Made by a program: the position numbers and the translations under genes | Part shown: positions 1 through 64,000 of the stretch, piece after piece | How positions within the stretch are numbered: position 1 is the stretch's first letter | Layout of the letters: each line of letters begins with the position of its first letter | The notes under the pieces: model-generated | What the model was told of the DNA's origin: nothing | Databases searched by the model: none | Seen by the model: only the letters and a program-made list of their open reading frames with translations | Assembly (NCBI GenBank): GCA_027045875.1 | Contig: JALUAG010000023.1 | Coordinates: 1-64,000, forward strand | Length of the DNA: 64,000 bases | From: Alphaproteobacteria bacterium | GTDB lineage: Bacteria; Pseudomonadota; Alphaproteobacteria; Geminicoccales; Geminicoccaceae | Reading direction: 5' to 3'

Positions 1-103
1 GTCGCTCCGCCTCCTCCAGCAGCCGTGCCACGGTCGCCGCCCGCCACCTCGTCGTCCGGCACGGCGGCGACCGTGGCACGGCTGCTGGAGGAGGCGGAGC
101 GAC
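1..103. repeat. Perfect 41-bp inverted repeat at the window edge
   Basis: Bases 1-41 are the exact reverse complement of bases 63-103, separated by a 21-base loop (42-62). The right arm is a normal part of the TPR coding frame, while the left arm is its mirror copy. A perfect fold-back at a sequence end is typical of a chimeric read or assembly end, so bases 1 to about 62 may not exist in the genome. A real long hairpin cannot be excluded. Confidence 0.85.
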
Positions 104-861
104 TGTTCGAGCAGAAGAAACTGACGAAACCGGAGGGCGAATCCGCCCTCTCGCGGTACCGGGCGGTGCTGGCCCTCGATCCCGACAACGAGACCGCGAA
201 GGAGGGGATACGCCGCATCGTCGCGACCTACGTCGAATGGGCGCGCGCCGCCGGGGAGCGGGGCGATGCGCGCAAGCAGCTGGCCTATCTCGAACGCGCC
301 ATCTCCGCCGACCCGCGGAATGCGGATCTGCTGTTCATCTACGGCGGCACGCTCATGGATCTCGAGCGATACGCCGAGGCGGCGGAGGCGTTCGAACGCG
401 CCGCCTCGCTCCTCTCCGACCCCACGGAAGCGCGTTTCTTCGCCGGCATGGCCCGGCTTAACGCCGACCAGCCGGAAAAGGCCCTCGCCCATTTTTCCCA
501 GGTCCGTCGTGCGGAATCCGAGTACCGTCACCAGGCGGGCTATTTCGAGGGCGGCGTGCTGTTCGGACTCGACCGTTACGACGAGGCCTACGATGTTCTG
601 AGCGCCACCCTGCGGGCCAAGGGGGACTGCGAGACGGCACCGCTGGACGAGTTGTGCACGGATCTCTGGACGCTCACGGTCTACGTGCTGCGGATGATGG
701 ACAGGGAGGACGTGATCATGGAGACGATGGTGGGCGTACTCGATCTCGAGCCGGCATCGCCCGATCTTCACGATGCCATCGCCGAGGTCTTCCGGGCCAA
801 CGGACGGGAAGAGGAGGCCCGGCGGATCGAGGCCCGGCGGAGGGAGCTGTTCGGAGGATGA
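25..861 (+). CDS. TPR-repeat protein, probably 5'-truncated
   Basis: The 278-residue frame is rich in A/L/E helices with TPR-like spacing. Clear repeats run from about residue 90 to 200 (for example DLERYAEAAEAFERA and GLDRYDEAYDVL), preceded by a helix with LALDPDNETAKEGI, as in many TPR scaffolds. No catalytic domain is visible, so a protein-protein interaction role is inferred. The ATG at 25 lies inside the left arm of the fold-back repeat. Authentic sequence probably begins near base 63 and the true N-terminus, possibly with other domains, is missing. The stop overlaps the ATG of the next gene (ATGA), so the two are likely co-translated. Confidence 0.6.
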   Translation: MPRSPPATSSSGTAATVARLLEEAERLFEQKKLTKPEGESALSRYRAVLALDPDNETAKEGIRRIVATYVEWARAAGERGDARKQLAYLERAISADPRNADLLFIYGGTLMDLERYAEAAEAFERAASLLSDPTEARFFAGMARLNADQPEKALAHFSQVRRAESEYRHQAGYFEGGVLFGLDRYDEAYDVLSATLRAKGDCETAPLDELCTDLWTLTVYVLRMMDREDVIMETMVGVLDLEPASPDLHDAIAEVFRANGREEEARRIEARRRELFGG

Positions 862-2405
862 GGGCGGGGCTGTCGGTGCGGCGCCTGCTGGCGCTGCTTT
901 CGGTCCTGCTGCCGGCGGTGGCGGCCGCTTCGGAGCCCGCTCCCGTGGTGCGTTTCGACGGCGGGGTGCGGGTGATCCTGCCGCTGCCGGACGGTCTGCT
1001 GGTGGCCGGTCCGGGGCGGGGGCGCGAGGCCTGGTTCGCCGTCCTCGACCCCGAGCTGCGTGCGCGATCCGCCCGGGTCTTCACCGGCTGCGGACGCTGC
1101 TCGCTGCTGGCCGGCACCCTGCTCGGGGAGGGGCGCGCCCTGCTCGCGGGCGCCCGCGACCCGAGCGGAGACGGGGTCGAGGAGGGGTGGGTCGTGCTCC
1201 TGGATGCGCAGCGGGGCGAGGTGCTGGCGGAGCGCATCGTCCGTCCGCCGGCGGGCGGGCGTTTCCTCGCCGCGGCGGCGGGGTACGGCCGCCTGCTGGT
1301 GGCCGGCGAGATGTTCACCGACGCCGGCGCCGGTCTCGACGCCTGGATGGTGGAGCTCGACCCCGAGACGCTCGAACCGCGCGACGAATGGCGGTTCGGC
1401 GGCCCGCTGCCCGATGCGGCGGCGGTGGTGCTGCCGGTGGGCGTCGACGCCTTCCTCGCCGCCGGCTGGCGGTTCAGCGCCGAGACGGGGATACTGGGTG
1501 GCTGGGCGGCGCGCTTCGGCGCCGACCCGCGGCCGGTCTGGACGGCCCTCCTGGACGGCGATGCGGCCTTCGACGTGGCAGCGCTGGTCCGCACCGGGAC
1601 GAACGGAGCGGTCCTCCTCGGCCACGACAGCCGCCCCGACGAGGAAACCCGCACGCTGATGTTCGATCTGCGGGTGGCCACGCTCGACATCGAGCGAGGT
1701 GCGACCGGCCGCGGTGTCGATCTGCGCGACCCGGCCATCGACCGCATGGGAATCGCCGTGTACGAGGGGTCGGGCGAAATGCTGGTACTGGCCGCGCGCC
1801 AGGGTCATCCGGATGGCCCCGACGCGCTGGAGCTGCTCGCGCTTTCGGCGGCAGGGGAGTTCCGTTCGCTGGATGTCTGGCGGGACGGCGAGCGGGCGAC
1901 GGTGCCGGCGGTGATGGCACCGCTCGCCGACGGCGGGCTCGCGATCGGCGGCTGGTACCGCGTGGAGGAGGGGGAGGAAGGCCCACGCGGCTGGCTGCTG
2001 CGGCTGCCCCGGTCGCCGATCGCGCTGCGCCCGTCCTCCCCGGACGGGCTGGTCCTCGACATCGCGCCGGCCGGCGAGCGCGGGCGCGTGCGGGTGATCC
2101 TCGAGAACCGGGGGATGCGGACCCGCGAGGTGAACCCCCTGGGCCCGGACACCGTCTTCTGGCTCACCGCCGCCGACGGGCCGGCTCCCGCCCAGATCGG
2201 GGCGATGCCCGGCCGTGCCCCGGATCCCGCACCGGGAAAGGCGCGGGTGCGGCTGCCTCCGGGCGGGCGTCTGGAGGCCGTTCTCGAGCCCGGGGTGGCG
2301 CCCGAGGACCTGCCGGAGGCGCGTGCCGCCTACAGCCCCGACTTCACCGGCCGGGGGATCGGCCGGCTGATCGTGAGCGCACCCCTGTCGGCGGCCGGCG
2401 GGTAG
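858..2405 (+). CDS. Secreted propeller-like protein of unknown function
   Basis: This is a 515-residue protein with a clear signal peptide (LLALLSVLLPAVAAASEP near residues 10-30), so it is exported. The mature part has repeated short beta-rich units containing WMVELDP, GWVVLLD, GWAARFG and GWLLRLP about every 45-60 residues. This resembles a beta-propeller or delta-60-like repeat fold. A CGRC pair occurs near residue 75. The ATG at 858 overlaps the upstream TPR stop by 4 bases and gives the signal peptide directly, which decides the start. No enzyme motif was recognised. The role is inferred only as extracytoplasmic scaffold or sensor. Confidence 0.6.
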   Translation: MRAGLSVRRLLALLSVLLPAVAAASEPAPVVRFDGGVRVILPLPDGLLVAGPGRGREAWFAVLDPELRARSARVFTGCGRCSLLAGTLLGEGRALLAGARDPSGDGVEEGWVVLLDAQRGEVLAERIVRPPAGGRFLAAAAGYGRLLVAGEMFTDAGAGLDAWMVELDPETLEPRDEWRFGGPLPDAAAVVLPVGVDAFLAAGWRFSAETGILGGWAARFGADPRPVWTALLDGDAAFDVAALVRTGTNGAVLLGHDSRPDEETRTLMFDLRVATLDIERGATGRGVDLRDPAIDRMGIAVYEGSGEMLVLAARQGHPDGPDALELLALSAAGEFRSLDVWRDGERATVPAVMAPLADGGLAIGGWYRVEEGEEGPRGWLLRLPRSPIALRPSSPDGLVLDIAPAGERGRVRVILENRGMRTREVNPLGPDTVFWLTAADGPAPAQIGAMPGRAPDPAPGKARVRLPPGGRLEAVLEPGVAPEDLPEARAAYSPDFTGRGIGRLIVSAPLSAAGG

Positions 2406-2410
2406 GGCCG

Positions 2411-2548
2411 ATGTCGGCGTTCACGCCCATTGCCTGGGTGATCGCCCGCTGGCTCAATCGTTGGCCGCTGCGCTACACGGTCCCGGCTGTCCTGCTGATC
2501 GGGATTTTGATCGCATGGTTCGTGCCCCTGATCCTCACCGGCGAATGA
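2411..2548 (+). CDS. Small single-pass membrane protein, 45 residues
   Basis: This short frame lies between two coupled genes. It encodes MSAFTPIAWVIARW followed by a positively charged turn and one hydrophobic helix (VPAVLLIGILIAWFVPLIL, residues 25-43). It starts 5 bases after the preceding stop and its own stop overlaps the next start (ATGA at 2545), so its placement is that of a real cotranslated gene. No family was recognised. A small membrane anchor or accessory is an inference. Confidence 0.5.
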   Translation: MSAFTPIAWVIARWLNRWPLRYTVPAVLLIGILIAWFVPLILTGE

Positions 2549-3069
2549 CGGCCGCCGGACGCTGGCTGCTGGCGGCGGGGCTGCTGCTGGTCTCGCCGGC
2601 GGTGGCGGCCGGTCTCTGTCCCGCCGAAGCGGACCGCTTCCCGGCCTTCGCCGGCGAGCTGCGGCTGCCGCCCGCGGACCGCGCTTTCGAGACGGCCGCG
2701 GGAAGGGACGGCGCTGCGCTCGCGGCTTTTCTGGAGGAGACGACCGGCCTCACCGTCTATCTGGAACTGGCGGTGCGACGGGCCGAACCGGGGGTCGATC
2801 CGGCCTGCACCGGCAATCTCGTGAGCGTCGAGCCGGGAGAGATCCTGCTGCGCTTCGACAACCTCCTCGTGGCCGTCGGGGATCTCGCGGCCGGCGCGCC
2901 GCACGCCCTCTGCCAGCCGGACGATGTGGGCTTCCGCCTGCGCGGCTTCTTTTTCGTGGAGCCGCCGCCGCCGACGGCTTCGCTCACGAGCTACCGGCTG
3001 CGGCCGGTGGCGGTGGATCCGCTTGCCGCCAACCGCAGCGTCGCCTGTCTTTCCGGTAAGCGCCCCTGA
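2545..3069 (+). CDS. Secreted protein of unknown function
   Basis: This 174-residue protein has an N-terminal signal peptide (RWLLAAGLLLVSPAVAAG, residues 6-23). The mature domain holds three or four cysteines (GLCPAE, DPACTGN, HALCQPD, SVACLSG), enough for disulfides in the periplasm. The start ATG overlaps the stop of the 45-residue membrane protein. It is the last gene of a four-gene run beginning with the TPR protein. Three of the four products are exported or membrane-bound, which suggests a shared envelope role, but no family was recognised. Confidence 0.55.
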   Translation: MTAAGRWLLAAGLLLVSPAVAAGLCPAEADRFPAFAGELRLPPADRAFETAAGRDGAALAAFLEETTGLTVYLELAVRRAEPGVDPACTGNLVSVEPGEILLRFDNLLVAVGDLAAGAPHALCQPDDVGFRLRGFFFVEPPPPTASLTSYRLRPVAVDPLAANRSVACLSGKRP

Positions 3070-3193
3070 GGGGGCGGAAACGGCTTACTTCTCCGCGTTC
3101 GAACGGTTATCTTCCCGATACGGGAGATCCCGGCCGAACGGGATCGTCGAGGGGCCGGTCGAGGCTCCGTGAACGCGAAGGGAGGCAAGAACC

Positions 3194-4426
3194 ATGTCCC
3201 GTTGGACGAGACTGCTGTCCGGCTGCACGCTGGTCGGCGCCATGCTGGTGGCCGGGAGCCCGGAGGCCGCGAAGCTCGTGGTGGCCGGGCGCGACGGCGG
3301 CTACGGCAAGGCGCTGGCGCTCGCCATCGGCGCCTACGAGGCGGCCAATCCCGGGATCGAGGTCGAACAGCTGGCGCTGCCCTACGGCGGCCTCTACGAG
3401 AAGCTCGTCATCAACCTGCGGGAGAAGGCGGGCGGCATCGACGTCGTCATGCTCGACGATACCTGGGCCACCGAGTTCATGGCCAAGGGCTGGCTCGCCG
3501 AGATGGGGGAGGCGGATGCCGATTTCGTGGCACCCGCCGTCGCCGTGTCCCGCTACCCCTATCCCGACGGCACCCTGTACGCGCTGCCCTTCGTCGGCAA
3601 CGTCGAGCTGTTCGCCTGGCGGCGCGACCTGTTCGAGAAATACGGTCTCGCGCCGCCCACCACGTGGACCCTGGCGCGCGAGGCGGCGGCGGTGATCGAC
3701 GAGAAGGAGGAAGGGGTCGACGGCGTCGTCTTCCGCGGCGTCAAGGGCAACCCCATCGTCACCGGCTTCCTGCCCATCCTCTGGTCCTTCGGCGGGCGCA
3801 TCGTCGACGAGCAGGGCGCGGCCGCGCTCATGTCCCCGGAGAGCCTGGAGGCGCTCGAGTTCTGGCTGTCCCTCAAAGAGTACGCGCCGGAGGGGATCGA
3901 GACCTACAATTCGAGCGAGGTGCGCGATGCCCTCCAGCAGGGCCGGGTGGCGATGAGCATCGAGCTCTGGCCTTCCTGGGCGCCCTCCCTGGACGATCCC
4001 GCGGTCTCCAAGGTGGCGGGCCTGGTGGAGATCAACGCCGCCCCCGGCGAGAAGACGGGACCGGCGCCGATGCTCGGTACCTGGCTGCTCGGGGTCGCCG
4101 CCGACGCCCCCAACGCCGAGGCGGCGAAGGACTTCGTCGCCTTCGTCACCTCGCCCGAGATGCAGAAGCGGATCGCGCTCGAGGTGGGCATCCCGCCGAC
4201 CCGGGCCAGCGTGTACGGCGACGCGGACGTGGTCGCCAAGTACCGCTGGTACCCGAACCAGCGCGAGGCGCTGATGAACGCCCGGCCGCGGCCGCGCATT
4301 ACCCAGTGGTCCAAGGTCGAGGCCATCCTCGGCGACTATCTCCAGCTCGCCCTGATCGGCGAGATGGCCGCCAAGGACGCGCTCGCCGAGGCCCACGCCC
4401 GCATCGAGCGGGCCCTCTCGCGCTGA
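3194..4426 (+). CDS. ABC transporter sugar-type substrate-binding protein
   Basis: The 410-residue product has a signal peptide (cleavage after about residue 25, SPEAA). The mature part has the family-1 solute-binding layout: KLVVAGRDGGYGKAL at the start, DVVMLDDTW near residue 90, and the late GTWLLGVAADAPNAEAAKDFV segment typical of MalE/UgpB-like proteins. It would capture a sugar or polyol in the periplasm and hand it to the two permeases downstream. A purine-rich stretch (GGGAGG) precedes the ATG. The ligand cannot be assigned from sequence. No ATPase gene accompanies the set. Confidence 0.85.
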   Translation: MSRWTRLLSGCTLVGAMLVAGSPEAAKLVVAGRDGGYGKALALAIGAYEAANPGIEVEQLALPYGGLYEKLVINLREKAGGIDVVMLDDTWATEFMAKGWLAEMGEADADFVAPAVAVSRYPYPDGTLYALPFVGNVELFAWRRDLFEKYGLAPPTTWTLAREAAAVIDEKEEGVDGVVFRGVKGNPIVTGFLPILWSFGGRIVDEQGAAALMSPESLEALEFWLSLKEYAPEGIETYNSSEVRDALQQGRVAMSIELWPSWAPSLDDPAVSKVAGLVEINAAPGEKTGPAPMLGTWLLGVAADAPNAEAAKDFVAFVTSPEMQKRIALEVGIPPTRASVYGDADVVAKYRWYPNQREALMNARPRPRITQWSKVEAILGDYLQLALIGEMAAKDALAEAHARIERALSR

Positions 4427-4435
4427 TTCCCGAAC

Positions 4436-4470
4436 GGGCGGGCGTCCCCGCGGGGGCGCCCGCCCCTCTT
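4436..4470 (+). terminator. Strong GC hairpin between binding-protein and permease genes
   Basis: Bases 4436-4449 pair with 4453-4465 (13 pairs, one bulged T at 4445, 3-base loop), followed by CTCTT. Such hairpins after binding-protein genes commonly stabilise the upstream message or reduce read-through, so that binding protein is made in excess over permeases. The T tract is poor, so partial read-through into the permeases is expected. Confidence 0.6.
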
Positions 4471-4475
4471 CCCGG

Positions 4476-5345
4476 ATGAAACGCGCCCCGGTCCTCACCC
4501 TCCTCCTGCTGCTGGCCCCGGCGCTCCTCCTGATCGGATTGCTCGCCCTCTATCCGATCCTGCGGGTGCTGGCGCTGTCGCTGTTCCGCACCGAATACGG
4601 CTTCGCGGACGCGAGCTTCGTCGGCCTCGCCAACTACGCCGATCTCCTGAGCGACCGCTTCTTCCGCCGGGCGACCTGGAACACGGTCCTCTTCACCCTG
4701 CTCGCCACCCTCTTCGAGGTCGGGCTGGGGCTGCTGCTGGCGCTCCTGTTCCACCGGCGCTTTCCCGCCCGCCGCTGGCTGATGCCCGCCGTCGTGTTCC
4801 CCTTCGTGCTCTCGACCATGGTGGTCTCCGCCATCTGGCGGGCCTGGTTCCACTTCGATTACGGCTTTCTGAACAACCTCCTGCGGGCGCTGGGGCTGCC
4901 GCCCGTCAAGTGGCTGTTCGACCCCGATCTGGCGCTCCTCTCCATCGTTCTGGTGGACGTCTGGCAGACGACGCCCATCGCCTTTCTGGTCCTCCTCGCC
5001 GGGCTGCAGGCGATCCCCGAGGAGGTGGTGGAGGCGGCGCGGCTGGACGGCGCCGGGCGCCTGCAGATCCTGCGCCATATCACCCTGCCGCTGCTCTCCG
5101 GTCATCTGCTGCTGGCGGCGCTTCTCCGCACCATCGAGAGCTTCAAGCTGTTCGACAAGGTGTTCGCCCTGACCGGCGGCGGCCCCGGCAACGCCACCGA
5201 GACCCTTTCCCTCAACGTCTACCGCTCCGCCTTCCGCTTCGCCGAAGTGGGCTACGCCTCCGCCGCCGCCAGCATCATGCTGGTGATCGCCGGCCTGCTG
5301 GCGGCCGTCTACGCCCGTCGCATCGTGCAGGGAGGGCGCGGATGA
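4476..5345 (+). CDS. ABC transporter permease (MalF/UgpA type)
   Basis: This 289-residue inner-membrane protein has about six hydrophobic helices. The first is at residues 5-30 (LLLLLAPALLLIGLLALYPIL). The cytoplasmic EAA loop EAARLDGAGRLQILRHITLP near residues 185-205 docks the ATPase. With the following permease it forms the heterodimeric channel of a CUT1-type sugar importer. The stop overlaps the start of the second permease (ATGA at 5342), implying coupled translation. The ATPase partner is not encoded within the window nearby. Confidence 0.88.
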   Translation: MKRAPVLTLLLLLAPALLLIGLLALYPILRVLALSLFRTEYGFADASFVGLANYADLLSDRFFRRATWNTVLFTLLATLFEVGLGLLLALLFHRRFPARRWLMPAVVFPFVLSTMVVSAIWRAWFHFDYGFLNNLLRALGLPPVKWLFDPDLALLSIVLVDVWQTTPIAFLVLLAGLQAIPEEVVEAARLDGAGRLQILRHITLPLLSGHLLLAALLRTIESFKLFDKVFALTGGGPGNATETLSLNVYRSAFRFAEVGYASAAASIMLVIAGLLAAVYARRIVQGGRG

Positions 5346-6166
5346 GACGGGCGCTGCGCGGGGGGACGCCCCTGTCGGCGGCGCTCTTGGTGACGATCAT
5401 CGCCCTCGCCCCCATCTTCTGGATGGTCGCGACCTCCTTCAAGCCGCCGGGCGAATACGTCTCCACCTCGCTGCGCCTCTGGCCCCGGGATCCGACCCTG
5501 GTCCACTACCGGGAGCTCTTCGCCGAGGGCTTTCTCGCGCGCCTGTGGAACTCGCTCGTCGTCACCGCGGGCAGCACCGCTCTCGCCATCCTGGCCGCCT
5601 TTCCGGCAGCCTACGCGCTCGCCCGGCTGCGCTTTCCGGCGCGGCTGGACGCCGCCTTCCTGCTGCTGGTGCTGATCGTCAAGCTGTTGCCCCCGATCGT
5701 CGTCGCCGTGCCGCTCTTCCAGATCCTGCGCGGCCTCGGCCTGCTCGACAGCCTGCCGGGGCTGATCCTGGCCTACCAGGTCTACACCCTGCCCTTCGCC
5801 ATCTGGATGCTGCTCGGCTTCGTGCGCGAGGTGCCCTGGGAGCTCGAGGAGGCGGCCATGCTCGACGGGGCGGGGCTCCCCCGCCGCCTGCTGCTGATCG
5901 TCGCCCCGGTGATGCGGGCCGGCATCGCCGCCACCGCGGTGTTCGTCGCCGTGCTGGCCTGGAACGAGTTCCTGTTCGCGCTCCTGTTCATCCAGACCCC
6001 CTCGCGCTTCACCCTGCCGGTCTGGATCGCCACCTTCATCACCGAGGACGAGACCTTCTGGGGCAAGCTCATGGGCATCGGCCTGCTGTCCTCGCTGCCG
6101 GTGATGCTGGTCGTGGGCTATCTCCAGCGCTGGCTGGTCACCGGCTTCGGCGGTACGGGCCGCTGA
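5342..6166 (+). CDS. ABC transporter permease (MalG/UgpE type)
   Basis: The 274-residue membrane protein begins with a helix (LSAALLVTIIALAPIFWMVATS), as usual for MalG-type subunits. It carries the EAA loop EEAAMLDGAGLPRRLLLI near residue 175 and the conserved NSLVVT and AWNEFLFALLF segments. It pairs with the upstream permease. It ends 3 bases before the stop of the convergent uracil-DNA glycosylase gene, so the importer operon ends here without an ATPase. A shared ATPase encoded elsewhere is inferred. Confidence 0.88.
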   Translation: MRRALRGGTPLSAALLVTIIALAPIFWMVATSFKPPGEYVSTSLRLWPRDPTLVHYRELFAEGFLARLWNSLVVTAGSTALAILAAFPAAYALARLRFPARLDAAFLLLVLIVKLLPPIVVAVPLFQILRGLGLLDSLPGLILAYQVYTLPFAIWMLLGFVREVPWELEEAAMLDGAGLPRRLLLIVAPVMRAGIAATAVFVAVLAWNEFLFALLFIQTPSRFTLPVWIATFITEDETFWGKLMGIGLLSSLPVMLVVGYLQRWLVTGFGGTGR

Positions 6167-6169
6167 GGC

Positions 6170-6850
6170 TCACGCCCCCGCCGGACGGCGCGCCGGCGCG
6201 CCGCCGAGGAGCTCCGACACCCGGCGCATCACCGCCTCGAACATGGCCTCGGTGAGCCGCCCGGTGTTCACGTTGTAGCGCGAGCAGTGGTAGCTGGAGA
6301 CGAGCCGGGTGCCGTCCTCCAGCCGGTAGGCCACATCGTGCGCGAAGGGAAAGTCGCGCAGCCGGCAGCCGAAGGCCCGCAGCACCGAATCGTGGGCGAT
6401 CCGCCCCAGCGACAGCACGAGGCGCGGCCGCGGCGGTACCAGCAGTTCGTCGAGGAGATAGCGCCGGCAGGTGGTGATCTCCTCGCCGGTGGGCCTGTTC
6501 CTGGGCGGCACGCAGCGCACCGCGTTGGTGATCCGACAATCGACGAGCTCCAGCCCGTCGTCCGGCCGTGCCTCGTAGCGGCCACGTGCAAAGCCGTGCC
6601 GCAGCAGCGCCGGATAGAGGATCTCCCCGGCGTAGTCGCCGGTGAAGGGGCGGCCGGTGCGGTTGGCGCCGGCCACGCCCGGCGCGAGGCCGACGATCAG
6701 GAGGGCCGCCGAAGGATCGCCGAAGGAGGGGACGGGGGCGTTGTGCCAGCGGGGGTGTCGCCGGCGGTTCTCTTCCCGGTAGGCGACGAGGCGCGGACAG
6801 AGCCGACAGTCGCGCGGCGGCACGGCACGCGGAGGGCCGTCAGCCGCCAT
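6170..6850 (-). CDS. Uracil-DNA glycosylase, family 5 (UDGb-like)
   Basis: The 226-residue product shows the iron-sulfur UDG pattern: CRLCPRL near the N-terminus, further cysteines at RCVPP, TTCRRY and SSYHCSRYN, and the nucleotide-pocket motif GLAPGVAGANRTGRPFTGD near residues 52-70. The G-x-A-P-G-x-x-G-A-N-R form is that of family 5, which excises uracil and other deaminated bases to start base-excision repair. The late motif HCSRYNVNTG is also typical. The gene overlaps the 3' end of the NYN gene by 11 bases, so the two are probably co-expressed from a promoter facing rpoZ. Confidence 0.85.
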   Translation of the reverse strand: MAADGPPRAVPPRDCRLCPRLVAYREENRRRHPRWHNAPVPSFGDPSAALLIVGLAPGVAGANRTGRPFTGDYAGEILYPALLRHGFARGRYEARPDDGLELVDCRITNAVRCVPPRNRPTGEEITTCRRYLLDELLVPPRPRLVLSLGRIAHDSVLRAFGCRLRDFPFAHDVAYRLEDGTRLVSSYHCSRYNVNTGRLTEAMFEAVMRRVSELLGGAPARRPAGA

Positions 6851-7487
6851 GGTAGGAGGGCGATTCGTCCTCCTCGTCCTCGTAGTCCTCGTCCTCGTAG
6901 TCCTCGGATACGGGCAGGCTGTTGCCGGCGGCGGGCCGGGCGTGGGTGCGCTCGATGGCCGGCCGCAGCTCGGCGAGATCGAGGAAGAAATCGGCCTGGC
7001 GCCGCAGCTCGTCGGCGATCATCGGCGGCTGGGTGCGGATGGTGCTCACCACCGTGACCCGGATGCCGCGGCGTTGCAGGGCCTCGATCAGGCGTCGGAA
7101 ATCACCGTCGCCCGAGAACAGCACGACGTGATCGACATGGGCGCTGACCTCCATCGCGTCGACGGTGATCTCGACGTCCATGTTGCCCTTGAACTTGCGC
7201 CGGCCCAGCGGCTGCGCGTACTCCTTCAAGGGCTTGGTGACCATGGTGTAGCCGTTGTACTCGAGCCAGTCGACGAGCGGCCGGATCGGTGAATATTCCT
7301 GCTCGTCGAGGAGTGCCGTATAATAATACGCACGAAGCAGCCGGCAGTCGGTCGAGAAGTTGGTCAGCAAACGGCGATAATCGATATCGAAACCGAGAGC
7401 GCGCGCGGCCTGATACAGATTGGCGCCGTCGATGAAGAGTGCGACCCGTTCGTAAGGTTCGCAGTGATGGATGGGCTCCTCGGTCAT
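6840..7487 (-). CDS. NYN-domain (LabA/DUF88) putative ribonuclease
   Basis: This 215-residue protein has the PIN-like NYN fold signature acids: FIDGANLY near residue 20, GNMDVEITVDAM near 100, and FSGDGDFRRLIEALQRRG near 120. These aspartates bind metal in predicted RNases of the family. The last 25 residues form an acidic tail (EDYEDEDYEDEEDE) encoded by a 15-base tandem repeat. Divergent placement opposite rpoZ is common in Alphaproteobacteria. The substrate is unknown; an RNA-processing or RNA-decay role is inferred from the family. Confidence 0.8.
   Translation of the reverse strand: MTEEPIHHCEPYERVALFIDGANLYQAARALGFDIDYRRLLTNFSTDCRLLRAYYYTALLDEQEYSPIRPLVDWLEYNGYTMVTKPLKEYAQPLGRRKFKGNMDVEITVDAMEVSAHVDHVVLFSGDGDFRRLIEALQRRGIRVTVVSTIRTQPPMIADELRRQADFFLDLAELRPAIERTHARPAAGNSLPVSEDYEDEDYEDEEDESPSYHGG
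6871..6900. repeat. Two exact 15-bp tandem repeats in the NYN gene
   Basis: TCCTCGTCCTCGTAG occurs at 6871-6885 and again at 6886-6900, followed by a partial third copy. On the reverse strand each unit encodes five residues of the acidic tail (YEDED). Slippage could vary the tail length between strains. Confidence 0.85.
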
Positions 7488-7613
7488 CGTCAGTCCCCTG
7501 CCACGAAAAACGCAATGCCGCGGTATTAACGTCCGCCGTCGGGTTTGTCAGCTCCGGAGTGAGGCCGTCGGGCGAATGTGATGCGCGGAGACGCCGGCGG
7601 AAAGGGGCGATCG

Positions 7614-7642
7614 TTGCTTGTCATGCTGCGATGCGGTACCTA
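7614..7642 (+). promoter_or_regulatory. Possible rpoZ promoter
   Basis: TTGCTT (7614-7619) and TACCTA (7637-7642) are separated by 17 bases, and rpoZ starts at 7678. The -10 match is weak. It lies in the 190-base divergent region between the NYN gene and rpoZ, where promoters for both directions must sit. Confidence 0.35.
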
Positions 7643-7677
7643 TCTGGAAAATCGCCTGTCGAGCCGCGGAGCAGATT

Positions 7678-8052
7678 ATGGCACGTATCACCGTAGAAGA
7701 CTGCATCCAACGCGTCACCAACCGCTTCGAGCTGGTCATGCTGGCGGCGCAGCGCGCCCGCGACATTTCCGCCGGGGCCCCGCTCACCGTCGATCGCGAC
7801 AACGACAAGAACTCGGTGGTGGCGCTGCGCGAGATCGCCGAAGGCACCATCGACCTCGACCATCTGCGCTACGAGCTGATCTACGGCCTGCGCCGCTACG
7901 TCGAGGCGGAACCCGAGGAGCCGCAGGATCTGGAGCAGGAGCTCGAGGCGCTGCTGCCCACCGGCGAGTTCGCTATGGAACAGAGCGAATCCCTGCCGCC
8001 GCTGCCGGAAGGCGAGTCCTACGCCGAGTTCGACGTCAACGACCGCGACTGA
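7678..8052 (+). CDS. rpoZ: RNA polymerase omega subunit
   Basis: The 124-residue product begins [28 protein letters not shown] and contains [17 protein letters not shown], the conserved omega core that clamps the beta-prime C-terminus and contributes to a ppGpp site. The C-terminal 40 residues are acidic and variable, as usual in Alphaproteobacteria. It is the first gene of the core cluster and lies 28 bases upstream of the chosen start of the ppGpp synthetase/hydrolase gene, a functionally sensible neighbour. Confidence 0.95.
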
Positions 8053-8080
8053 GGTGCGTTCCGGGGAGGGAGACGGTGCC

Positions 8081-10315
8081 ATGCCCGGAGAGCCCGTGCT
8101 CGAGGAGGCGATGGCCGCCGAGGCTCCCCGGAAGACGGAAGGGCCGGCACCGGCCGCACGCCGGCCGATCATGCGGCAGTACGAGCTGGTCGAGCTCGTC
8201 CGCTCCTACGATCCCGACGTCGACGAGGATCTGCTGAACCGGGCCTACGTGTTCGCCATGAAGGCCCATGGCAGCCAGCTTCGCGCCTCGGGCGATCCCT
8301 ACTTCCACCATCCGGTCGAGGTGGCCGGCATCCTCGCCCGCTACCGGCTCGATTCGGCCACCATCGCCACCGGGCTGCTGCACGACGTGGTGGAGGACAC
8401 CGGCGTCTCCATCGAGGAGATCGAGCGGTTGTTCGGTCGCACGGTGGCCCGCCTCGTCGACGGGGTGACCAAGCTCCACAAGCTGGAGCTGCAGTCGGTG
8501 CAGAGCGCCCAGGCGGAGAACTTCCGCAAGCTGCTGCTGGCGATGTCCGACGACATCCGGGTGCTGCTGGTCAAGCTCGCCGACCGGCTGCACAACATGC
8601 GCACCCTGCACTTCATCCGCGAGCCGGCGCGGCGTCGGCGGATCGCCGCCGAGACGATGGAGATCTACGCCCCGCTCGCCGAACGCATCGGCATGGAGCG
8701 GATGAAGGCCGAGCTCGAGGACCTCGCCTTCGCCGAGCTGTGGCCGGAGGCGCGGGCCGGCATCTTGCACCGTCTGCAGCATTTGCAGCGGGACGATACC
8801 GGGCTCGTCGAGCGCATCGTCGGGGAGCTGCGGAAAGTGCTCGCCGATGCCGGCATCGAGGCCGAGATCTACGGCCGCGAGAAATCACCGCTCTCCATCT
8901 GGCGCAAGATGCAGCGCAAGAACGTGAGCTTCGAGCAGCTCTCGGACATCATGGCCTTCCGCATCATGGTCGGCTCGGTGGCCGAATGCTACGCGGCGCT
9001 GGGCGTGATCCACGGTGCCTACGCCATGCTGCCGGGGCGCTTCAAGGACTTCATCAGCACGCCCAAGCCCAACGGCTATCGTTCGCTGCACACCACCGTC
9101 ATCGGCCCGCTGCAGAAGAAGATCGAGATCCAGATCCGTACCCGGGAGATGCACGAGGAAGCGGAACTCGGGGTCGCCGCGCACTGGGCCTACAAGCAGG
9201 GCGAGCCGGTCACCGAGGGACGGCGGTACCGCTGGATCCGCGAACTCCTCGAGATCCTGGAACACGCGCCGGAACCGGACGAGTTCCTCGAGAACACCAA
9301 GCTCGACCTCTATCGCGATCAGGTCTTCTGCTTCACGCCGCGGGGCGATCTCATCGTCCTGCCGCGGGGGGCGACGCCGATCGATTTCGCCTATGCCGTC
9401 CACTCCGAGATCGGCGATCGCTGTATCGGCGCGAAGGTGGACGGGCGCATGGTGCCGCTGGACACCCGCCTCGAGAACGGCGACCAGGTGGAGATCCTGA
9501 CCAGCGCCCGGGCGGCGCCGACGCCGGAATGGGAGCGCTTCGTCGTCACCGGCAAGGCGCGGGCGCGCATCCGCCGCTATCTCCGCACCCAGCAGCGCGA
9601 TTTCTTCCTCGCCCGCGGACGGGAGCTGATCCAGCGTCTGGCCAAGGCCGAGCGCGTGCAGGTGACCGAACGGCAGCTCGATCAGGCGCGCCAGGCCTTC
9701 AACTATCGGAGCCTCGAGGATCTGCTGGTGGCGATCGGCGAGGGACGGATCGCCGGTCGGCTGGTGCTGGAGGCGATACGGCCGGAGCTCAAGCAGTCGC
9801 GGGGCGCCGCCAAGGTGATTCCCTTCCCCCGCGGCCTCAGGTCCCAGCGGCCGGCGCCGGAAGTCACCGACAGCCCCATCGTCGGCCTGCCGGCCGGCAT
9901 CGCCTTCCAGTTCGCCGGCTGCTGTCATCCGGTTCGCGGCGACGAGATCGTCGGCGTCATCCGTACCGGCCGGCCGGTCAACATCCACCGCCGCGACTGC
10001 AAGGTGCTGGCGCGGGTGGAGGATCGCGAACACCGCCTCGTCGAGCTCGGCTGGAACACCCGGGCTTCGGCGCCGCGCGCGGCCGCGCGGCTGCGGGTGC
10101 TGGCCGTCAACCAGCCCGGAGTGCTGGGCGCCATCAGCACCACCATCGGCCAGCAGGGCGGCAACATCACCGACGTCAAGTTCGGCCGTCGCAACCCCGA
10201 TCTCTACGAGCTCTTCCTCGACATCGAGGTGGAAGGCGTGGAACATCTCCACCGCCTCAAGGCGGCGCTCCGGATGTCCTCGGTGGTGACCGCGGTGGAG
10301 CGCATGCGTGGCTGA
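8081..10315 (+). CDS. spoT: Bifunctional (p)ppGpp synthetase/hydrolase (Rsh)
   Basis: This 744-residue stringent-response enzyme has four parts. The HD hydrolase domain contains HHPVEV and HDVVEDT near residue 101. The synthetase domain contains [14 protein letters not shown] near 265 and [11 protein letters not shown] near 328. A TGS domain spans about 405-470 and a C-terminal ACT domain about 670-744. The intact HD motif and the basic REKS segment support a bifunctional enzyme rather than a synthetase-only RelA. The ATG at 8081 follows GGGGAGGG by 10 bases. A GTG at 8054 and an ATG at 8168 are alternatives; the conserved region begins at [10 protein letters not shown]. The 3' end overlaps pyrE by 8 bases. 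Confidence 0.95.
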
Positions 10316-10916
10316 GCCGGTGGTGACCGCACCGGCCGAACGGGACGCGGTTCTCGAGGAATTCCGTGCTGCGGGCGCCCTGCTCGAAGGGCATTTCATC
10401 CTGAGCTCGGGACGGCGCAGCTCCGTCTATCTTCAGTGTGCGCGGGTGCTGATGGATCCCGCCCGGGCGGCCCGGCTGATCGCCCGCCTGCGCGATCCGG
10501 TGGCCGCCCGCCGGCCCGAGATCGTGGTGGCGCCGGCGATGGGCGGTATCATCGTAGGCTACGAGCTCGCCCGCCAGCTCGGCCGCCTCTCGATGTTCAC
10601 GGAACGGGTCGGGGGACGCTTCGTCCTGCGCCGCGGTTTCTCCATCCCCGCCGGCGCCAGGGTGGCGATCGCCGAGGACGTGGTCACCACCGGCCTGTCG
10701 ACGCGCGAATGCATCGCCTGCGTGCGCGAGCGGGGCGGGAACGTGGTGGTCGCCGCCTGCCTCGTCGACCGCAGCGGCGGCCGGGCGGATGTCGGCGTTC
10801 CCCTCGTTTCCCTCCTCGCGCTCGATCTGCCGACCTACGCGCCCGAGGAGATCCCGCCCGAGCTCGCGGCCATCCCGCCCGAGAAGCCGGGCTCGCGCGA
10901 TCTGCCGTCGGCCTGA
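10308..10916 (+). CDS. pyrE: Orotate phosphoribosyltransferase
   Basis: The 202-residue type-I phosphoribosyltransferase converts orotate and PRPP to OMP in pyrimidine synthesis. The PRPP loop is [18 protein letters not shown] near residues 123-140. The substrate region [16 protein letters not shown] near the N-terminus is typical of OPRTases. It starts with GTG inside the end of the rel/spoT gene, and this order is conserved in Alphaproteobacteria. The C-terminal proline- and glutamate-rich tail is slightly longer than in enterobacterial PyrE. Confidence 0.93.
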
Positions 10917-10935
10917 ACGCCCGGCCCGTGCGGGC

Positions 10936-10963
10936 TTGCGGCCTTATCAACTCGCAGTTTAAT
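10936..10963 (+). promoter_or_regulatory. Predicted sigma-70 promoter for comM
   Basis: TTGCGG (10936-10941), a 16-base spacer and TTTAAT (10958-10963, five of six consensus bases) lie 33 bases before the comM start. This suggests comM is transcribed separately from the rel/pyrE unit. Confidence 0.5.
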
Positions 10964-10995
10964 CTCCCCGCCATACTCGCAGCGGGAGAGAGTCG

Positions 10996-12546
10996 ATGGG
11001 TCAGGGAACGACCGCCAGCCTGCGCACCGCCCGCGTGCAGACGGTCGCCCTCCTGGGGCTCGAGGCGGTCGATGTCGAGGTGGAGGTGCAGGTGAGCGCC
11101 GGCCTGCCGGCCTTCACCATCGTCGGCCTGCCCGACAAGGCAGTGGCCGAGAGCCGCGAGCGCATACGCGCGGCGCTGGGGGCGATGGGGCTCGCCCTGC
11201 CCACCCGACGGATCACCGTCAACCTCGCGCCCGGCGATCTCGCCAAGGAGGGGAGCCATTACGATCTGCCCATCGCCCTCGGCCTTCTCGCGGTGATGGG
11301 CGCGGTGCCGGCGGACGCCTGCGAGGGCTGCATCGTGCTCGGCGAGCTCGGTCTCGACGGCGCCATCCGCCCGGTCGGCGGGGTGCTGCCGGCGGCGCTG
11401 GCGGCGGCCCGCGAACAGCGCGGGCTGATCTGTCCCGCCGCCTGCGGCGGCGAGGCCGCCTGGCTCGCCGACGCGGTGGAGATCGTGGCCCCCTCGAGCC
11501 TGCTCCAGCTCGTCAATCACGTGCGCGGCGATCAGGTGCTGGCACCGCCCGAGGCGGGGGCGGTCGAGGAGGCGCCCCGATACCCGGATCTCGCCGACGT
11601 CAAGGGTCAGGAGACGGCCAAGCGCGCCCTCGAGATCGCCGCCGCCGGCGGTCACAATCTCCTCATGACGGGGCCGCCCGGCAGCGGCAAGTCCATGCTG
11701 GCGGCCCGGCTTGTGGGTCTGCTGCCGCCCCTCTCGCCCGAGGAGGTGCTGGAGGTGGGCATGATCCGCAGCGTCGGCGGTCGGCTCGCGGGTGGCACCC
11801 TGTCCCGTGCCCGCCCCTTCCGGGCGCCCCACCACGGGGCCTCGATGGCGGCGATGGTGGGCGGTGGCAGCACCGTGCGCCCGGGCGAGGTCTCGCTGGC
11901 CCACAAGGGCGTGCTGTTCCTCGACGAGCTGCCGGAATTCGCCCGCAACGTTCTCGAGGCGCTGCGCCAGCCCATGGAAAGCGGCACCGTGACCATCGCC
12001 CGCGCGAGCCTGCACGTCACCTATCCCGCCCGCTTCCAGCTGGTGGCGGCGATGAACCCCTGCCGCTGCGGCCATCTCGACGACCCCTCGCTGGCCTGTG
12101 CCCGGGCGCCCCGCTGTGCCGCCCAGTACCAGGGCCGGATCTCCGGTCCGCTGTTCGACCGCATCGACATTCACATCGATGTCCCCGCCGTCTCGCCCGA
12201 CGATCTCGCCTTGCCGCCGCCGGCCGAGGGCAGCCGCGAGGTGGCGGCACGGGTGGCGGCCGCCCGCGAGCGCCAGCGGGAGCGGCTGGCGGCCTGCGGG
12301 CGTACCGGTCTCGCCCTCAATGCCGAACTCGACGGCGAACTCCTGACCGAGCTCGCGCCACTCGACCGGCCGGCGAGCGAGATGCTGCGACGCGCCGCCG
12401 AGCGGTTGCGGCTTTCGGCCCGCGCCTACCATCGGGTCATCCGGGTGGCCCGCACCATCGCCGACCTCGACGGCGCCGAAATCATCGGCCGCGCCCATAT
12501 CGCCGAGGCCATCGCCTATCGACGGCGTGCGCCGGCGGTCCGCTGA
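10996..12546 (+). CDS. comM: YifB/ComM-family magnesium-chelatase-like AAA+ ATPase
   Basis: This 516-residue protein has an N-terminal Lon-like fold (residues 15-170, with SAGLPAFTIVGLPDKAVAESRERIRAAL). A Mg-chelatase AAA+ domain follows, with Walker A GPPGSGKS near 226 and Walker B VLFLDELPEF near 306. The cysteine-rich insert NPCRCGH..CARAPRC comes after that. ComM homologues are hexameric helicases that promote branch migration of incoming DNA during natural transformation; that role is inferred here. The gene sits between pyrE and pdxJ with its own predicted promoter, so it looks like an insertion into the usual cluster order. Confidence 0.9.
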   Translation: MGQGTTASLRTARVQTVALLGLEAVDVEVEVQVSAGLPAFTIVGLPDKAVAESRERIRAALGAMGLALPTRRITVNLAPGDLAKEGSHYDLPIALGLLAVMGAVPADACEGCIVLGELGLDGAIRPVGGVLPAALAAAREQRGLICPAACGGEAAWLADAVEIVAPSSLLQLVNHVRGDQVLAPPEAGAVEEAPRYPDLADVKGQETAKRALEIAAAGGHNLLMTGPPGSGKSMLAARLVGLLPPLSPEEVLEVGMIRSVGGRLAGGTLSRARPFRAPHHGASMAAMVGGGSTVRPGEVSLAHKGVLFLDELPEFARNVLEALRQPMESGTVTIARASLHVTYPARFQLVAAMNPCRCGHLDDPSLACARAPRCAAQYQGRISGPLFDRIDIHIDVPAVSPDDLALPPPAEGSREVAARVAAARERQRERLAACGRTGLALNAELDGELLTELAPLDRPASEMLRRAAERLRLSARAYHRVIRVARTIADLDGAEIIGRAHIAEAIAYRRRAPAVR

Positions 12547-12559
12547 TCCGCACGGCCCC

Positions 12560-12587
12560 TTGCTCTCGTCGCGGGCTCGGCTAAGTC
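12560..12587 (+). promoter_or_regulatory. Possible pdxJ promoter
   Basis: TTGCTC (12560-12565) and TAAGTC (12582-12587) are 16 bases apart, 40 bases before the pdxJ ATG, in the 81-base gap after comM. The -10 is a weak match. Confidence 0.3.
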
Positions 12588-12627
12588 TCTCCGTGGCCGG
12601 CAACGCCCGACATCGGAGAGGAGAGCC

Positions 12628-13359
12628 ATGTCCGCCCTCAGGCTCGGGGTCAACATCGATCACGTGGCGACGCTGCGCAACGCGCGCGGCGGTCCGCACC
12701 CGGATCCGGTTCGCGCGGCGCTGCTCGTGCGCGAGGCCGGCGGGCAGGGGGTGACCGCCCATCTCAGGGAGGATCGTCGCCACATCACCGATGCCGATGT
12801 CGAGCGGCTGGCGGCGGAATGCGATCTGCCCCTCAATCTCGAGATCGCCGCCACCGAGGAGATGGTGGCGATCGCGCGGCGGGTGCGACCGCACGCCTGC
12901 TGCATCGTGCCGGAAAGGCGCGAGGAACGGACCACCGAGAGCGGCCTCGACGTGATCGGCGCCGAGGCGCGGTTGCGTCCCGTCGTGGCCGCCCTCGCAG
13001 AGCGCGGCATCCGGGTCTCCCTGTTCGTCGATCCCGAGCCCCGTCAGCTCGAGGCGGCGAAGGCGGTGGGAGCGCCGGTGGTGGAGCTGCACACCGGAAG
13101 CTATTGCGAAGCGACCGGCGAAGAGCAACAGCGCGAACTCGAGCGGCTGATGCGTGCCGCCGCCCTCTGCCGCGAGCTCGGTCTCGAATGCCACGCCGGG
13201 CACGGTCTCACCTATGCCAACGTGAAGCCGGTGGCGGCCATCCCCGAGATCGTCGAGCTCAACATCGGCCACTATCTGATCGGCGAGGCGGTGTTTTCGG
13301 GTTTCGTCGAGGCCGTGCGCAGGATGCGGCGGCTGATGGACGAGGCGCGGGCCGGATGA
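12628..13359 (+). CDS. pdxJ: Pyridoxine 5'-phosphate synthase
   Basis: The 243-residue TIM-barrel enzyme condenses deoxyxylulose 5-phosphate with 3-amino-2-oxopropyl phosphate to form vitamin B6 phosphate. Visible signatures are [15 protein letters not shown] at the start, [11 protein letters not shown] near residue 70 (catalytic Glu), ELHTGSYCE, and [13 protein letters not shown] near 190. GGAGAGGAGAGCC precedes the ATG. The stop overlaps acpS by 4 bases. Confidence 0.95.
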
Positions 13360-13760
13360 TCATCGGCATCGGCAGCGATCTCGTCGACATCCGTCGCATC
13401 GAGCGCACCCTCGAGCGCTTCGGCGAGCGATTCACGCGGCGGGTGTTCACGGAGACCGAGCGGATCAAGGCCGAGCGCCGGCTGCGGCGGGCGGATACCT
13501 ACGCCAAGCGCTACGCGGCCAAGGAGGCCTGCGCCAAGGCCCTCGGCACCGGCTTCCGGCAGGGGGTCTGCTGGCGCGACATCGGCGTCGTCAACGCGCC
13601 CTCGGGCAAGCCCACGCTGGCGCTCACCGGCGGCGCCGCGGCGCGCCTCGCGGCCATCACGCCCCCCGGCATGCGGCCGCGGATCGAGCTCACGCTCACC
13701 GACGAACCGCCCATCGCCCAGGCGATCGTCGTCATCAGCGCGATCCCGGCGGACCGCTAG
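13356..13760 (+). CDS. acpS: Holo-[acyl-carrier-protein] synthase
   Basis: This 134-residue phosphopantetheinyl transferase moves 4'-phosphopantetheine from CoA to acyl carrier protein, activating fatty-acid synthesis. The magnesium-binding residues are in [14 protein letters not shown] (Asp 8) and [14 protein letters not shown] (Glu near 57). The C-terminal AQAIVVIS strand is conserved. The start overlaps pdxJ as ATGA. The pairing with pdxJ and lepB is standard for this cluster. Confidence 0.95.
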
Positions 13761-13875
13761 CGGGCATGGCTGCTGGCTTTACCTGTGTCCGGCCGTCCTT
13801 TAGGCTCAGCCGCCGCGGCCGGCAGCCGGCCAGGTATCGCACCGGGCCTCCGGGCTCCCGAGTACCGACGTCCAC

Positions 13876-14634
13876 ATGGCGCAACAGATGACCAAACCCT
13901 CGAGCATGGCCGAAAAGAAATCCGGAGGCTTTCTCGAGACGGTGCGGACCCTGGTCTATGCCGTCGCCATCGCCCTCGTCGTCCGGACCTTCGCCTACGA
14001 GCCCTTCAACATTCCCTCGGGCTCGATGAAACCCACCCTGCTGGTCGGCGACTATCTCTTCGTATCCAAGTTCTCCTACGGCTACAGCCGCTACTCGCTG
14101 CCCCTGAGCCTGCCGCTGTGGTCCGGGCGCATCTTCGCCCGCCTGCCGGAACGGGGCGATGTCGTCGTCTTCAAGCTGCCGTCGGACAATCGCACCGACT
14201 ACATCAAGCGGGTGGTCGGCCTGCCCGGCGACCGCATCCAGGTGAAGAGCGGCATCGTCTGGGTCAACGGCGAGCCGGCCAGGATGGAACGGATCGGCGA
14301 GTTCGTCGAGCCCGGCAGCAGCGACCGCGGCATCGTCTATCGCGAGACCCTGCCCGGCGACGGCAGCCACACGGTGATGGACCTCACCCCCTTCGGGCGG
14401 CTCGACAACACCGACGTCTACGAGGTGCCGCCCGGCCACATCTTCGTGATGGGGGACAACCGCGACAACTCCCTCGACAGCCGCGTCGCCCACGTCGGCT
14501 TCGTGCCGCTCGAGAACCTCATCGGGCGTGCCGAAATCCTGTTCTTCTCGGTCGACGGCAGTGCCGAATGGTGGGAGTTCTGGAAGTGGCCCCGGGCGAT
14601 CCGCTACGGTCGCCTGTTCCAGCCGATCGAGTGA
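13876..14634 (+). CDS. lepB: Signal peptidase I
   Basis: The 252-residue inner-membrane protease has one N-terminal anchor (residues 23-39) and a periplasmic catalytic domain. The nucleophile is Ser 50 in PSGSMKPTL and the general base is Lys 111 in DYIKRVVGLPGD. The MGDNRDNSLDSR box is also present. It removes signal peptides from exported proteins, including several in this window. A 115-base gap separates it from acpS, so it probably has its own promoter. It is followed directly by rnc, as usual. Confidence 0.95.
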   Translation: MAQQMTKPSSMAEKKSGGFLETVRTLVYAVAIALVVRTFAYEPFNIPSGSMKPTLLVGDYLFVSKFSYGYSRYSLPLSLPLWSGRIFARLPERGDVVVFKLPSDNRTDYIKRVVGLPGDRIQVKSGIVWVNGEPARMERIGEFVEPGSSDRGIVYRETLPGDGSHTVMDLTPFGRLDNTDVYEVPPGHIFVMGDNRDNSLDSRVAHVGFVPLENLIGRAEILFFSVDGSAEWWEFWKWPRAIRYGRLFQPIE

Positions 14635-14645
14635 CCGCGACCGGC

Positions 14646-15383
14646 ATGAGGCGCCGCCGGGACCGGACCGCCGAGGCGACCCCTGCCCGCGATCTGACCC
14701 GGCTCGAGCGGCTGCTCGGCCACGATTTCAACGACAGAAGGCTCCTCGAGGAGGCGCTCACCCACGCGAGTCTCGCCGGCGGTAGGCCGCGCCGGGGGCG
14801 ACCGCGGCGCAGCAACGAGCGTCTGGAATTCCTCGGCGACCGGGTGCTGGGCCTGACCATCGCCCGGCTCCTGTTCGAGCGTTTCCCGGCGGATGCGGAG
14901 GGTGCTCTGGGCGCCCGGCTCAGCCATCTCGTGAACCGCGACACGCTGGCCGCGGTGGCCCGGGAGATCGATCTCGCGGAATGGCTCCGGCTGTCGCGGG
15001 GGGAGGAGGGTGCCGGTGGCCGCACGAACCCGGGCATCCTCGCCGACTGCCTCGAGGCGGTGATCGGCGCCCTGTTCCTCGACGGCGGGCTGGAAGCCGC
15101 GGAGCGGTTCGTGCGACGACATTGGGAGGCACGGGCGGAGGCGCTCGAGGCGCCGCCCCGGGACGCCAAGACGGCGTTGCAGGAATGGGCGCAGGGGCAT
15201 GGTCTTTCGCGTCCGACGTACCATCTCAGGGAGGCGGCGGGACCCGATCACGCGCCGCGGTTCCGCGTCGAGGTCTCGGTGGAGGGTCTGCCGCCCGCGG
15301 TCGGCGAGGGCGGGTCCAAGCGGGCCGCGGAACAGGCGGCCGCCCGCCGGCTCCTGGAAACGATCAGGACGAACGAAGGATGA
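14646..15383 (+). CDS. rnc: Ribonuclease III
   Basis: The 245-residue double-strand-specific RNase processes rRNA precursors and structured RNAs. The catalytic domain has the signature ERLEFLGDRVLGL near residue 62 and DCLEAVIGALFLDGG near 135 (magnesium-binding acids). A C-terminal double-stranded RNA-binding domain spans about 170-245, with GSKRAAEQAAARRLLE. ATG 14646 is taken as the start; a GTG at 14631 overlapping the lepB stop would add five residues. The stop overlaps era by 4 bases. Confidence 0.94.
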   Translation: MRRRRDRTAEATPARDLTRLERLLGHDFNDRRLLEEALTHASLAGGRPRRGRPRRSNERLEFLGDRVLGLTIARLLFERFPADAEGALGARLSHLVNRDTLAAVAREIDLAEWLRLSRGEEGAGGRTNPGILADCLEAVIGALFLDGGLEAAERFVRRHWEARAEALEAPPRDAKTALQEWAQGHGLSRPTYHLREAAGPDHAPRFRVEVSVEGLPPAVGEGGSKRAAEQAAARRLLETIRTNEG

Positions 15384-16294
15384 AGGACAACGCGCGCCGG
15401 GCCGGCTTCGTCGCCGTCCTCGGTGCCCCCAACGTCGGCAAGTCGACCCTGGTGAACCGGCTCGTGGGCACCAAGGTGTCCATCGTGTCGCCCAAGGTGC
15501 AGACCACCCGCCGCCGCGTGATCGGCATCACCATCCGCGGCGACAGCCAGATCATGTTCGTCGACACGCCCGGCATCTTCCGGCCGCACGGCGCGCGCCG
15601 GCTCGAGAAGGCGATGGTGGAGGCCGCCTGGTCGGCGGCCGGCGACGCCGATCTCCTGCTCGCGGTGATCGACGCGCGGCGCGGTCTCGACGGTGCCAGC
15701 AGGAACGTGTTCGCGGGGTTGTCGCGGACCTCGACGCCGCGCTTTCTGGTGGTCAACAAGATCGATCTCGTCCGGCGGCGGGCCGAGCTCCTGCCGCTCG
15801 TGGACGAGGCGGCGCGCGCCCTCGAGGTGGAGGCGGTGTGGCTCGTCTCCGCCCGTACCGGCGACGGCTGCGAGGACCTGCTGGACGCGGTGGCGGCCCG
15901 GATGCCGGAAGGCCCCTGGCTCTATCCCGAGGACCAGCTCACCGACCTCTCCTCGCGCGCCCTCGCCGCCGAGATCACCCGCGAACAGGTGTTCCTCCAG
16001 CTCGAGCAGGAACTCCCTTACAGCATCACGGTGGAGACCGAGGGCTGGGCGGAGAGCCCCGACGGCGGGGAGATCCGCATCGATCAGACCATCTACGTGA
16101 TGCGCGACACCCAGAAGGCGATCGTGCTGGGCAGGGGCGGTCAGCGCATCAAGGCCATCGGCGAGCGGGCGCGCCGGGAGCTCGAGCGGCTGTTCGATGC
16201 CCGCGTCCATCTCTTCCTGTTCGTCAAGGTGCGCGAACGCTGGCAGGACGATCCCGAGCGCTACAGCGAGATGGGCCTCGAGTTCCCGGGCTGA
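15380..16294 (+). CDS. era: GTPase Era
   Basis: This 304-residue ribosome-assembly GTPase binds the 3' end of 16S rRNA. The G1 motif is GAPNVGKST (residues 15-23), with G3 DTPG and G4 NKID. A KH RNA-binding domain near the C-terminus contains AIVLGRGGQRIKAIGERAR. The ATG at 15380 overlaps the rnc stop and gives the expected N-terminus (RAGFVAVLGAPN). The order rnc-era-recO is conserved across Proteobacteria. Confidence 0.95.
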   Translation: MKDNARRAGFVAVLGAPNVGKSTLVNRLVGTKVSIVSPKVQTTRRRVIGITIRGDSQIMFVDTPGIFRPHGARRLEKAMVEAAWSAAGDADLLLAVIDARRGLDGASRNVFAGLSRTSTPRFLVVNKIDLVRRRAELLPLVDEAARALEVEAVWLVSARTGDGCEDLLDAVAARMPEGPWLYPEDQLTDLSSRALAAEITREQVFLQLEQELPYSITVETEGWAESPDGGEIRIDQTIYVMRDTQKAIVLGRGGQRIKAIGERARRELERLFDARVHLFLFVKVRERWQDDPERYSEMGLEFPG

Positions 16295-16313
16295 GCCGGG
16301 CGGGGGCGAGGGG

Positions 16314-17053
16314 ATGGACTGGCAGGACGAAGGCATCGTGCTCGCCGCCCGTCGGCACGGCGAGCGGGACGCCGTGCTCTCGCTCTTCACCTATGGGCAC
16401 GGCCGGCATCTCGGGCTCGTGCGCGGCGGTGCCGGGCGCCGAGCGCGGCCGCTCCTGCAGCGGGGAAACCGCCTGTCCTGCCGCTGGCGGGCACGGCTCG
16501 CCGAGCATCTCGGCCACTACACCGTCGAGCCCCTCAGGCTCTTCGCTGCCACCGTGATGGACGATCCGCTGCTGCTGGCGGCCCTCGATTCGGCCTGCGG
16601 GCTGCTCGATGCCGGTCTCGGAGAACGCGATCCCCACCCCGCCCTCTACGCACCGCTTCTCACCCTGTTCGAGCGGATGGCGGCGCGGGCCGAGGACTGG
16701 CCGCAGAGCTACGTGCGCTTCGAACTGCTGCTGCTCGCCGAACTCGGTTTCGGCCTCGATCTCGAACGCTGCGCGGTCACCGGCCGGCGGGAGGACCTCG
16801 CCTACGTCTCGCCGCGGACCGGACGGGCCGTGAGCCGCGAGGCGGCCGGCGCCTGGGCGCCGCGCCTGCTGCCGCTGCCCGCCTTCCTGCTCGGCGAAGG
16901 ACGAGCATCCGAGGAGGAGATCGCGCAGGGGTTGAGGCTTGCCGGCCACTTCATCCGCCGGCATATCCTCGCCCCGGCGGATCGCCCGCTGCCCGCCGCG
17001 CGCGAGCGGTTCGCGGATCTGTGGCAGCAGCGCATGGAGAAGAAGGAACAGGC

Positions 17054-17057
<4 letters not shown>
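16314..17057 (+). CDS. recO: DNA repair protein RecO
   Basis: The 247-residue protein has an N-terminal OB fold starting MDWQDEGIVLAARRHGERDAVL and a helical C-terminal domain with LLLLAELGFGLDLERCAVTG. RecO loads RecA on single-stranded DNA coated by SSB within the RecFOR pathway. A GGGGCGAGGGG stretch precedes the ATG, and starts upstream of it lack RecO similarity. Only the first cysteine of the zinc site often seen in RecO (CAVTG) is visible. The stop overlaps parC by 4 bases. Confidence 0.93.
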
Positions 17058-19285
<2,228 letters not shown>

Positions 19286-19400
19286 GGGGCGGCATTTTTC
19301 GCCCGACGCGCGATCGACCCTGTACGGGAACGGTACGGTTGAGCTATGAACCGGGCGGCCCGCGTTCGGCGGGTGCAGATCGGATCTCGCGAGGAAAGGC

Positions 19401-21113
19401 ATGGGTGCGTTCAAGGAGCCGCACGGCGGAAAGCTGATCGATCTCTATCTGTTCGAGCGCGAGGCGGAACAGGAAAAGGCCCGGCTCGCCGACTATCCTT
19501 CCTGGGATCTGACGCCGCGTCAGATCTGCGATCTCGAACTCCTGCTGTGCGGTGCCTTCTCGCCCCTCGAAGGCTTCATGGGGCGGGACGACTACGAGCG
19601 GGTGGTGGAGGAGATGCGGCTTTCGAGCGGCATTCTGTGGCCCATTCCCATCACCCTCGACGTCAGCCGCGACTTCGCGGAGACGATCGAAGCCGGCCAG
19701 CGGATCGCGCTGCGCGATCCCGAGGGGGTGCCGCTCGCCGTACTCGAGGTGAGCGACCGTTTCACCCCCGACCGTCGTCGGGAGGCGCTCTCCGTCTACG
19801 GTACCGAGAGCCCGCACCATCCCGGCGTGCGCTATCTCCTGGAGACGGCCGGCCCCGTCTGCCTCGGCGGTCGTCTGCTCGGCCTCGAGCCCCCCGTCCA
19901 CTACGACTTCAAGCACCTCCGTGATACACCGCAGGAACTGCGCGGACGGTTCCGCAAGCTCGGCTGGCGCCGGGTGGTCGCCTTCCAGACCCGCAATCCC
20001 ATGCATCGTGCCCATTACGAGCTCACCTTCCGGGCGGCGCGCGAGGTGGAGGCCAATCTGCTGCTTCATCCGGTGGTGGGCATGACCAAACCGGGCGACG
20101 TGGATCACTTCACCCGGGTGCGCTGCTACGAGAAGATCCTGCGTCACTATCCGGAGCAGACCACGCTCCTGAGCCTGCTGCCGCTGGCGATGCGCATGGC
20201 CGGTCCGCGCGAGGCGCTGCTGCACGGCATCGTGCGCCGCAACTACGGCTGCACTCACCTGATCGTCGGCCGCGACCACGCCGGTCCGGGCAACGACGCG
20301 AACGGCGATCCCTTCTACGGTCCTTACGACGCCCAGGAGCTGTTCGCCGCCCACCAGGAGGAGCTGGGCATCAGCATGGTGCCCTTCCGGAACGTGGTCT
20401 ACGTCCAGGATCGCGCCCAGTACGTGCCCGAGGACGAGGTGCGGCCCGGCGAAACGGCACTGTCGCTCTCGGGCACCGAGTTCCGCCGCCGTCTCGCGGA
20501 AGGGCTCGAGATCCCCGACTGGTTCTCCTTTCCGGAGATCATCGAGGAGCTCCAGCGCACCTATCCGCCGCGCTACCGACAGGGATTCACCGTCTTCTTC
20601 ACCGGCCTTTCGGGCTCCGGCAAATCCACCATCGCCAACGCCCTCATGGTCAAGCTGATGGAGATCGGCACCCGGCCGGTGACGCTGCTCGACGGCGACC
20701 TCGTGCGCAAGCATCTCTCGAGCGAACTCGGTTTCTCGCGCGAGCACCGCGATCTCAACATTCTCCGCATCGGCTACGTGGCGAGCGAGATCACCAAGCA
20801 CCGGGGCATCGCGATCTGCGCGCCCATCGCCCCCTATGCGGAGACGCGGCGCCGGGTGCGGGAGATGATCGAACCCTTGGGCGGGTTCGTGGAGGTCCAT
20901 GTGGCGACGCCGCTCGAGATCTGCGAACGGCGCGACCGCAAGGGGCTCTACGCCAAGGCGCGGGCCGGCGTCATCAAGAACTTCACCGGCATCTCCGATC
21001 CCTACGAGGCGCCGGAGAACCCCGAGGTGCGGATCGACACCACCCAGCTCACCCCCGATCTCGCTGCCCACCGCATCCTGGTGAAGCTCGAGGCGATGGG
21101 CTTCATCCGCTGA
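19401..21113 (+). CDS. sat: Fused ATP sulfurylase / APS kinase
   Basis: The 570-residue fusion activates sulfate. The N-terminal ATP sulfurylase (about 1-390) makes APS, with the nucleotide motif QTRNPMHRAHYELT near residue 195 and GRDHAGPGND near 290. The C-terminal APS kinase (about 393-570) makes PAPS, with P-loop FTGLSGSGKST near 398 and LDGDLVRKHLSSELGFS. This monomeric-type sulfurylase fused to kinase differs from the CysDN/CysC system of enteric bacteria. GAGGAAAGG precedes the ATG. No reductase genes are adjacent, so the end use of PAPS is not shown. Confidence 0.92.
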   Translation: MGAFKEPHGGKLIDLYLFEREAEQEKARLADYPSWDLTPRQICDLELLLCGAFSPLEGFMGRDDYERVVEEMRLSSGILWPIPITLDVSRDFAETIEAGQRIALRDPEGVPLAVLEVSDRFTPDRRREALSVYGTESPHHPGVRYLLETAGPVCLGGRLLGLEPPVHYDFKHLRDTPQELRGRFRKLGWRRVVAFQTRNPMHRAHYELTFRAAREVEANLLLHPVVGMTKPGDVDHFTRVRCYEKILRHYPEQTTLLSLLPLAMRMAGPREALLHGIVRRNYGCTHLIVGRDHAGPGNDANGDPFYGPYDAQELFAAHQEELGISMVPFRNVVYVQDRAQYVPEDEVRPGETALSLSGTEFRRRLAEGLEIPDWFSFPEIIEELQRTYPPRYRQGFTVFFTGLSGSGKSTIANALMVKLMEIGTRPVTLLDGDLVRKHLSSELGFSREHRDLNILRIGYVASEITKHRGIAICAPIAPYAETRRRVREMIEPLGGFVEVHVATPLEICERRDRKGLYAKARAGVIKNFTGISDPYEAPENPEVRIDTTQLTPDLAAHRILVKLEAMGFIR

Positions 21114-21116
21114 CGT

Positions 21117-21404
21117 CCCTCAGCGTCCGGCGAGCCAGGCGGCGATCGCGCCTTCCGGCAGGCGGACACCCGTGAGCCGGTCGAGCTCGTCGTCAGTCCC
21201 CGGGTCGGGGCGCTGGACGAAGAGGAGGCGCGCCGTGCGGTGATCGACTTTCTCAGCCACATCCCGCGGGGCGGCGGCCCCTACGGCGGGCTCTGGCGTC
21301 AGGGCGGAACGCTCGCGGTGCGCCGGGCGGAGCCGAAGGCCACCCGGGCGGACAAGATCCAGCCCCTGCACGTCGAGCGGCGGCCTTCCGAAGGGCGCGG
21401 CTGA
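21117..21404 (+). pseudogene. Start-less open frame, possible gene remnant
   Basis: The 363-base interval between sat and the CitE-like gene contains a frame that continues in phase after the sat stop and ends at TGA 21402-21404. Its last 80 codons have strongly GC-rich third positions and a protein-like composition (ELVVSPRVGALDEEEARRAV, then IDFLSHIPRGGGPYGGLW). It has no ATG and only internal GTG codons. The opposite strand is also open (ending RLPEGAIAAWLAGR), so direction is uncertain. A decayed 3' fragment or an uncalled small protein is possible. No family was recognised. Confidence 0.35.
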
Positions 21405-21412
21405 ACGGCCCC

Positions 21413-21440
21413 TTGCGCCCGCTCGCGGCTCCTTTATGGA
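21413..21440 (+). promoter_or_regulatory. Possible promoter of the CitE-like gene
   Basis: TTGCGC (21413-21418) and TATGGA (21435-21440) are 16 bases apart, followed by a strong purine-rich ribosome site (AGAGGAGAGGGAGAAGGAG) running into the ATG at 21477. Confidence 0.35.
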
Positions 21441-21476
21441 GGCAGCGGAACGACCCCAGAGGAGAGGGAGAAGGAG

Positions 21477-22352
21477 ATGCAGGTGCGTCCGCGCCGCAGC
21501 GTGCTCTACATGCCGGGCTCCAATCCACGCGCCCAGGAAAAGGCCAAGACCCTGCCGGTGGACGGGATCATCCTCGATCTCGAGGACGCCACCGCACCGG
21601 ACGCCAAGGTCGAGGCTCGGGGTCTCATCCGCAAGACCCTCGAGGACCGCGCCTCCTACGGCCGACGCGAGCTCGTGGTGCGCGTCAACGGACTGGACAC
21701 GCCCTGGGGCTACGAGGATCTGGTGGAGATGGCGGCGGCGGGTGCGGATGCCATCCTGCTGCCCAAGGTGGACAGCGCCGACACGGTCCGTCGTTCGGTG
21801 GCGGTGCTGGAGGCCAACGGGGCACCGTCGGATCTCGCCATCTGGTGCATGCTGGAAACCGCCCGCGGCGTGCTGCACGCCGAGGAGATCGCGGATTCGC
21901 ACCCGCGGGTCGCCTGCTTCGTGATGGGCACCTCCGATCTCGCCCGCGAACTGAACTGCGCCCACACGCCGATGCGGCTGCCGATGCTGACCTCGCTCGG
22001 GCTCTGCCTTCTGGCCGCCAAGGCGGCGGGGCTCGCCATCCTGGACGGCGTTCATCTCGACCTCCAGGATGCCGAGGGCTTCGAGGCGGCCTGCGTGCAG
22101 GGGCGTGAGCTCGGCTTCGACGGCAAGACCCTCATCCATCCGAAGCAGATCGAACCCGCCAACCGGGCCTTCGCGCCGAGCGAGGAGGAGGTGGCGAGGG
22201 CCCGCCGCATCATCGAGGCCTGGAAGGCCGCCAAGGCCGAGGGCAAGGGCGTGGTCGTGGTCGACGGGCGGCTGGTCGAGAACCTCCACGTGGCGATGGC
22301 CGAACGGACCCTGGCGTTGCACGAGGCCATCCGGGCCATGGCCGCGGGCTGA
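21477..22352 (+). CDS. CitE-like CoA-ester lyase (HpcH/HpaI aldolase superfamily)
   Basis: The 291-residue TIM-barrel protein has the malyl-/citryl-CoA lyase signatures RSVLYMPGSNPRAQEKAKTL at the start, DGIILDLEDA near residue 30 (metal-binding acid), METARGVL near 125 and GKTLIHPKQIEPAN near 215. Family members cleave or form malyl-CoA, citramalyl-CoA or related beta-hydroxyacyl-CoA esters. The exact substrate is not determined. It stands alone between sat and a convergent hydrolase gene 22 bases away. Confidence 0.85.
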   Translation: MQVRPRRSVLYMPGSNPRAQEKAKTLPVDGIILDLEDATAPDAKVEARGLIRKTLEDRASYGRRELVVRVNGLDTPWGYEDLVEMAAAGADAILLPKVDSADTVRRSVAVLEANGAPSDLAIWCMLETARGVLHAEEIADSHPRVACFVMGTSDLARELNCAHTPMRLPMLTSLGLCLLAAKAAGLAILDGVHLDLQDAEGFEAACVQGRELGFDGKTLIHPKQIEPANRAFAPSEEEVARARRIIEAWKAAKAEGKGVVVVDGRLVENLHVAMAERTLALHEAIRAMAAG

Positions 22353-22374
22353 GCCGGAACGCCGGGCGGCGGTG

Positions 22375-23037
22375 CTAGCCGGCCGCCATCAGACCTTCGA
22401 TCTCCGCCACCAGCTCGGCGCTGCGGCGCTGACGGCAGTAGCCGCGTATCGCCCGCAGGCTCGCCTCCTGCCGCTCGTCCGACAGGGTGGCGCAGCCGTC
22501 GGTCACCAGGGTGACGAGATAGCCGAGATCGCAGGCGTCGCGCACCGCGCTCTCGACGCACTGGTCGGTCAGCACGCCGCAGATCACGAGGTGGCGGACG
22601 CCGAGGTTGCGCAGCACGAAGTCGATGTTGGTGGAGACGAAGACGCTCGAGGAGGTCTTCGGGATGACGATCTCGTCCTCGAGCGGCGCGAGTTCGCTCA
22701 CCACCCGGGCATCCCAGGAGCCGCGCGGCACGTGCAGCCCGGAGAGCTTGTAGTCCAGGGATCGGTCGCGGCCGTCGCGGGTGAGGCTCTCGATCACCGT
22801 GTAGAGGACCTCGATGCCGGCCCGCCGACAGACCTCCTGGAGCCGGCGGACGGCCGGCAGGGTGACGTTCTCGAGGGTGCGGAAGAAGGCGCCGAAGCGG
22901 GTCGCCACCGTTTCGGCGTCCATGCCCCGGTACTCGCCTCCGTCGCGCCGGCAACAGTAGTTCTGGAGATCCACGAGCAGGAGCGCACTCTCGCCGAGCA
23001 CGAGGGGCACCTCGCGGGAGGTGGGCACTCGGCTCAC
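22375..23037 (-). CDS. Isochorismatase-family cysteine hydrolase (paralogue 1)
   Basis: This 220-residue amidohydrolase-type enzyme has a visible triad: Asp 23 in LLLVDLQN, Lys 127 in VIPKTSSSVF and Cys 160 in GVLTDQCVESAV. It shares the string LTRDGRDRSLDYKLSG with the second hydrolase at 27382-28014, so the two are close paralogues. Family members cleave ureido, carbamoyl or amide bonds. The GTG start overlaps the stop of the N-formylglutamate amidohydrolase-like gene upstream (GTGA), so they are translated together. An N-C bond substrate imported by the adjacent Liv system is inferred. Confidence 0.85.
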   Translation of the reverse strand: MSRVPTSREVPLVLGESALLLVDLQNYCCRRDGGEYRGMDAETVATRFGAFFRTLENVTLPAVRRLQEVCRRAGIEVLYTVIESLTRDGRDRSLDYKLSGLHVPRGSWDARVVSELAPLEDEIVIPKTSSSVFVSTNIDFVLRNLGVRHLVICGVLTDQCVESAVRDACDLGYLVTLVTDGCATLSDERQEASLRAIRGYCRQRRSAELVAEIEGLMAAG

Positions 23038-23858
23038 CGTCCCGTGCCCGCCACTTCGGCCACCGAGGGGGCGAGCGCGGCGGCCAGCACATCCGCCATC
23101 CGCCGCTGCCCCTCGGCATCCCGCAGCAGGTCGTGGCGGACCTCGATCTCGAGGCAGGGCAGGCCCCGCCGTTCGGCGTGGAACGGCACCGTGTAGTCGC
23201 TCTCGTCGTCCATCGCGTAGGGCTCGTTGTCGGCCACCACGAGCCCCTCGATCCGGCGCAGCCGTCGGCCCACGCGGGCGGCCAGCTCCCGGTGCCGGTT
23301 GTAGAGCAGGCCGACGTGCATCGGCCGCTTCCGACCGAGGAACACCGGTGTGAAGCTGTGGACGGTGACGAAGACGGTGGTCCGACCGCGGGCGAGCCGG
23401 TCCTCCACCGTCGCCGCCACCTTGCGGTGGAAGGGTTCGAAGACCTCGCGGATGCGCGCCCGGCGCTGGGCCGGATCGAGGTCCATGTTGCCGGGAACCG
23501 GCGTGTCCTCGCTGACGGTGACGATGAAGCTGTCGACCTCGGGGCGCCGGTTGCAGTCGCAGACCAGTCGCGAATAGGGCTGCATCAGGAGACAGGCATC
23601 GAGCCGCCGCGCGAGCTCCCGGGCGAGGCCGGCGGCACCGACGTCCCAGGCGATGTGGCGCATGCGGTCCTCGGCGGAGAGCCCGAGATCGCCGAGCCGG
23701 GCCGGGATCCGCCGGCCCGCATGTTCGCACACCAGCAGCACGGGACCCGCCGCCTCCTTCTCCCGGTAGGAGGCGACGGGCTCGGGATCCTCCGCGGTCA
23801 GCAGGGTCTGCAGGTCCTCCATTCCGTTCCGGCCCGGATCTTTCGCGTGCTGTTCCAT
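23034..23858 (-). CDS. N-formylglutamate amidohydrolase-family protein
   Basis: The 274-residue product has the family hallmarks VLLVCEHAGRRIPARLGDLGL near residue 40, HIAWDVGAAGLARELARRL near 75, VCDCNRRPE near 105, and a histidine-rich core (TVHSFTPVF). The known family hydrolyses N-formyl-L-glutamate, but many members outside histidine-degradation loci act on other N-acyl amino acids. No hut genes are present here. It is the first gene of a two-gene unit with hydrolase 1 and diverges from livG. ATG 23858 is chosen; ATG 23822 is an alternative with a slightly better purine lead. Confidence 0.8.
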   Translation of the reverse strand: MEQHAKDPGRNGMEDLQTLLTAEDPEPVASYREKEAAGPVLLVCEHAGRRIPARLGDLGLSAEDRMRHIAWDVGAAGLARELARRLDACLLMQPYSRLVCDCNRRPEVDSFIVTVSEDTPVPGNMDLDPAQRRARIREVFEPFHRKVAATVEDRLARGRTTVFVTVHSFTPVFLGRKRPMHVGLLYNRHRELAARVGRRLRRIEGLVVADNEPYAMDDESDYTVPFHAERRGLPCLEIEVRHDLLRDAEGQRRMADVLAAALAPSVAEVAGTGR

Positions 23859-23884
23859 ATCGTCCAGAAATGAGCTCGTCAAAG

Positions 23885-23904
23885 CAATCTGTACCAAACG
23901 ATTG
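23885..23904. promoter_or_regulatory. Inverted repeat CAATC-N10-GATTG
   Basis: CAATC (23885-23889) and GATTG (23900-23904) flank 10 bases in the 114-base divergent region between the amidohydrolase and livG. The right arm overlaps the livG -35 box, which would suit a repressor site. The arms are short. Confidence 0.35.
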
Positions 23905-23930
23905 AAAGGCCGCCGACCCCTCGCTAGGTT
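23902..23930 (+). promoter_or_regulatory. Predicted sigma-70 promoter for livGFHM
   Basis: TTGAAA (23902-23907), exactly 17 bases, then TAGGTT (23925-23930), 43 bases before the livG start. Confidence 0.55.
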
Positions 23931-23972
23931 CGGCGCCGATCGTCGGGGGGAGCGGCCCGGCAGGGGAACGCC

Positions 23973-24779
23973 ATGAACGCATCGGAGCCACGAACCATTC
24001 TGGAGGCGCGCGGGCTGGGCCGCCGCTTCGGTGGTGTCGTGGCCCTCGAGGACTATGCGCTCACCCTGCGCGAGGGCGAACTCCTCGGACTGATCGGACC
24101 CAACGGCGCCGGCAAGACCACCGCCTTCAATCTCCTGAGCGGGGTCCTGCGCCCCAGCACGGGTCGCATCCGCTTCGCCGGCCGCGACGTCACCGGCTGG
24201 CCCACCCATCGCATCGCCCGGCTCGGGATCGCGCGAACCTTCCAGAACGTCCGTCTGTTCGGTGATCTCTCGGTGCTCGACAACGTGATGGCCGGGCTTC
24301 ACGCGCGCTGGGGCGCGGGGCTCGTGGCCACCGCCCTCGCGACGCCCGGACAGCGGCGGCGCGAGGGGGAGATCGCCCGCCGGGCGCAGGCCGCCCTCGA
24401 CTTCGTGGGGCTCGGCGCGCTCGCCGGCCGCCGTGCCTCCGATCTCGCCTACGGCCAGCAGCGGCTCGTCGAGATCGCCCGCGCCATCGCCACGGAGCCC
24501 GTGGTCCTGCTGCTCGACGAGCCGGCGGCCGGCATGAACCCGAGCGAGACCGATGCCCTCGCGGACCTGCTGCGGCGGCTGCACGGGGACCTCGGGGTGG
24601 CGCTCGTGGTGGTGGAGCACGACATGCGTCTCGTGATGGGCGTGTGCGGGCGCATCCAGGTGCTGGAGGGCGGGCGGCTCCTGGCCGAGGGCCGCCCCGA
24701 GGAGATCCAGCGGAACCCGGCCGTGATCGCGGCCTATCTGGGAAGCCGCAGGGGGGCGGAGCATGCTCACGCTGGCTGA
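23973..24779 (+). CDS. livG: Liv-type ABC transporter ATPase (LivG)
   Basis: The 268-residue ATPase has Walker [10 protein letters not shown] near residue 44, a LivG-type Q-loop region [11 protein letters not shown], signature [14 protein letters not shown] and Walker [15 protein letters not shown]. It energises a branched-chain amino acid/amide-type importer. Liv systems in Alphaproteobacteria often carry urea, amides or aromatic acids rather than leucine. It overlaps livF by 17 bases. It follows a well-formed promoter and is divergent from the amidohydrolase unit. Confidence 0.92.
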
Positions 24780-25488
24780 GCTCGTGGTGGAGCGGGGCGC
24801 CACGCGGGTTCTGCACGGCATCGATCTCGAGGTGCGGAGCGGCGAGATCGTGGCCCTGATCGGCGCCAACGGTGCCGGCAAGACGACGACCCTGCACGCG
24901 ATCTCGGCGCTGCTGCCGGTGCGCGGCGGGCGGATCACCCTGGACCTCGGGGAAGGAACGGCGAAGCGTCTCGACCGCATGTCGCCGGCGGAGGTGGTGG
25001 CCTGCGGCGTCGTGCAGTGTCCCGAGGGGCGCCAGCTCTTCGCCAGCCTCACGGTGCTCGAGAACCTGCTGCTCGGCGCCTACCGCCGCGACGACCGCGA
25101 GGCGGTGAAGCGGGACCTCGCGCGGATGAGCGAGCTCTTCCCGGTGCTGGGTGAACGCCGGAACCAGAGCGCGGGCTCGCTTTCGGGCGGCGAGCAGATG
25201 ATGCTGGCGATCGCCCGCGCCCTGATGGCCCGCCCCAGGCTGCTGCTGCTCGACGAACCGTCCCTGGGACTGGCGCCGCAGATGGTGGATCGCATCTTCG
25301 AGACCATTCTCGCCCTCAACCGCGAGGGCGTGACCATGCTGCTGGTCGAGCAGAACGCGCTGGCCGCCCTCGAGATCGCGGATCGCGCCTACGTGCTCGA
25401 GACGGGCAGGATCGTCCAGAGCGGTACCGGCGCCGCGCTGCTCGACGACCCCGCGGTGCGGGCAGCGTATCTGGGGCTCGGCGCGTGA
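24763..25488 (+). CDS. livF: Liv-type ABC transporter ATPase (LivF)
   Basis: This 241-residue second ATPase has Walker A GANGAGKTTT near residue 34, the LivF-typical CPEGRQLFASLTVLENLLLGAY, signature GSLSGGEQMMLAIARAL and Walker B LLLLDEPSLGLAP. It pairs with LivG on the cytoplasmic face of the LivHM channel. Its stop overlaps the GTG start of livH. Confidence 0.93.
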   Translation: MLTLAELVVERGATRVLHGIDLEVRSGEIVALIGANGAGKTTTLHAISALLPVRGGRITLDLGEGTAKRLDRMSPAEVVACGVVQCPEGRQLFASLTVLENLLLGAYRRDDREAVKRDLARMSELFPVLGERRNQSAGSLSGGEQMMLAIARALMARPRLLLLDEPSLGLAPQMVDRIFETILALNREGVTMLLVEQNALAALEIADRAYVLETGRIVQSGTGAALLDDPAVRAAYLGLGA

Positions 25489-26378
25489 GCGCCTACTATC
25501 TCCAGCAGCTCCTCAACGGGCTGATGCTGGGCAGTCTCTACGCGCTGATCGCCATCGGCTTCTCGATGATCTACGGCATCGTCCGGCTCATCAACTTCGC
25601 CCACGGCGATCTGCTGATGGTCGGCGCCTTCACCACCCTCGGGCTGGCGTCGACCGGGCTCCTGCCCTGGTGGGCGATCGCGCTCCTCGTGCTGGTCACC
25701 GGCGCCCTTTCGGGGATTACCATCGAACGGGTGGCGATCCGGCCCATGCGGGGCGCTCCGCAGGTCACCGGCTTCATCGCCACCCTCGCCGTCTCGGTGG
25801 TGATCGAGAACGGCGGCCTCATCCTGCTGTCGGGCCAGCCGCGCACCTTCCTCTTCCCGGAGATCATGCGCAGCCGGGTGACGATCGGTCCGGCCAGCGT
25901 CGCCGCCGTGGATCTCGTCATCATCGGCAGCACCTTGCTGCTCTGCGTCCTGCTCCTCCTGTTCGTGCGCGGCACGCGCATGGGACGGGCGATGCGGGCG
26001 CTGGCCGACAATCTGCTGGCGGCGCGGCTGATGGGCATCGATGTCGATCGCACCATCATGGCCGCCTTCGCCATCGGCAGCGCCTTCGCCGCCTTCGCCG
26101 GTCTGCTCTGGGGCGGTCGCTTCGGTCAGATCGACCCCCTGATCGGCTTCGCGCCCGGGCTCAAGGCCTTCGTCGCCTGCGTGATCGGCGGCGTGGGCTC
26201 GATCGGCGGCGCGGTCCTCGGTGGCTACCTGCTGGGCCTCGCCGAGGTGATGTTCGTCGGCATGCTGCCCCCGATCTACTCCGGCTACCGCGACGCCTTC
26301 GTCTTCGCCACCCTGATCCTCGTCCTGCTGCTGATGCCCAACGGGCTGCTCGGGCGTCCCGAGGAGGACCGCGCATGA
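25485..26378 (+). CDS. livH: Liv-type ABC permease (LivH)
   Basis: The 297-residue membrane protein starts with GTG (GTGA overlap with livF). The N-terminal LLNGLMLGSLYALIAIGFSMIYGIVRLINFAHGD is the LivH hallmark. About eight hydrophobic helices follow, with GIDVDRTIMAAFAIGSAFA and the GVGSIGGAVLGGYLLGLAE segment near the C-terminus. It forms half of the import channel. The stop overlaps livM. Confidence 0.92.
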   Translation: MSAYYLQQLLNGLMLGSLYALIAIGFSMIYGIVRLINFAHGDLLMVGAFTTLGLASTGLLPWWAIALLVLVTGALSGITIERVAIRPMRGAPQVTGFIATLAVSVVIENGGLILLSGQPRTFLFPEIMRSRVTIGPASVAAVDLVIIGSTLLLCVLLLLFVRGTRMGRAMRALADNLLAARLMGIDVDRTIMAAFAIGSAFAAFAGLLWGGRFGQIDPLIGFAPGLKAFVACVIGGVGSIGGAVLGGYLLGLAEVMFVGMLPPIYSGYRDAFVFATLILVLLLMPNGLLGRPEEDRA

Positions 26379-27385
26379 CGGCACCGCCCTTCCTGCCCGG
26401 TCCGAAGGCCGCGCTCGCCATGCTCGGGGCGGCGGCGGTCGTCGCCTTCGCCGATCTCTATCTGAGCACCTACGCCGTGACCCTGCTGAGCCTCGTCATG
26501 CTCAACGTGGCGCTGGCGGTGAGCCTGCAGCTCACCAACGGGCTCACCGGCCTCTTTTCGCTGGGCCATCCCGCCTTCATGACCGTCGGTGGCTACGTCG
26601 CCGCCATCCTGACCTATCCGGTGCGCCGCAAGGGGTTCATGATGCCCGATCTGCCGGACTGGCTGGCGACGGCCCAGTGGGACCTGCTGCCCGCGACCCT
26701 GGTCGGTGCCGCGGTGGCGGCCCTCCTCGCACTCGTCGTCGGAATCGCGGTGCTGCGCCTCAAGGGCCACTATCTGGCGGTGGCGACTCTGGGGCTCATC
26801 GTCATCGTCCGTGTGGTGATCAACAATCTCGACGGCTACACCCGGGGCGGCCTCGGCCTTTCGGGTGTGCCGCGGCTGACCGGTCCCTGGGAGGTGCTGG
26901 TCTTCACCCTGCTCACCGTCGGTCTCGTCTGGCGCATCAAGCACGCCTCGCTGGGGCGGGCGATGATGGCCATGCGCGAGAACGAGCTGGCGGCCCGCTG
27001 CATGGGTATCGACGCCTTCGCCCTGAAGCTCCTGGCCTTCGTCCTCGGAGCCTTTCTGGCCGGTGCCGCGGGGGCGCTCACCGTCCATCTCGTGTCGGTG
27101 ATCACCCCCGGCGCCTACGGCATTCCGCTCGCCTTCAGCCTCGTCGTCATGGTGGTCGTGGGCGGCAGCGGCAGCATCACCGGCGCCGTGCTCGCCGCCA
27201 TCGCCATCAGCCTGCTTTCGGAGTTCGCGCGGCCCCTCGAGGAGGGGCTGGAGCTCTACGGGCTGAGCCAGGTGCTGGTGGCGCTCGGCCTCATCCTGGT
27301 GCTGCGGCTGCGTCCCACCGGTCTGTTCGGCAGCCGCGAGCCGGCGGGGCTCGGCCGCCCGCGGTTCTCGGGAGGAACATCGTGA
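26375..27385 (+). CDS. livM: Liv-type ABC permease (LivM)
   Basis: The 336-residue membrane protein has the LivM signatures NVALAVSLQLTNGLTGLFSL near residue 45, LRLKGHYLAVATLGL near 130, and VVVGGSGSITGAVLAA near 260. It completes the channel with LivH. The ATG overlaps livH and its stop overlaps the GTG of the second cysteine hydrolase, so the hydrolase is part of the transporter operon. No binding-protein gene lies in this operon; the one at 33057 is the likely partner. Confidence 0.92.
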   Translation: MTAPPFLPGPKAALAMLGAAAVVAFADLYLSTYAVTLLSLVMLNVALAVSLQLTNGLTGLFSLGHPAFMTVGGYVAAILTYPVRRKGFMMPDLPDWLATAQWDLLPATLVGAAVAALLALVVGIAVLRLKGHYLAVATLGLIVIVRVVINNLDGYTRGGLGLSGVPRLTGPWEVLVFTLLTVGLVWRIKHASLGRAMMAMRENELAARCMGIDAFALKLLAFVLGAFLAGAAGALTVHLVSVITPGAYGIPLAFSLVVMVVVGGSGSITGAVLAAIAISLLSEFARPLEEGLELYGLSQVLVALGLILVLRLRPTGLFGSREPAGLGRPRFSGGTS

Positions 27386-28014
27386 CCTCCGCTCCCCGTC
27401 CCGAAGATGCCCGTCTCACGCGGCTGCGGCCGATCGAGCCGCGGCGCACCGCACTTCTGATCATCGACGTGCAGAACTGGGTGCTGGATCCCTCGAAACA
27501 CCCGCCGCGGCCCGAGTTCTACGAAGACGCGCAGCGCATCGTGATCCCCAATCTCGGGCGACTGCTGACGGCCGCCCGCCGCCGCGGGCTGGAGATCGTC
27601 TACACGGTGATGGAGAACCTCACCCGGGACGGCCGCGACCGTTCGCTCGACTACAAGCTCTCCGGCTTCTTCATCGCCAAGGGATCCCGGGATGCCCGGG
27701 TGATCGACGCGCTGGCGCCGCAGGAGGACGAGATCCTGCTGCCCAAGACCTCCTCCTCGCTCTTCAACTCCACCAATTTCGACTATCTGATGCGCAACAT
27801 CGGCATCGACACCATCATCGCCACCGGCTTTCTCACCGACCAGTGCGTCGACCACACGGTCCGCGACGGCGCCGACCGCGGCTATTACATGATCTGCGTC
27901 GAGGACGCCTGCGCCACCGACACGCGCGCCCGCCATCGCGCGGCACTCGACGCCTTTCGGGGCTACTGCCGTCTCGTCACCACCGACGGGCTGCTGGCGG
28001 AACTCGGGAGCTAG
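27382..28014 (+). CDS. Isochorismatase-family cysteine hydrolase (paralogue 2)
   Basis: The 210-residue paralogue of the 22375-23037 enzyme has triad Asp 29 (LLIIDVQN), Lys 122 (LLPKTSSSLF) and Cys 155 (GFLTDQCVDHTV), plus the identical LTRDGRDRSLDYKLSG string. GGGAGGA lies just before the GTG start, which overlaps the livM stop. Its position as the last gene of the Liv operon implies that it acts on the imported compound or a downstream intermediate. The TAG stop shares the palindrome CTAG with the stop of the convergent Mur-ligase gene. Confidence 0.86.
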   Translation: MTSAPRPEDARLTRLRPIEPRRTALLIIDVQNWVLDPSKHPPRPEFYEDAQRIVIPNLGRLLTAARRRGLEIVYTVMENLTRDGRDRSLDYKLSGFFIAKGSRDARVIDALAPQEDEILLPKTSSSLFNSTNFDYLMRNIGIDTIIATGFLTDQCVDHTVRDGADRGYYMICVEDACATDTRARHRAALDAFRGYCRLVTTDGLLAELGS

Positions 28015-29267
28015 AGCCTGGGACAGACGTGGCAGCCGGGCATCGGCAGGGCACAGTCGACGAGGCCGCAGGACACGGGGCGGCCGGTCAGGGCCAGCGA
28101 CAACCGCATCAGCCGCTGCCGGTCGCGCCCCTTGACGAGCAGCACGTCCTCCGGCTGCAGCAGGCCGGTGAGGATGTCGAACGCCTTTCGCCACTCCCGT
28201 CCGGCGTGGGTGAAAACGTCCGGCGAGAGGCCGGCCTGGCGCGCTCCGGAACGCAGGCTCAGGAAACTCTTGCGCGAGCCCACCATCACCACATGCGTGG
28301 CGATGCCGGCGAGACGGGCACCCAACGCACGGTAAAGGGGACCGATGCTGCCGGGCGGTTCGTGGATCTCGCCCATGACGACCAGGCGGCGCGCCGGGAT
28401 CTCCTCGAGGACGTCGAGGGCCGCGTGGATGGTCTCGATATTGCCCTTGTGCTCGTCGCCCAGCAGCCAGCTTCCCTGCGGCAGTCGTGTGAGGCGCAGC
28501 CGGCCCGGAGTGGGTTCCAGCCTTTCGATACCGGCCACCGCCTCGCGCCGATCCTGGCCGAGACGGTGGGCGACGGCCAGTGCCGCGAGGACGGGATAGG
28601 CGGCGATCCGCCCCAGAAGCCGGGTCCGGACGGTCACCCGCTCCCCGAAGAGGTCGATCTCGAGCCGCGTTCCGTACGGCCAGTCGAGCCGGCGGTCGAG
28701 CAGTCGGACGTCGTTGTCCGCGCCGAACCCGAAGGTGACGACGACGCCGGGCACGTGCCGCGCCATCGCCCGGACGTGGGGATCGTCGCCGTTGAGGAAG
28801 GCGACGCCGTCCGGGCGCATGCGGGCGAAGATCCGTGCCTTCTCCTCCCGGATGCCCTCCTGGTCGCCGAGGCTGCGAGCGTGTTCGGTGCCGATCGAGG
28901 TCACCACCACGATGTCGGGCCGGATCGCCCTCGCATGGCGGATCATCTGGCCCTTGCGTCCGATGCCCACCTCCAGCGCGAGCGGCTTGCGGCTCGCGCC
29001 CCGGAGCAGGAGGTCGAGGGCCGGTCCGGCGAAGGCGTTGCCGAAGCGGGGGCGGGGAAGACCGAGGGCGGCCGCGATGGCCGCGGTCGTCGTCGTCTTG
29101 CCGTAGGAGCCGACGACGGCGATCACCGGTTTGCGCCTCGCCAGCGTCGCCCGCGCGAGACGGCTCGCCGCGCCGATCACCGGCCAGCCTCGCTGGAGGC
29201 CGAATCGGCGGAGGCGCCGCACCGGGGGCGAAAAGGCGGTGGCGCCCGTTCCCGACCCGCCCGTCAT
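28011..29267 (-). CDS. MurF-like ligase lacking the N-terminal domain (copy B)
   Basis: This 418-residue ATP-dependent ligase of the Mur superfamily has Walker A VVGSYGKTTTTAA near residue 50, IGTEHARSLGDQEGIREEKARIF (central-domain acids and Lys), LNGDDPHV, the MurF-type DEHKGNIETIHAALDVLEEIP, and the C-terminal DVLLVKGRDRQRLMRL. The roughly 80-residue UDP-binding domain of true MurF is absent, so the acceptor is unlikely to be UDP-MurNAc tripeptide. The last 20 residues carry C-x4-C-x6-C-x2-C-PRL, shared with copy A. Its ATG overlaps the copy A stop. The substrate is unknown; peptide-type bond formation is inferred. Confidence 0.75.
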   Translation of the reverse strand: MTGGSGTGATAFSPPVRRLRRFGLQRGWPVIGAASRLARATLARRKPVIAVVGSYGKTTTTAAIAAALGLPRPRFGNAFAGPALDLLLRGASRKPLALEVGIGRKGQMIRHARAIRPDIVVVTSIGTEHARSLGDQEGIREEKARIFARMRPDGVAFLNGDDPHVRAMARHVPGVVVTFGFGADNDVRLLDRRLDWPYGTRLEIDLFGERVTVRTRLLGRIAAYPVLAALAVAHRLGQDRREAVAGIERLEPTPGRLRLTRLPQGSWLLGDEHKGNIETIHAALDVLEEIPARRLVVMGEIHEPPGSIGPLYRALGARLAGIATHVVMVGSRKSFLSLRSGARQAGLSPDVFTHAGREWRKAFDILTGLLQPEDVLLVKGRDRQRLMRLSLALTGRPVSCGLVDCALPMPGCHVCPRL

Positions 29268-30550
29268 GGGCCGGTGTCCTCCCGATCGAGCCGAGGGCAA
29301 CCGTCGCAGTGACCGTCCCGCAGCCGACAGCTCCGTTGCCCGCAGCGCACGACACGGCCCGTGAGGGCCAGCGACGCCCGCGCGAGACACTGCTCGTTGC
29401 GCCCCTTGACCAGTACCACGTCGCCGGGTCCGAGATCCTCGGCGATGGCGGCCACCGCGCGTCGCCAGTCGTTGCCGGCGAACAGGAAGCGCGCCGCATC
29501 GTAGCCCGTCCTGCGGGCACCGGAGACGAGGCGCTGGCGCAGGGAACGAGAGCCGACCACGACGATCCGGTCGCAGACGGCGGCCAGACGGGCGCCCACC
29601 CGCCAGTAGACGGGGCCGTGGGGCTGCGGAGGCTCGGCGATATCGCCCATGATGGCGAGCCGCCGCCCGGGAATCTCCTCGAGGAGATCGAGAGCGGCGT
29701 CGATGGTCTCGAGGTTGGAGCGGAATTCGTCGCGCAGCAGCCAGGCTCCGGAAGGCAGGCCGACGACTTGGAGCCGCATCGGCGCGGGCGTCACGGCGGC
29801 CAGCCGCGCGGCGGCCTCCTCGAGTGGCTCGTCGAGGGCGTGGGCGACCGCGAGCGCCGCCAGGGCGGCGTAGGCCATCCTGCGGCCGAACAGGCGTGTC
29901 CGCACCTCGATCCTACGCCCGCCGATGTGCACGCGCAGACGGGTGCCGTGCGGCCAATCCAGCGTCTCCGAGAGCGCGCGGACGTCCGCCTCCGGCGCGA
30001 CGCCGTAGGTGACCACGCGACCGGGCACCCGGTCGGCGGTGGCCATCACTTCCCGGTCGTCGGCGTTGAGCACGGCGACGCCGCCGGGACGCAGATGCGC
30101 GAGCAGCAGGCTCTTCTCGGCCGCCGTGTCGGCGAGCTCGCGAAAGCTCCGGCAGTGGGAGGGCCCCACTGCGGTGAACACTGCGACGTCGGGCCTCAGC
30201 AGCCCGGCGATGCGGGCCATCTGCCCGGGACCGTCGATGCCCGTCTCGACGACGGCACGCGTCTGCCACGGGCGGATCCGCAGCAGATCGAGAAGGAGGT
30301 TCGGAAAGGCGTTGTCCCCCGAGGGACGGCGCGGCAGGCCCAGGGCGGCGGCGATGCAGGCGGCAGTCGTCGTCTTGCCGACCGATCCGGTGAGCGCGAC
30401 CAGCGTCACCCGAGCCAGGAGGGCGTTCCGATGCGTGCGGGCGAGGGGCACCATCCACGGCACCGTCCGCGGCAGCAGGGCCCGCAGGATCCGCCGCGCG
30501 AGCGGCACCGGGTGACCGACCCGAACGAGCGGCCGGTGCGCCGCCATCAT
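29264..30550 (-). CDS. MurF-like ligase lacking the N-terminal domain (copy A)
   Basis: The 428-residue paralogue of copy B is translated first. Walker A is LTGSVGKTTTAACIAAALG near residue 54. Then come AVGPSHCRSFRELADTAAEKS, LNADDREVM, RDEFRSNLETIDAALDLLEEIP and GDVVLVKGRNEQCLARASLAL. As in copy B, the MurF N-terminal domain is replaced by a short basic/hydrophobic leader. Near the C-terminus CGQRSCRLRDGHCDGCPRL repeats the four-cysteine pattern of copy B, followed by 7 extra residues. The two genes overlap by 4 bases and may act in sequence or as a heteromer. The cysteines could hold zinc or an iron-sulfur cluster; this is inference. Confidence 0.75.
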   Translation of the reverse strand: MMAAHRPLVRVGHPVPLARRILRALLPRTVPWMVPLARTHRNALLARVTLVALTGSVGKTTTAACIAAALGLPRRPSGDNAFPNLLLDLLRIRPWQTRAVVETGIDGPGQMARIAGLLRPDVAVFTAVGPSHCRSFRELADTAAEKSLLLAHLRPGGVAVLNADDREVMATADRVPGRVVTYGVAPEADVRALSETLDWPHGTRLRVHIGGRRIEVRTRLFGRRMAYAALAALAVAHALDEPLEEAAARLAAVTPAPMRLQVVGLPSGAWLLRDEFRSNLETIDAALDLLEEIPGRRLAIMGDIAEPPQPHGPVYWRVGARLAAVCDRIVVVGSRSLRQRLVSGARRTGYDAARFLFAGNDWRRAVAAIAEDLGPGDVVLVKGRNEQCLARASLALTGRVVRCGQRSCRLRDGHCDGCPRLDREDTGP

Positions 30551-30674
30551 GGTTCCGGCGTCCTCTTCGGTGGCATCGGGACGATGGCGAGACTAGCGAC
30601 GAGCCACGCCGGAAACCACGGCGGCCGACGCGCGAAGGCGGTATCCCCCTATGTCCGCGAAGGGGATCCGCGCC

Positions 30675-31979
30675 TCAGTAGGCGAGCGCGTAGCTGGCGC
30701 ACCGTTCCGCCGGATCGAGGGGCGCCATGAGCTCGTCCTCGAACCGCTTGTGGGCGAGATAGACCCGGTGCAGGGTCTCGCCCATGGCGGCGGCGAGCTC
30801 GGCATCCTTCTCGAGCTCCGAGAGCGCGTCGGCGAGGGAGGTGGGCAGGCGGCGCAGATCGAGGGCCGCCCGTTCCCGCTCGCTCATCTCCTCGGGATCG
30901 GAGGTGGTGAGCGGCGGCGCGTCCAGCTTCTGCCGCAGCCCCCAGACCCCGGCCCAGACGAGCCCGCCCAGCACGAGATAGGGGCTCGCCGCCGCATCCG
31001 CCGCTCGATACTCGAAATGCAGCGCCGTCTCCTCGGTCCCCGGACGGAAGACCGGGCAGATCCGCACCGCCGCCTCGCGGTCGCGCACCCCCACGTTGGT
31101 GTAGGACGCGCTCCAGCGATGGGGCACGAGGCGCAGGTAGCTGATGGTCGAGGCGGCGGTGAGGGCGCAGAGCGCCGGCAGCTTGCGCCGGATCCCTTCG
31201 AGGAAGGCGGCGGCGGTCGGCGAAAGGCCGGCCGGTCCCTGCGGATCGTGGTTGACGGGGCTGCCGGCGCGGTCGGTGAGGCTGAAATGGACGTGGACGC
31301 CGTTGCCCACCGCGTCGGGCCGCAGCAGCGGCGTGAAGGTGGCGCGGAAACCGAGACGGTCGGCCACGCCGCGTGCCACCTCCCGCAGCATGATGGCGCG
31401 ATCGGCGGCGACGAGGCCCGGCGCGTGGCGCATCGTCACCTCGTACTGGCTCGGCCCGTATTCGGGCATGAAGGTGTCGGGTTCGAGGCCGGCCTCGCGC
31501 ATGGCGGCGGTGAATACTTCGGCGAACGGCCCCTGGCGTCGGAAAGCGTCGAGGTTGTAGGGGCTGTTGGGACGCTCCTCGACCCCCTGGAGGGCGAACT
31601 CGTGTTCGAAGGAAGCGACGAGACCGAACCCCTCGGCCTCGAGGGCGGCGAGCCCTCGCTTCAGGAAATCGCGGAGGCAGCATTCCCAGGGATTGCCGTC
31701 GAGCCGCATGATGTCCGAGAGGACGAAGTGCTGCACCGGCCCGTCGGCGTCGACGGCGAGGCGCACGGCGGTCGCCGGCACCGGGCGCAGGTACAGATCC
31801 TCGCGCGATCCCCAGGGCGAGGGGGCGATCGGGCCGTGGGCGGTGATCATGATGTTGGTGGGGGTCCAGCCGACGCCGACCTCGCGCCGTTTCTCGAAGT
31901 CGCGGACCGGCACCGCCTTGCCCCGCAGCTGGCCGGCGATGTCGCTGGTGCAGATCATGACGAGTTCTTCGCGTCGCAC
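30675..31979 (-). CDS. Glutamine-synthetase-family ligase
   Basis: The 434-residue product has a GlnA fold with the catalytic acids in ASFEHEFAL near residue 123, MPEYGPSQYEVTMRHAPG near 170-190, GNGVHVHFSL near 226, and RLVPHRWSASYTNVGVRDREAA near 285. Divergence from classic GlnA is strong, as in gamma-glutamyl-polyamine or gamma-glutamyl-amide synthetases. It lies 24 bases downstream of the RpiR-type regulator on the same strand. Probable ATP-dependent gamma-glutamylation of an amine within the nitrogen-compound locus is inferred. ATG 31979 is used; a second ATG seven codons in is possible. Confidence 0.82.
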   Translation of the reverse strand: MRREELVMICTSDIAGQLRGKAVPVRDFEKRREVGVGWTPTNIMITAHGPIAPSPWGSREDLYLRPVPATAVRLAVDADGPVQHFVLSDIMRLDGNPWECCLRDFLKRGLAALEAEGFGLVASFEHEFALQGVEERPNSPYNLDAFRRQGPFAEVFTAAMREAGLEPDTFMPEYGPSQYEVTMRHAPGLVAADRAIMLREVARGVADRLGFRATFTPLLRPDAVGNGVHVHFSLTDRAGSPVNHDPQGPAGLSPTAAAFLEGIRRKLPALCALTAASTISYLRLVPHRWSASYTNVGVRDREAAVRICPVFRPGTEETALHFEYRAADAAASPYLVLGGLVWAGVWGLRQKLDAPPLTTSDPEEMSERERAALDLRRLPTSLADALSELEKDAELAAAMGETLHRVYLAHKRFEDELMAPLDPAERCASYALAY

Positions 31980-32003
31980 GGCTCGATCTCCCCGATCGTT
32001 CGG

Positions 32004-32885
32004 TCAGCTCCTGCCGTTCTCGGCCGGGGCCGGGCGGAACGGCCGACGCAGCTCCTCCTGCGCCTCGATGCGGCTGCGTGCCCGATCGCCGAGGCGTCGG
32101 GCGAGGGCGCCGACGAGCGCCTCCACGACGGCCATCGCCGGCGCCAGACTGTCGTAGATCGAGGGGGAAGCGACCGGGACCGGCAGCAGGTGAGCGGCCA
32201 CCCGCTCGATCGCCGAATGCCAGGGATCGGTGACCAGCACGACCCGCGCTCCCCTTCTCGCCGCATGTTCGGCGAAGGTCAGGACATCCGGCTGGTAGCG
32301 GCGGAAGTCGAAGCAGACAAGCACCGTCCGCCGGCCGATGTCGAGCAGATGGTCGGCCCATTTCTGCGTCTGCCCGTCGACCAGCACCACCTGGGGCCGG
32401 ACGCCGCGCAGCAGATCGGCCATGTAGCCGGCCAGCCGGCCGCTGTAGCGGCCGCCGAGGAGGTAGACCGTCCGGCGGGTATCGGCGAGGAGCCCCACCA
32501 CGGCCTCGATCTCGCTGGCCACCACCAGCGATTCGGCTTCCGCGAGCGCAGCGCGGATTTCGGCCAGATGACGGCGCACGAGGGCCGCGTCGCCGCCCGC
32601 CGGCACATCGTCACCCGCGCGATAGCGGGTGAGGGGCGACTGCAGCGTGGCGGCGAGCTGTTCGCGCAGCTCGCCCTGAAAGGCATTGTAGGAGGGAAAG
32701 CCCAGCTTGCCCGTGAAGCGCAGCACGCTCGCGGTGCTCACGCCGGCCCGCCGGGCCAGCGCCTGGACCGTCTCGAGGCCCGCCAGCGGATAGCGCCCGA
32801 GCAGCACGTGTGCCACCCGTCTTTCCGCCTTGGTCAGTTCGGGAAGCCGCGCGCGGATGCGCTCGGCCAAGGTCGTCCGCGTCAA
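32004..32885 (-). CDS. MurR/RpiR-family transcriptional regulator
   Basis: This 293-residue regulator has an N-terminal RpiR helix-turn-helix (LTKAERRVAHVLLGRYP; ALARRAGVSTASVLRFTGKLGF, residues 17-65). A C-terminal SIS domain contains TVYLLGGRYSGRLAGYMADLL near 140 and ARVVLVTDPWHS. SIS domains usually sense phosphorylated sugars or small ligands. It is divergent from the Liv-type binding-protein gene and upstream of the glutamine-synthetase-like gene. A palindrome overlapping its own promoter suggests autoregulation and control of the nitrogen-compound locus. Confidence 0.85.
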   Translation of the reverse strand: MTRTTLAERIRARLPELTKAERRVAHVLLGRYPLAGLETVQALARRAGVSTASVLRFTGKLGFPSYNAFQGELREQLAATLQSPLTRYRAGDDVPAGGDAALVRRHLAEIRAALAEAESLVVASEIEAVVGLLADTRRTVYLLGGRYSGRLAGYMADLLRGVRPQVVLVDGQTQKWADHLLDIGRRTVLVCFDFRRYQPDVLTFAEHAARRGARVVLVTDPWHSAIERVAAHLLPVPVASPSIYDSLAPAMAVVEALVGALARRLGDRARSRIEAQEELRRPFRPAPAENGRS

Positions 32886-32917
32886 GATCCCGTCCTCGGC
32901 AGGTCGCCGCGGTCTGA

Positions 32918-32945
32918 ACTAAATGATACATTTTCGCCCGGTCAA
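32918..32945 (-). promoter_or_regulatory. Predicted promoter of the RpiR-type regulator gene
   Basis: On the reverse strand TTGACC (32945-32940), 16 bases, then TTTAGT (32923-32918, four of six consensus bases). It sits 33 bases before the regulator start and encloses the AAATG-ATA-CATTT palindrome. Confidence 0.5.
32921..32933. promoter_or_regulatory. Palindrome AAATG-ATA-CATTT, candidate RpiR operator
   Basis: A perfect 5-base inverted repeat with a 3-base centre lies inside the spacer and -10 of the regulator promoter, in the 171-base divergent region. It is an AT-rich island in very GC-rich surroundings. Position and symmetry fit an autorepressor site. Confidence 0.5.
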
Positions 32946-32965
32946 CCCGACTGTGTTCGATTTTG

Positions 32966-32994
32966 TTGACGCGATCGGCCGCCTCCGCTTCAAT
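32966..32994 (+). promoter_or_regulatory. Predicted sigma-70 promoter of the Liv-type binding-protein gene
   Basis: TTGACG (five of six), exactly 17 bases, then TTCAAT (four of six), ending 62 bases before the ATG at 33057. It is one of the best promoter matches in the window. Confidence 0.6.
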
Positions 32995-33056
32995 GTGTGC
33001 ATCAGACCGAGAACGACAGTGCCCTCGAGGCACGGCCTCGAGACAGGGAGAGCCCG

Positions 33057-34211
<1,155 letters not shown>

Positions 34212-34237
34212 GATCGTTCGTCGTCATCGGGGAGGCT

Positions 34238-34270
34238 AGGAGGAGGGCCGCGGCCCTCCTCTTTTCTTTT
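34238..34270 (+). terminator. Intrinsic terminator after the Liv-type binding-protein gene
   Basis: The perfect 20-base palindrome AGGAGGGCCGCGGCCCTCCT (34241-34260), extended by a flanking G-C pair, is followed by TTTTCTTTT. It lies 26 bases after the stop. It is the clearest terminator in the window and lies inside the extended 3' end of the convergent acyltransferase-like frame. Confidence 0.85.
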
Positions 34271-35200
34271 CGAGCTTTTCGAGCCCAGGCCGTGCGCGCG
34301 ATGCTCCGCATCGCCCCCCTCGGGGCCCAGCAGCGGGTGCATCCAGTGGAACTGATCGGGCACGCGGCGCACGCGTGCTTCCAGCCGCCGGGCGAGTTCG
34401 GCCGCCACCGCCGGGGCGTCCCGCTCCCTTCCGAGCGGCGGCAGTGGCGCGTCGATCTCCACCACGAACCGCTCCCCCTCGCGCCAGCAATGGACGGGAA
34501 GCACCGGACAATCCGCCTTCCGGGCGAGCCGGAGGGGCCCCACGGGCAGGCGTAGCACGCCACGGGCGAACGGGGTGGCGACCAAGTGATCGGCCGTCGA
34601 GGCCAGCAGGATGGCGACGGGACGATTGTACCCGAGCTCGTGCAGCAGCCGCCGCAGCGAGACGAGGGGCGAGTGCGATCGACCGATCACCACGCGCTCG
34701 CGCAGGAACCGGTTCTCCGCCCGGACCCGAACCCGGTTCAGCAGAGCCGAGCCGACCCGCGTCGTCGAATAACCATGGGTCCAGCGCGACAGGGCGACCG
34801 TGGCCAGACCTTCGCGCCAGGTGGCGAGGGCGGGAACGAGCGGCGCGTAGAGAAAGGGCATGGCCCACAGCAGGACGCCGCGACCGCGGGCGAGAGCAGC
34901 GTGGATGCGGTGGGCGCCGCGCAGCTCCGTGCGGATACCCGGCGGTCGGCCCAGGGCCGAGCGGAGCACCAGGAGCTCGTAGCCGAGACGGTGACGGTTC
35001 CAGCGCACCAGGAAGGGCTCGAAGTCGCGGCCGGCGAGCGCCGGTGGGAGGATGGCCCGCATGCGGGCGAGGCCCCGTGCATAGCCGGCCGACGGCGTAC
35101 CCACCTTGCGGCGGGCGAGACGATCCAGCAGGGGTTCCCGCCAGGCGGCGGGCAGTGCCAGTAGCCCGAGGCCGGCGACCATCCGGGCCGACGACCGCCG

Positions 35201-35866
35201 TCTCCCCGCGCCGTCTACACGAGCGCGGAAAGCCTCGACCCGCTCGTCCGGAAGGCGATCCAGGAGATGTTCCGGGCGCCGGTGTTCGACGTCTACGGCA
35301 TGACCGAAACGGGGCCGCTGGCGTGGCAGTGCGCGCCGGGCGGCCCCTACCATCTCGCGGAGGACACGACCATCGTCGAACTGGTGCCTTCGCCGGTTCC
35401 CGGTCGGGCGCGTCTCGTGGTCACGCCGCTGTGGCGGAGGGTGATGCCGCTCGTCCGTTACGACACCGGCGACCTGGCGGTCGCGGGTGACCGTGGGCGG
35501 TGCGCCTGCGGCTCTCCGTTCGCCACCATCGCCCGCGTCGAGGGGCGGGTCGTCGACTGTCTTCGGTTGCCGGACGGGGAAAGCCTGTCGCCCTACGCGA
35601 TCACGCTGGCGCTCGAGGAGGTGAAGGGCATCGCCCGCTACCGCGTGATCCAGGAGAGCCCGACGGCATTCCTGGTCGAGATCGAACCCGAGAGGCGTGC
35701 CGAAGATGCGATCACGGAGGCGGTCCGGCGCGTGCTGGGCGGGGTCCTCGGCTCCGGCGTGACGATCCGGGTCGCGTTCCGCGACAGCCTCGAGCCGCCC
35801 GCGGGTCGCAAGTTCAAGGTGGTCGAAAACCGGCTCCGGGAGGCGGAGCGGCTTTGCGTATCCTGA
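35201..35866 (+). pseudogene. 3' part of a PaaK/CapK-like adenylate-forming ligase
   Basis: The frame is clearly PaaK-like from AVYTSAESLDPLVRK (about 35210), through DVYGMTETGPLAW, VRYDTGDLA and CACGSPF, to the C-terminal domain ending [16 protein letters not shown]. The N-terminal half, normally about 200 residues with the P-loop-like SSGTTG motif, is absent because the frame runs straight into the start of the reverse acyltransferase-like gene. The internal ATG at 35267 would give 199 residues without an ATP site. It overlaps the glycosyltransferase start. Loss of the 5' half by recombination or misassembly is inferred. Confidence 0.65.
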
Positions 35867-37101
35867 TGCTGACCTGCGAGTATCCGCCCATCGGCGGCGG
35901 GGCGGCCACCGTGTGCCGCTTCCTGGGGCGTGCCCTGGTGCGGCTCGGCCACGAGGTGGACGTCGTCACCGCGGGCATGAAGGATCTGCCCGCCGAGGAG
36001 AACGACGACGGGGTACGGGTGCTGCGTACGGGCGGCTACCGCCGCATGCGGCACTACAGCACGGTGCTCGAGCAGGCGACGTTCCTCCATCCCACCTACA
36101 GAACGGCGGCCCGTCTCCTGCGGCAGCGTCCCTACGACGTCATCCACGCCCATTTCGTGGTGCCGACCGGCTGGGTGGCCTGGCGTCTCGCCCGTCGTTT
36201 CGGAGTCCCGTTCGCCGTCACCGCCCACGGTTCCGACGTGCCGGGCTACAACCCCGACCGTTTCGCCTTCGTGCACCGTCTCCTCATGCCGGTCTGGTGC
36301 CGCGTGCTGCGGGAAGCCCGCTGGGTCACCAGTCCCTCGCGCTTTCTCGCCGATCTCCTGCACCGCCAGTGCCCGGTACCGGTGACGGTGATCGCCAACC
36401 CCTTCGCTTTCGACGCGCTGCCGCGCAGGCGGAGGCGCAAGATGATTCTCACCGTGTCGCGTCTGGTGCCGCGCAAGGGCGTGCAGTATCTCGTGGAGGC
36501 GATGCGCCGGCTACCACCCGACTGGGAGCTGGTGGTGACCGGCGACGGACCTTACCGGTCCGCGCTCGAACGCCAGGCGGCCGGTCTCCCGGTGCGTTTC
36601 ACGGGCTTCGTCTCCCACCGGGAGGTCGCCGAGCTCTACGCGCAGGCGGCGATCTTCGTACTTCCCTCGCTGGTCGAGAACTTCCCGATGGTGCTCCTCG
36701 AGGCGATGAACGCCGGTTGCGCCGTGGTCACCACCGATGCCTGCGGATGCGGCGAGCTGGCGGAGGGCGTGGGGGTGACGGTGCAGCCCGAGAACAGCGA
36801 GGAGCTGCATCGTGTGCTCGCCCGCCTGATCGCGGATCCGTCGGAACGGCGACGCCTCGGCGAGCTGGCCCGGGCGCGCGCCGCCCAGTTCACGCCCGAG
36901 CGGATCGCCGGTCGCTTCGTCGCGCTGCTCCGTGGCGGCGCCGCGGCGGAGCGGGTATCGCCCGCGGTGATCGCCGATGCACCGGTCGGCCGGCTCACCG
37001 CTGCTGCGTGCGCCAGTCGGGATGGATCCAGGGAGCGCGATCCTCGGGCGGCAGCGGTTCCCGGCCGCGAATGTGATCGCTCGCCTTCTCCCCGATCATG
37101 A
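35854..37101 (+). CDS. Family-4 glycosyltransferase (GT-B fold)
   Basis: This 415-residue frame starts at TTG, giving the family N-terminus (L/M)[30 protein letters not shown] 35866 would remove four conserved residues. Other marks are [42 protein letters not shown] and the E-x7-E motif in [21 protein letters not shown]. It transfers a nucleotide-sugar moiety onto a glycan or lipid acceptor; the acceptor is unknown. The last 40 or so residues are low-complexity and overlap the convergent betA by 107 bases, so the natural stop may have been lost. Confidence 0.8.
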
Positions 37102-38671
37102 TCGATGGGGCGTTGAGGTTGCCGTTGGTGATGCGGGGGATGATCGAACTGTCGGCGACCCGCAGACCCTCGAGGCCGATCACCCGGCATTCGGGATCGA
37201 CCACCGCCTCGGGATCGCCGGGGTCGCCCATGCGGCAGGTGCCGCAGGGGTGGTAGGCGCTCTCCACCGCCTCGCGGACGAAGGCGTCGATCTCGGTGGG
37301 CGTGCGCACCTCGGGACCCGGCGCCAGTTCGCGACCGCGATAGGGGGCGAAGGCGGGCTGGGCGAAGATTTCCCGGCTGAGCTCGATGGCGATGCGGAAG
37401 TCGCGCCAGTCCTCGGCAGCCGACATGTAGTTGAAGCGGATCTCGGGCGGCGTCCGGGGATCGGCGGAGCGCACCCGAAGCCGCCCCCGCGAGGGCGAGC
37501 GCATGGGGCCGACGTGCACCTGGAAGCCGTGGGTCTCGGCAGGCGCCTTGCCGTCGTAGCGGATCGCCACCGGCAGGAAATGGAACTGGATGTCGGGATA
37601 TTCGACGCCGGCCCGGGAGCGCACGAAGGCGCAGGATTCGAAATGGTTGGTGGCGCCCGGCCCCCTCTTGGCGACCAGCCATTCGAGACCGATCCACGCC
37701 TTGGCGACGGGGTTCAGGTAGCGGTAGAGGCTGACCGGTTGCGTGCAGGCCATCTGCACGTAGATTTCGAGATGGTCGTGGAGGTTGGCGCCCACGCCGG
37801 GCAGGGGATGGACGGGCCGGATGTCCGCGGCCTCGAGGAGGGCCGGATCGCCGATCCCCGACCGCTGGAGGATGGCCGGCGAATTGATGGCGCCGGCCGC
37901 GAGCACGATCTCGCGGCGCGCCCGCAGGCGATGGGCGCGACCACGGCGGGTGACGGCGAGGCCCACCGCCCGGCCGTTCGCGATCTCGAGCCGGTGGACG
38001 AGGGTGCGGCTCCAGAGGGTCAGATTCGGGCGGCGCATGGCCGGGCGGAGATAGGCGTTGGCGGCCGACCAGCGACGCCCCTGCCAGACCGTCATCTCCA
38101 TCGGCCCGAAGCCCTCCTGGCGGTGGCCGTTGTAGTCCTCGGTCCTGCCGTAGCCGGCCTCGACCCCGGCCTCGATGAAGGCGCGCGACAGGGGATTGGC
38201 GAGCCGGCCGCGGGTGACGTGCAGGGGGCCGTCCGTTCCCCGCCACCCCGGTTCGCCGCCGTGGGCGTTCTCCATGCGTCGGAAATAGGGAAGCACGTGC
38301 GCGAAACTCCAGCCGGCGGCGCCCATCGCCTCCCAGGTGTCGAAATCGCGACCGTGACCGCGCACGTAGACCATGCCGTTGATGGAGGAGGAGCCACCGA
38401 TCACCTTGCCGCGGGGACATTGCAGACGGCGGCCGCCCAGCGCCGGCTCCGGCTCCGCCCGGTAGCCCCAGTCGTAGCAGCGCATGTTCATCGGATAGGA
38501 GAGGGCGGCCGGCATCTGGATGAGCGGCCCGCAATCCGTACCGCCGTATTCGAGCAGCAGCACGCGCACCGAGGGATCCTCGCTCAGCCGGCTGGCCAGC
38601 ACGCAGCCGGCGCTGCCGGCGCCGACGACGATGTAGTCGTATTCCGCCTGCGGATCGCTGCCGCTCGCCAT
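36995..38671 (-). CDS. betA: Choline dehydrogenase (GMC oxidoreductase)
   Basis: The 558-residue flavoprotein begins [22 protein letters not shown] (FAD-binding). It has the BetA-like [67 protein letters not shown] and the C-terminal [10 protein letters not shown] box. It oxidises choline to betaine aldehyde at the membrane, providing osmoprotectant. No betB, betI or transporter is adjacent, so a related alcohol remains possible. GGAGGGGAGGCGAGGA precedes the ATG. The 3' end overlaps the convergent glycosyltransferase frame. Confidence 0.85.
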
Positions 38672-38772
38672 TCCTCGCCTCCCCTCCGAAGCCCCGGCCG
38701 CCGCGAATCCTCATACGCCGCCGACCCGCGCGCCGTATCACGCAGGCGACATCCAGTTGATATCCTGCGCCT

Positions 38773-40107
38773 TCAGGGGACCGTGCGGAGGTGATCCGTG
38801 CGGTCGACGAGATGGAGAAAGGAGCCGGCCACCCGGCCCTCGCGCGCCCCGGCGGGACCGAGCGGACGGCCCCGCACGTCCCGCACCTCGGCGAACAGAG
38901 GGGTGCCACCCCGCTCGAGCTCGGCGGCGAAATGAAACTCGTGGCCGCGGAAACCGGAGCGGATGGGACCCAGAGGCGAGCCCTCGGCCAGGATCATCTC
39001 GCGGTAGCCCAGATGCAGGCGCGGTCGGGCGAAGCTGGTGCGCACCGGCAGCAGGCCGGCCATGGCGTGGCCGTGGCCGCTCCGGTCGATCAGTTCGCGG
39101 CCGAGCACCATGTAGCCGCCGCACTCGCCGAACAGGAAGGCGCCCCGCGCCGCCGCCCGCCGCAGGCCGTCGAGGAAGCCGGAGGCGGCGGCCAGCCTGC
39201 CGGCGTGGAGTTCCGGATAGCCGCCGGGAAGGTAGACGGCGTCGGCCCGGGGGTCCGGCGCCTCGTCGGCGAGCGGCGAGAAGAACAGGATGTCGCTGCC
39301 CTGCCGCCGCCAGCCCTCGAGCACCGCCGGGTAGGCGAAGGCGAAGGCCTCGTCGCGGGCGACGGCGATGCGGCGGCCGATGGCCGGCAGCGGTCGCACC
39401 GTGCTCGCCAGCACCGAGACCGAGGGCGCCCGGGCGAGGCGGCGGATGCGGGCGAGATCGAGATGGCGTGCCACCGTATCGGCCGCCCGCTCGACGGTGG
39501 TAGCGAGATCGCGCTGCTCGCTCGCCTGCACGAGGCCGAGGTGGCGCTCGGGCAGGTGGAGGTCGGCGTGGCGCGGGATCCAGCCCAGGAGCGGCAGCGA
39601 AAAACGGGCATCGCAGGCCTCGCGCAGGATCTCGGCATGGGCCGGGCTGCCCACCCGGTTGAGGATCAGCCCCACGATCTCGACGTCCTCGCGGAAGCGC
39701 AGGAAGCCCTCGACGATGGCGGCCACCGACTGGCCGAGCTTCTGCGCCTCGACGACCAGCAGCACCGGCAGACCGAAGAGAGCGGCGAGATCGGCCGTGG
39801 AGCCGCTGCCGTCGGGGGCGCCGTCGAACAGCCCCATCACCCCCTCGCCGATCACGAGATCGGCCTCCTGCCCGCTCTCCTCCAAGAGCCCTGCCAGGGT
39901 CGAGAAGCGCATCGCCCAGCTGTCGAGGTTGGGGCAGGGACGGCTGGTCACCCGGGCATGAAAGGCCGGGTCGATGTAGTCCGGCCCCACCTTGAAGGAG
40001 CCCGTGCGCAGCCCCTGCCGCGCGAAGGCCCGCAGGAGCCCGAGGGTGACCACCGTCTTGCCCGAGCCCGATGCGGGAGCGGCGACCAGGAGGGTGGGGG
40101 TGCTCAT
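38773..40107 (-). CDS. cobB: Cobyrinate a,c-diamide synthase
   Basis: This 444-residue enzyme amidates two side chains of the corrin ring using glutamine and ATP. The N-terminal dethiobiotin-synthetase-like domain has the P-loop AAPASGSGKTVVTLGLLRA and SFKVGPDYIDPAFH. The C-terminal glutaminase has PGGYPELHAGRL and FLFGECGGYMVLG (nucleophile Cys) with the late HEFHFAAE. It faces cbiD across only 42 bases, so the two share a compact divergent control region. Confidence 0.93.
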   Translation of the reverse strand: MSTPTLLVAAPASGSGKTVVTLGLLRAFARQGLRTGSFKVGPDYIDPAFHARVTSRPCPNLDSWAMRFSTLAGLLEESGQEADLVIGEGVMGLFDGAPDGSGSTADLAALFGLPVLLVVEAQKLGQSVAAIVEGFLRFREDVEIVGLILNRVGSPAHAEILREACDARFSLPLLGWIPRHADLHLPERHLGLVQASEQRDLATTVERAADTVARHLDLARIRRLARAPSVSVLASTVRPLPAIGRRIAVARDEAFAFAYPAVLEGWRRQGSDILFFSPLADEAPDPRADAVYLPGGYPELHAGRLAAASGFLDGLRRAAARGAFLFGECGGYMVLGRELIDRSGHGHAMAGLLPVRTSFARPRLHLGYREMILAEGSPLGPIRSGFRGHEFHFAAELERGGTPLFAEVRDVRGRPLGPAGAREGRVAGSFLHLVDRTDHLRTVP

Positions 40108-40149
40108 GCTGTCGGCCGTCCGGCTGCGCGGCTATAACTCGGCTCTGCC

Positions 40150-41268
40150 ATGAACGAACCGCGTCAGCAAGGCAAGACGGGCCGGGCGAGAAGGCGAGCG
40201 CTGCGCCGCGGCTGGACGACCGGGGCCTGCGCCACCGCGGCGGCCAGGGCCGCCGCCTGCGCGCTCTTGGGCGGCGGCTTCCCGGATCCGGTGACCATCC
40301 GTCTGCCGCGCGGCGGCGAGGCCCGCTTTTCCCTCGCCGAGCGCGCCATTCTGGACGACGGGCGGGCGATGGCGGCGGTGGTTAAGGATGCCGGCGACGA
40401 TCCGGACGTCACCCACGGCTGCCTCGTGCGCGCGACCCTGCGTCCGCTCGCCCGTGGCAGCGGTATCGTCTTCCGGGCCGGGGAGGGGGTGGGCACGGTG
40501 ACCCTGCCGGGCCTTCCCGTCGCCGTCGGCGAACCGGCCATCAACCCGGTACCGCGGCGCATGATGGCGGAGGCGGTGGGCGAGGTGGCGGAGGCCGCCG
40601 GAAAGAGCGCCGATCTCGAGATCGAGATCGCCATCCCGGGCGGCGAGGCGCTGGCCGGGCGGACCTGGAACCCGCGGCTCGGCATCCGGGGCGGACTCTC
40701 GATCCTCGGCACCACCGGCATCGTGGTGCCCTACTCCTGTTCGGCCTGGATCCACTCCATCCGCCAGGGCATCGACGTCGCCCGCGCGGCGGGAATCACC
40801 CATCTCGCGGCGGTCACCGGCAGCACCTCGGAAGCGGCGGTGCGGCGGGTTCACGGGCTGCCCGCGATCGCCGTCCTCGACATGGGCGATTTCGTGGGGG
40901 GGACGCTCAAGTACCTTCGCCGCCGTCCGGTGCCGCGCCTCACCCTGGCCGGCGGTTTCGCCAAGCTGAGCAAGCTCGCGGCCGGTGCCATGGACCTCCA
41001 CAGCGGTCGTTCGCAGGTGGATTTCGCCTTTCTCGCCGACCTCGCCCGCGGGTGTGGCGCCGAGGAGGCGCTGGCCACCGCGCTCGCCGGTGCCGGGACC
41101 GCCCTCCGCGCCCTCGAGCTCGCGGCCGCGGCCGGGGTCCTGCTCGCCGATGCGGTGGCGCGGCGGGCGCGCGAGGTGGCGCGTGCGGTGACCGGGGAGG
41201 CGATCGCGGTCGAGGTGCTGGTGGTCGACCGAGCGGGCGGGATCGTCGGCCGTGCCTCCGGCTGGTGA
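40150..41268 (+). CDS. cbiD: Cobalt-precorrin-5B (C1)-methyltransferase
   Basis: The 372-residue product has the CbiD start RRGWTTGACATAAARAAACALLGG, then VGTVTLPGLPVAVGEPAINPVPRRMM, GIRGGLSILGTTGIVVPYSCSAW and GGFAKLSKLAAGAMDLHSGRS. CbiD methylates C1 in the cobalt-early (anaerobic) branch, replacing the role of CobF. Its presence with cbiX and cbiG argues for that branch here. cobK overlaps its 3' end by 17 bases in another frame. Confidence 0.92.
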   Translation: MNEPRQQGKTGRARRRALRRGWTTGACATAAARAAACALLGGGFPDPVTIRLPRGGEARFSLAERAILDDGRAMAAVVKDAGDDPDVTHGCLVRATLRPLARGSGIVFRAGEGVGTVTLPGLPVAVGEPAINPVPRRMMAEAVGEVAEAAGKSADLEIEIAIPGGEALAGRTWNPRLGIRGGLSILGTTGIVVPYSCSAWIHSIRQGIDVARAAGITHLAAVTGSTSEAAVRRVHGLPAIAVLDMGDFVGGTLKYLRRRPVPRLTLAGGFAKLSKLAAGAMDLHSGRSQVDFAFLADLARGCGAEEALATALAGAGTALRALELAAAAGVLLADAVARRAREVARAVTGEAIAVEVLVVDRAGGIVGRASGW

Positions 41269-42019
41269 GCCGCTGCGGCTGCTGATCCTGGGGGGTACCC
41301 GCGAGGCGCGCGAGCTCGCCGGACATCTCGCGGGCGATCCGCGGATCGCGGTCGTCACCTCCCTGGCCGGGCGCACGCGCACGCCGCACGTTCCGCCGGG
41401 GGAGCTGCGCGTGGGCGGGTTCGGCGGCAGCGACGGGCTCGTCGCCTGGCTCCGCCGGGAGCGCATCGGCTTCCTGGTGGATGCCACTCACCCCTTCGCC
41501 CGCCAAATCTCCGTCCACGCTCTCGAGGCCTGTCGGCGTCTCGGCCTGCCCTCGCTTCGCCTCGAACGCCCCTGCTGGCGTCCGGCACCCGGAGACCGGT
41601 GGATCGAAGTCGCCGATCTCGACGCCGCGCTGGCCCTCCTTCCCCGCTTCGGCCGCCGGGTATTCGGGAGCCTCGGCCGCGGCGCGCTCCCGCGTCTCGC
41701 CGGCTGCCCCGAATGCCGCTTCCTGCTGCGCACGGTGGAGCCGCTCTCCCCGCTCCCGGCCAACGTCGAGGCGGTCGTGGCGCGCCCGCCCTACACGGTC
41801 GCGGGCGACCGCGCGCTGCTCCTCCGGTACGGCGCGGAGGTGCTGCTGGTACGCAACAGCGGCGGGGTAGGCGGCGTTTCGAAGCTGCTCGCCGCCCGCG
41901 AACTCGGTCTGCCGGTGGTGATGATCGCGAGACCGCCTCCGCTTCCCGGCCGGAGAGTCGCTTCGGTGGCGGAGGCGGTGGCGGCCGTCACGGCCTATCT
42001 GCGCGGGCGCAGGATGTGA
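41252..42019 (+). CDS. cobK: Precorrin-6A reductase
   Basis: The 255-residue NADPH-dependent reductase starts LRLLILGGTREARELAGHLAGD (Rossmann). It shows FLVDATHPFARQISVHALEACRRLG near residue 75 and LLVRNSGGVGGVSKLLAARELGLPVVMIARP near 205, all typical of CobK/CbiJ. It reduces the macrocycle after ring contraction. GTG start within the end of cbiD. Its stop lies 25 bases inside the 3' end of the convergent cobM. Confidence 0.92.
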   Translation: MPPAGEPLRLLILGGTREARELAGHLAGDPRIAVVTSLAGRTRTPHVPPGELRVGGFGGSDGLVAWLRRERIGFLVDATHPFARQISVHALEACRRLGLPSLRLERPCWRPAPGDRWIEVADLDAALALLPRFGRRVFGSLGRGALPRLAGCPECRFLLRTVEPLSPLPANVEAVVARPPYTVAGDRALLLRYGAEVLLVRNSGGVGGVSKLLAARELGLPVVMIARPPPLPGRRVASVAEAVAAVTAYLRGRRM

Positions 42020-42753
42020 TGATGATCCGGCGCGTAGAGGCGACTGTCCTCGAAGTCCTCGGCCGCCACGGCCCCGCCCACGAGGATGAGGGCGGTACGC
42101 GTGATCCCCGCCTCCTTCACCCGGGCGCGGATGGTGGCGAGGGTGCCGCGGAGGATGCGCTGGTCGGGCCAGCTCGCACGATGGACGACGACCACCGGCG
42201 CGTCGGGACCGAGCACGGGTTCGAGTTCCCGCACCACCCGCGCAAGGTTGTTGATGGAGAGATGGATGGCGAGGGTGGCGCCGCTGCGGGCGTATGTCCC
42301 GAGATCCTCCCCCGGCGGCATGGGCGAGCTTCTCACCGCGGTGCGGGTCAGGACGACCGTCTGGACGATCCCGGGAAGCGTCAGCTCGCGACCCAGGGCG
42401 GCGGCCGCGGCGGCGAAGGCGGGCACCCCGGGTACCATCGTCCAGGGAACGCCGGCGGCGTCCAGGCGCCGCGTCTGCTCGGCGACGGCGCCGTAAAGGG
42501 AAGGATCGCCGGAATGGAGGCGGGCCACGTCGTGGCCGCGGCGATGGGCGGCGATCATCTCCTCTAGGATGGCGTCCAGGGTCATCGGCGCGGTATCCAG
42601 AATGCGCGCGTCCTTCCGCGCTTCGGCGAGGACGGCGCGGGGCACGAGGGAGCCCGCGTAGAGGATCACCGGGCAGCGCCGCACGAGCTCGAGGCCGCGC
42701 ACGGTGATGAGATCGGGAGCGCCCGGGCCGGCGCCGATGAAATGCACCGTCAT
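41995..42753 (-). CDS. cobM: Precorrin-4 C11-methyltransferase
   Basis: The 252-residue SAM-dependent tetrapyrrole methylase has VHFIGAGPGAPDLITVRGLELV at the start, YAGSLVP, HSGDPSLYGAVAEQ near residue 80, the pre-core VPGVPAFAAAAAALG, and LAIHLSINNL near 150. It adds the C11 methyl group. It is the last gene of the six-gene reverse-strand operon and overlaps the cbiG-cobJ stop by 4 bases. Confidence 0.93.
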   Translation of the reverse strand: MTVHFIGAGPGAPDLITVRGLELVRRCPVILYAGSLVPRAVLAEARKDARILDTAPMTLDAILEEMIAAHRRGHDVARLHSGDPSLYGAVAEQTRRLDAAGVPWTMVPGVPAFAAAAAALGRELTLPGIVQTVVLTRTAVRSSPMPPGEDLGTYARSGATLAIHLSINNLARVVRELEPVLGPDAPVVVVHRASWPDQRILRGTLATIRARVKEAGITRTALILVGGAVAAEDFEDSRLYAPDHHHILRPRR

Positions 42754-44549
42754 GGGCGGCGGTACCCCCGCGGCGTGTAGACCAGCGGCCGCCCGTCCAG
42801 CGCCTCGAAACGGCGGCTTCCACGGCTGCCGACGATGACCGTGCACAGCATGTCGAGGCCCGCCGCATCGAGCTCCGCGAGGGTCTGGACCTCCACCGTC
42901 TCGCCCGCGCGGCCGAGGTTGCGGGCGATCACCACCGGCGTTTCCGGCGGCCGGCTCTCGAGCAGGATCTCCTTGGCGGCCGCCAAGAGGTCCCGGCGTC
43001 GGCGCGATACCGGGTTGTAGAGGGCGAGCACGAAATCGGCGGCGGCGGCGGCGCGCAGGCGCCGCAGGATGGTTTCCCGCGGGGTGAGCAGGTCGGAAAG
43101 GGAGACGGCGCAGAAATCGTGCCCCAGCGGCGCCCCCACCCGGGCCGCGGCGGCCTGCATCGCCGAGATGCCGGGATGGACCGCGAGCGCCACCCGCTGC
43201 CAGTCGGGACGCGCCGTCCCTTCGGTATCGAGCAGCTCGAAAACCAGGCTCGCGAGCGCGTAGATGCCGGGATCGCCGGAGCAGACGAGGGCCACCCGCC
43301 GGCCGGCGGCGGCGAGGTCGAGGGCCGCCCGGCAGCGCGCCTCCTCCTCGCCGAGCGCGAAGCGATGGAGCCGCTTGCCCTCGCTCTCCGGACCCAGAAG
43401 GTCGAGATAGAGCCCGTAGCCGACGATGTCCTCGGCCGCTTCCAGCACGCATCGCACATCGAGGCTCCGCCAGCCGGCCTCGCCGGGGCCGATGCCGACC
43501 AGGTGTAGGGCACCACGCGGCCGGCCGACGGCGGCGGGGTCGAGGGGACGGGCCGCGAGGGCGAGCGCGCAGGTCACGCGCTCCCCCCGGCGCTTGGGAA
43601 CCAGCAACCGGCCACCGTTGCCGGCCGCCGCGAGCGCCGCCGCCTCGGCGACGCCCGAGACGCCCACCGCGCACCGCACCGCCTGCGACGGGCTCGCGAG
43701 CCTGTCCTCGAAGGCCGCCAGCTCCTCGCGCGCGAAGAACCGTGCCGGCACCCCGAGGCGGGCGGCGAGAGCGTGCACCGCGGGCTCCGCCGCCTTGAGA
43801 TCGAGGGAGGCGACGCAGGCGACGGCGCCGGCGGCCGCCCCGGCCTCCGCGAGCGCCTCGCCCACCGGTCCATCCAGCGCGTCCGCCGGCACCCCGCGTT
43901 CGGTGCCCACGCCCACCACGAGGAGCGGTGGATGATAGACCAGCCGGTGCGCTCCCGGCTCCACCGCGCGCCAGGTGACGAGGATCTCGTCCTCGGCATC
44001 CTCGGCGCACGCGAACGCGGCATCGCGAAGCCAGTCGCCGCAGCCGCACTCGTCACGGACGGCCACCGGTGCACCGGCCAGCAGGCGGGCGAGGAAGCCC
44101 TTGAGATGCTGCCTGCCGGCGAGCCGCCAGCCGGCCGGCGGCTCGTCGAGGGAAAGGCCGATCGCCGCCTCGCTCGCGGTCGTGACGACGGGCTGCGCCC
44201 CGAGAGCGGCCGCCAGATCGCGTGCCATCCGGTTGGCGCCCCGGTGGCCACCCAGGAGCGGCAGCACGAAGGCACCCTCCGGGTCGATCACCAGTACCGG
44301 CGGCTCGCTCGCCTTGTCCTGCAGGAGATCGCCGAGGATGCGCACGGGCACGGCGGCAGCGCAGAGGGCGAGGATCGGCACGCCGTCGCGGAAGAGCCGG
44401 CGCAGACGGGGCGCGAAGGCGCCGTAGGGGATCTCCCCGGTCCCGGCGATGGCGGCGGGCGCGTGGATACGGCTTCCCGGAAGGGCGTCGGCGATGCGCC
44501 GCGCGAGCGATTTCTGACCCGCGGCGAGAAGGAGGATGGCGGGGTTCAT
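42750..44549 (-). CDS. cbiG-cobJ: CbiG-CobJ fusion (lactone opening and C17 methylation)
   Basis: This 599-residue two-domain protein has an N-terminal CbiG part (about 1-345) with LLAAGQKSLARRIADAL, GGHRGANRMARDLAAALGA and LLVVGVGTERGVPADAL. CbiG opens the delta-lactone of cobalt-precorrin-5A. The C-terminal part (about 355-599) is a CobJ/CbiH tetrapyrrole methylase with LHLVGIGPGEAGWRSLDVRC, CSGDPGIYALASLVFELL and HPGISAMQAAAARVGAPLGHDFC, which contracts the ring and methylates C17. The fusion places consecutive cobalt-early steps in one chain. Start and stop overlap neighbours as ATGA. Confidence 0.9.
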   Translation of the reverse strand: MNPAILLLAAGQKSLARRIADALPGSRIHAPAAIAGTGEIPYGAFAPRLRRLFRDGVPILALCAAAVPVRILGDLLQDKASEPPVLVIDPEGAFVLPLLGGHRGANRMARDLAAALGAQPVVTTASEAAIGLSLDEPPAGWRLAGRQHLKGFLARLLAGAPVAVRDECGCGDWLRDAAFACAEDAEDEILVTWRAVEPGAHRLVYHPPLLVVGVGTERGVPADALDGPVGEALAEAGAAAGAVACVASLDLKAAEPAVHALAARLGVPARFFAREELAAFEDRLASPSQAVRCAVGVSGVAEAAALAAAGNGGRLLVPKRRGERVTCALALAARPLDPAAVGRPRGALHLVGIGPGEAGWRSLDVRCVLEAAEDIVGYGLYLDLLGPESEGKRLHRFALGEEEARCRAALDLAAAGRRVALVCSGDPGIYALASLVFELLDTEGTARPDWQRVALAVHPGISAMQAAAARVGAPLGHDFCAVSLSDLLTPRETILRRLRAAAAADFVLALYNPVSRRRRDLLAAAKEILLESRPPETPVVIARNLGRAGETVEVQTLAELDAAGLDMLCTVIVGSRGSRRFEALDGRPLVYTPRGYRRP

Positions 44550-45250
44550 CGCGGGGGTGCCGTCCGGCGCCGCAGGAGAAGGAGTGACATGTAGGGGGCT
44601 ACGGTGTCGCGGAATGCCTCGAGCGGGGCGAGATGCTCTTCGGCCGTGCCGACGCGGCTCGCGATCCAGGCCTCGAACGCCGGCTCGAGACCGGCGAGCA
44701 GGCGCCGCATACGCGGCAGATGACGCCCGACCTTCAGGACGGCGGCGCATTCAGTCGTCCGGAGCCTCGCGGCCAGCTCCGTGTCGGGAAGGGTGGCGGG
44801 CAGCACGAGGAGGCCGTCGTCGCCGCGGGCGAGGAGGAGGCGGAGCGCGGCGGAGGCGGCCTGGAGCGCGGTCACCCCGGGGACCACCGAACAGGGAAAG
44901 CGCGGCGCCAGGCGCGCCATGACCGGCCCGAAGGAGCCGTAGAAGAGCGGATCCCCGAGGCAGGGAAAACCGACCTTCCGGCCGGCGGCCAGCTCCTCGC
45001 CGATACGGTCCGCCACCTCGTCGTAGAAGGCGCGGCGCACCGCCGCCTCGGCGTGCATGGGGGCCTGGAAGGCGAGCCGTCGCGCACCCGCCGGCAGATG
45101 CGGCGCCACGATCCGTTCCGCTACCGGCGCTGCACGGTCGGAGGCGATGCTGGCGATCACCTCCATCTCCCCGAGCCGTCGCACCGCCTTCAGGGTCAGC
45201 AGTTCGGGATCCCCCGGACCGACGCCGATGCCGACCAGCTCGCCCGTCAT
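44546..45250 (-). CDS. cobI: Precorrin-2 C20-methyltransferase
   Basis: The 234-residue methylase starts LVGIGVGPGDPELLTLKAVRRLGE and has GFPCLGDPLFYGSF near residue 95, PGVTALQAASAALR near 125, and LKVGRHLPRMRRLL near 170, all typical of CobI/CbiL. It commits precorrin-2 or cobalt-factor II to the corrin branch. Coupled to cobL upstream and cbiG-cobJ downstream by 4-base overlaps. Confidence 0.93.
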   Translation of the reverse strand: MTGELVGIGVGPGDPELLTLKAVRRLGEMEVIASIASDRAAPVAERIVAPHLPAGARRLAFQAPMHAEAAVRRAFYDEVADRIGEELAAGRKVGFPCLGDPLFYGSFGPVMARLAPRFPCSVVPGVTALQAASAALRLLLARGDDGLLVLPATLPDTELAARLRTTECAAVLKVGRHLPRMRRLLAGLEPAFEAWIASRVGTAEEHLAPLEAFRDTVAPYMSLLLLRRRTAPPR

Positions 45251-46458
45251 CGCCTGGTGACCGCGTACTGCGTCACCGGTGCGAGCGGCCGCCACAGGAG
45301 ATGGTCGCCCCGCAGCTCGGCCCGGCTCAGGGAGAGCCGCTGGAGCGTGCCGCCGACCTCCTCGTACATCCGGTAGAGGGCCTGCTCGCCGCCCATGGTC
45401 ACGGCGTGGGCCACCAGCCGGCCGCCCGGTGCGAGGCGTTCGAAGCAGGCCCGCAGGAGGCCGGGCGTCGCCAGCCCGCCGCCCACGAAGACGGCATCGG
45501 GCACCTCCTCCGCGGGCAGGGCCTCGGGCACCTCGCCCTCGACGAGGCGCAGCTCGGGCGTGCCCAGCCGCGCCGCGTTGCGGCGGATGAAGACCGCACG
45601 GTCGGGGCGCTTCTCGATCGCCGTCGCGGCGCCGGTCCCGCAGCGATAGAGCCAGGTGATGGCCATGGCGCCGCTGCCGGCACCGACGTCCCACAGCCGG
45701 CGGCCGGGGCCGGGACCGAGCCGGGCGATGGCCGCCGCCCGGTATTCGGCCTTGGTGATGTTGCCGTCGTGCTCGAAGGCGTCATCGTCGAGATCGAGGA
45801 CCGCCGCGTCCTCCGTTGCCTCCGTTTCGCGGGGGAGGGCGAGGGCGACGAGGTTGAGGATGGGAAAGCGCTGCCCCGCGACCTCCGCCGTTCCTCCCTC
45901 CCACATCGTTTCGCGCGGTCCGCCGAGATGGCCGAAGACCCGCACGCGGGCGGCGGCATGGCCGTGACGGGCGAGGAGATCGGCGATGGTCGCCGGCATG
46001 CGCGGACCGGAGGTGAGGACGAGCAACCGCCGGCCCGGGGCCAGCTCCCGCAGCAGGCGGGTGGCCGGCATGTTGTGCAGGCTCACGGTCCCCACCTCCT
46101 CGATCGCCCAGCCGAGCCGCGCGGCGGCGAGCTGGAACGCCGAGACATGGGGCAGGACGGCGACCTCTTCCCGTGGGAAATGACGCAGCACCACCTTGGC
46201 CACCCCGAACCAGGAGGGGTCGCCCGAGGCCAGCACCACCACCTTCCGGCCCCGGTACGCCGCGAGCCCGCGTACCGAATCCTCGAGGGGAGATCCCCAG
46301 GGCACCCGCGTCGCCTCCGACGGCGGCACGAGGGCCAGATGGCGCCGGCCTCCCGCCAGCACCTCGGCTTCGGCGATGTGCCGGCGCGCCTCCTCGCCGA
46401 GCCCGGCCGGACCGTCCTCGCCGATGCCGACGACCGAAATCCAGGGTTGTGCGTTCAT
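45247..46458 (-). CDS. cobL: Precorrin-6B C5,15-methyltransferase (CbiE-CbiT fusion)
   Basis: The 403-residue bifunctional enzyme has an N-terminal CbiE domain (about 1-205) with ISVVGIGEDGPAGLGEEAR, LASGDPSWFGVAK and HNMPATRLLRELAPGRRLLVL. The C-terminal CbiT SAM-methyltransferase (about 225-403) has ITKAEYRAAAIARLGPGPG, LWDVGAGSGAMAITWL and FVGGGLATPGLL. It methylates C5 and C15 and decarboxylates the C12 acetate. The fused arrangement matches CobL. Four-base overlaps at both ends. Confidence 0.93.
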   Translation of the reverse strand: MNAQPWISVVGIGEDGPAGLGEEARRHIAEAEVLAGGRRHLALVPPSEATRVPWGSPLEDSVRGLAAYRGRKVVVLASGDPSWFGVAKVVLRHFPREEVAVLPHVSAFQLAAARLGWAIEEVGTVSLHNMPATRLLRELAPGRRLLVLTSGPRMPATIADLLARHGHAAARVRVFGHLGGPRETMWEGGTAEVAGQRFPILNLVALALPRETEATEDAAVLDLDDDAFEHDGNITKAEYRAAAIARLGPGPGRRLWDVGAGSGAMAITWLYRCGTGAATAIEKRPDRAVFIRRNAARLGTPELRLVEGEVPEALPAEEVPDAVFVGGGLATPGLLRACFERLAPGGRLVAHAVTMGGEQALYRMYEEVGGTLQRLSLSRAELRGDHLLWRPLAPVTQYAVTRR

Positions 46459-47135
46459 GGCCGTTCCGCCAGCAGGACCGCATTGAGGGCCGCGGCGGCC
46501 AGGGCCGAGCCGCCGAAGCGGCCGTGCAGGGTGAGGAAGGGTGGCACGTCCGGCGTTTCGGCGAGCGCCCGCTTGCTCTCCCTCGCGCCCACGAAGCCGA
46601 GCGGGAAGGCGAAGATCGCGGCCGGCCGCCGCCGCCATGCCGCCATGCGATCGAGGAGATGGAAGAGGGCGGTCGGGGCGTTGCCGATGGCCACCACCGC
46701 CCCTTCGAGATGCGGGCGCCAGAGCTCCACCGCTGCCGCCGTGCGGGTGGTGCCGAGGGCGGCGGCGAGGCCGGGCACCGGTTCCTCGTCGAGGGTGCAG
46801 AGGGTGCGGCTGCCGGGCGGCAGATGCCCCCGCGCGATCCCGGCCTCGGTCATCCGGGTGTCGCAGAGGACGGGCGCCCCGCGGGCGAGCGCGGACCGGG
46901 CGGCGGCCACCGGATCGCCGCGCCAGCCGACGTCGCGGGCGATCTCGGGCAGGCCGCAGGCGTGCACCATCCGCAGCACCACCGGATGGAGGAACGGCGG
47001 CAGATGATCGAGCGGCGTCTCGGCGCGCGCCCGGGCGAAGGAGAGCCGGTAGATCTCCGCCGGATCCCGCGGGCAGGAGGCGGGATCCACCTCACTCGCC
47101 GTCGCGGGCGGGCGCGGGTCCGTGACGGTGCGCAT
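46455..47135 (-). CDS. cobH: Precorrin-8X methylmutase
   Basis: This 226-residue isomerase moves the C11 methyl group to C12, giving hydrogenobyrinate or cobyrinate. Signatures are YRLSFARARAETPL near residue 30, MVHACGLPEIARDVGW near 57 (catalytic His), LCDTRMTEAGI near 90 and FAFPLGFVGARESKRAL near 175. It overlaps the His-rich end of cbiX by 44 bases in a different frame and cobL by 4. Confidence 0.93.
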   Translation of the reverse strand: MRTVTDPRPPATASEVDPASCPRDPAEIYRLSFARARAETPLDHLPPFLHPVVLRMVHACGLPEIARDVGWRGDPVAAARSALARGAPVLCDTRMTEAGIARGHLPPGSRTLCTLDEEPVPGLAAALGTTRTAAAVELWRPHLEGAVVAIGNAPTALFHLLDRMAAWRRRPAAIFAFPLGFVGARESKRALAETPDVPPFLTLHGRFGGSALAAAALNAVLLAERP

Positions 47136-48051
47136 GACCGTGCGGATGGTGATGGTCGTGGTGGTGATGATGATGATGGTGGTGGGGGTCGGTGCCGATC
47201 CCCTCTACATGGTGGTGGTGGCTCTCCTGCGGGGCACCCAGATCCCGCTCGTGCCCGAGGATGCGCACCCGGTACTTGCAGAGGGCGCAGTTCATGGCCG
47301 TGTCGCCCTCGAGGATGCCGGTGATGCGATCGACGAAGGCCTGCACCACGTTGGGATGATCGTCGAGATAGCGGGCCTTGGTGAAGGTGATGGCGGGAAA
47401 GGCGGCCGCGACCCGGTCGGTGGCATCGTAGATCCGCCGCACCAGGACCCCGGTGAAGAGGAAGTAGGGGAACACGAGGATGTGCGGAAAGCCCAGGCGC
47501 ACCGCCCGTTCCAGTGCCGCGTCGGTGCGCGGATGGGCGACGCCCGAGTAGGCGATCTCGGCATGGCCGAACCCCATGCCCTCCCACAGCATGCGCGCCA
47601 CCTTGGCGACGTTGCCGTTGGCGTCGCTGTCGGAGGTGCCGCGTCCGACCACCAGCAGCAGCGTCTCCTCGGGCGTGAAACGGCCGTCCATCGCCGCCAG
47701 GATGCGGTCGCGGGAGGCCTCCAGCAGCAGGGGATCGATGCCGAGATCGCGGCCCATCTGGATGCGGATGCCGTGTTCCAGGGCGTAGTCGTTGAGCACC
47801 GACGGCACGTCGTTCTTCACATGGCCGGCGGCGAACAGCATCCCCGGCACGGCGAGGACATGGTCGACGCCCCGTTCCCGCAGGCGATCGAGCCCCTCGC
47901 GGATGACGGGCCGCGCGAACTCCAGATAGCCCATCTCCACGGGCCATTCGGGCAGCCGTTCGGCGATCCGGTCGACCACGCGGGCGAACTGGGCGCAGGC
48001 CTCCGGGTCGCGGCTGCCGTGGCCACAGATCATGACACCCGTTCGGCTCAT
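47092..48051 (-). CDS. cbiX: Sirohydrochlorin cobaltochelatase with His-rich tail
   Basis: The 319-residue protein begins MSRTGVMICGHGSRDPEACAQF, the CbiX N-terminus with the metal-binding His. A second repeat unit begins LLVVGRGTSDSDANGNVAKVARML near 150, making it the long two-domain form. An MxCxxC element (MNCALC) near residue 259 and a tail with nine consecutive histidines near 300 match the iron-sulfur and metal-storage features known for Bacillus megaterium CbiX. It inserts cobalt early into sirohydrochlorin. It is the first gene of the reverse-strand operon. Confidence 0.9.
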   Translation of the reverse strand: MSRTGVMICGHGSRDPEACAQFARVVDRIAERLPEWPVEMGYLEFARPVIREGLDRLRERGVDHVLAVPGMLFAAGHVKNDVPSVLNDYALEHGIRIQMGRDLGIDPLLLEASRDRILAAMDGRFTPEETLLLVVGRGTSDSDANGNVAKVARMLWEGMGFGHAEIAYSGVAHPRTDAALERAVRLGFPHILVFPYFLFTGVLVRRIYDATDRVAAAFPAITFTKARYLDDHPNVVQAFVDRITGILEGDTAMNCALCKYRVRILGHERDLGAPQESHHHHVEGIGTDPHHHHHHHHHDHHHPHGHAHRHGPAPARDGE

Positions 48052-48180
48052 GGAGTGTTCATCCCGGGCATGAGGTGCGAGTGTGGATAGCAGCGCTCCC
48101 CGCCCCGAACAAGACGGCTGACCGCGACCGCACCGCCTGCTAGGAGCGGCCGCATTCTCGGCGAGGCGGAGAGATCGCGC

Positions 48181-49131
48181 ATGCTCCTGGGCGACGGCCA
48201 ATCTCTTCTTCTGGCCCTCCTACTCGGCCTGCTGCTCGATGCCCGGTTCGGCGATCCGCCCGCGCTCTGGACCCGCCTGCCCCATCCCGTGGTCCTGCTG
48301 GGACGCGCGATCGCCCGGCTCGAGGAGCGGCTGTGGCGGGAGGGCGACGCGCGGCTGCGGGGATTCCTGCTGGTGCTCCTGCTGCTGCTGCCGACGGGCC
48401 TGTTCGCGCTCCTCCTCGATCCCGGCCTGCGCCGTCTGCCCGGCGGCTGGATCTTCCTGGGTCTCCTGTTCTTCCCCTGGTTCGCCTGGCGGGGTCTCAA
48501 CGATCACGTGCGGGCGGTGGCGGACGCCCTGCCGCGGGACACGGCGGCGGCGAGGGCCGCCGTGCGTCACCTCGTGGGGCGCGATCCCGAGCGTCTCGAC
48601 CGACCGGCGATCGCCCGGGCGGCGGTGGAATCGCTGGCCGAGAACTTCGCCGACGGGGTGGTGGCCCCCTGGTTCTGGACCCTCCTGCTCGGCCTTCCCG
48701 GGCTCGTCCTCTACAAGGCGATCAACACCCTGGACAGCATGATCGGCTATCGCAACGCCCGTTACCGGAGCTTCGGCACGGTCGCAGCGAGGCTCGACGA
48801 CGTCGCGAACTGGATCCCGGCCCGCATCGCCGCCGGCCTGCTCGCGCTCGCCGCCGGCCGGGCCGCCGTCGCCGCCTTTCGGTGCATGCGCCGGGACGCG
48901 CGCCGCCATCGTTCCCCGAACGCCGGCTGGCCGGAAGCGGCGGTGGCGGGTGCCCTCGGCTTCCGGCTTTCCGGCCCCCGCGCCTACGGCGGCGAACCCG
49001 TGGCCGAGCCCTGGATCGGCGATGGCGAGGCGGATCTCGGACCGGCGGCGATCGAGGCGGCGCTGGCGCTCGCCCGGCGCGCCTTCCTGCTGCTGGTCGG
49101 GATCACGATCGCCTTCCTTCCGTTCGCGTGA
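48181..49131 (+). CDS. cobD: Adenosylcobinamide-phosphate synthase
   Basis: The 316-residue inner-membrane protein (also named CbiB) attaches aminopropanol to adenosylcobyric acid. It has [29 protein letters not shown] at the start, several helices, and the conserved [17 protein letters not shown] near residue 160, then [22 protein letters not shown] and [17 protein letters not shown]. It is divergent from cbiX across 129 bases in which I see no cobalamin-riboswitch core. The 3' end overlaps cobQ by 29 bases, tail to tail. Confidence 0.92.
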
Positions 49132-50593
49132 GGGCGATGGCGAGCAGGCGGTCGAGGTCGAGGGCCGCCTCCACATGGTCGGCCAGCGCCTCGAGGGTGT
49201 CTTCCAGGCGCCGTTCGTAGGACAGGGCGGACGCGCTGCCGTCCGCGAAGCGGGCGAGGAAGCGCCGACGGAAGCCGTCGCTCGCGAAAAGCCCGTGCAG
49301 ATAGCAGCCGAAGACGCGCCCGTCGGCCGACACGGCGCCGTCGGGCCCAGCGTCGAGGCGAAGCCAGGGCCGCGCGGTATCGGGGCCGCGGGTGTGGCCG
49401 AGATGGATCTCGTAGCCCGTCACCGTCTCCCCGGTGGTGCATTCGACGCCGCGGGCGAGCCGCACCGTCTTGCCGGGCTCGAGCACCGTTTCCACCTCGA
49501 GCAGCCCGAGGCCCGCGACCTCGCGCGGCTCCCCCTCGACGCCGCCGGGATCGGCGATGCGGCGCCCCAGCATCTGATAGCCGCCGCACAGGCCGACCAC
49601 CCAGCCGCCCCGTCGGTGGTGGGCACGGATGTCGGCCTCGAAGCCGCTGTCGCGGAGCGCCAGCAGATCCCCGATCGTGTTCTTGCTCCCGGGCAAGAGC
49701 AGGAGATCGGTGTCGGCGGGCAAGGGGTCCTCGAGCGCCAGAAGGCGCAGCGCCACCGAGGGCTCCTGGGAGAGGGGGTCGAGATCGTCGAAGTTGGCGA
49801 GGCGCGGCAGGCGGGGCACGGCGATGCGGATGGGGGCATCGGATCGTCGGCTGGCCCGCGCATCCAGCCCCAGGCTGTCCTCGGCCGGCAGCAGGCGGGC
49901 ATCCGGGAACCAGGGCAGGATGCCGAGGCAGGGGAGGCCGGTGCGCGCCTCGAGGAACGGCAGGGCCGGCGCGAACAGCGAGGGATCGCCCCGGAACTTG
50001 TTGACGACGAAGCCCCGGAGCCGCGCCCGCTCGTCGGGTTCCAGCACCGCCACGGTGCCGACCAGCGAAGCCACCACGCCGCCGCGGTCGATGTCCCCCA
50101 CCAGCACCACCGGCAGGTCGGCCGCCTGGGCGAAACCCATGTTGGCGAGGTCGGCGTCGCGGAGGTTGACCTCGGATGCGCTGCCGGCGCCCTCCACCAG
50201 CAGGAGATCGCTCTCGGCGGCGAGGCGCGCGAAGCTGTCGAGGGCGCGGGGCAGCAGTTCGCCCTTCAGCCGGTAGTATCCGGCCGCCGTCACCGCACCC
50301 CGGTGGCGGCCCTGGACGACGAGCTGCGAGCGGCCGTCGCCCTCGGGCTTGAGGAGGATCGGGTTCATGTGGACGCTCGGCGGCACGCCGCAGGCGCGGG
50401 CCTGCAGGGCCTGGGCGCGACCGATCTCCCCGCCCTCGGCCACCGCCGCGTTGTTGCTCATGTTCTGGGGCTTGAAGGGGCGCACCCGCAGGCCGCGCCG
50501 CGTGAAGGCACGGCACAGGCCGGTCACCAGCAGCGACTTGCCCGCGTCCGAGCCCGTCGCCTGCACCATCAGGGCGGGGACGGCGGGAGCCAC
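49103..50593 (-). CDS. cobQ: Cobyric acid synthase
   Basis: The 496-residue glutamine-dependent amidotransferase completes four amidations of the corrin side chains. N-terminal [22 protein letters not shown] (P-loop), [33 protein letters not shown]-terminal glutaminase with [13 protein letters not shown] and [13 protein letters not shown] (nucleophile Cys), then [13 protein letters not shown] 50569 (MVQATG) is an equally good start. It lies 10 bases after cobO, forming a two-gene unit. Confidence 0.94.
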
Positions 50594-50603
50594 GGCGGCG
50601 CGT

Positions 50604-51206
50604 TCAGTATTCGATGCCGGGCTGGGCCTTCACGCCCTCGCGGAAGGGATGCTTGACGAGGCGCATCTCGGTCACGAGATCCGCCGCCTCCAGGAGCTCC
50701 GGCGGTGCGTTGCGGCCGGTGATCACCACGTGCAGATCGGGGCGCTTCGCCTCCAGCACGGCGAGCACCTCCGCGATCGGCAGGTAGTCGTAGCGCAGCA
50801 CGATGTTGAGCTCGTCCAGCACCACCAGATGCAGCTCCGGATCGGTCAGCATGCGGCGGGCTTCGGCCAGGGCCGCCCGGGCCGCCTCGATGTCGCGCGC
50901 CCGGTCCTGGGTCTCCCAGGTGAAGCCGTGGCCCATCACCCGGATCTCCACGAGCTCGGGAAAGCGTTCGAGAAAGCGGCGTTCGCCGGTCTCCCGGCGG
51001 CCCTTGACGAACTGCACGATGCCCACCCTGCGGCCGTGGCCAAGGGTCCGCACGACGAGCCCCCAGGCGGCCGTGCTCTTGCCCTTGCCGGGGCCGGTGT
51101 GGACGATCACGAGCCCCTTTTCGCGGGTCTTCTGGCCGTAGAGCCTGTCCTTGGCGGCCTTGATCCGGGCCTTCTTCTCGCGGTGCCGCTCCTCGATGTC
51201 GGTCAT
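50604..51206 (-). CDS. cobO: Cob(I)yrinate a,c-diamide adenosyltransferase
   Basis: The 200-residue CobA/CobO-type enzyme forms the Co-adenosyl bond from ATP. It has [29 protein letters not shown] (P-loop near residue 38), [26 protein letters not shown] and [23 protein letters not shown] lies 7 bases before the ATG at 51206, favouring it over the upstream in-frame ATG. It precedes cobQ. Confidence 0.94.
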
Positions 51207-51280
51207 GGCGGTTCCTCCGGGCCGGGGGTCCGCCCACACTCTAGCGTCTCACCCGCGCGGCGCCAGCAGCGGCAGGGGGA

Positions 51281-51898
51281 TCAGAGATCGACCCCGGTGC
51301 GTTCCTTGGCCCGCTCCCAGCGCTCGGCGACGGGGGTCTCGAAGACGAGTTCGGGGTCGGCTTCCACCACCTCCCAGTCCCCGCGGGCGATCTCGGCATC
51401 GAGCTGGCCGGCGGCCCAGCCCGCATAGCCCAAGGTGGCGATGTAGCGCGCCGGCCCCTTGCCGCGGGCGATGTCGGCCATGATCCGGGTGTCGTTGGTG
51501 ACGGCGAACTCGGGCGTCACGGCGAGGGTGTCCTCGAGCCGGTAGTCGGGACTGTGGAGGACGAAGCCGGTGGCGGGATCCACCGGACCGCCGTAGGCGA
51601 GTTCGATCTCGCCCGTCGCCTCCTCGCTGGGCAGGCCCAGCCGGTCGAGGAGCTCGCGGGCGGGAACCCGGCCATAGGAGCGGTTGATCACGAGGCCGAG
51701 GGCCCCCTTCTCGTCGTGCAGCACCATGAACACCACGGTGTGGTCGAAATTGGGGTCGGCCAGATCCTCGCTCGCCACCAGGAGCTTGCCGGCCACCGAT
51801 CGCCGCACGCCTTCCAGGCGGTCGGGCGGTGTCGGATCGTGAACGATGGGCACTGCACCGAACAACCACAGCCCCAGCAGTCCGATCGCCAAACGCAC
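51281..51898 (-). CDS. YqgE/AlgH-family protein with N-terminal signal sequence
   Basis: This 205-residue homologue of the UPF0301 family has GKLLVASEDLADPNFDHTVVFM, EKGALGLVINRSYG, YGGPVDPATGFVLHS and GYAGWAAGQLDAEIARGDWE, all conserved. Unlike the usual cytoplasmic form, it starts VRLAIGLLGLWLFGAVPIVHDP, a probable export signal or membrane anchor. The start is fixed by a near-perfect AAGGAGGGA site upstream of GTG 51898. The family function is poorly known, so a periplasmic variant is notable. It stands alone between cobO and an alcohol dehydrogenase. Confidence 0.82.
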   Translation of the reverse strand: MRLAIGLLGLWLFGAVPIVHDPTPPDRLEGVRRSVAGKLLVASEDLADPNFDHTVVFMVLHDEKGALGLVINRSYGRVPARELLDRLGLPSEEATGEIELAYGGPVDPATGFVLHSPDYRLEDTLAVTPEFAVTNDTRIMADIARGKGPARYIATLGYAGWAAGQLDAEIARGDWEVVEADPELVFETPVAERWERAKERTGVDL

Positions 51899-52011
51899 GG
51901 CACGCTCCCTCCTTTTCGCCGAACCTACCCCATTCGCGGCCAGCCCGCACCCTCTCCCCAACCCTCGCCGTGGCGACTAGAGTGTCCCCGAATCCGCGGG
52001 GGAGAGAGACG

Positions 52012-53070
52012 ATGCGCCGATGTGAGGTCGTGGCCTGGGGCGAGCCCTTGGTGATGCGCGAATATCCGACGCCGGAGCCGAAAGGCACGGAAGTGCTCGT
52101 CCGCGTCACCGCCTGCGGGGTGTGTCATTCCGATCTGCACATCCATCAGGGCTATTTCGACCTCGGCGACGGGGAGCGGCTGGTGCTCGAGGAACGGGGC
52201 ACCCGTCTGCCCTTCACGCCCGGCCACGAGATCGCCGGCGAGGTGGTGGCGCTGGGGCCGGAGGCGGAGGGCGGCGTCGAGGTCGGACGGGAATACGTGG
52301 TCTTCCCCTGGATCGGCTGCGGCCATTGCGCGGTCTGTCTCCGGGGCGAGGAAAACCTCTGTCCGAAGCCGCGCTTTCTGGGCGCCTACGAGGGGGGCGG
52401 CTACACCGACTATCTCCTCGTCCCGCATCCCCGCTATCTGGTGCCGTTCGACGGGCTGCCGCGGGAGCTCGCCTGCACCTACGCCTGTTCCGGAGTGACG
52501 GCCTGGGCGGCGCTGGGCAAGACCGGCATCCAGCGCGACGACCAGGCCCTGCTGCTGATCGGGGCCGGGGGTGTGGGCATGAACGCGCTCGCCCTCGCAC
52601 CCTCCCGGGTGCCGGGGCCGGTGGCGGTGGCGGACATCGATCCCGCCAAGCGGGAAGCGGCGCTGGCCGCCGGTGCGGCGCGGGTGTTCGATCCCGGCGA
52701 CCCCGCGGCGGCGGCCGCCGTCCGCGAATGGTCCGGCGGCGGCGCCTGGGCGGTGATCGATTTCGTCGGCCGGCCGGAGACCGTGCGGTTCGGTCTCTCC
52801 TGTCTGGTTCCCAAGGGCGGCCGGCTCGTCGTGGTGGGGCTCTACGGCGGGCGGCTCCCGCTGCCGGTGCCCTGGCTGCCGCTCCGGGCGCTCACTCTCT
52901 GCGGATCCTACGTCGGCACCCTCGCCGATCTGCGCACCGTGATCCGGCTCGCACAGGCGGGCAAGGTCCCACCCATCCCGATCACGCGGCGCCCGCTCGA
53001 GGAGGCCAATGCGGCGCTCGAGGATCTCGCGGCGGGGCGTGTCGAGGGGCGTCAGGTGCTCGTGCCGTGA
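52012..53070 (+). CDS. Zinc-dependent alcohol dehydrogenase
   Basis: The 352-residue medium-chain dehydrogenase has the catalytic zinc ligands in TACGVCHSDLHIH (Cys near 37) and PGHEIAGEV. The structural zinc cysteines are IGCGHCAVCLRGEENLC. The nucleotide-binding segment is LLIGAGGVGMNALALA near 190. An extra loop LGDGERLVLEERGTRLPF precedes the GHE motif, as in some bacterial aldehyde/alcohol-type enzymes. GGGGAGAGAG precedes the ATG. The substrate is not known; no operon partner is evident. Confidence 0.88.
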   Translation: MRRCEVVAWGEPLVMREYPTPEPKGTEVLVRVTACGVCHSDLHIHQGYFDLGDGERLVLEERGTRLPFTPGHEIAGEVVALGPEAEGGVEVGREYVVFPWIGCGHCAVCLRGEENLCPKPRFLGAYEGGGYTDYLLVPHPRYLVPFDGLPRELACTYACSGVTAWAALGKTGIQRDDQALLLIGAGGVGMNALALAPSRVPGPVAVADIDPAKREAALAAGAARVFDPGDPAAAAAVREWSGGGAWAVIDFVGRPETVRFGLSCLVPKGGRLVVVGLYGGRLPLPVPWLPLRALTLCGSYVGTLADLRTVIRLAQAGKVPPIPITRRPLEEANAALEDLAAGRVEGRQVLVP

Positions 53071-53117
53071 CGGCCGGCTCCCGCGGCCCGTTCTTCGCAG
53101 GTTGACGGGGCCGCCGC

Positions 53118-53861
53118 GTGGACTGGCTGCATCTCGGCATCGTCTTCGGCGCCGCCCTGATCACTGCCCTCGCGACCGGCCTCGGTGCGCTTCCCTTTCT
53201 CCTCGTTCCCCGCATGAGCCGTCGCTGGCTCGGCGCATCCAACGCCCTCGCCGCCGGGCTCATGATCGCCGCCAGCCTGACGCTGATCGTGGAAGGGGCG
53301 CAGGAGAGCCAGGGACGGCTCGCGATCGGCCTCCTCCTCGGCTATCTCGCGATGCGTGTGGGCCGCCGTTTCATGCACCGTCACGGCGAGTTCGCCCTCG
53401 GCGAGCTGCGCGGGGCCGATGCGAAAAAGGCGCTTCTCATCGTCGGCGTGATGACCCTGCATTCCTTCACCGAGGGGCTCGGCGTGGGCGTGTCCTTCGG
53501 CGGCGGCGAAGGGCTCGGGGTGTTCATCTCGGCTGCCATCGCGGTCCACAACGTTCCCGAGGGGCTCGCCATCAGCCTCGTCCTCGTGCCGCGCGGCGTC
53601 TCCCCCTGGACGGCCGCCGGATGGAGCGTGTTCTCGAGCCTGCCCCAGCCCCTGATGGCGGTCCCGGCCTACCTCTTCGTCACCGCCTTCACGCCCCTGC
53701 TGCCGGTGGGCTTCGGCCTCGCCGCCGGGGCCATGCTGTGGATGACCGTCTCGGAGCTCCTGCCCGAAGCGCGCGTCACGCTGGGGCGGGTGGGCGTGCT
53801 CGTCGCGGTGATCGTATCGGCGGTCGCCATGATCGCCTTTCAGGAAACCCTGCTGCGCTGA
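53118..53861 (+). CDS. ZIP-family metal transporter
   Basis: This 247-residue inner-membrane protein has about eight helices. The paired ZIP metal-site motifs are TLHSFTEGLGVGVSF near residue 115 and AVHNVPEGLAISLVL near 140, plus a His/Glu-rich loop RFMHRHGEFALGEL. ZIP proteins import divalent metals, usually zinc, down the gradient. GTG start, 48 bases after the dehydrogenase stop; co-transcription with that zinc enzyme is possible but unproven. Confidence 0.85.
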   Translation: MDWLHLGIVFGAALITALATGLGALPFLLVPRMSRRWLGASNALAAGLMIAASLTLIVEGAQESQGRLAIGLLLGYLAMRVGRRFMHRHGEFALGELRGADAKKALLIVGVMTLHSFTEGLGVGVSFGGGEGLGVFISAAIAVHNVPEGLAISLVLVPRGVSPWTAAGWSVFSSLPQPLMAVPAYLFVTAFTPLLPVGFGLAAGAMLWMTVSELLPEARVTLGRVGVLVAVIVSAVAMIAFQETLLR

Positions 53862-53931
53862 TCCGGCCCTTGGAAGGCCCGGTGATCGGCGCTAGGTGAG
53901 GGGTCCGGGGGAGCTTTCGGAGGACGATCCG

Positions 53932-54858
53932 ATGAAGGGCATTTTCGCGGCCAGCGTGACGCCGGTCGACCGCGACGGCGAGATCAGCCATGTCCGTCTC
54001 GCCGCCCATCTGCGCTGGCTGCTGCACCACGGCTGCCACGGCGTCGCCCTGTTCGGTACCACCGGCGAGGCGCCGTCCTTCTCGGTGGCCGAGCGCCAGG
54101 CGGCCCTGGAGGCGGTACTGCGGCGGGGCGTGGCACCCGAGCGCATCCTGCTCGGGATCGGCTGCTGCGCCCACGCCGACACGCTGGCCCTGGCCCGTCA
54201 TGGTCTCGAGCAGGGCGTCACGCGGATGCTCATGCTGCCGCCCTTCTACTTCAAGGAGGTGCCCGACGAGGGGGTCTTCCGGGCGTTCGCCGAGCTGATC
54301 GAAGCACTGGGGAGCGACCGGCTGCGCCTCGTGCTGTACCATTTTCCGCGCATGAGCATGGTGCCCATCAACCGGCCGGTCATCGAGCGGCTGCTCGGCC
54401 GCTATCCCGGAACCGTGGTGGGCATCAAGGACAGTTCGGGTGACTGGGAGCACACGCAGGCGCTGATCGCCGCCTTGCCGGACTTTTCCGTCTTTTCGGG
54501 TTCGGACATGCATCTTCTGCGCAATCTCCGCGCGGGGGGTGCCGGCACCATCTCGGCCGGTGCCAATCTCGCCTGTGCTTACAGCCGCGACGTGTTCGAC
54601 GCCGTCGCCAAGGGCGACGCCGACGCCGCCGAGCGGGCGATGGGCTGCGTGTCGGCGGTCCGCGGCGTGCTCGGCCACCATCCGATGATCGCCGCCATCA
54701 AGCATGTCCTCGCCCAGGGCACCCGCGATCCGGTGTGGGAGACGGTACGGCCGCCCCTCGTGGAACTGGATGCCGCCAGCGGCGGCGCGCTCCTGCAGGA
54801 GCTCGAGGCGGTGGGTTACGTCTACGACCCCGAGGCCTATGCCGCGGTGAGTGCCTGA
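53932..54858 (+). CDS. Dihydrodipicolinate synthase/N-acetylneuraminate lyase family protein
   Basis: The 308-residue TIM-barrel aldolase shows ASVTPVDRDGEIS, GVALFGTTGEAPSFSVAERQ near residue 45, LYHFPRMSMVPIN (Tyr near 137) and VGIKDSSGDWE with the Schiff-base Lys near 163. ALFGTTGEA fits the family but the residues do not single out DapA, and the protein is slightly longer than usual DapA. It probably cleaves or forms a 2-keto acid. CGGAGGA precedes the ATG. It is followed 12 bases later by panC. Confidence 0.85.
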   Translation: MKGIFAASVTPVDRDGEISHVRLAAHLRWLLHHGCHGVALFGTTGEAPSFSVAERQAALEAVLRRGVAPERILLGIGCCAHADTLALARHGLEQGVTRMLMLPPFYFKEVPDEGVFRAFAELIEALGSDRLRLVLYHFPRMSMVPINRPVIERLLGRYPGTVVGIKDSSGDWEHTQALIAALPDFSVFSGSDMHLLRNLRAGGAGTISAGANLACAYSRDVFDAVAKGDADAAERAMGCVSAVRGVLGHHPMIAAIKHVLAQGTRDPVWETVRPPLVELDAASGGALLQELEAVGYVYDPEAYAAVSA

Positions 54859-54870
54859 GCGGCAACGCCC

Positions 54871-55749
54871 GTGGAGACCGTCAGGGAAACGGCCGCGCTG
54901 CGGCGCCGCATCCGTGCGTGGCGGGAAGAGGGCGCCCCGATCGCGTTCGTCCCCACCATGGGGGCACTGCACGGGGGCCATCTCTCCCTCGTCCGTCACG
55001 GGCGGGCCGCGGCGGCACGTCTCGTGGTGTCGATCTTCGTCAATCCGACCCAGTTCGCGCCGGGAGAGGATTTCGAGCGCTATCCGCGCGACGAGGCGGG
55101 CGATCTCGCCAAGCTCGAGGCGCTCGGGGTCGATCTCGTCTACCTGCCGGACATCGGTACCATGTACGCCCCCGATCATGCGACATGGGTGGTGGTCGAG
55201 GGACCGGCCCGGGGGCTGTGCGCCGAGACGCGGCCCCATTTCTTCCGCGGCGTGGCGACCGTGGTCGCCAAGCTGTTCCACCGCGTGCAGCCGGACATCG
55301 CCATCTTCGGCGAGAAGGACTACCAGCAGCTCCTGGTGATCCGGCGCATGGTCCGCGATCTGGACATGCCGGTGGAGATCATCGGCCGGCCGACGGTGCG
55401 GGAGCCGGACGGGCTCGCCATGTCCTCGCGCAACGCCTATCTCTCGCCGCAGCAGCGACGGATCGCCCCGGCGCTCTATCGAATCCTGTGCGAGACGGCG
55501 GAGGCACTGAGCCGAGGCGGGTCGGCCGCACCGAGCCTCGCGACGGCGCGCGAGCACCTGCTCGAGGCGGGCTTCACCGCGGTGGACTACGTCGAGCTGC
55601 GCGACGCCGAGGATCTGGAACCGCTGGAGCGCCTCGCCACCCGGCCGGGACGGCTCCTTGCGGCGGCCCGCCTGGGTGAGACACGCCTCATCGACAACCT
55701 CCCCGTGCCGCCGGTCGCACGCTCCGCGACAAACCGTTCTGACGACTGA
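54871..55749 (+). CDS. panC: Pantothenate synthetase
   Basis: The 292-residue enzyme ligates pantoate and beta-alanine with ATP in CoA synthesis. Signatures are FVPTMGALHGGHLSLVRHGR near residue 25, VSIFVNPTQFAPGEDFERYPR near 55, FFRGVATVVAKLFHRVQPDIAIFGEKDYQQL near 125 and MSSRNAYLSPQQR near 180. GTG start, close behind the DapA-family gene. No panB is adjacent. Confidence 0.94.
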   Translation: METVRETAALRRRIRAWREEGAPIAFVPTMGALHGGHLSLVRHGRAAAARLVVSIFVNPTQFAPGEDFERYPRDEAGDLAKLEALGVDLVYLPDIGTMYAPDHATWVVVEGPARGLCAETRPHFFRGVATVVAKLFHRVQPDIAIFGEKDYQQLLVIRRMVRDLDMPVEIIGRPTVREPDGLAMSSRNAYLSPQQRRIAPALYRILCETAEALSRGGSAAPSLATAREHLLEAGFTAVDYVELRDAEDLEPLERLATRPGRLLAAARLGETRLIDNLPVPPVARSATNRSDD

Positions 55750-55777
55750 ATTTCTTCGCTTTTTCGCCGTTCGTGGC

Positions 55778-55805
55778 CTTGCAGGCGGGCGCCCCGCCAC
55801 CACAT
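55778..55805 (+). promoter_or_regulatory. Possible heat-shock (RpoH) promoter of clpB
   Basis: CTTG (55778-55781), 18 bases, then CCACAT (55800-55805) resembles the alphaproteobacterial RpoH pattern CTTG-N17/18-CYTATNT, with mismatches in the -10. It lies 83 bases before the clpB ATG in the 139-base gap after panC. Confidence 0.35.
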
Positions 55806-55888
55806 CATAGACGGTCGGTGTGCGGTGCCCGAGGGGGCCGTGCACCGGGGTCTGCTCGCACGAGGGACACGAAGAAAGGGGGAAAGAG

Positions 55889-58480
<2,592 letters not shown>

Positions 58481-58487
58481 CCGCCGC

Positions 58488-58537
58488 GTGGCCCATCCCC
58501 GGGCCACGGCCCGCGGCCCCGCCGCGGGCCGTTTCTC
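58488..58537 (+). terminator. Intrinsic terminator after clpB (two overlapping hairpins)
   Basis: An 11-pair perfect stem (58506-58516 with 58522-58532, 5-base loop) is followed by TTCTC. A second 7-pair stem (58488-58494 with 58501-58507) shares two bases with it, so the two compete. The U tract is short, but stem strength is very high. It also separates clpB from the convergent Uma2 gene. Confidence 0.75.
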
Positions 58538-58539
58538 GT

Positions 58540-59109
58540 TCAGCCCTCGCGGCGCTGTTTCGGGAAGAAACCCTCGATCTCGACCTCGATCCCGGGCGGG
58601 TCGAGACGCAGGGTGCCCGCGGTGAGAATGCGGGTGCGGATCTCCTCGCCTTCCGTCCGCTGATGATGGATCACCAGCCGGCCGAGCGGATCGACGATCA
58701 GGTAATGGCGGATCGACGGAACGCGGAAATAGCCGGCGAGCTTGTGGCCGGTATCGCTCCCTTCGCTCAGCGGCGAGACCACCTCGACCACCAGCAGCGG
58801 ATCCTCGACGGTGATCGCATCGGGATCGAGGGGCTCGCCGCAGCGCAGCAGCGCATCGGGTTCGAAGGCGGTGCTCGGGTCGATCCGAACCGTCATGCCG
58901 TCGGGATAGACCTCGCACGGCAGCGCCTTGGCTTCGACGGCCTCGCAGAGGCTCCGATACACCCTGCCTTTGGTGTCGGCATGCCTCGCACGTTGCGGCG
59001 TCATCGCCACGACATGGCCGTCGTACAGCTCGTAACGGCCCTCTCGCCCCTGCACCCAACGCAGGAACTCGTCGACCGTGGTCGGCAATTTCTCGGCGGG
59101 TTCGGCCAT
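58540..59109 (-). CDS. Uma2-family putative endonuclease (copy 1)
   Basis: The 189-residue product has the Uma2 (DUF820) pattern: VDEFLRWVQGREGRYELYDGHVVAM, PDALLRCGEPLD, DPLLVVEVVSPLSEGSDTGHKLAGYF and IRHYLIVDPLGRLVIHH. The restriction-like acidic residues (FEPD and VVEVVS) are intact. The biological role of this widespread family is unclear. It lies downstream of a second Uma2 gene on the same strand, 80 bases apart. Confidence 0.82.
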   Translation of the reverse strand: MAEPAEKLPTTVDEFLRWVQGREGRYELYDGHVVAMTPQRARHADTKGRVYRSLCEAVEAKALPCEVYPDGMTVRIDPSTAFEPDALLRCGEPLDPDAITVEDPLLVVEVVSPLSEGSDTGHKLAGYFRVPSIRHYLIVDPLGRLVIHHQRTEGEEIRTRILTAGTLRLDPPGIEVEIEGFFPKQRREG

Positions 59110-59189
59110 CGACGCCCCTCCATGCTCCGGGACCGGAACAGTCTAGCGCAAATCCCGGAACCGCGCATGCGGCGGCCGGATCGAGCCGC

Positions 59190-59756
59190 TCACGCCTCCA
59201 GCACGAGCTTCGGATCGAGGGCGAGATCCGACAGCTTGAGCGGGCGAATGGGCTCGCCGGCCCGGTGGATGCGGCATTCGCGGTAGTAGCCGCCCGGTGC
59301 CGGCTCCCGGTAGACCTCGATCTGCCCTTTCTGGAGATCCACCAGCCACACCTCCGGGATGCCGTACCGGGCATAGAGCGGGATCTTCACCTCCCGGTCG
59401 TAGCCGGCCGAGGTGTCCGCCACCTCGATCAGGAGCAGCACGTCCTCGGGACCGGGATGCGAATCGCGATAGGAGCGCTCACGAACGACAGCGAGATCGG
59501 GCTGCGGTTCGGAGGCGGGGGGAAGCGAAACGGGGTCCTGAACCCGGACCACCGTCGGCGTGCCGCGGACGAAGACGCGAACGAGGCGGCTGACGGTCTC
59601 GGCGTGCCGTGTTCCGACGGGTGTCACCTCCACCAGCTCCCCCTCGATCAGCTCCACCCGGTCCTCTTCGCCGAGGATCCCGGCTTCGACCATGCGGTGA
59701 TAGTCCTCGAGGCTGAAGCGGTGCCGCCGGACCGGCGGTGGCGGAACCGTGGCCAT
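59190..59756 (-). CDS. Uma2-family putative endonuclease (copy 2)
   Basis: This 188-residue Uma2 protein has HRFSLEDYHRMVEAGILGEEDRVELIEGELVEV, QPDLAVVRERSY, PGPEDVLLLIEVADTSAGYDREVKIPLYARYGIPEVWLVDL and a C-terminal beta stretch. The nuclease-like acids (QPD, IEVAD) are present. It differs from copy 1 in the N-terminal half, so the two are not recent duplicates. A tandem Uma2 pair is common in some genomes; the function is not established. Confidence 0.82.
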   Translation of the reverse strand: MATVPPPPVRRHRFSLEDYHRMVEAGILGEEDRVELIEGELVEVTPVGTRHAETVSRLVRVFVRGTPTVVRVQDPVSLPPASEPQPDLAVVRERSYRDSHPGPEDVLLLIEVADTSAGYDREVKIPLYARYGIPEVWLVDLQKGQIEVYREPAPGGYYRECRIHRAGEPIRPLKLSDLALDPKLVLEA

Positions 59757-59851
59757 GATGCGCTCTCCGACTGGCTGCCGGTGAGAAAGATGGCACAGCG
59801 ACCGCGCGGCGGAAAGCCGGGGCCGGCAGGGGGCGACGGCGGCGGGCAGGC

Positions 59852-60853
59852 TCAGTCGAATTCGACCGAGACCGTGCGGCCGCTTCGCAGGGATTCGTAG
59901 GCCGCATCGGCGAGGATCAGGGCCCGGCGGCCGTCCTCGAAGGTCACCGGCGGCTCGCGCTTCTCCTCGAGGGCCTCGATGAAGGCGTCGAGCTCGCGCA
60001 CATAGGCCTCGCGGTAGCGTTCGATGAAGAAGTGGAGGAACGGATCGCGGGCTTCGGTGTGCGCGGCCGTCCAGCGCTCCAGCGTCGTGGGACGCATGTT
60101 GTCGGCGAGGATCGCCCCCCGCTCGCACACCGCCTCGATACGCTGATCGTAGCCGTAGACCGCGCGCCGGTAGTTGTTGATGCAGACCTGGATGCCGCTT
60201 TCGGTGCGCAGCAGCACCATGGCCGTGTCGTGATCGCCGAGCTCGGCCACCACCGGATCGATCAGCGCGGCGGCGAAGCAGCTCACCTCCACCGGCTCCT
60301 CGGGCAGCAGGAAACGGGCCATGTCGAAATCGTGGATGGTCATGTCCCGCAGCAACCCTCCCGCCACCTCCATGTAGGCGCGCGACGGCAGCTCCGGATC
60401 GCGGCTGGTGATCAGCAGCTGGCGCAGGCCGCCGAGCTCCCCCTCCCGCAGGCTTTCCCGCAGGCGGGCGAAGGAGGGGTCGAAACGGCGGTTGAAGCCG
60501 ATCTGGACGAAGGGCTCGAGGGGTGCGATCTCCGCCCAGCAGGCGTCCACCCGCTCGCGGTCGAGGTCGATCGGCTTCTCGCACAGGATGGCCTTTTCCG
60601 CCTTCGCGGCGCGCGTGATGAGATCGATGTGGGTGTCGGTGGAGGAGGCGATCAGCACCGCATCGACCTCGCCGTCCTCGAGGATCTCCTCGACCGTCGT
60701 CGCCACGCGGGCTCCGTGCTTCCCGGCTACCGTCTCGGCGGCCGGCCGGACGACGTCGTAGACGGCCACCAGCCTCGCCTGCGGGTGAGCGGCGATATTG
60801 TCGGCGTGCATGCGACCGATGCGGCCGGCACCGAACAGGGCGAAACGGACCAT
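59852..60853 (-). CDS. iolG: Inositol 2-dehydrogenase
   Basis: The 333-residue Gfo/Idh/MocA oxidoreductase has the Rossmann start FALFGAGRIGRMHADNIAAHP, the ILCEKPID motif (catalytic Lys near 96), QIGFNRRFDPSFARL, and GGLLRDMTIHDFDMARFLL with the Asp-His pair near 170. This combination is that of IolG, which oxidises myo-inositol to scyllo-inosose. The adjacency to iolD and iolE supports the call. It is transcribed away from them, with the cation-efflux gene between. Confidence 0.88.
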   Translation of the reverse strand: MVRFALFGAGRIGRMHADNIAAHPQARLVAVYDVVRPAAETVAGKHGARVATTVEEILEDGEVDAVLIASSTDTHIDLITRAAKAEKAILCEKPIDLDRERVDACWAEIAPLEPFVQIGFNRRFDPSFARLRESLREGELGGLRQLLITSRDPELPSRAYMEVAGGLLRDMTIHDFDMARFLLPEEPVEVSCFAAALIDPVVAELGDHDTAMVLLRTESGIQVCINNYRRAVYGYDQRIEAVCERGAILADNMRPTTLERWTAAHTEARDPFLHFFIERYREAYVRELDAFIEALEEKREPPVTFEDGRRALILADAAYESLRSGRTVSVEFD

Positions 60854-60899
60854 GATGCGAACCTCCCTGGCGCCGCGGACGGGAGCCTCTTAGCGCGGC

Positions 60900-61823
60900 T
60901 CAATGGGGGGCGACCAGCCGCTTTTCGCGCTCCGGACAATGTTCGTCCGGAAATTCGATCTCGAGGCTCGTGTGGTGGATCGAGAAACGCTCGGCGAGGA
61001 GGCGCCGGGCAGCGGCCTTGATCTGCCTCGCATGGTCGAGATCCGCATCGCCCACGACGATATGCGCCTCGAGCGCATGTTCCCGCTCGTCGAACGACCA
61101 GACATGCAGGTGGTGGACGTCCCTCACGCCTTCGATCGCCGACAGGCCCCCCGCGACCTCCTCGAGATCGAGATCCGGCGGTGTGCCTTCCATCAGGATG
61201 CGAATGGCGGGCCCGATCTCGCGGCCGGCCTGCCACAGCACGTAACCGGCGATGCCGAGGGTGACCAGCGGATCGACCACGGTCCAGCCGTAGAGCAGGA
61301 TGGCCGCTCCGGCGACGATCACCGCCACCGATCCGAGGGCGTCGGCGAGATTGTGGAGAAAGGCCGCGCGGATGTTCATGCTGCCGCGGGACGGGCGGAA
61401 GGTGAGGGCGACCGTGGCGAGATCGATCACCAGCGCCACGCCGGCGATGATCACCACCAGCCAGCCATCCACCGGCACCGGCGTCATCAGACGGGCGATG
61501 CCCTCGGCGACGAGATAGAGGCCGATGACGATCAGGGTAGTGAGGTTGATCAGGGCGGCGATGATCTCGGCCCGCCGGTAGCCGAAGGTCATCCCGGCGT
61601 GGGCCGGTCGCCGGGCGATGCGCCGGGCCAGAAGGGCGATGGCGAGCGACAGGGCGTCGCTCAGATTGTGCACCGCGTCGGCGATGAGGGCGAGGCTGCC
61701 GGCCACCACGCCACCCGCGATCTGTGCGACCGTCAGCAGGAGGTTGACGCCCACGGCCCAGAAGAGCCGGCGGTCGGTGCGCGTGGCCTCTGCCGGTGGT
61801 GGCGGGAGGTGATGCGTGCCCAT
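60900..61823 (-). CDS. Cation diffusion facilitator (CzcD-type) efflux protein
   Basis: This 307-residue membrane protein has six helices and a cytoplasmic tail. The metal-site motifs are LIADAVHNLSDALSLAIALLA near residue 48 and AFLHNLADALGSVAVIVAG near 155. The C-terminal domain has VRDVHHLHVWSFDEREHALEAHIVV. It exports zinc or related divalent metals. It diverges from iolD, so it shares the palindrome-bearing control region with the inositol genes, although the functional link is not obvious. Confidence 0.88.
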   Translation of the reverse strand: MGTHHLPPPPAEATRTDRRLFWAVGVNLLLTVAQIAGGVVAGSLALIADAVHNLSDALSLAIALLARRIARRPAHAGMTFGYRRAEIIAALINLTTLIVIGLYLVAEGIARLMTPVPVDGWLVVIIAGVALVIDLATVALTFRPSRGSMNIRAAFLHNLADALGSVAVIVAGAAILLYGWTVVDPLVTLGIAGYVLWQAGREIGPAIRILMEGTPPDLDLEEVAGGLSAIEGVRDVHHLHVWSFDEREHALEAHIVVGDADLDHARQIKAAARRLLAERFSIHHTSLEIEFPDEHCPEREKRLVAPH

Positions 61824-61874
61824 CGCAGCCCTTTCCTTTCGCGGCCCCTTCGTGGACCGGATGTTTCACGTCCC

Positions 61875-61906
61875 GCGGAAAATGGAACGCACGTTTCGTT
61901 TTCCGC
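61875..61906. promoter_or_regulatory. 32-bp imperfect palindrome, candidate inositol-repressor operator
   Basis: Arms 61875-61889 and 61892-61906 match at 13 of 15 positions around a 2-base centre. The inner part reads GGAA-N6-TTTC, one base from the GGAA-N6-TTCC pattern I recall for the rhizobial IolR regulator. It lies directly upstream of the predicted iolD -35 box and between divergent genes. Confidence 0.6.
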
Positions 61907-61907
61907 T

Positions 61908-61935
61908 TTGCCGACGGCGGCGGCAGCGCTAGGAT
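61908..61935 (+). promoter_or_regulatory. Predicted iolD promoter
   Basis: TTGCCG (61908-61913), 16 bases, then TAGGAT (61930-61935), four of six matches each, beginning one base after the palindrome and 64 bases before the iolD ATG. Confidence 0.5.
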
Positions 61936-61998
61936 GCCCCTCCGTCGGGGGAGGCGCTACCCGAATTCGAGCGGGTCGCCAGCGAGAAGAGGGATCCC

Positions 61999-63843
61999 AT
62001 GAAGACCGTCCGGTTGACCATGGCGCAGGCGCTCGTGCGCTATCTGATGGCCCAGCGAACGAGGATCGGCGGCGAGGAGCTGCCGCTGTTTCCCGGCGTG
62101 TTCGCGATCTTCGGTCACGGTAACGTCACCTGCCTGTCCGAGGCCCTCGAAGCGGTCAAGGAGGACTTCCCGACCTGGCGCGGGCAGAACGAGCAGGGGA
62201 TGGCCCTGGCCGCGCTGGGCTTCGCCAAGGCCAGGAAGCGGCGCCAGATCATGGTAGCCACATCCTCGATCGGGCCCGGGGCGGCGAACATGGTCACCGC
62301 CGCCGGGGTCGGGCACACCAACCGTCTCCCCGTCCTGCTGCTTGCGGGGGACTATTTCGCGAGCCGGGCACCCGATCCCGTCCTCCAGCAGGTGGAGCAC
62401 TTCGGCGATCCCACGGTGAGCGTCAACGACGCCTTCAGGGCGGTCACCCGCTACTGGGACCGCATCACCCGCCCGGAGCAGATCGTCGAATCCCTGCCCC
62501 AGGCGGTGGCCACCATGCTCGATCCGGCCGACTGCGGTCCGGCCTTCCTCGGTCTCTGCCAGGACACCCAGGGAGAGGTGTTCGACTACCCGGCCCGCTT
62601 CTTCGAGCCCGTCCTGCACGAGGTGCCCCGGCCACGTCCGGATCGGGGCCAGCTGCGGGATGCCGCCGCGCTGCTGGCGGCGGCCGAGCGGCCGCTGCTG
62701 ATCGCCGGGGGCGGGGTGCGCTACTCCCTGGCCGAGGACGAGCTTCTGGCCTTCGCCGAGCGCCACAACGTCCCGGTGGCCGAAACGGTGGCCGGACGGG
62801 CGGTGCTGCCGCACGAGCATTCCCTCAACGTGGGGCCGATCGGCATTCTCGGCTCGGCCAGCGCCAACAATCTCGCCGCCGAGGCGGACGTGGTGGTGGC
62901 GGTCGGCACCCGGCTGCAGGATTTCGTCACCGGTTCCTGGTCGCTGTTCGCCGAGGACGCCCGCTTCATAGGGATCAACGCCGCCCGTTTCGACGCGCAC
63001 AAGCATCGCGCGCAGCCCGTGGTTGGCGACGCGCGGGTCGCGCTTTCGGAGCTCTCGGAGGCGCTCGGGTCTTGGCGGGCGCCGGAGAGCTGGTCGCGCC
63101 ACGGGGCCGAGGAATATGCGGCCTGGAACGCCTTCGTCGATCGCAGGACGGCACCCACCAACGCCGAGCTGCCCGCCTATTCCCATGTCGTCGGTGCCGT
63201 CAACCGGCTGTGCGACGATACCGACCTCGTGCTGACCGCCGCCGGCGGTCTTCCCGGCGAACTCTGCATGAACTGGCGGCCCAGGGGCCGCGACACCTTC
63301 GACTGCGAGTTCGGCTTTTCCTGCATGGGCTACGAGATCTCCGGCGCCTGGGGGGCCAAGATGGCCGATCCCTCGCGCGAGGTGATCACCATGCTCGGCG
63401 ACGGCAGCTACATGATGCTGAACTCCGACATCTACAGTTCGGTGCTGACCGGCATGAAGCTCGTCGTCGTCGTCTGCGACAACGGCGGCTTCGCGGTCAT
63501 CGACCGGCTGCAGCGGGCCAAGGGCATCCCCGGCTTCAACAACCAGCTCGAGGACTGCCGGATCCGGGAGCTGGTGCCCGTCGATTTCGCCAAACACGCC
63601 GAGGCGATGGGGGCGATCGGCATTTCGGTGCGTGGCATCGGCGAATTCGAGGAAGCCTTCCGCCGGGCCAAGGAGGCGGACCGCACGACGGTGATTCACA
63701 TCCGGGTCCATCCCCGCGACTGGACCGAAGGCAACGGTGCCTGGTGGGAAACCGGCACCCCCGGCATCAGCGTGCGGGACGGCGTGCGCAAGGCCTTCGA
63801 GGAGCATCTCGCGGGCAAGCGCCGGCAGCGTCTCGGGGTCTAG
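61999..63843 (+). CDS. iolD: 3D-(3,5/4)-trihydroxycyclohexane-1,2-dione hydrolase
   Basis: The 614-residue thiamine-diphosphate enzyme opens the inositol-derived ring to 5-deoxy-glucuronate. It begins [19 protein letters not shown], with [16 protein letters not shown] near residue 37 and [17 protein letters not shown] (ThDP Glu). In the C-terminal half are the ThDP-binding [21 protein letters not shown] near 460 and [14 protein letters not shown]. The N-terminal segment and length are typical of IolD rather than acetolactate synthase. It is followed 13 bases later by iolE. Confidence 0.95.
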
Positions 63844-63856
63844 GCGGAGAGGGGCG

Positions 63857-64000
63857 ATGGCGGTCAGACTGGGCATCAATCCGATCGGCTGGTCCAACGA
63901 CGATCTGCCGGAGCTGGGCGGCCACATCCCCCTCGAGCAATGCCTCGCGGAGGCGAGGCTCGCCGGTTACAGCGGCATCGAAAAGGGGGGCAAGTTCCCG
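63857..64000 (+). CDS. iolE: Inosose dehydratase, 5' part
   Basis: A 48-codon frame runs to the window end: [20 protein letters not shown] followed by [39 protein letters not shown] and the GIE-x-G-x-KFP pattern are typical of IolE, which dehydrates scyllo-inosose one step after IolG and one step before IolD. The purine-rich GGAGAGGGG precedes the ATG. The gene continues outside the window. Confidence 0.88.

Follow-up and report, generated by a model that had tools for sequence, protein, structure and literature searches.

A predicted IolR-type operator of two paired boxes upstream of iolD in a Geminicoccaceae genome

The intergenic region upstream of iolD in the DNA analyzed here (64,000 nucleotides of contig JALUAG010000023.1, hereafter the window, with its contig referred to as C23) carries two 16-bp boxes whose centers lie exactly 30 bp apart, and the site is very probably the operator at which the RpiR-family regulator IolR, encoded by the same genome on contig C5, binds and represses transcription on the iolD side. 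The proximal predicted IolR box, TGGAACGCACGTTTCG (61883–61898, plus strand), is the core TGGAA-N6-TTTC(A/G), which resembles GGAA-N6-TTCC with a right half, TTTC, that is one base off; the distal predicted box is TGGACCGGATGTTTCA (61853–61868, plus strand). In a PWM trained on 31 boxes that carry no more than one mismatch, from which the window’s own two sites were left out as carrying two mismatches each, they obtain the best and second-best scores of the 64-kb window (16.7 and 14.9, the next site reaching 8.8), while the count of sites scoring at least 10 in the window is not above that in whole-window shuffles (7 in 192 kb). Position and conservation make an IolR-type predicted operator before iolD, as the original prediction had it, a well-supported assignment, with the unit corrected in size and a second box added. 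We regard the site as a further operator of an already known type, in a tandem layout that is likewise well supported. It widens the known regulon for inositol to a family that has received little study and has mostly metagenomic genomes, and it comes with a corrected regulator assignment.

To follow the site through relatives, we drew on an IolD search of 60 genomes, 26 of which matched at 1e-100, and on further named records, and counted as an iolD-side box any regex match of the GGAA-N6-TTYC type within 400 bp before the gene. Such a box precedes iolD in 7 of the 24 genomes of the family in which iolD was matched, both same-genus genomes included, and the remaining 17 have no regex box within that distance; in at least two of these box-less genomes, G016 and G026, iolD is preceded by iolC and iolB. 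The position is identical (-115, regex start) in all three genomes of the window’s genus, and G009, G013, G021, and G022 carry boxes at similar places. In an alignment of seven iolD promoters the core TGGAA-N6-TTYC is conserved, and the distal box, which the original prediction did not contain, surfaced there as a second conserved stretch, retained in the same-genus genomes G001 and G002 and weaker in other genera.

The same alignment places -35-like and -10-like hexamers, mostly 17 bp apart, downstream of the core. The predicted -35 in the window is TTTGCC (61907–61912, plus strand), similar in all seven promoters, and the predicted -10 is TAGGAT (61930–61935, plus strand), 17 bp further on and identical in G000 (the window’s genome), G001, G002, and G022; a consensus σ70 scan of 61780–62010 found no promoter, and it is because of this cross-species conservation that we infer a TTTGCC-17-TAGGAT promoter. 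Relative to an assumed start at 61942, the box centers lie at -51.5 and -81.5, upstream of the predicted -35. The downstream gene, iolD (61999–63843, plus strand, 614 aa; TIGR04377, 842.8 bits against a cut-off of 715), is probably co-transcribed with iolE, which begins at 63863 on the plus strand and runs on past position 64000 (TIGR04379, 383.4 bits at C23:63863–64720). Shortly past iolE lies a gene for an FnrL-type regulator (L013:5633–6358, contig C23 ~65432–66157), and two of the family genomes, G019 and G005, each hold two IolD-like genes (1e-100 or better; L035/L044 and L037/L045), with second copies at 58% and 53% identity.

Across the operator, the first minus-strand gene encodes a CDF-family cation transporter (60900–61823; TIGR01297, 245.4 bits), followed downstream by iolG, encoding inositol 2-dehydrogenase (59852–60853, minus strand; TIGR04380, 401.6 bits against a cut-off of 355). 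Among the loci examined, a CDF gene separates iolG from the operator in the window’s genus alone, in all three of its genomes; in G009, G013, G021, L052, L054, L055, and L064, iolG and iolD are immediate divergent neighbors. An operator working in both directions would make the CDF transporter part of the inositol regulon, and the layout predicts a cation-efflux transporter co-regulated with inositol breakdown.

A search for the same motif before other iol genes, as the original prediction had suggested, recovers predicted boxes in the same genome before iolC and between the transporter and iolR genes, and all three of its iol promoters carry a box pair. A single perfect box, TGGAATACACATTCCA (L157:2482–2497, contig C46), precedes an operon for an SBP_bac_1/UgpA-like ABC transporter, which may be another target of IolR, and the locus of the best iolA (methylmalonate-semialdehyde dehydrogenase) candidate, L216 (C30:62084–63517), holds no box with a PWM score of at least 9. 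Regex boxes on C6, C87, C97, C72, and C54 were set aside, all of them falling inside long open frames.

The paired layout recurs in the family. Among close pairs, defined as boxes 10–130 bp apart with PWM scores of at least 10, 21 of the 36 in family loci are spaced 29–31 bp, and ten local shuffles of these loci gave zero close pairs; the binomial chance under even spacing, about 7e-25, overstates the case because related genomes are not independent. Pairs at 29–31 bp occur in three promoter classes (iolD, iolC, and iolR) and five genera, with spacings of 30 (iolD), 30 (transporter/iolR), and 31 bp (iolC) in the window’s genome. Outside the family, 66 loci (L061–L126) yield only three close pairs at a PWM score of at least 8, two of them near iolD, at 29 and 30 bp (L061 and L062). 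A strict paired pattern run over 385 alphaproteobacterial genomes places 4 of 45 listed occurrences, distributed over 40 genomes, at 30 bp, with no obvious excess; this is a weak negative, the sample containing only 4 family genomes and the strict pattern missing G000 itself, whose paired boxes carry mismatches. In a literature search confined mostly to open-access papers, no title or abstract opening described tandem IolR boxes. The near-fixed spacing offers a testable prediction on how an RpiR-family regulator assembles on DNA.

The window’s genome contains four RpiR matches, and the one on C5 (match extent C5:24754–25641) is very probably IolR, judging by its neighborhood and phylogeny. Its gene adjoins iolC-iolB: it is divergent from genes for a periplasmic binding protein of the rhizopine type (398.6 bits, below the cut-off of 420) and a permease, followed by iolC (NF047869) and iolB (TIGR04378), and two clusters of predicted boxes flank it, one on each side. 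In a tree of 43 rows the C5 protein groups with iol-linked RpiR proteins of other alphaproteobacteria (37 rows, 95/90). In the family's 24 iolD-bearing genomes, a box at iolD is found in 6 of the 12 with an IolR match (1e-60 or better) versus 1 of the 12 without, an association that is suggestive only (two-sided Fisher p 0.069). G001 has the box and no IolR match in a genome that is 90% complete; the IolR-positive G014, G016, and G026, with no iolD box, have boxes by iolR; regex boxes are absent near the RpiR match of G003 and of G004, and the single one in G005 is far from that genome's match.

We propose that each box, in the stretch from which CDF-iolG and iolD-iolE diverge, would take up one IolR dimer. 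Because the boxes are regularly set 30 bp, or about three helical turns, apart, the two dimers could form a tetramer or show cooperative binding. When inositol is absent, IolR bound beside the -35 would hinder RNA polymerase, and dimers on both boxes would repress iolD-iolE, and probably also CDF-iolG, until inositol breakdown starts and one of its intermediates releases IolR, as proposed for rhizobial IolR. Repression of iolD-iolE is proposed because deletion of iolR in Caulobacter is reported to derepress idhA, ibpA, and iolC (PMC2597717) and because the published model for Sinorhizobium meliloti, as told in PMC8877191 after Kohler and colleagues, has IolR released by the intermediate DKGP.

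The 32-base palindrome announced by the original prediction is indeed present: GCGGAAAATGGAACG-CA-CGTTTCGTTTTCCGC (61875–61906, plus strand), located between the minus-strand CDF gene (start 61823) and the plus-strand iolD (start 61999), has 13 matching arm pairs out of 15 about a 2-bp center and encloses GGAA-N6-TTTC at 61884–61897, also as described. Its end was put one base before the -35 box, which holds for a hexamer TTGCCG and not for TTTGCC, which directly abuts the palindrome at 61907. A chance palindrome devoid of function would agree with the window’s statistics: arms matching in at least 13 of 15 pairs with spacers of 0–10 bp occur at six places (9 rows; simulated mean 6.15 rows), those with a spacer of 2 in 3 rows against 0.75 expected, and GGAA-N6-TTYC once against 1.27 expected. 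Neither palindrome quality nor motif count, within chance as both are, was accepted as evidence on its own, and the case for an operator rests for this reason on position and conservation. Yet the site keeps its position across genera, is paired at 30 bp, and has like boxes at other iol promoters, which has already largely refuted an origin by chance; we hold that origin to be the least probable of all readings. That the whole palindrome is the operator, a single protein reading its extended arms, is very improbable too: all eight outer pairs match here, the sole such case among the 46 different box contexts of the family loci, but the outer arms differ in the aligned same-genus G001 and G002, where 5 of 8 and 3 of 8 pairs match, an 8/8 case appears somewhere in 89 of 2,000 permutations, and mean outer symmetry over the 46 contexts is only slightly raised (2.48 versus 2.10 permuted, sd 0.18). 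On alignment and permutation test together we reject the 32-bp palindrome as a conserved unit, and a genome-wide search for the full 32-mer with at most 3 mismatches returned only the self-match. Loss of conservation had been named as what would speak against the palindrome, and this applies to the outer arms and not to the 16-bp core; on the sequence comparisons above, the predicted functional unit is the 16-bp core, and the palindrome is that core with a lineage-specific, possibly accidental, extension.

The identity of the regulator and the sense of the regulation admit alternatives as well. The original prediction had nominated the RpiR-type protein encoded within the window (32004–32885, minus strand), a genuine member of the family with HTH_6 and SIS domains on the same contig as the operator. 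Its gene, however, is some 29 kb distant, close to a glutamine-synthetase-like gene, and the only regex box of the window is the proximal one at iolD; moreover, RpiR genes near iolD in many alphaproteobacterial loci have the C5 protein as their best match (that of L050 scores 256 bits to it versus 52 to the window’s RpiR), and in the tree the latter falls outside the iol-linked group, its exact place being unsure among some long branches. On neighborhood and tree it is very probably not IolR, and we give it scarcely any more credit as the regulator than chance as the source of the site. Less easily dismissed, if still unlikely, is that IolR activates or acts dually at iolD, a tetramer on the upstream boxes contacting the RNA polymerase α subunit, with repression kept for iolC and iolR, whose promoters may overlap with boxes. 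The boxes do not fit repression cleanly in that they lie upstream of, and not over, the predicted core promoter with its conserved -35 and -10, and the RpiR protein SpNanR has been proposed to form an activating tetramer (PMC12713135); against this stands the derepression reported for the Caulobacter iolR deletion. Somewhat more credible, though still unlikely, is a model that joins both senses, in which IolR would act as a spacing ruler, a tetramer needing two boxes 30 bp apart whose placement relative to the -35 sets repression (iolC and iolR) or upstream control, possibly activation (iolD), and in which the inositol regulon of the window’s genus would have taken in the CDF metal transporter. 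Repression of iolD by IolR bound to the two boxes remains our preferred reading.

This reading draws its closest parallels from the IolR operators of alphaproteobacteria, namely Caulobacter crescentus and the rhizobia, which as reported in PMC2597717 share with the present system the GGAA-N6-TTCC motif, the targets (iol genes and a sugar ABC transporter), and an RpiR-type regulator. The distal box has 13 of 16 bases in common with the functional motif 1 of Caulobacter iolC (TGGACCATATGTTCCA), mutation of which derepresses, while mutation of the second iolC motif is described as being without effect in the medium employed (PMC2597717). Two differences stand out against that account: pairs here are often 29–31 bp apart, whereas the motif positions given for Caulobacter iolC are separated by 59 bp, and the iolD-side boxes often read TTTC where the known operators have TTCC (PMC2597717). 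In Ensifer aridi, iolC is stated not to be induced in an iolR mutant (PMC8877191), which sits less easily with plain repression. Beyond the inositol systems, the likeness extends to SpNanR of Streptococcus pneumoniae, an RpiR protein likewise proposed to bind as a tetramer to a palindrome and a second, degenerate site (PMC12713135). The SpNanR system is nevertheless distinct in that it serves a sialic acid regulon, acts as an activator, and recognizes another palindrome together with a half-site 23 bp downstream (PMC12713135), in contrast to the two boxes set 30 bp apart before iolD.
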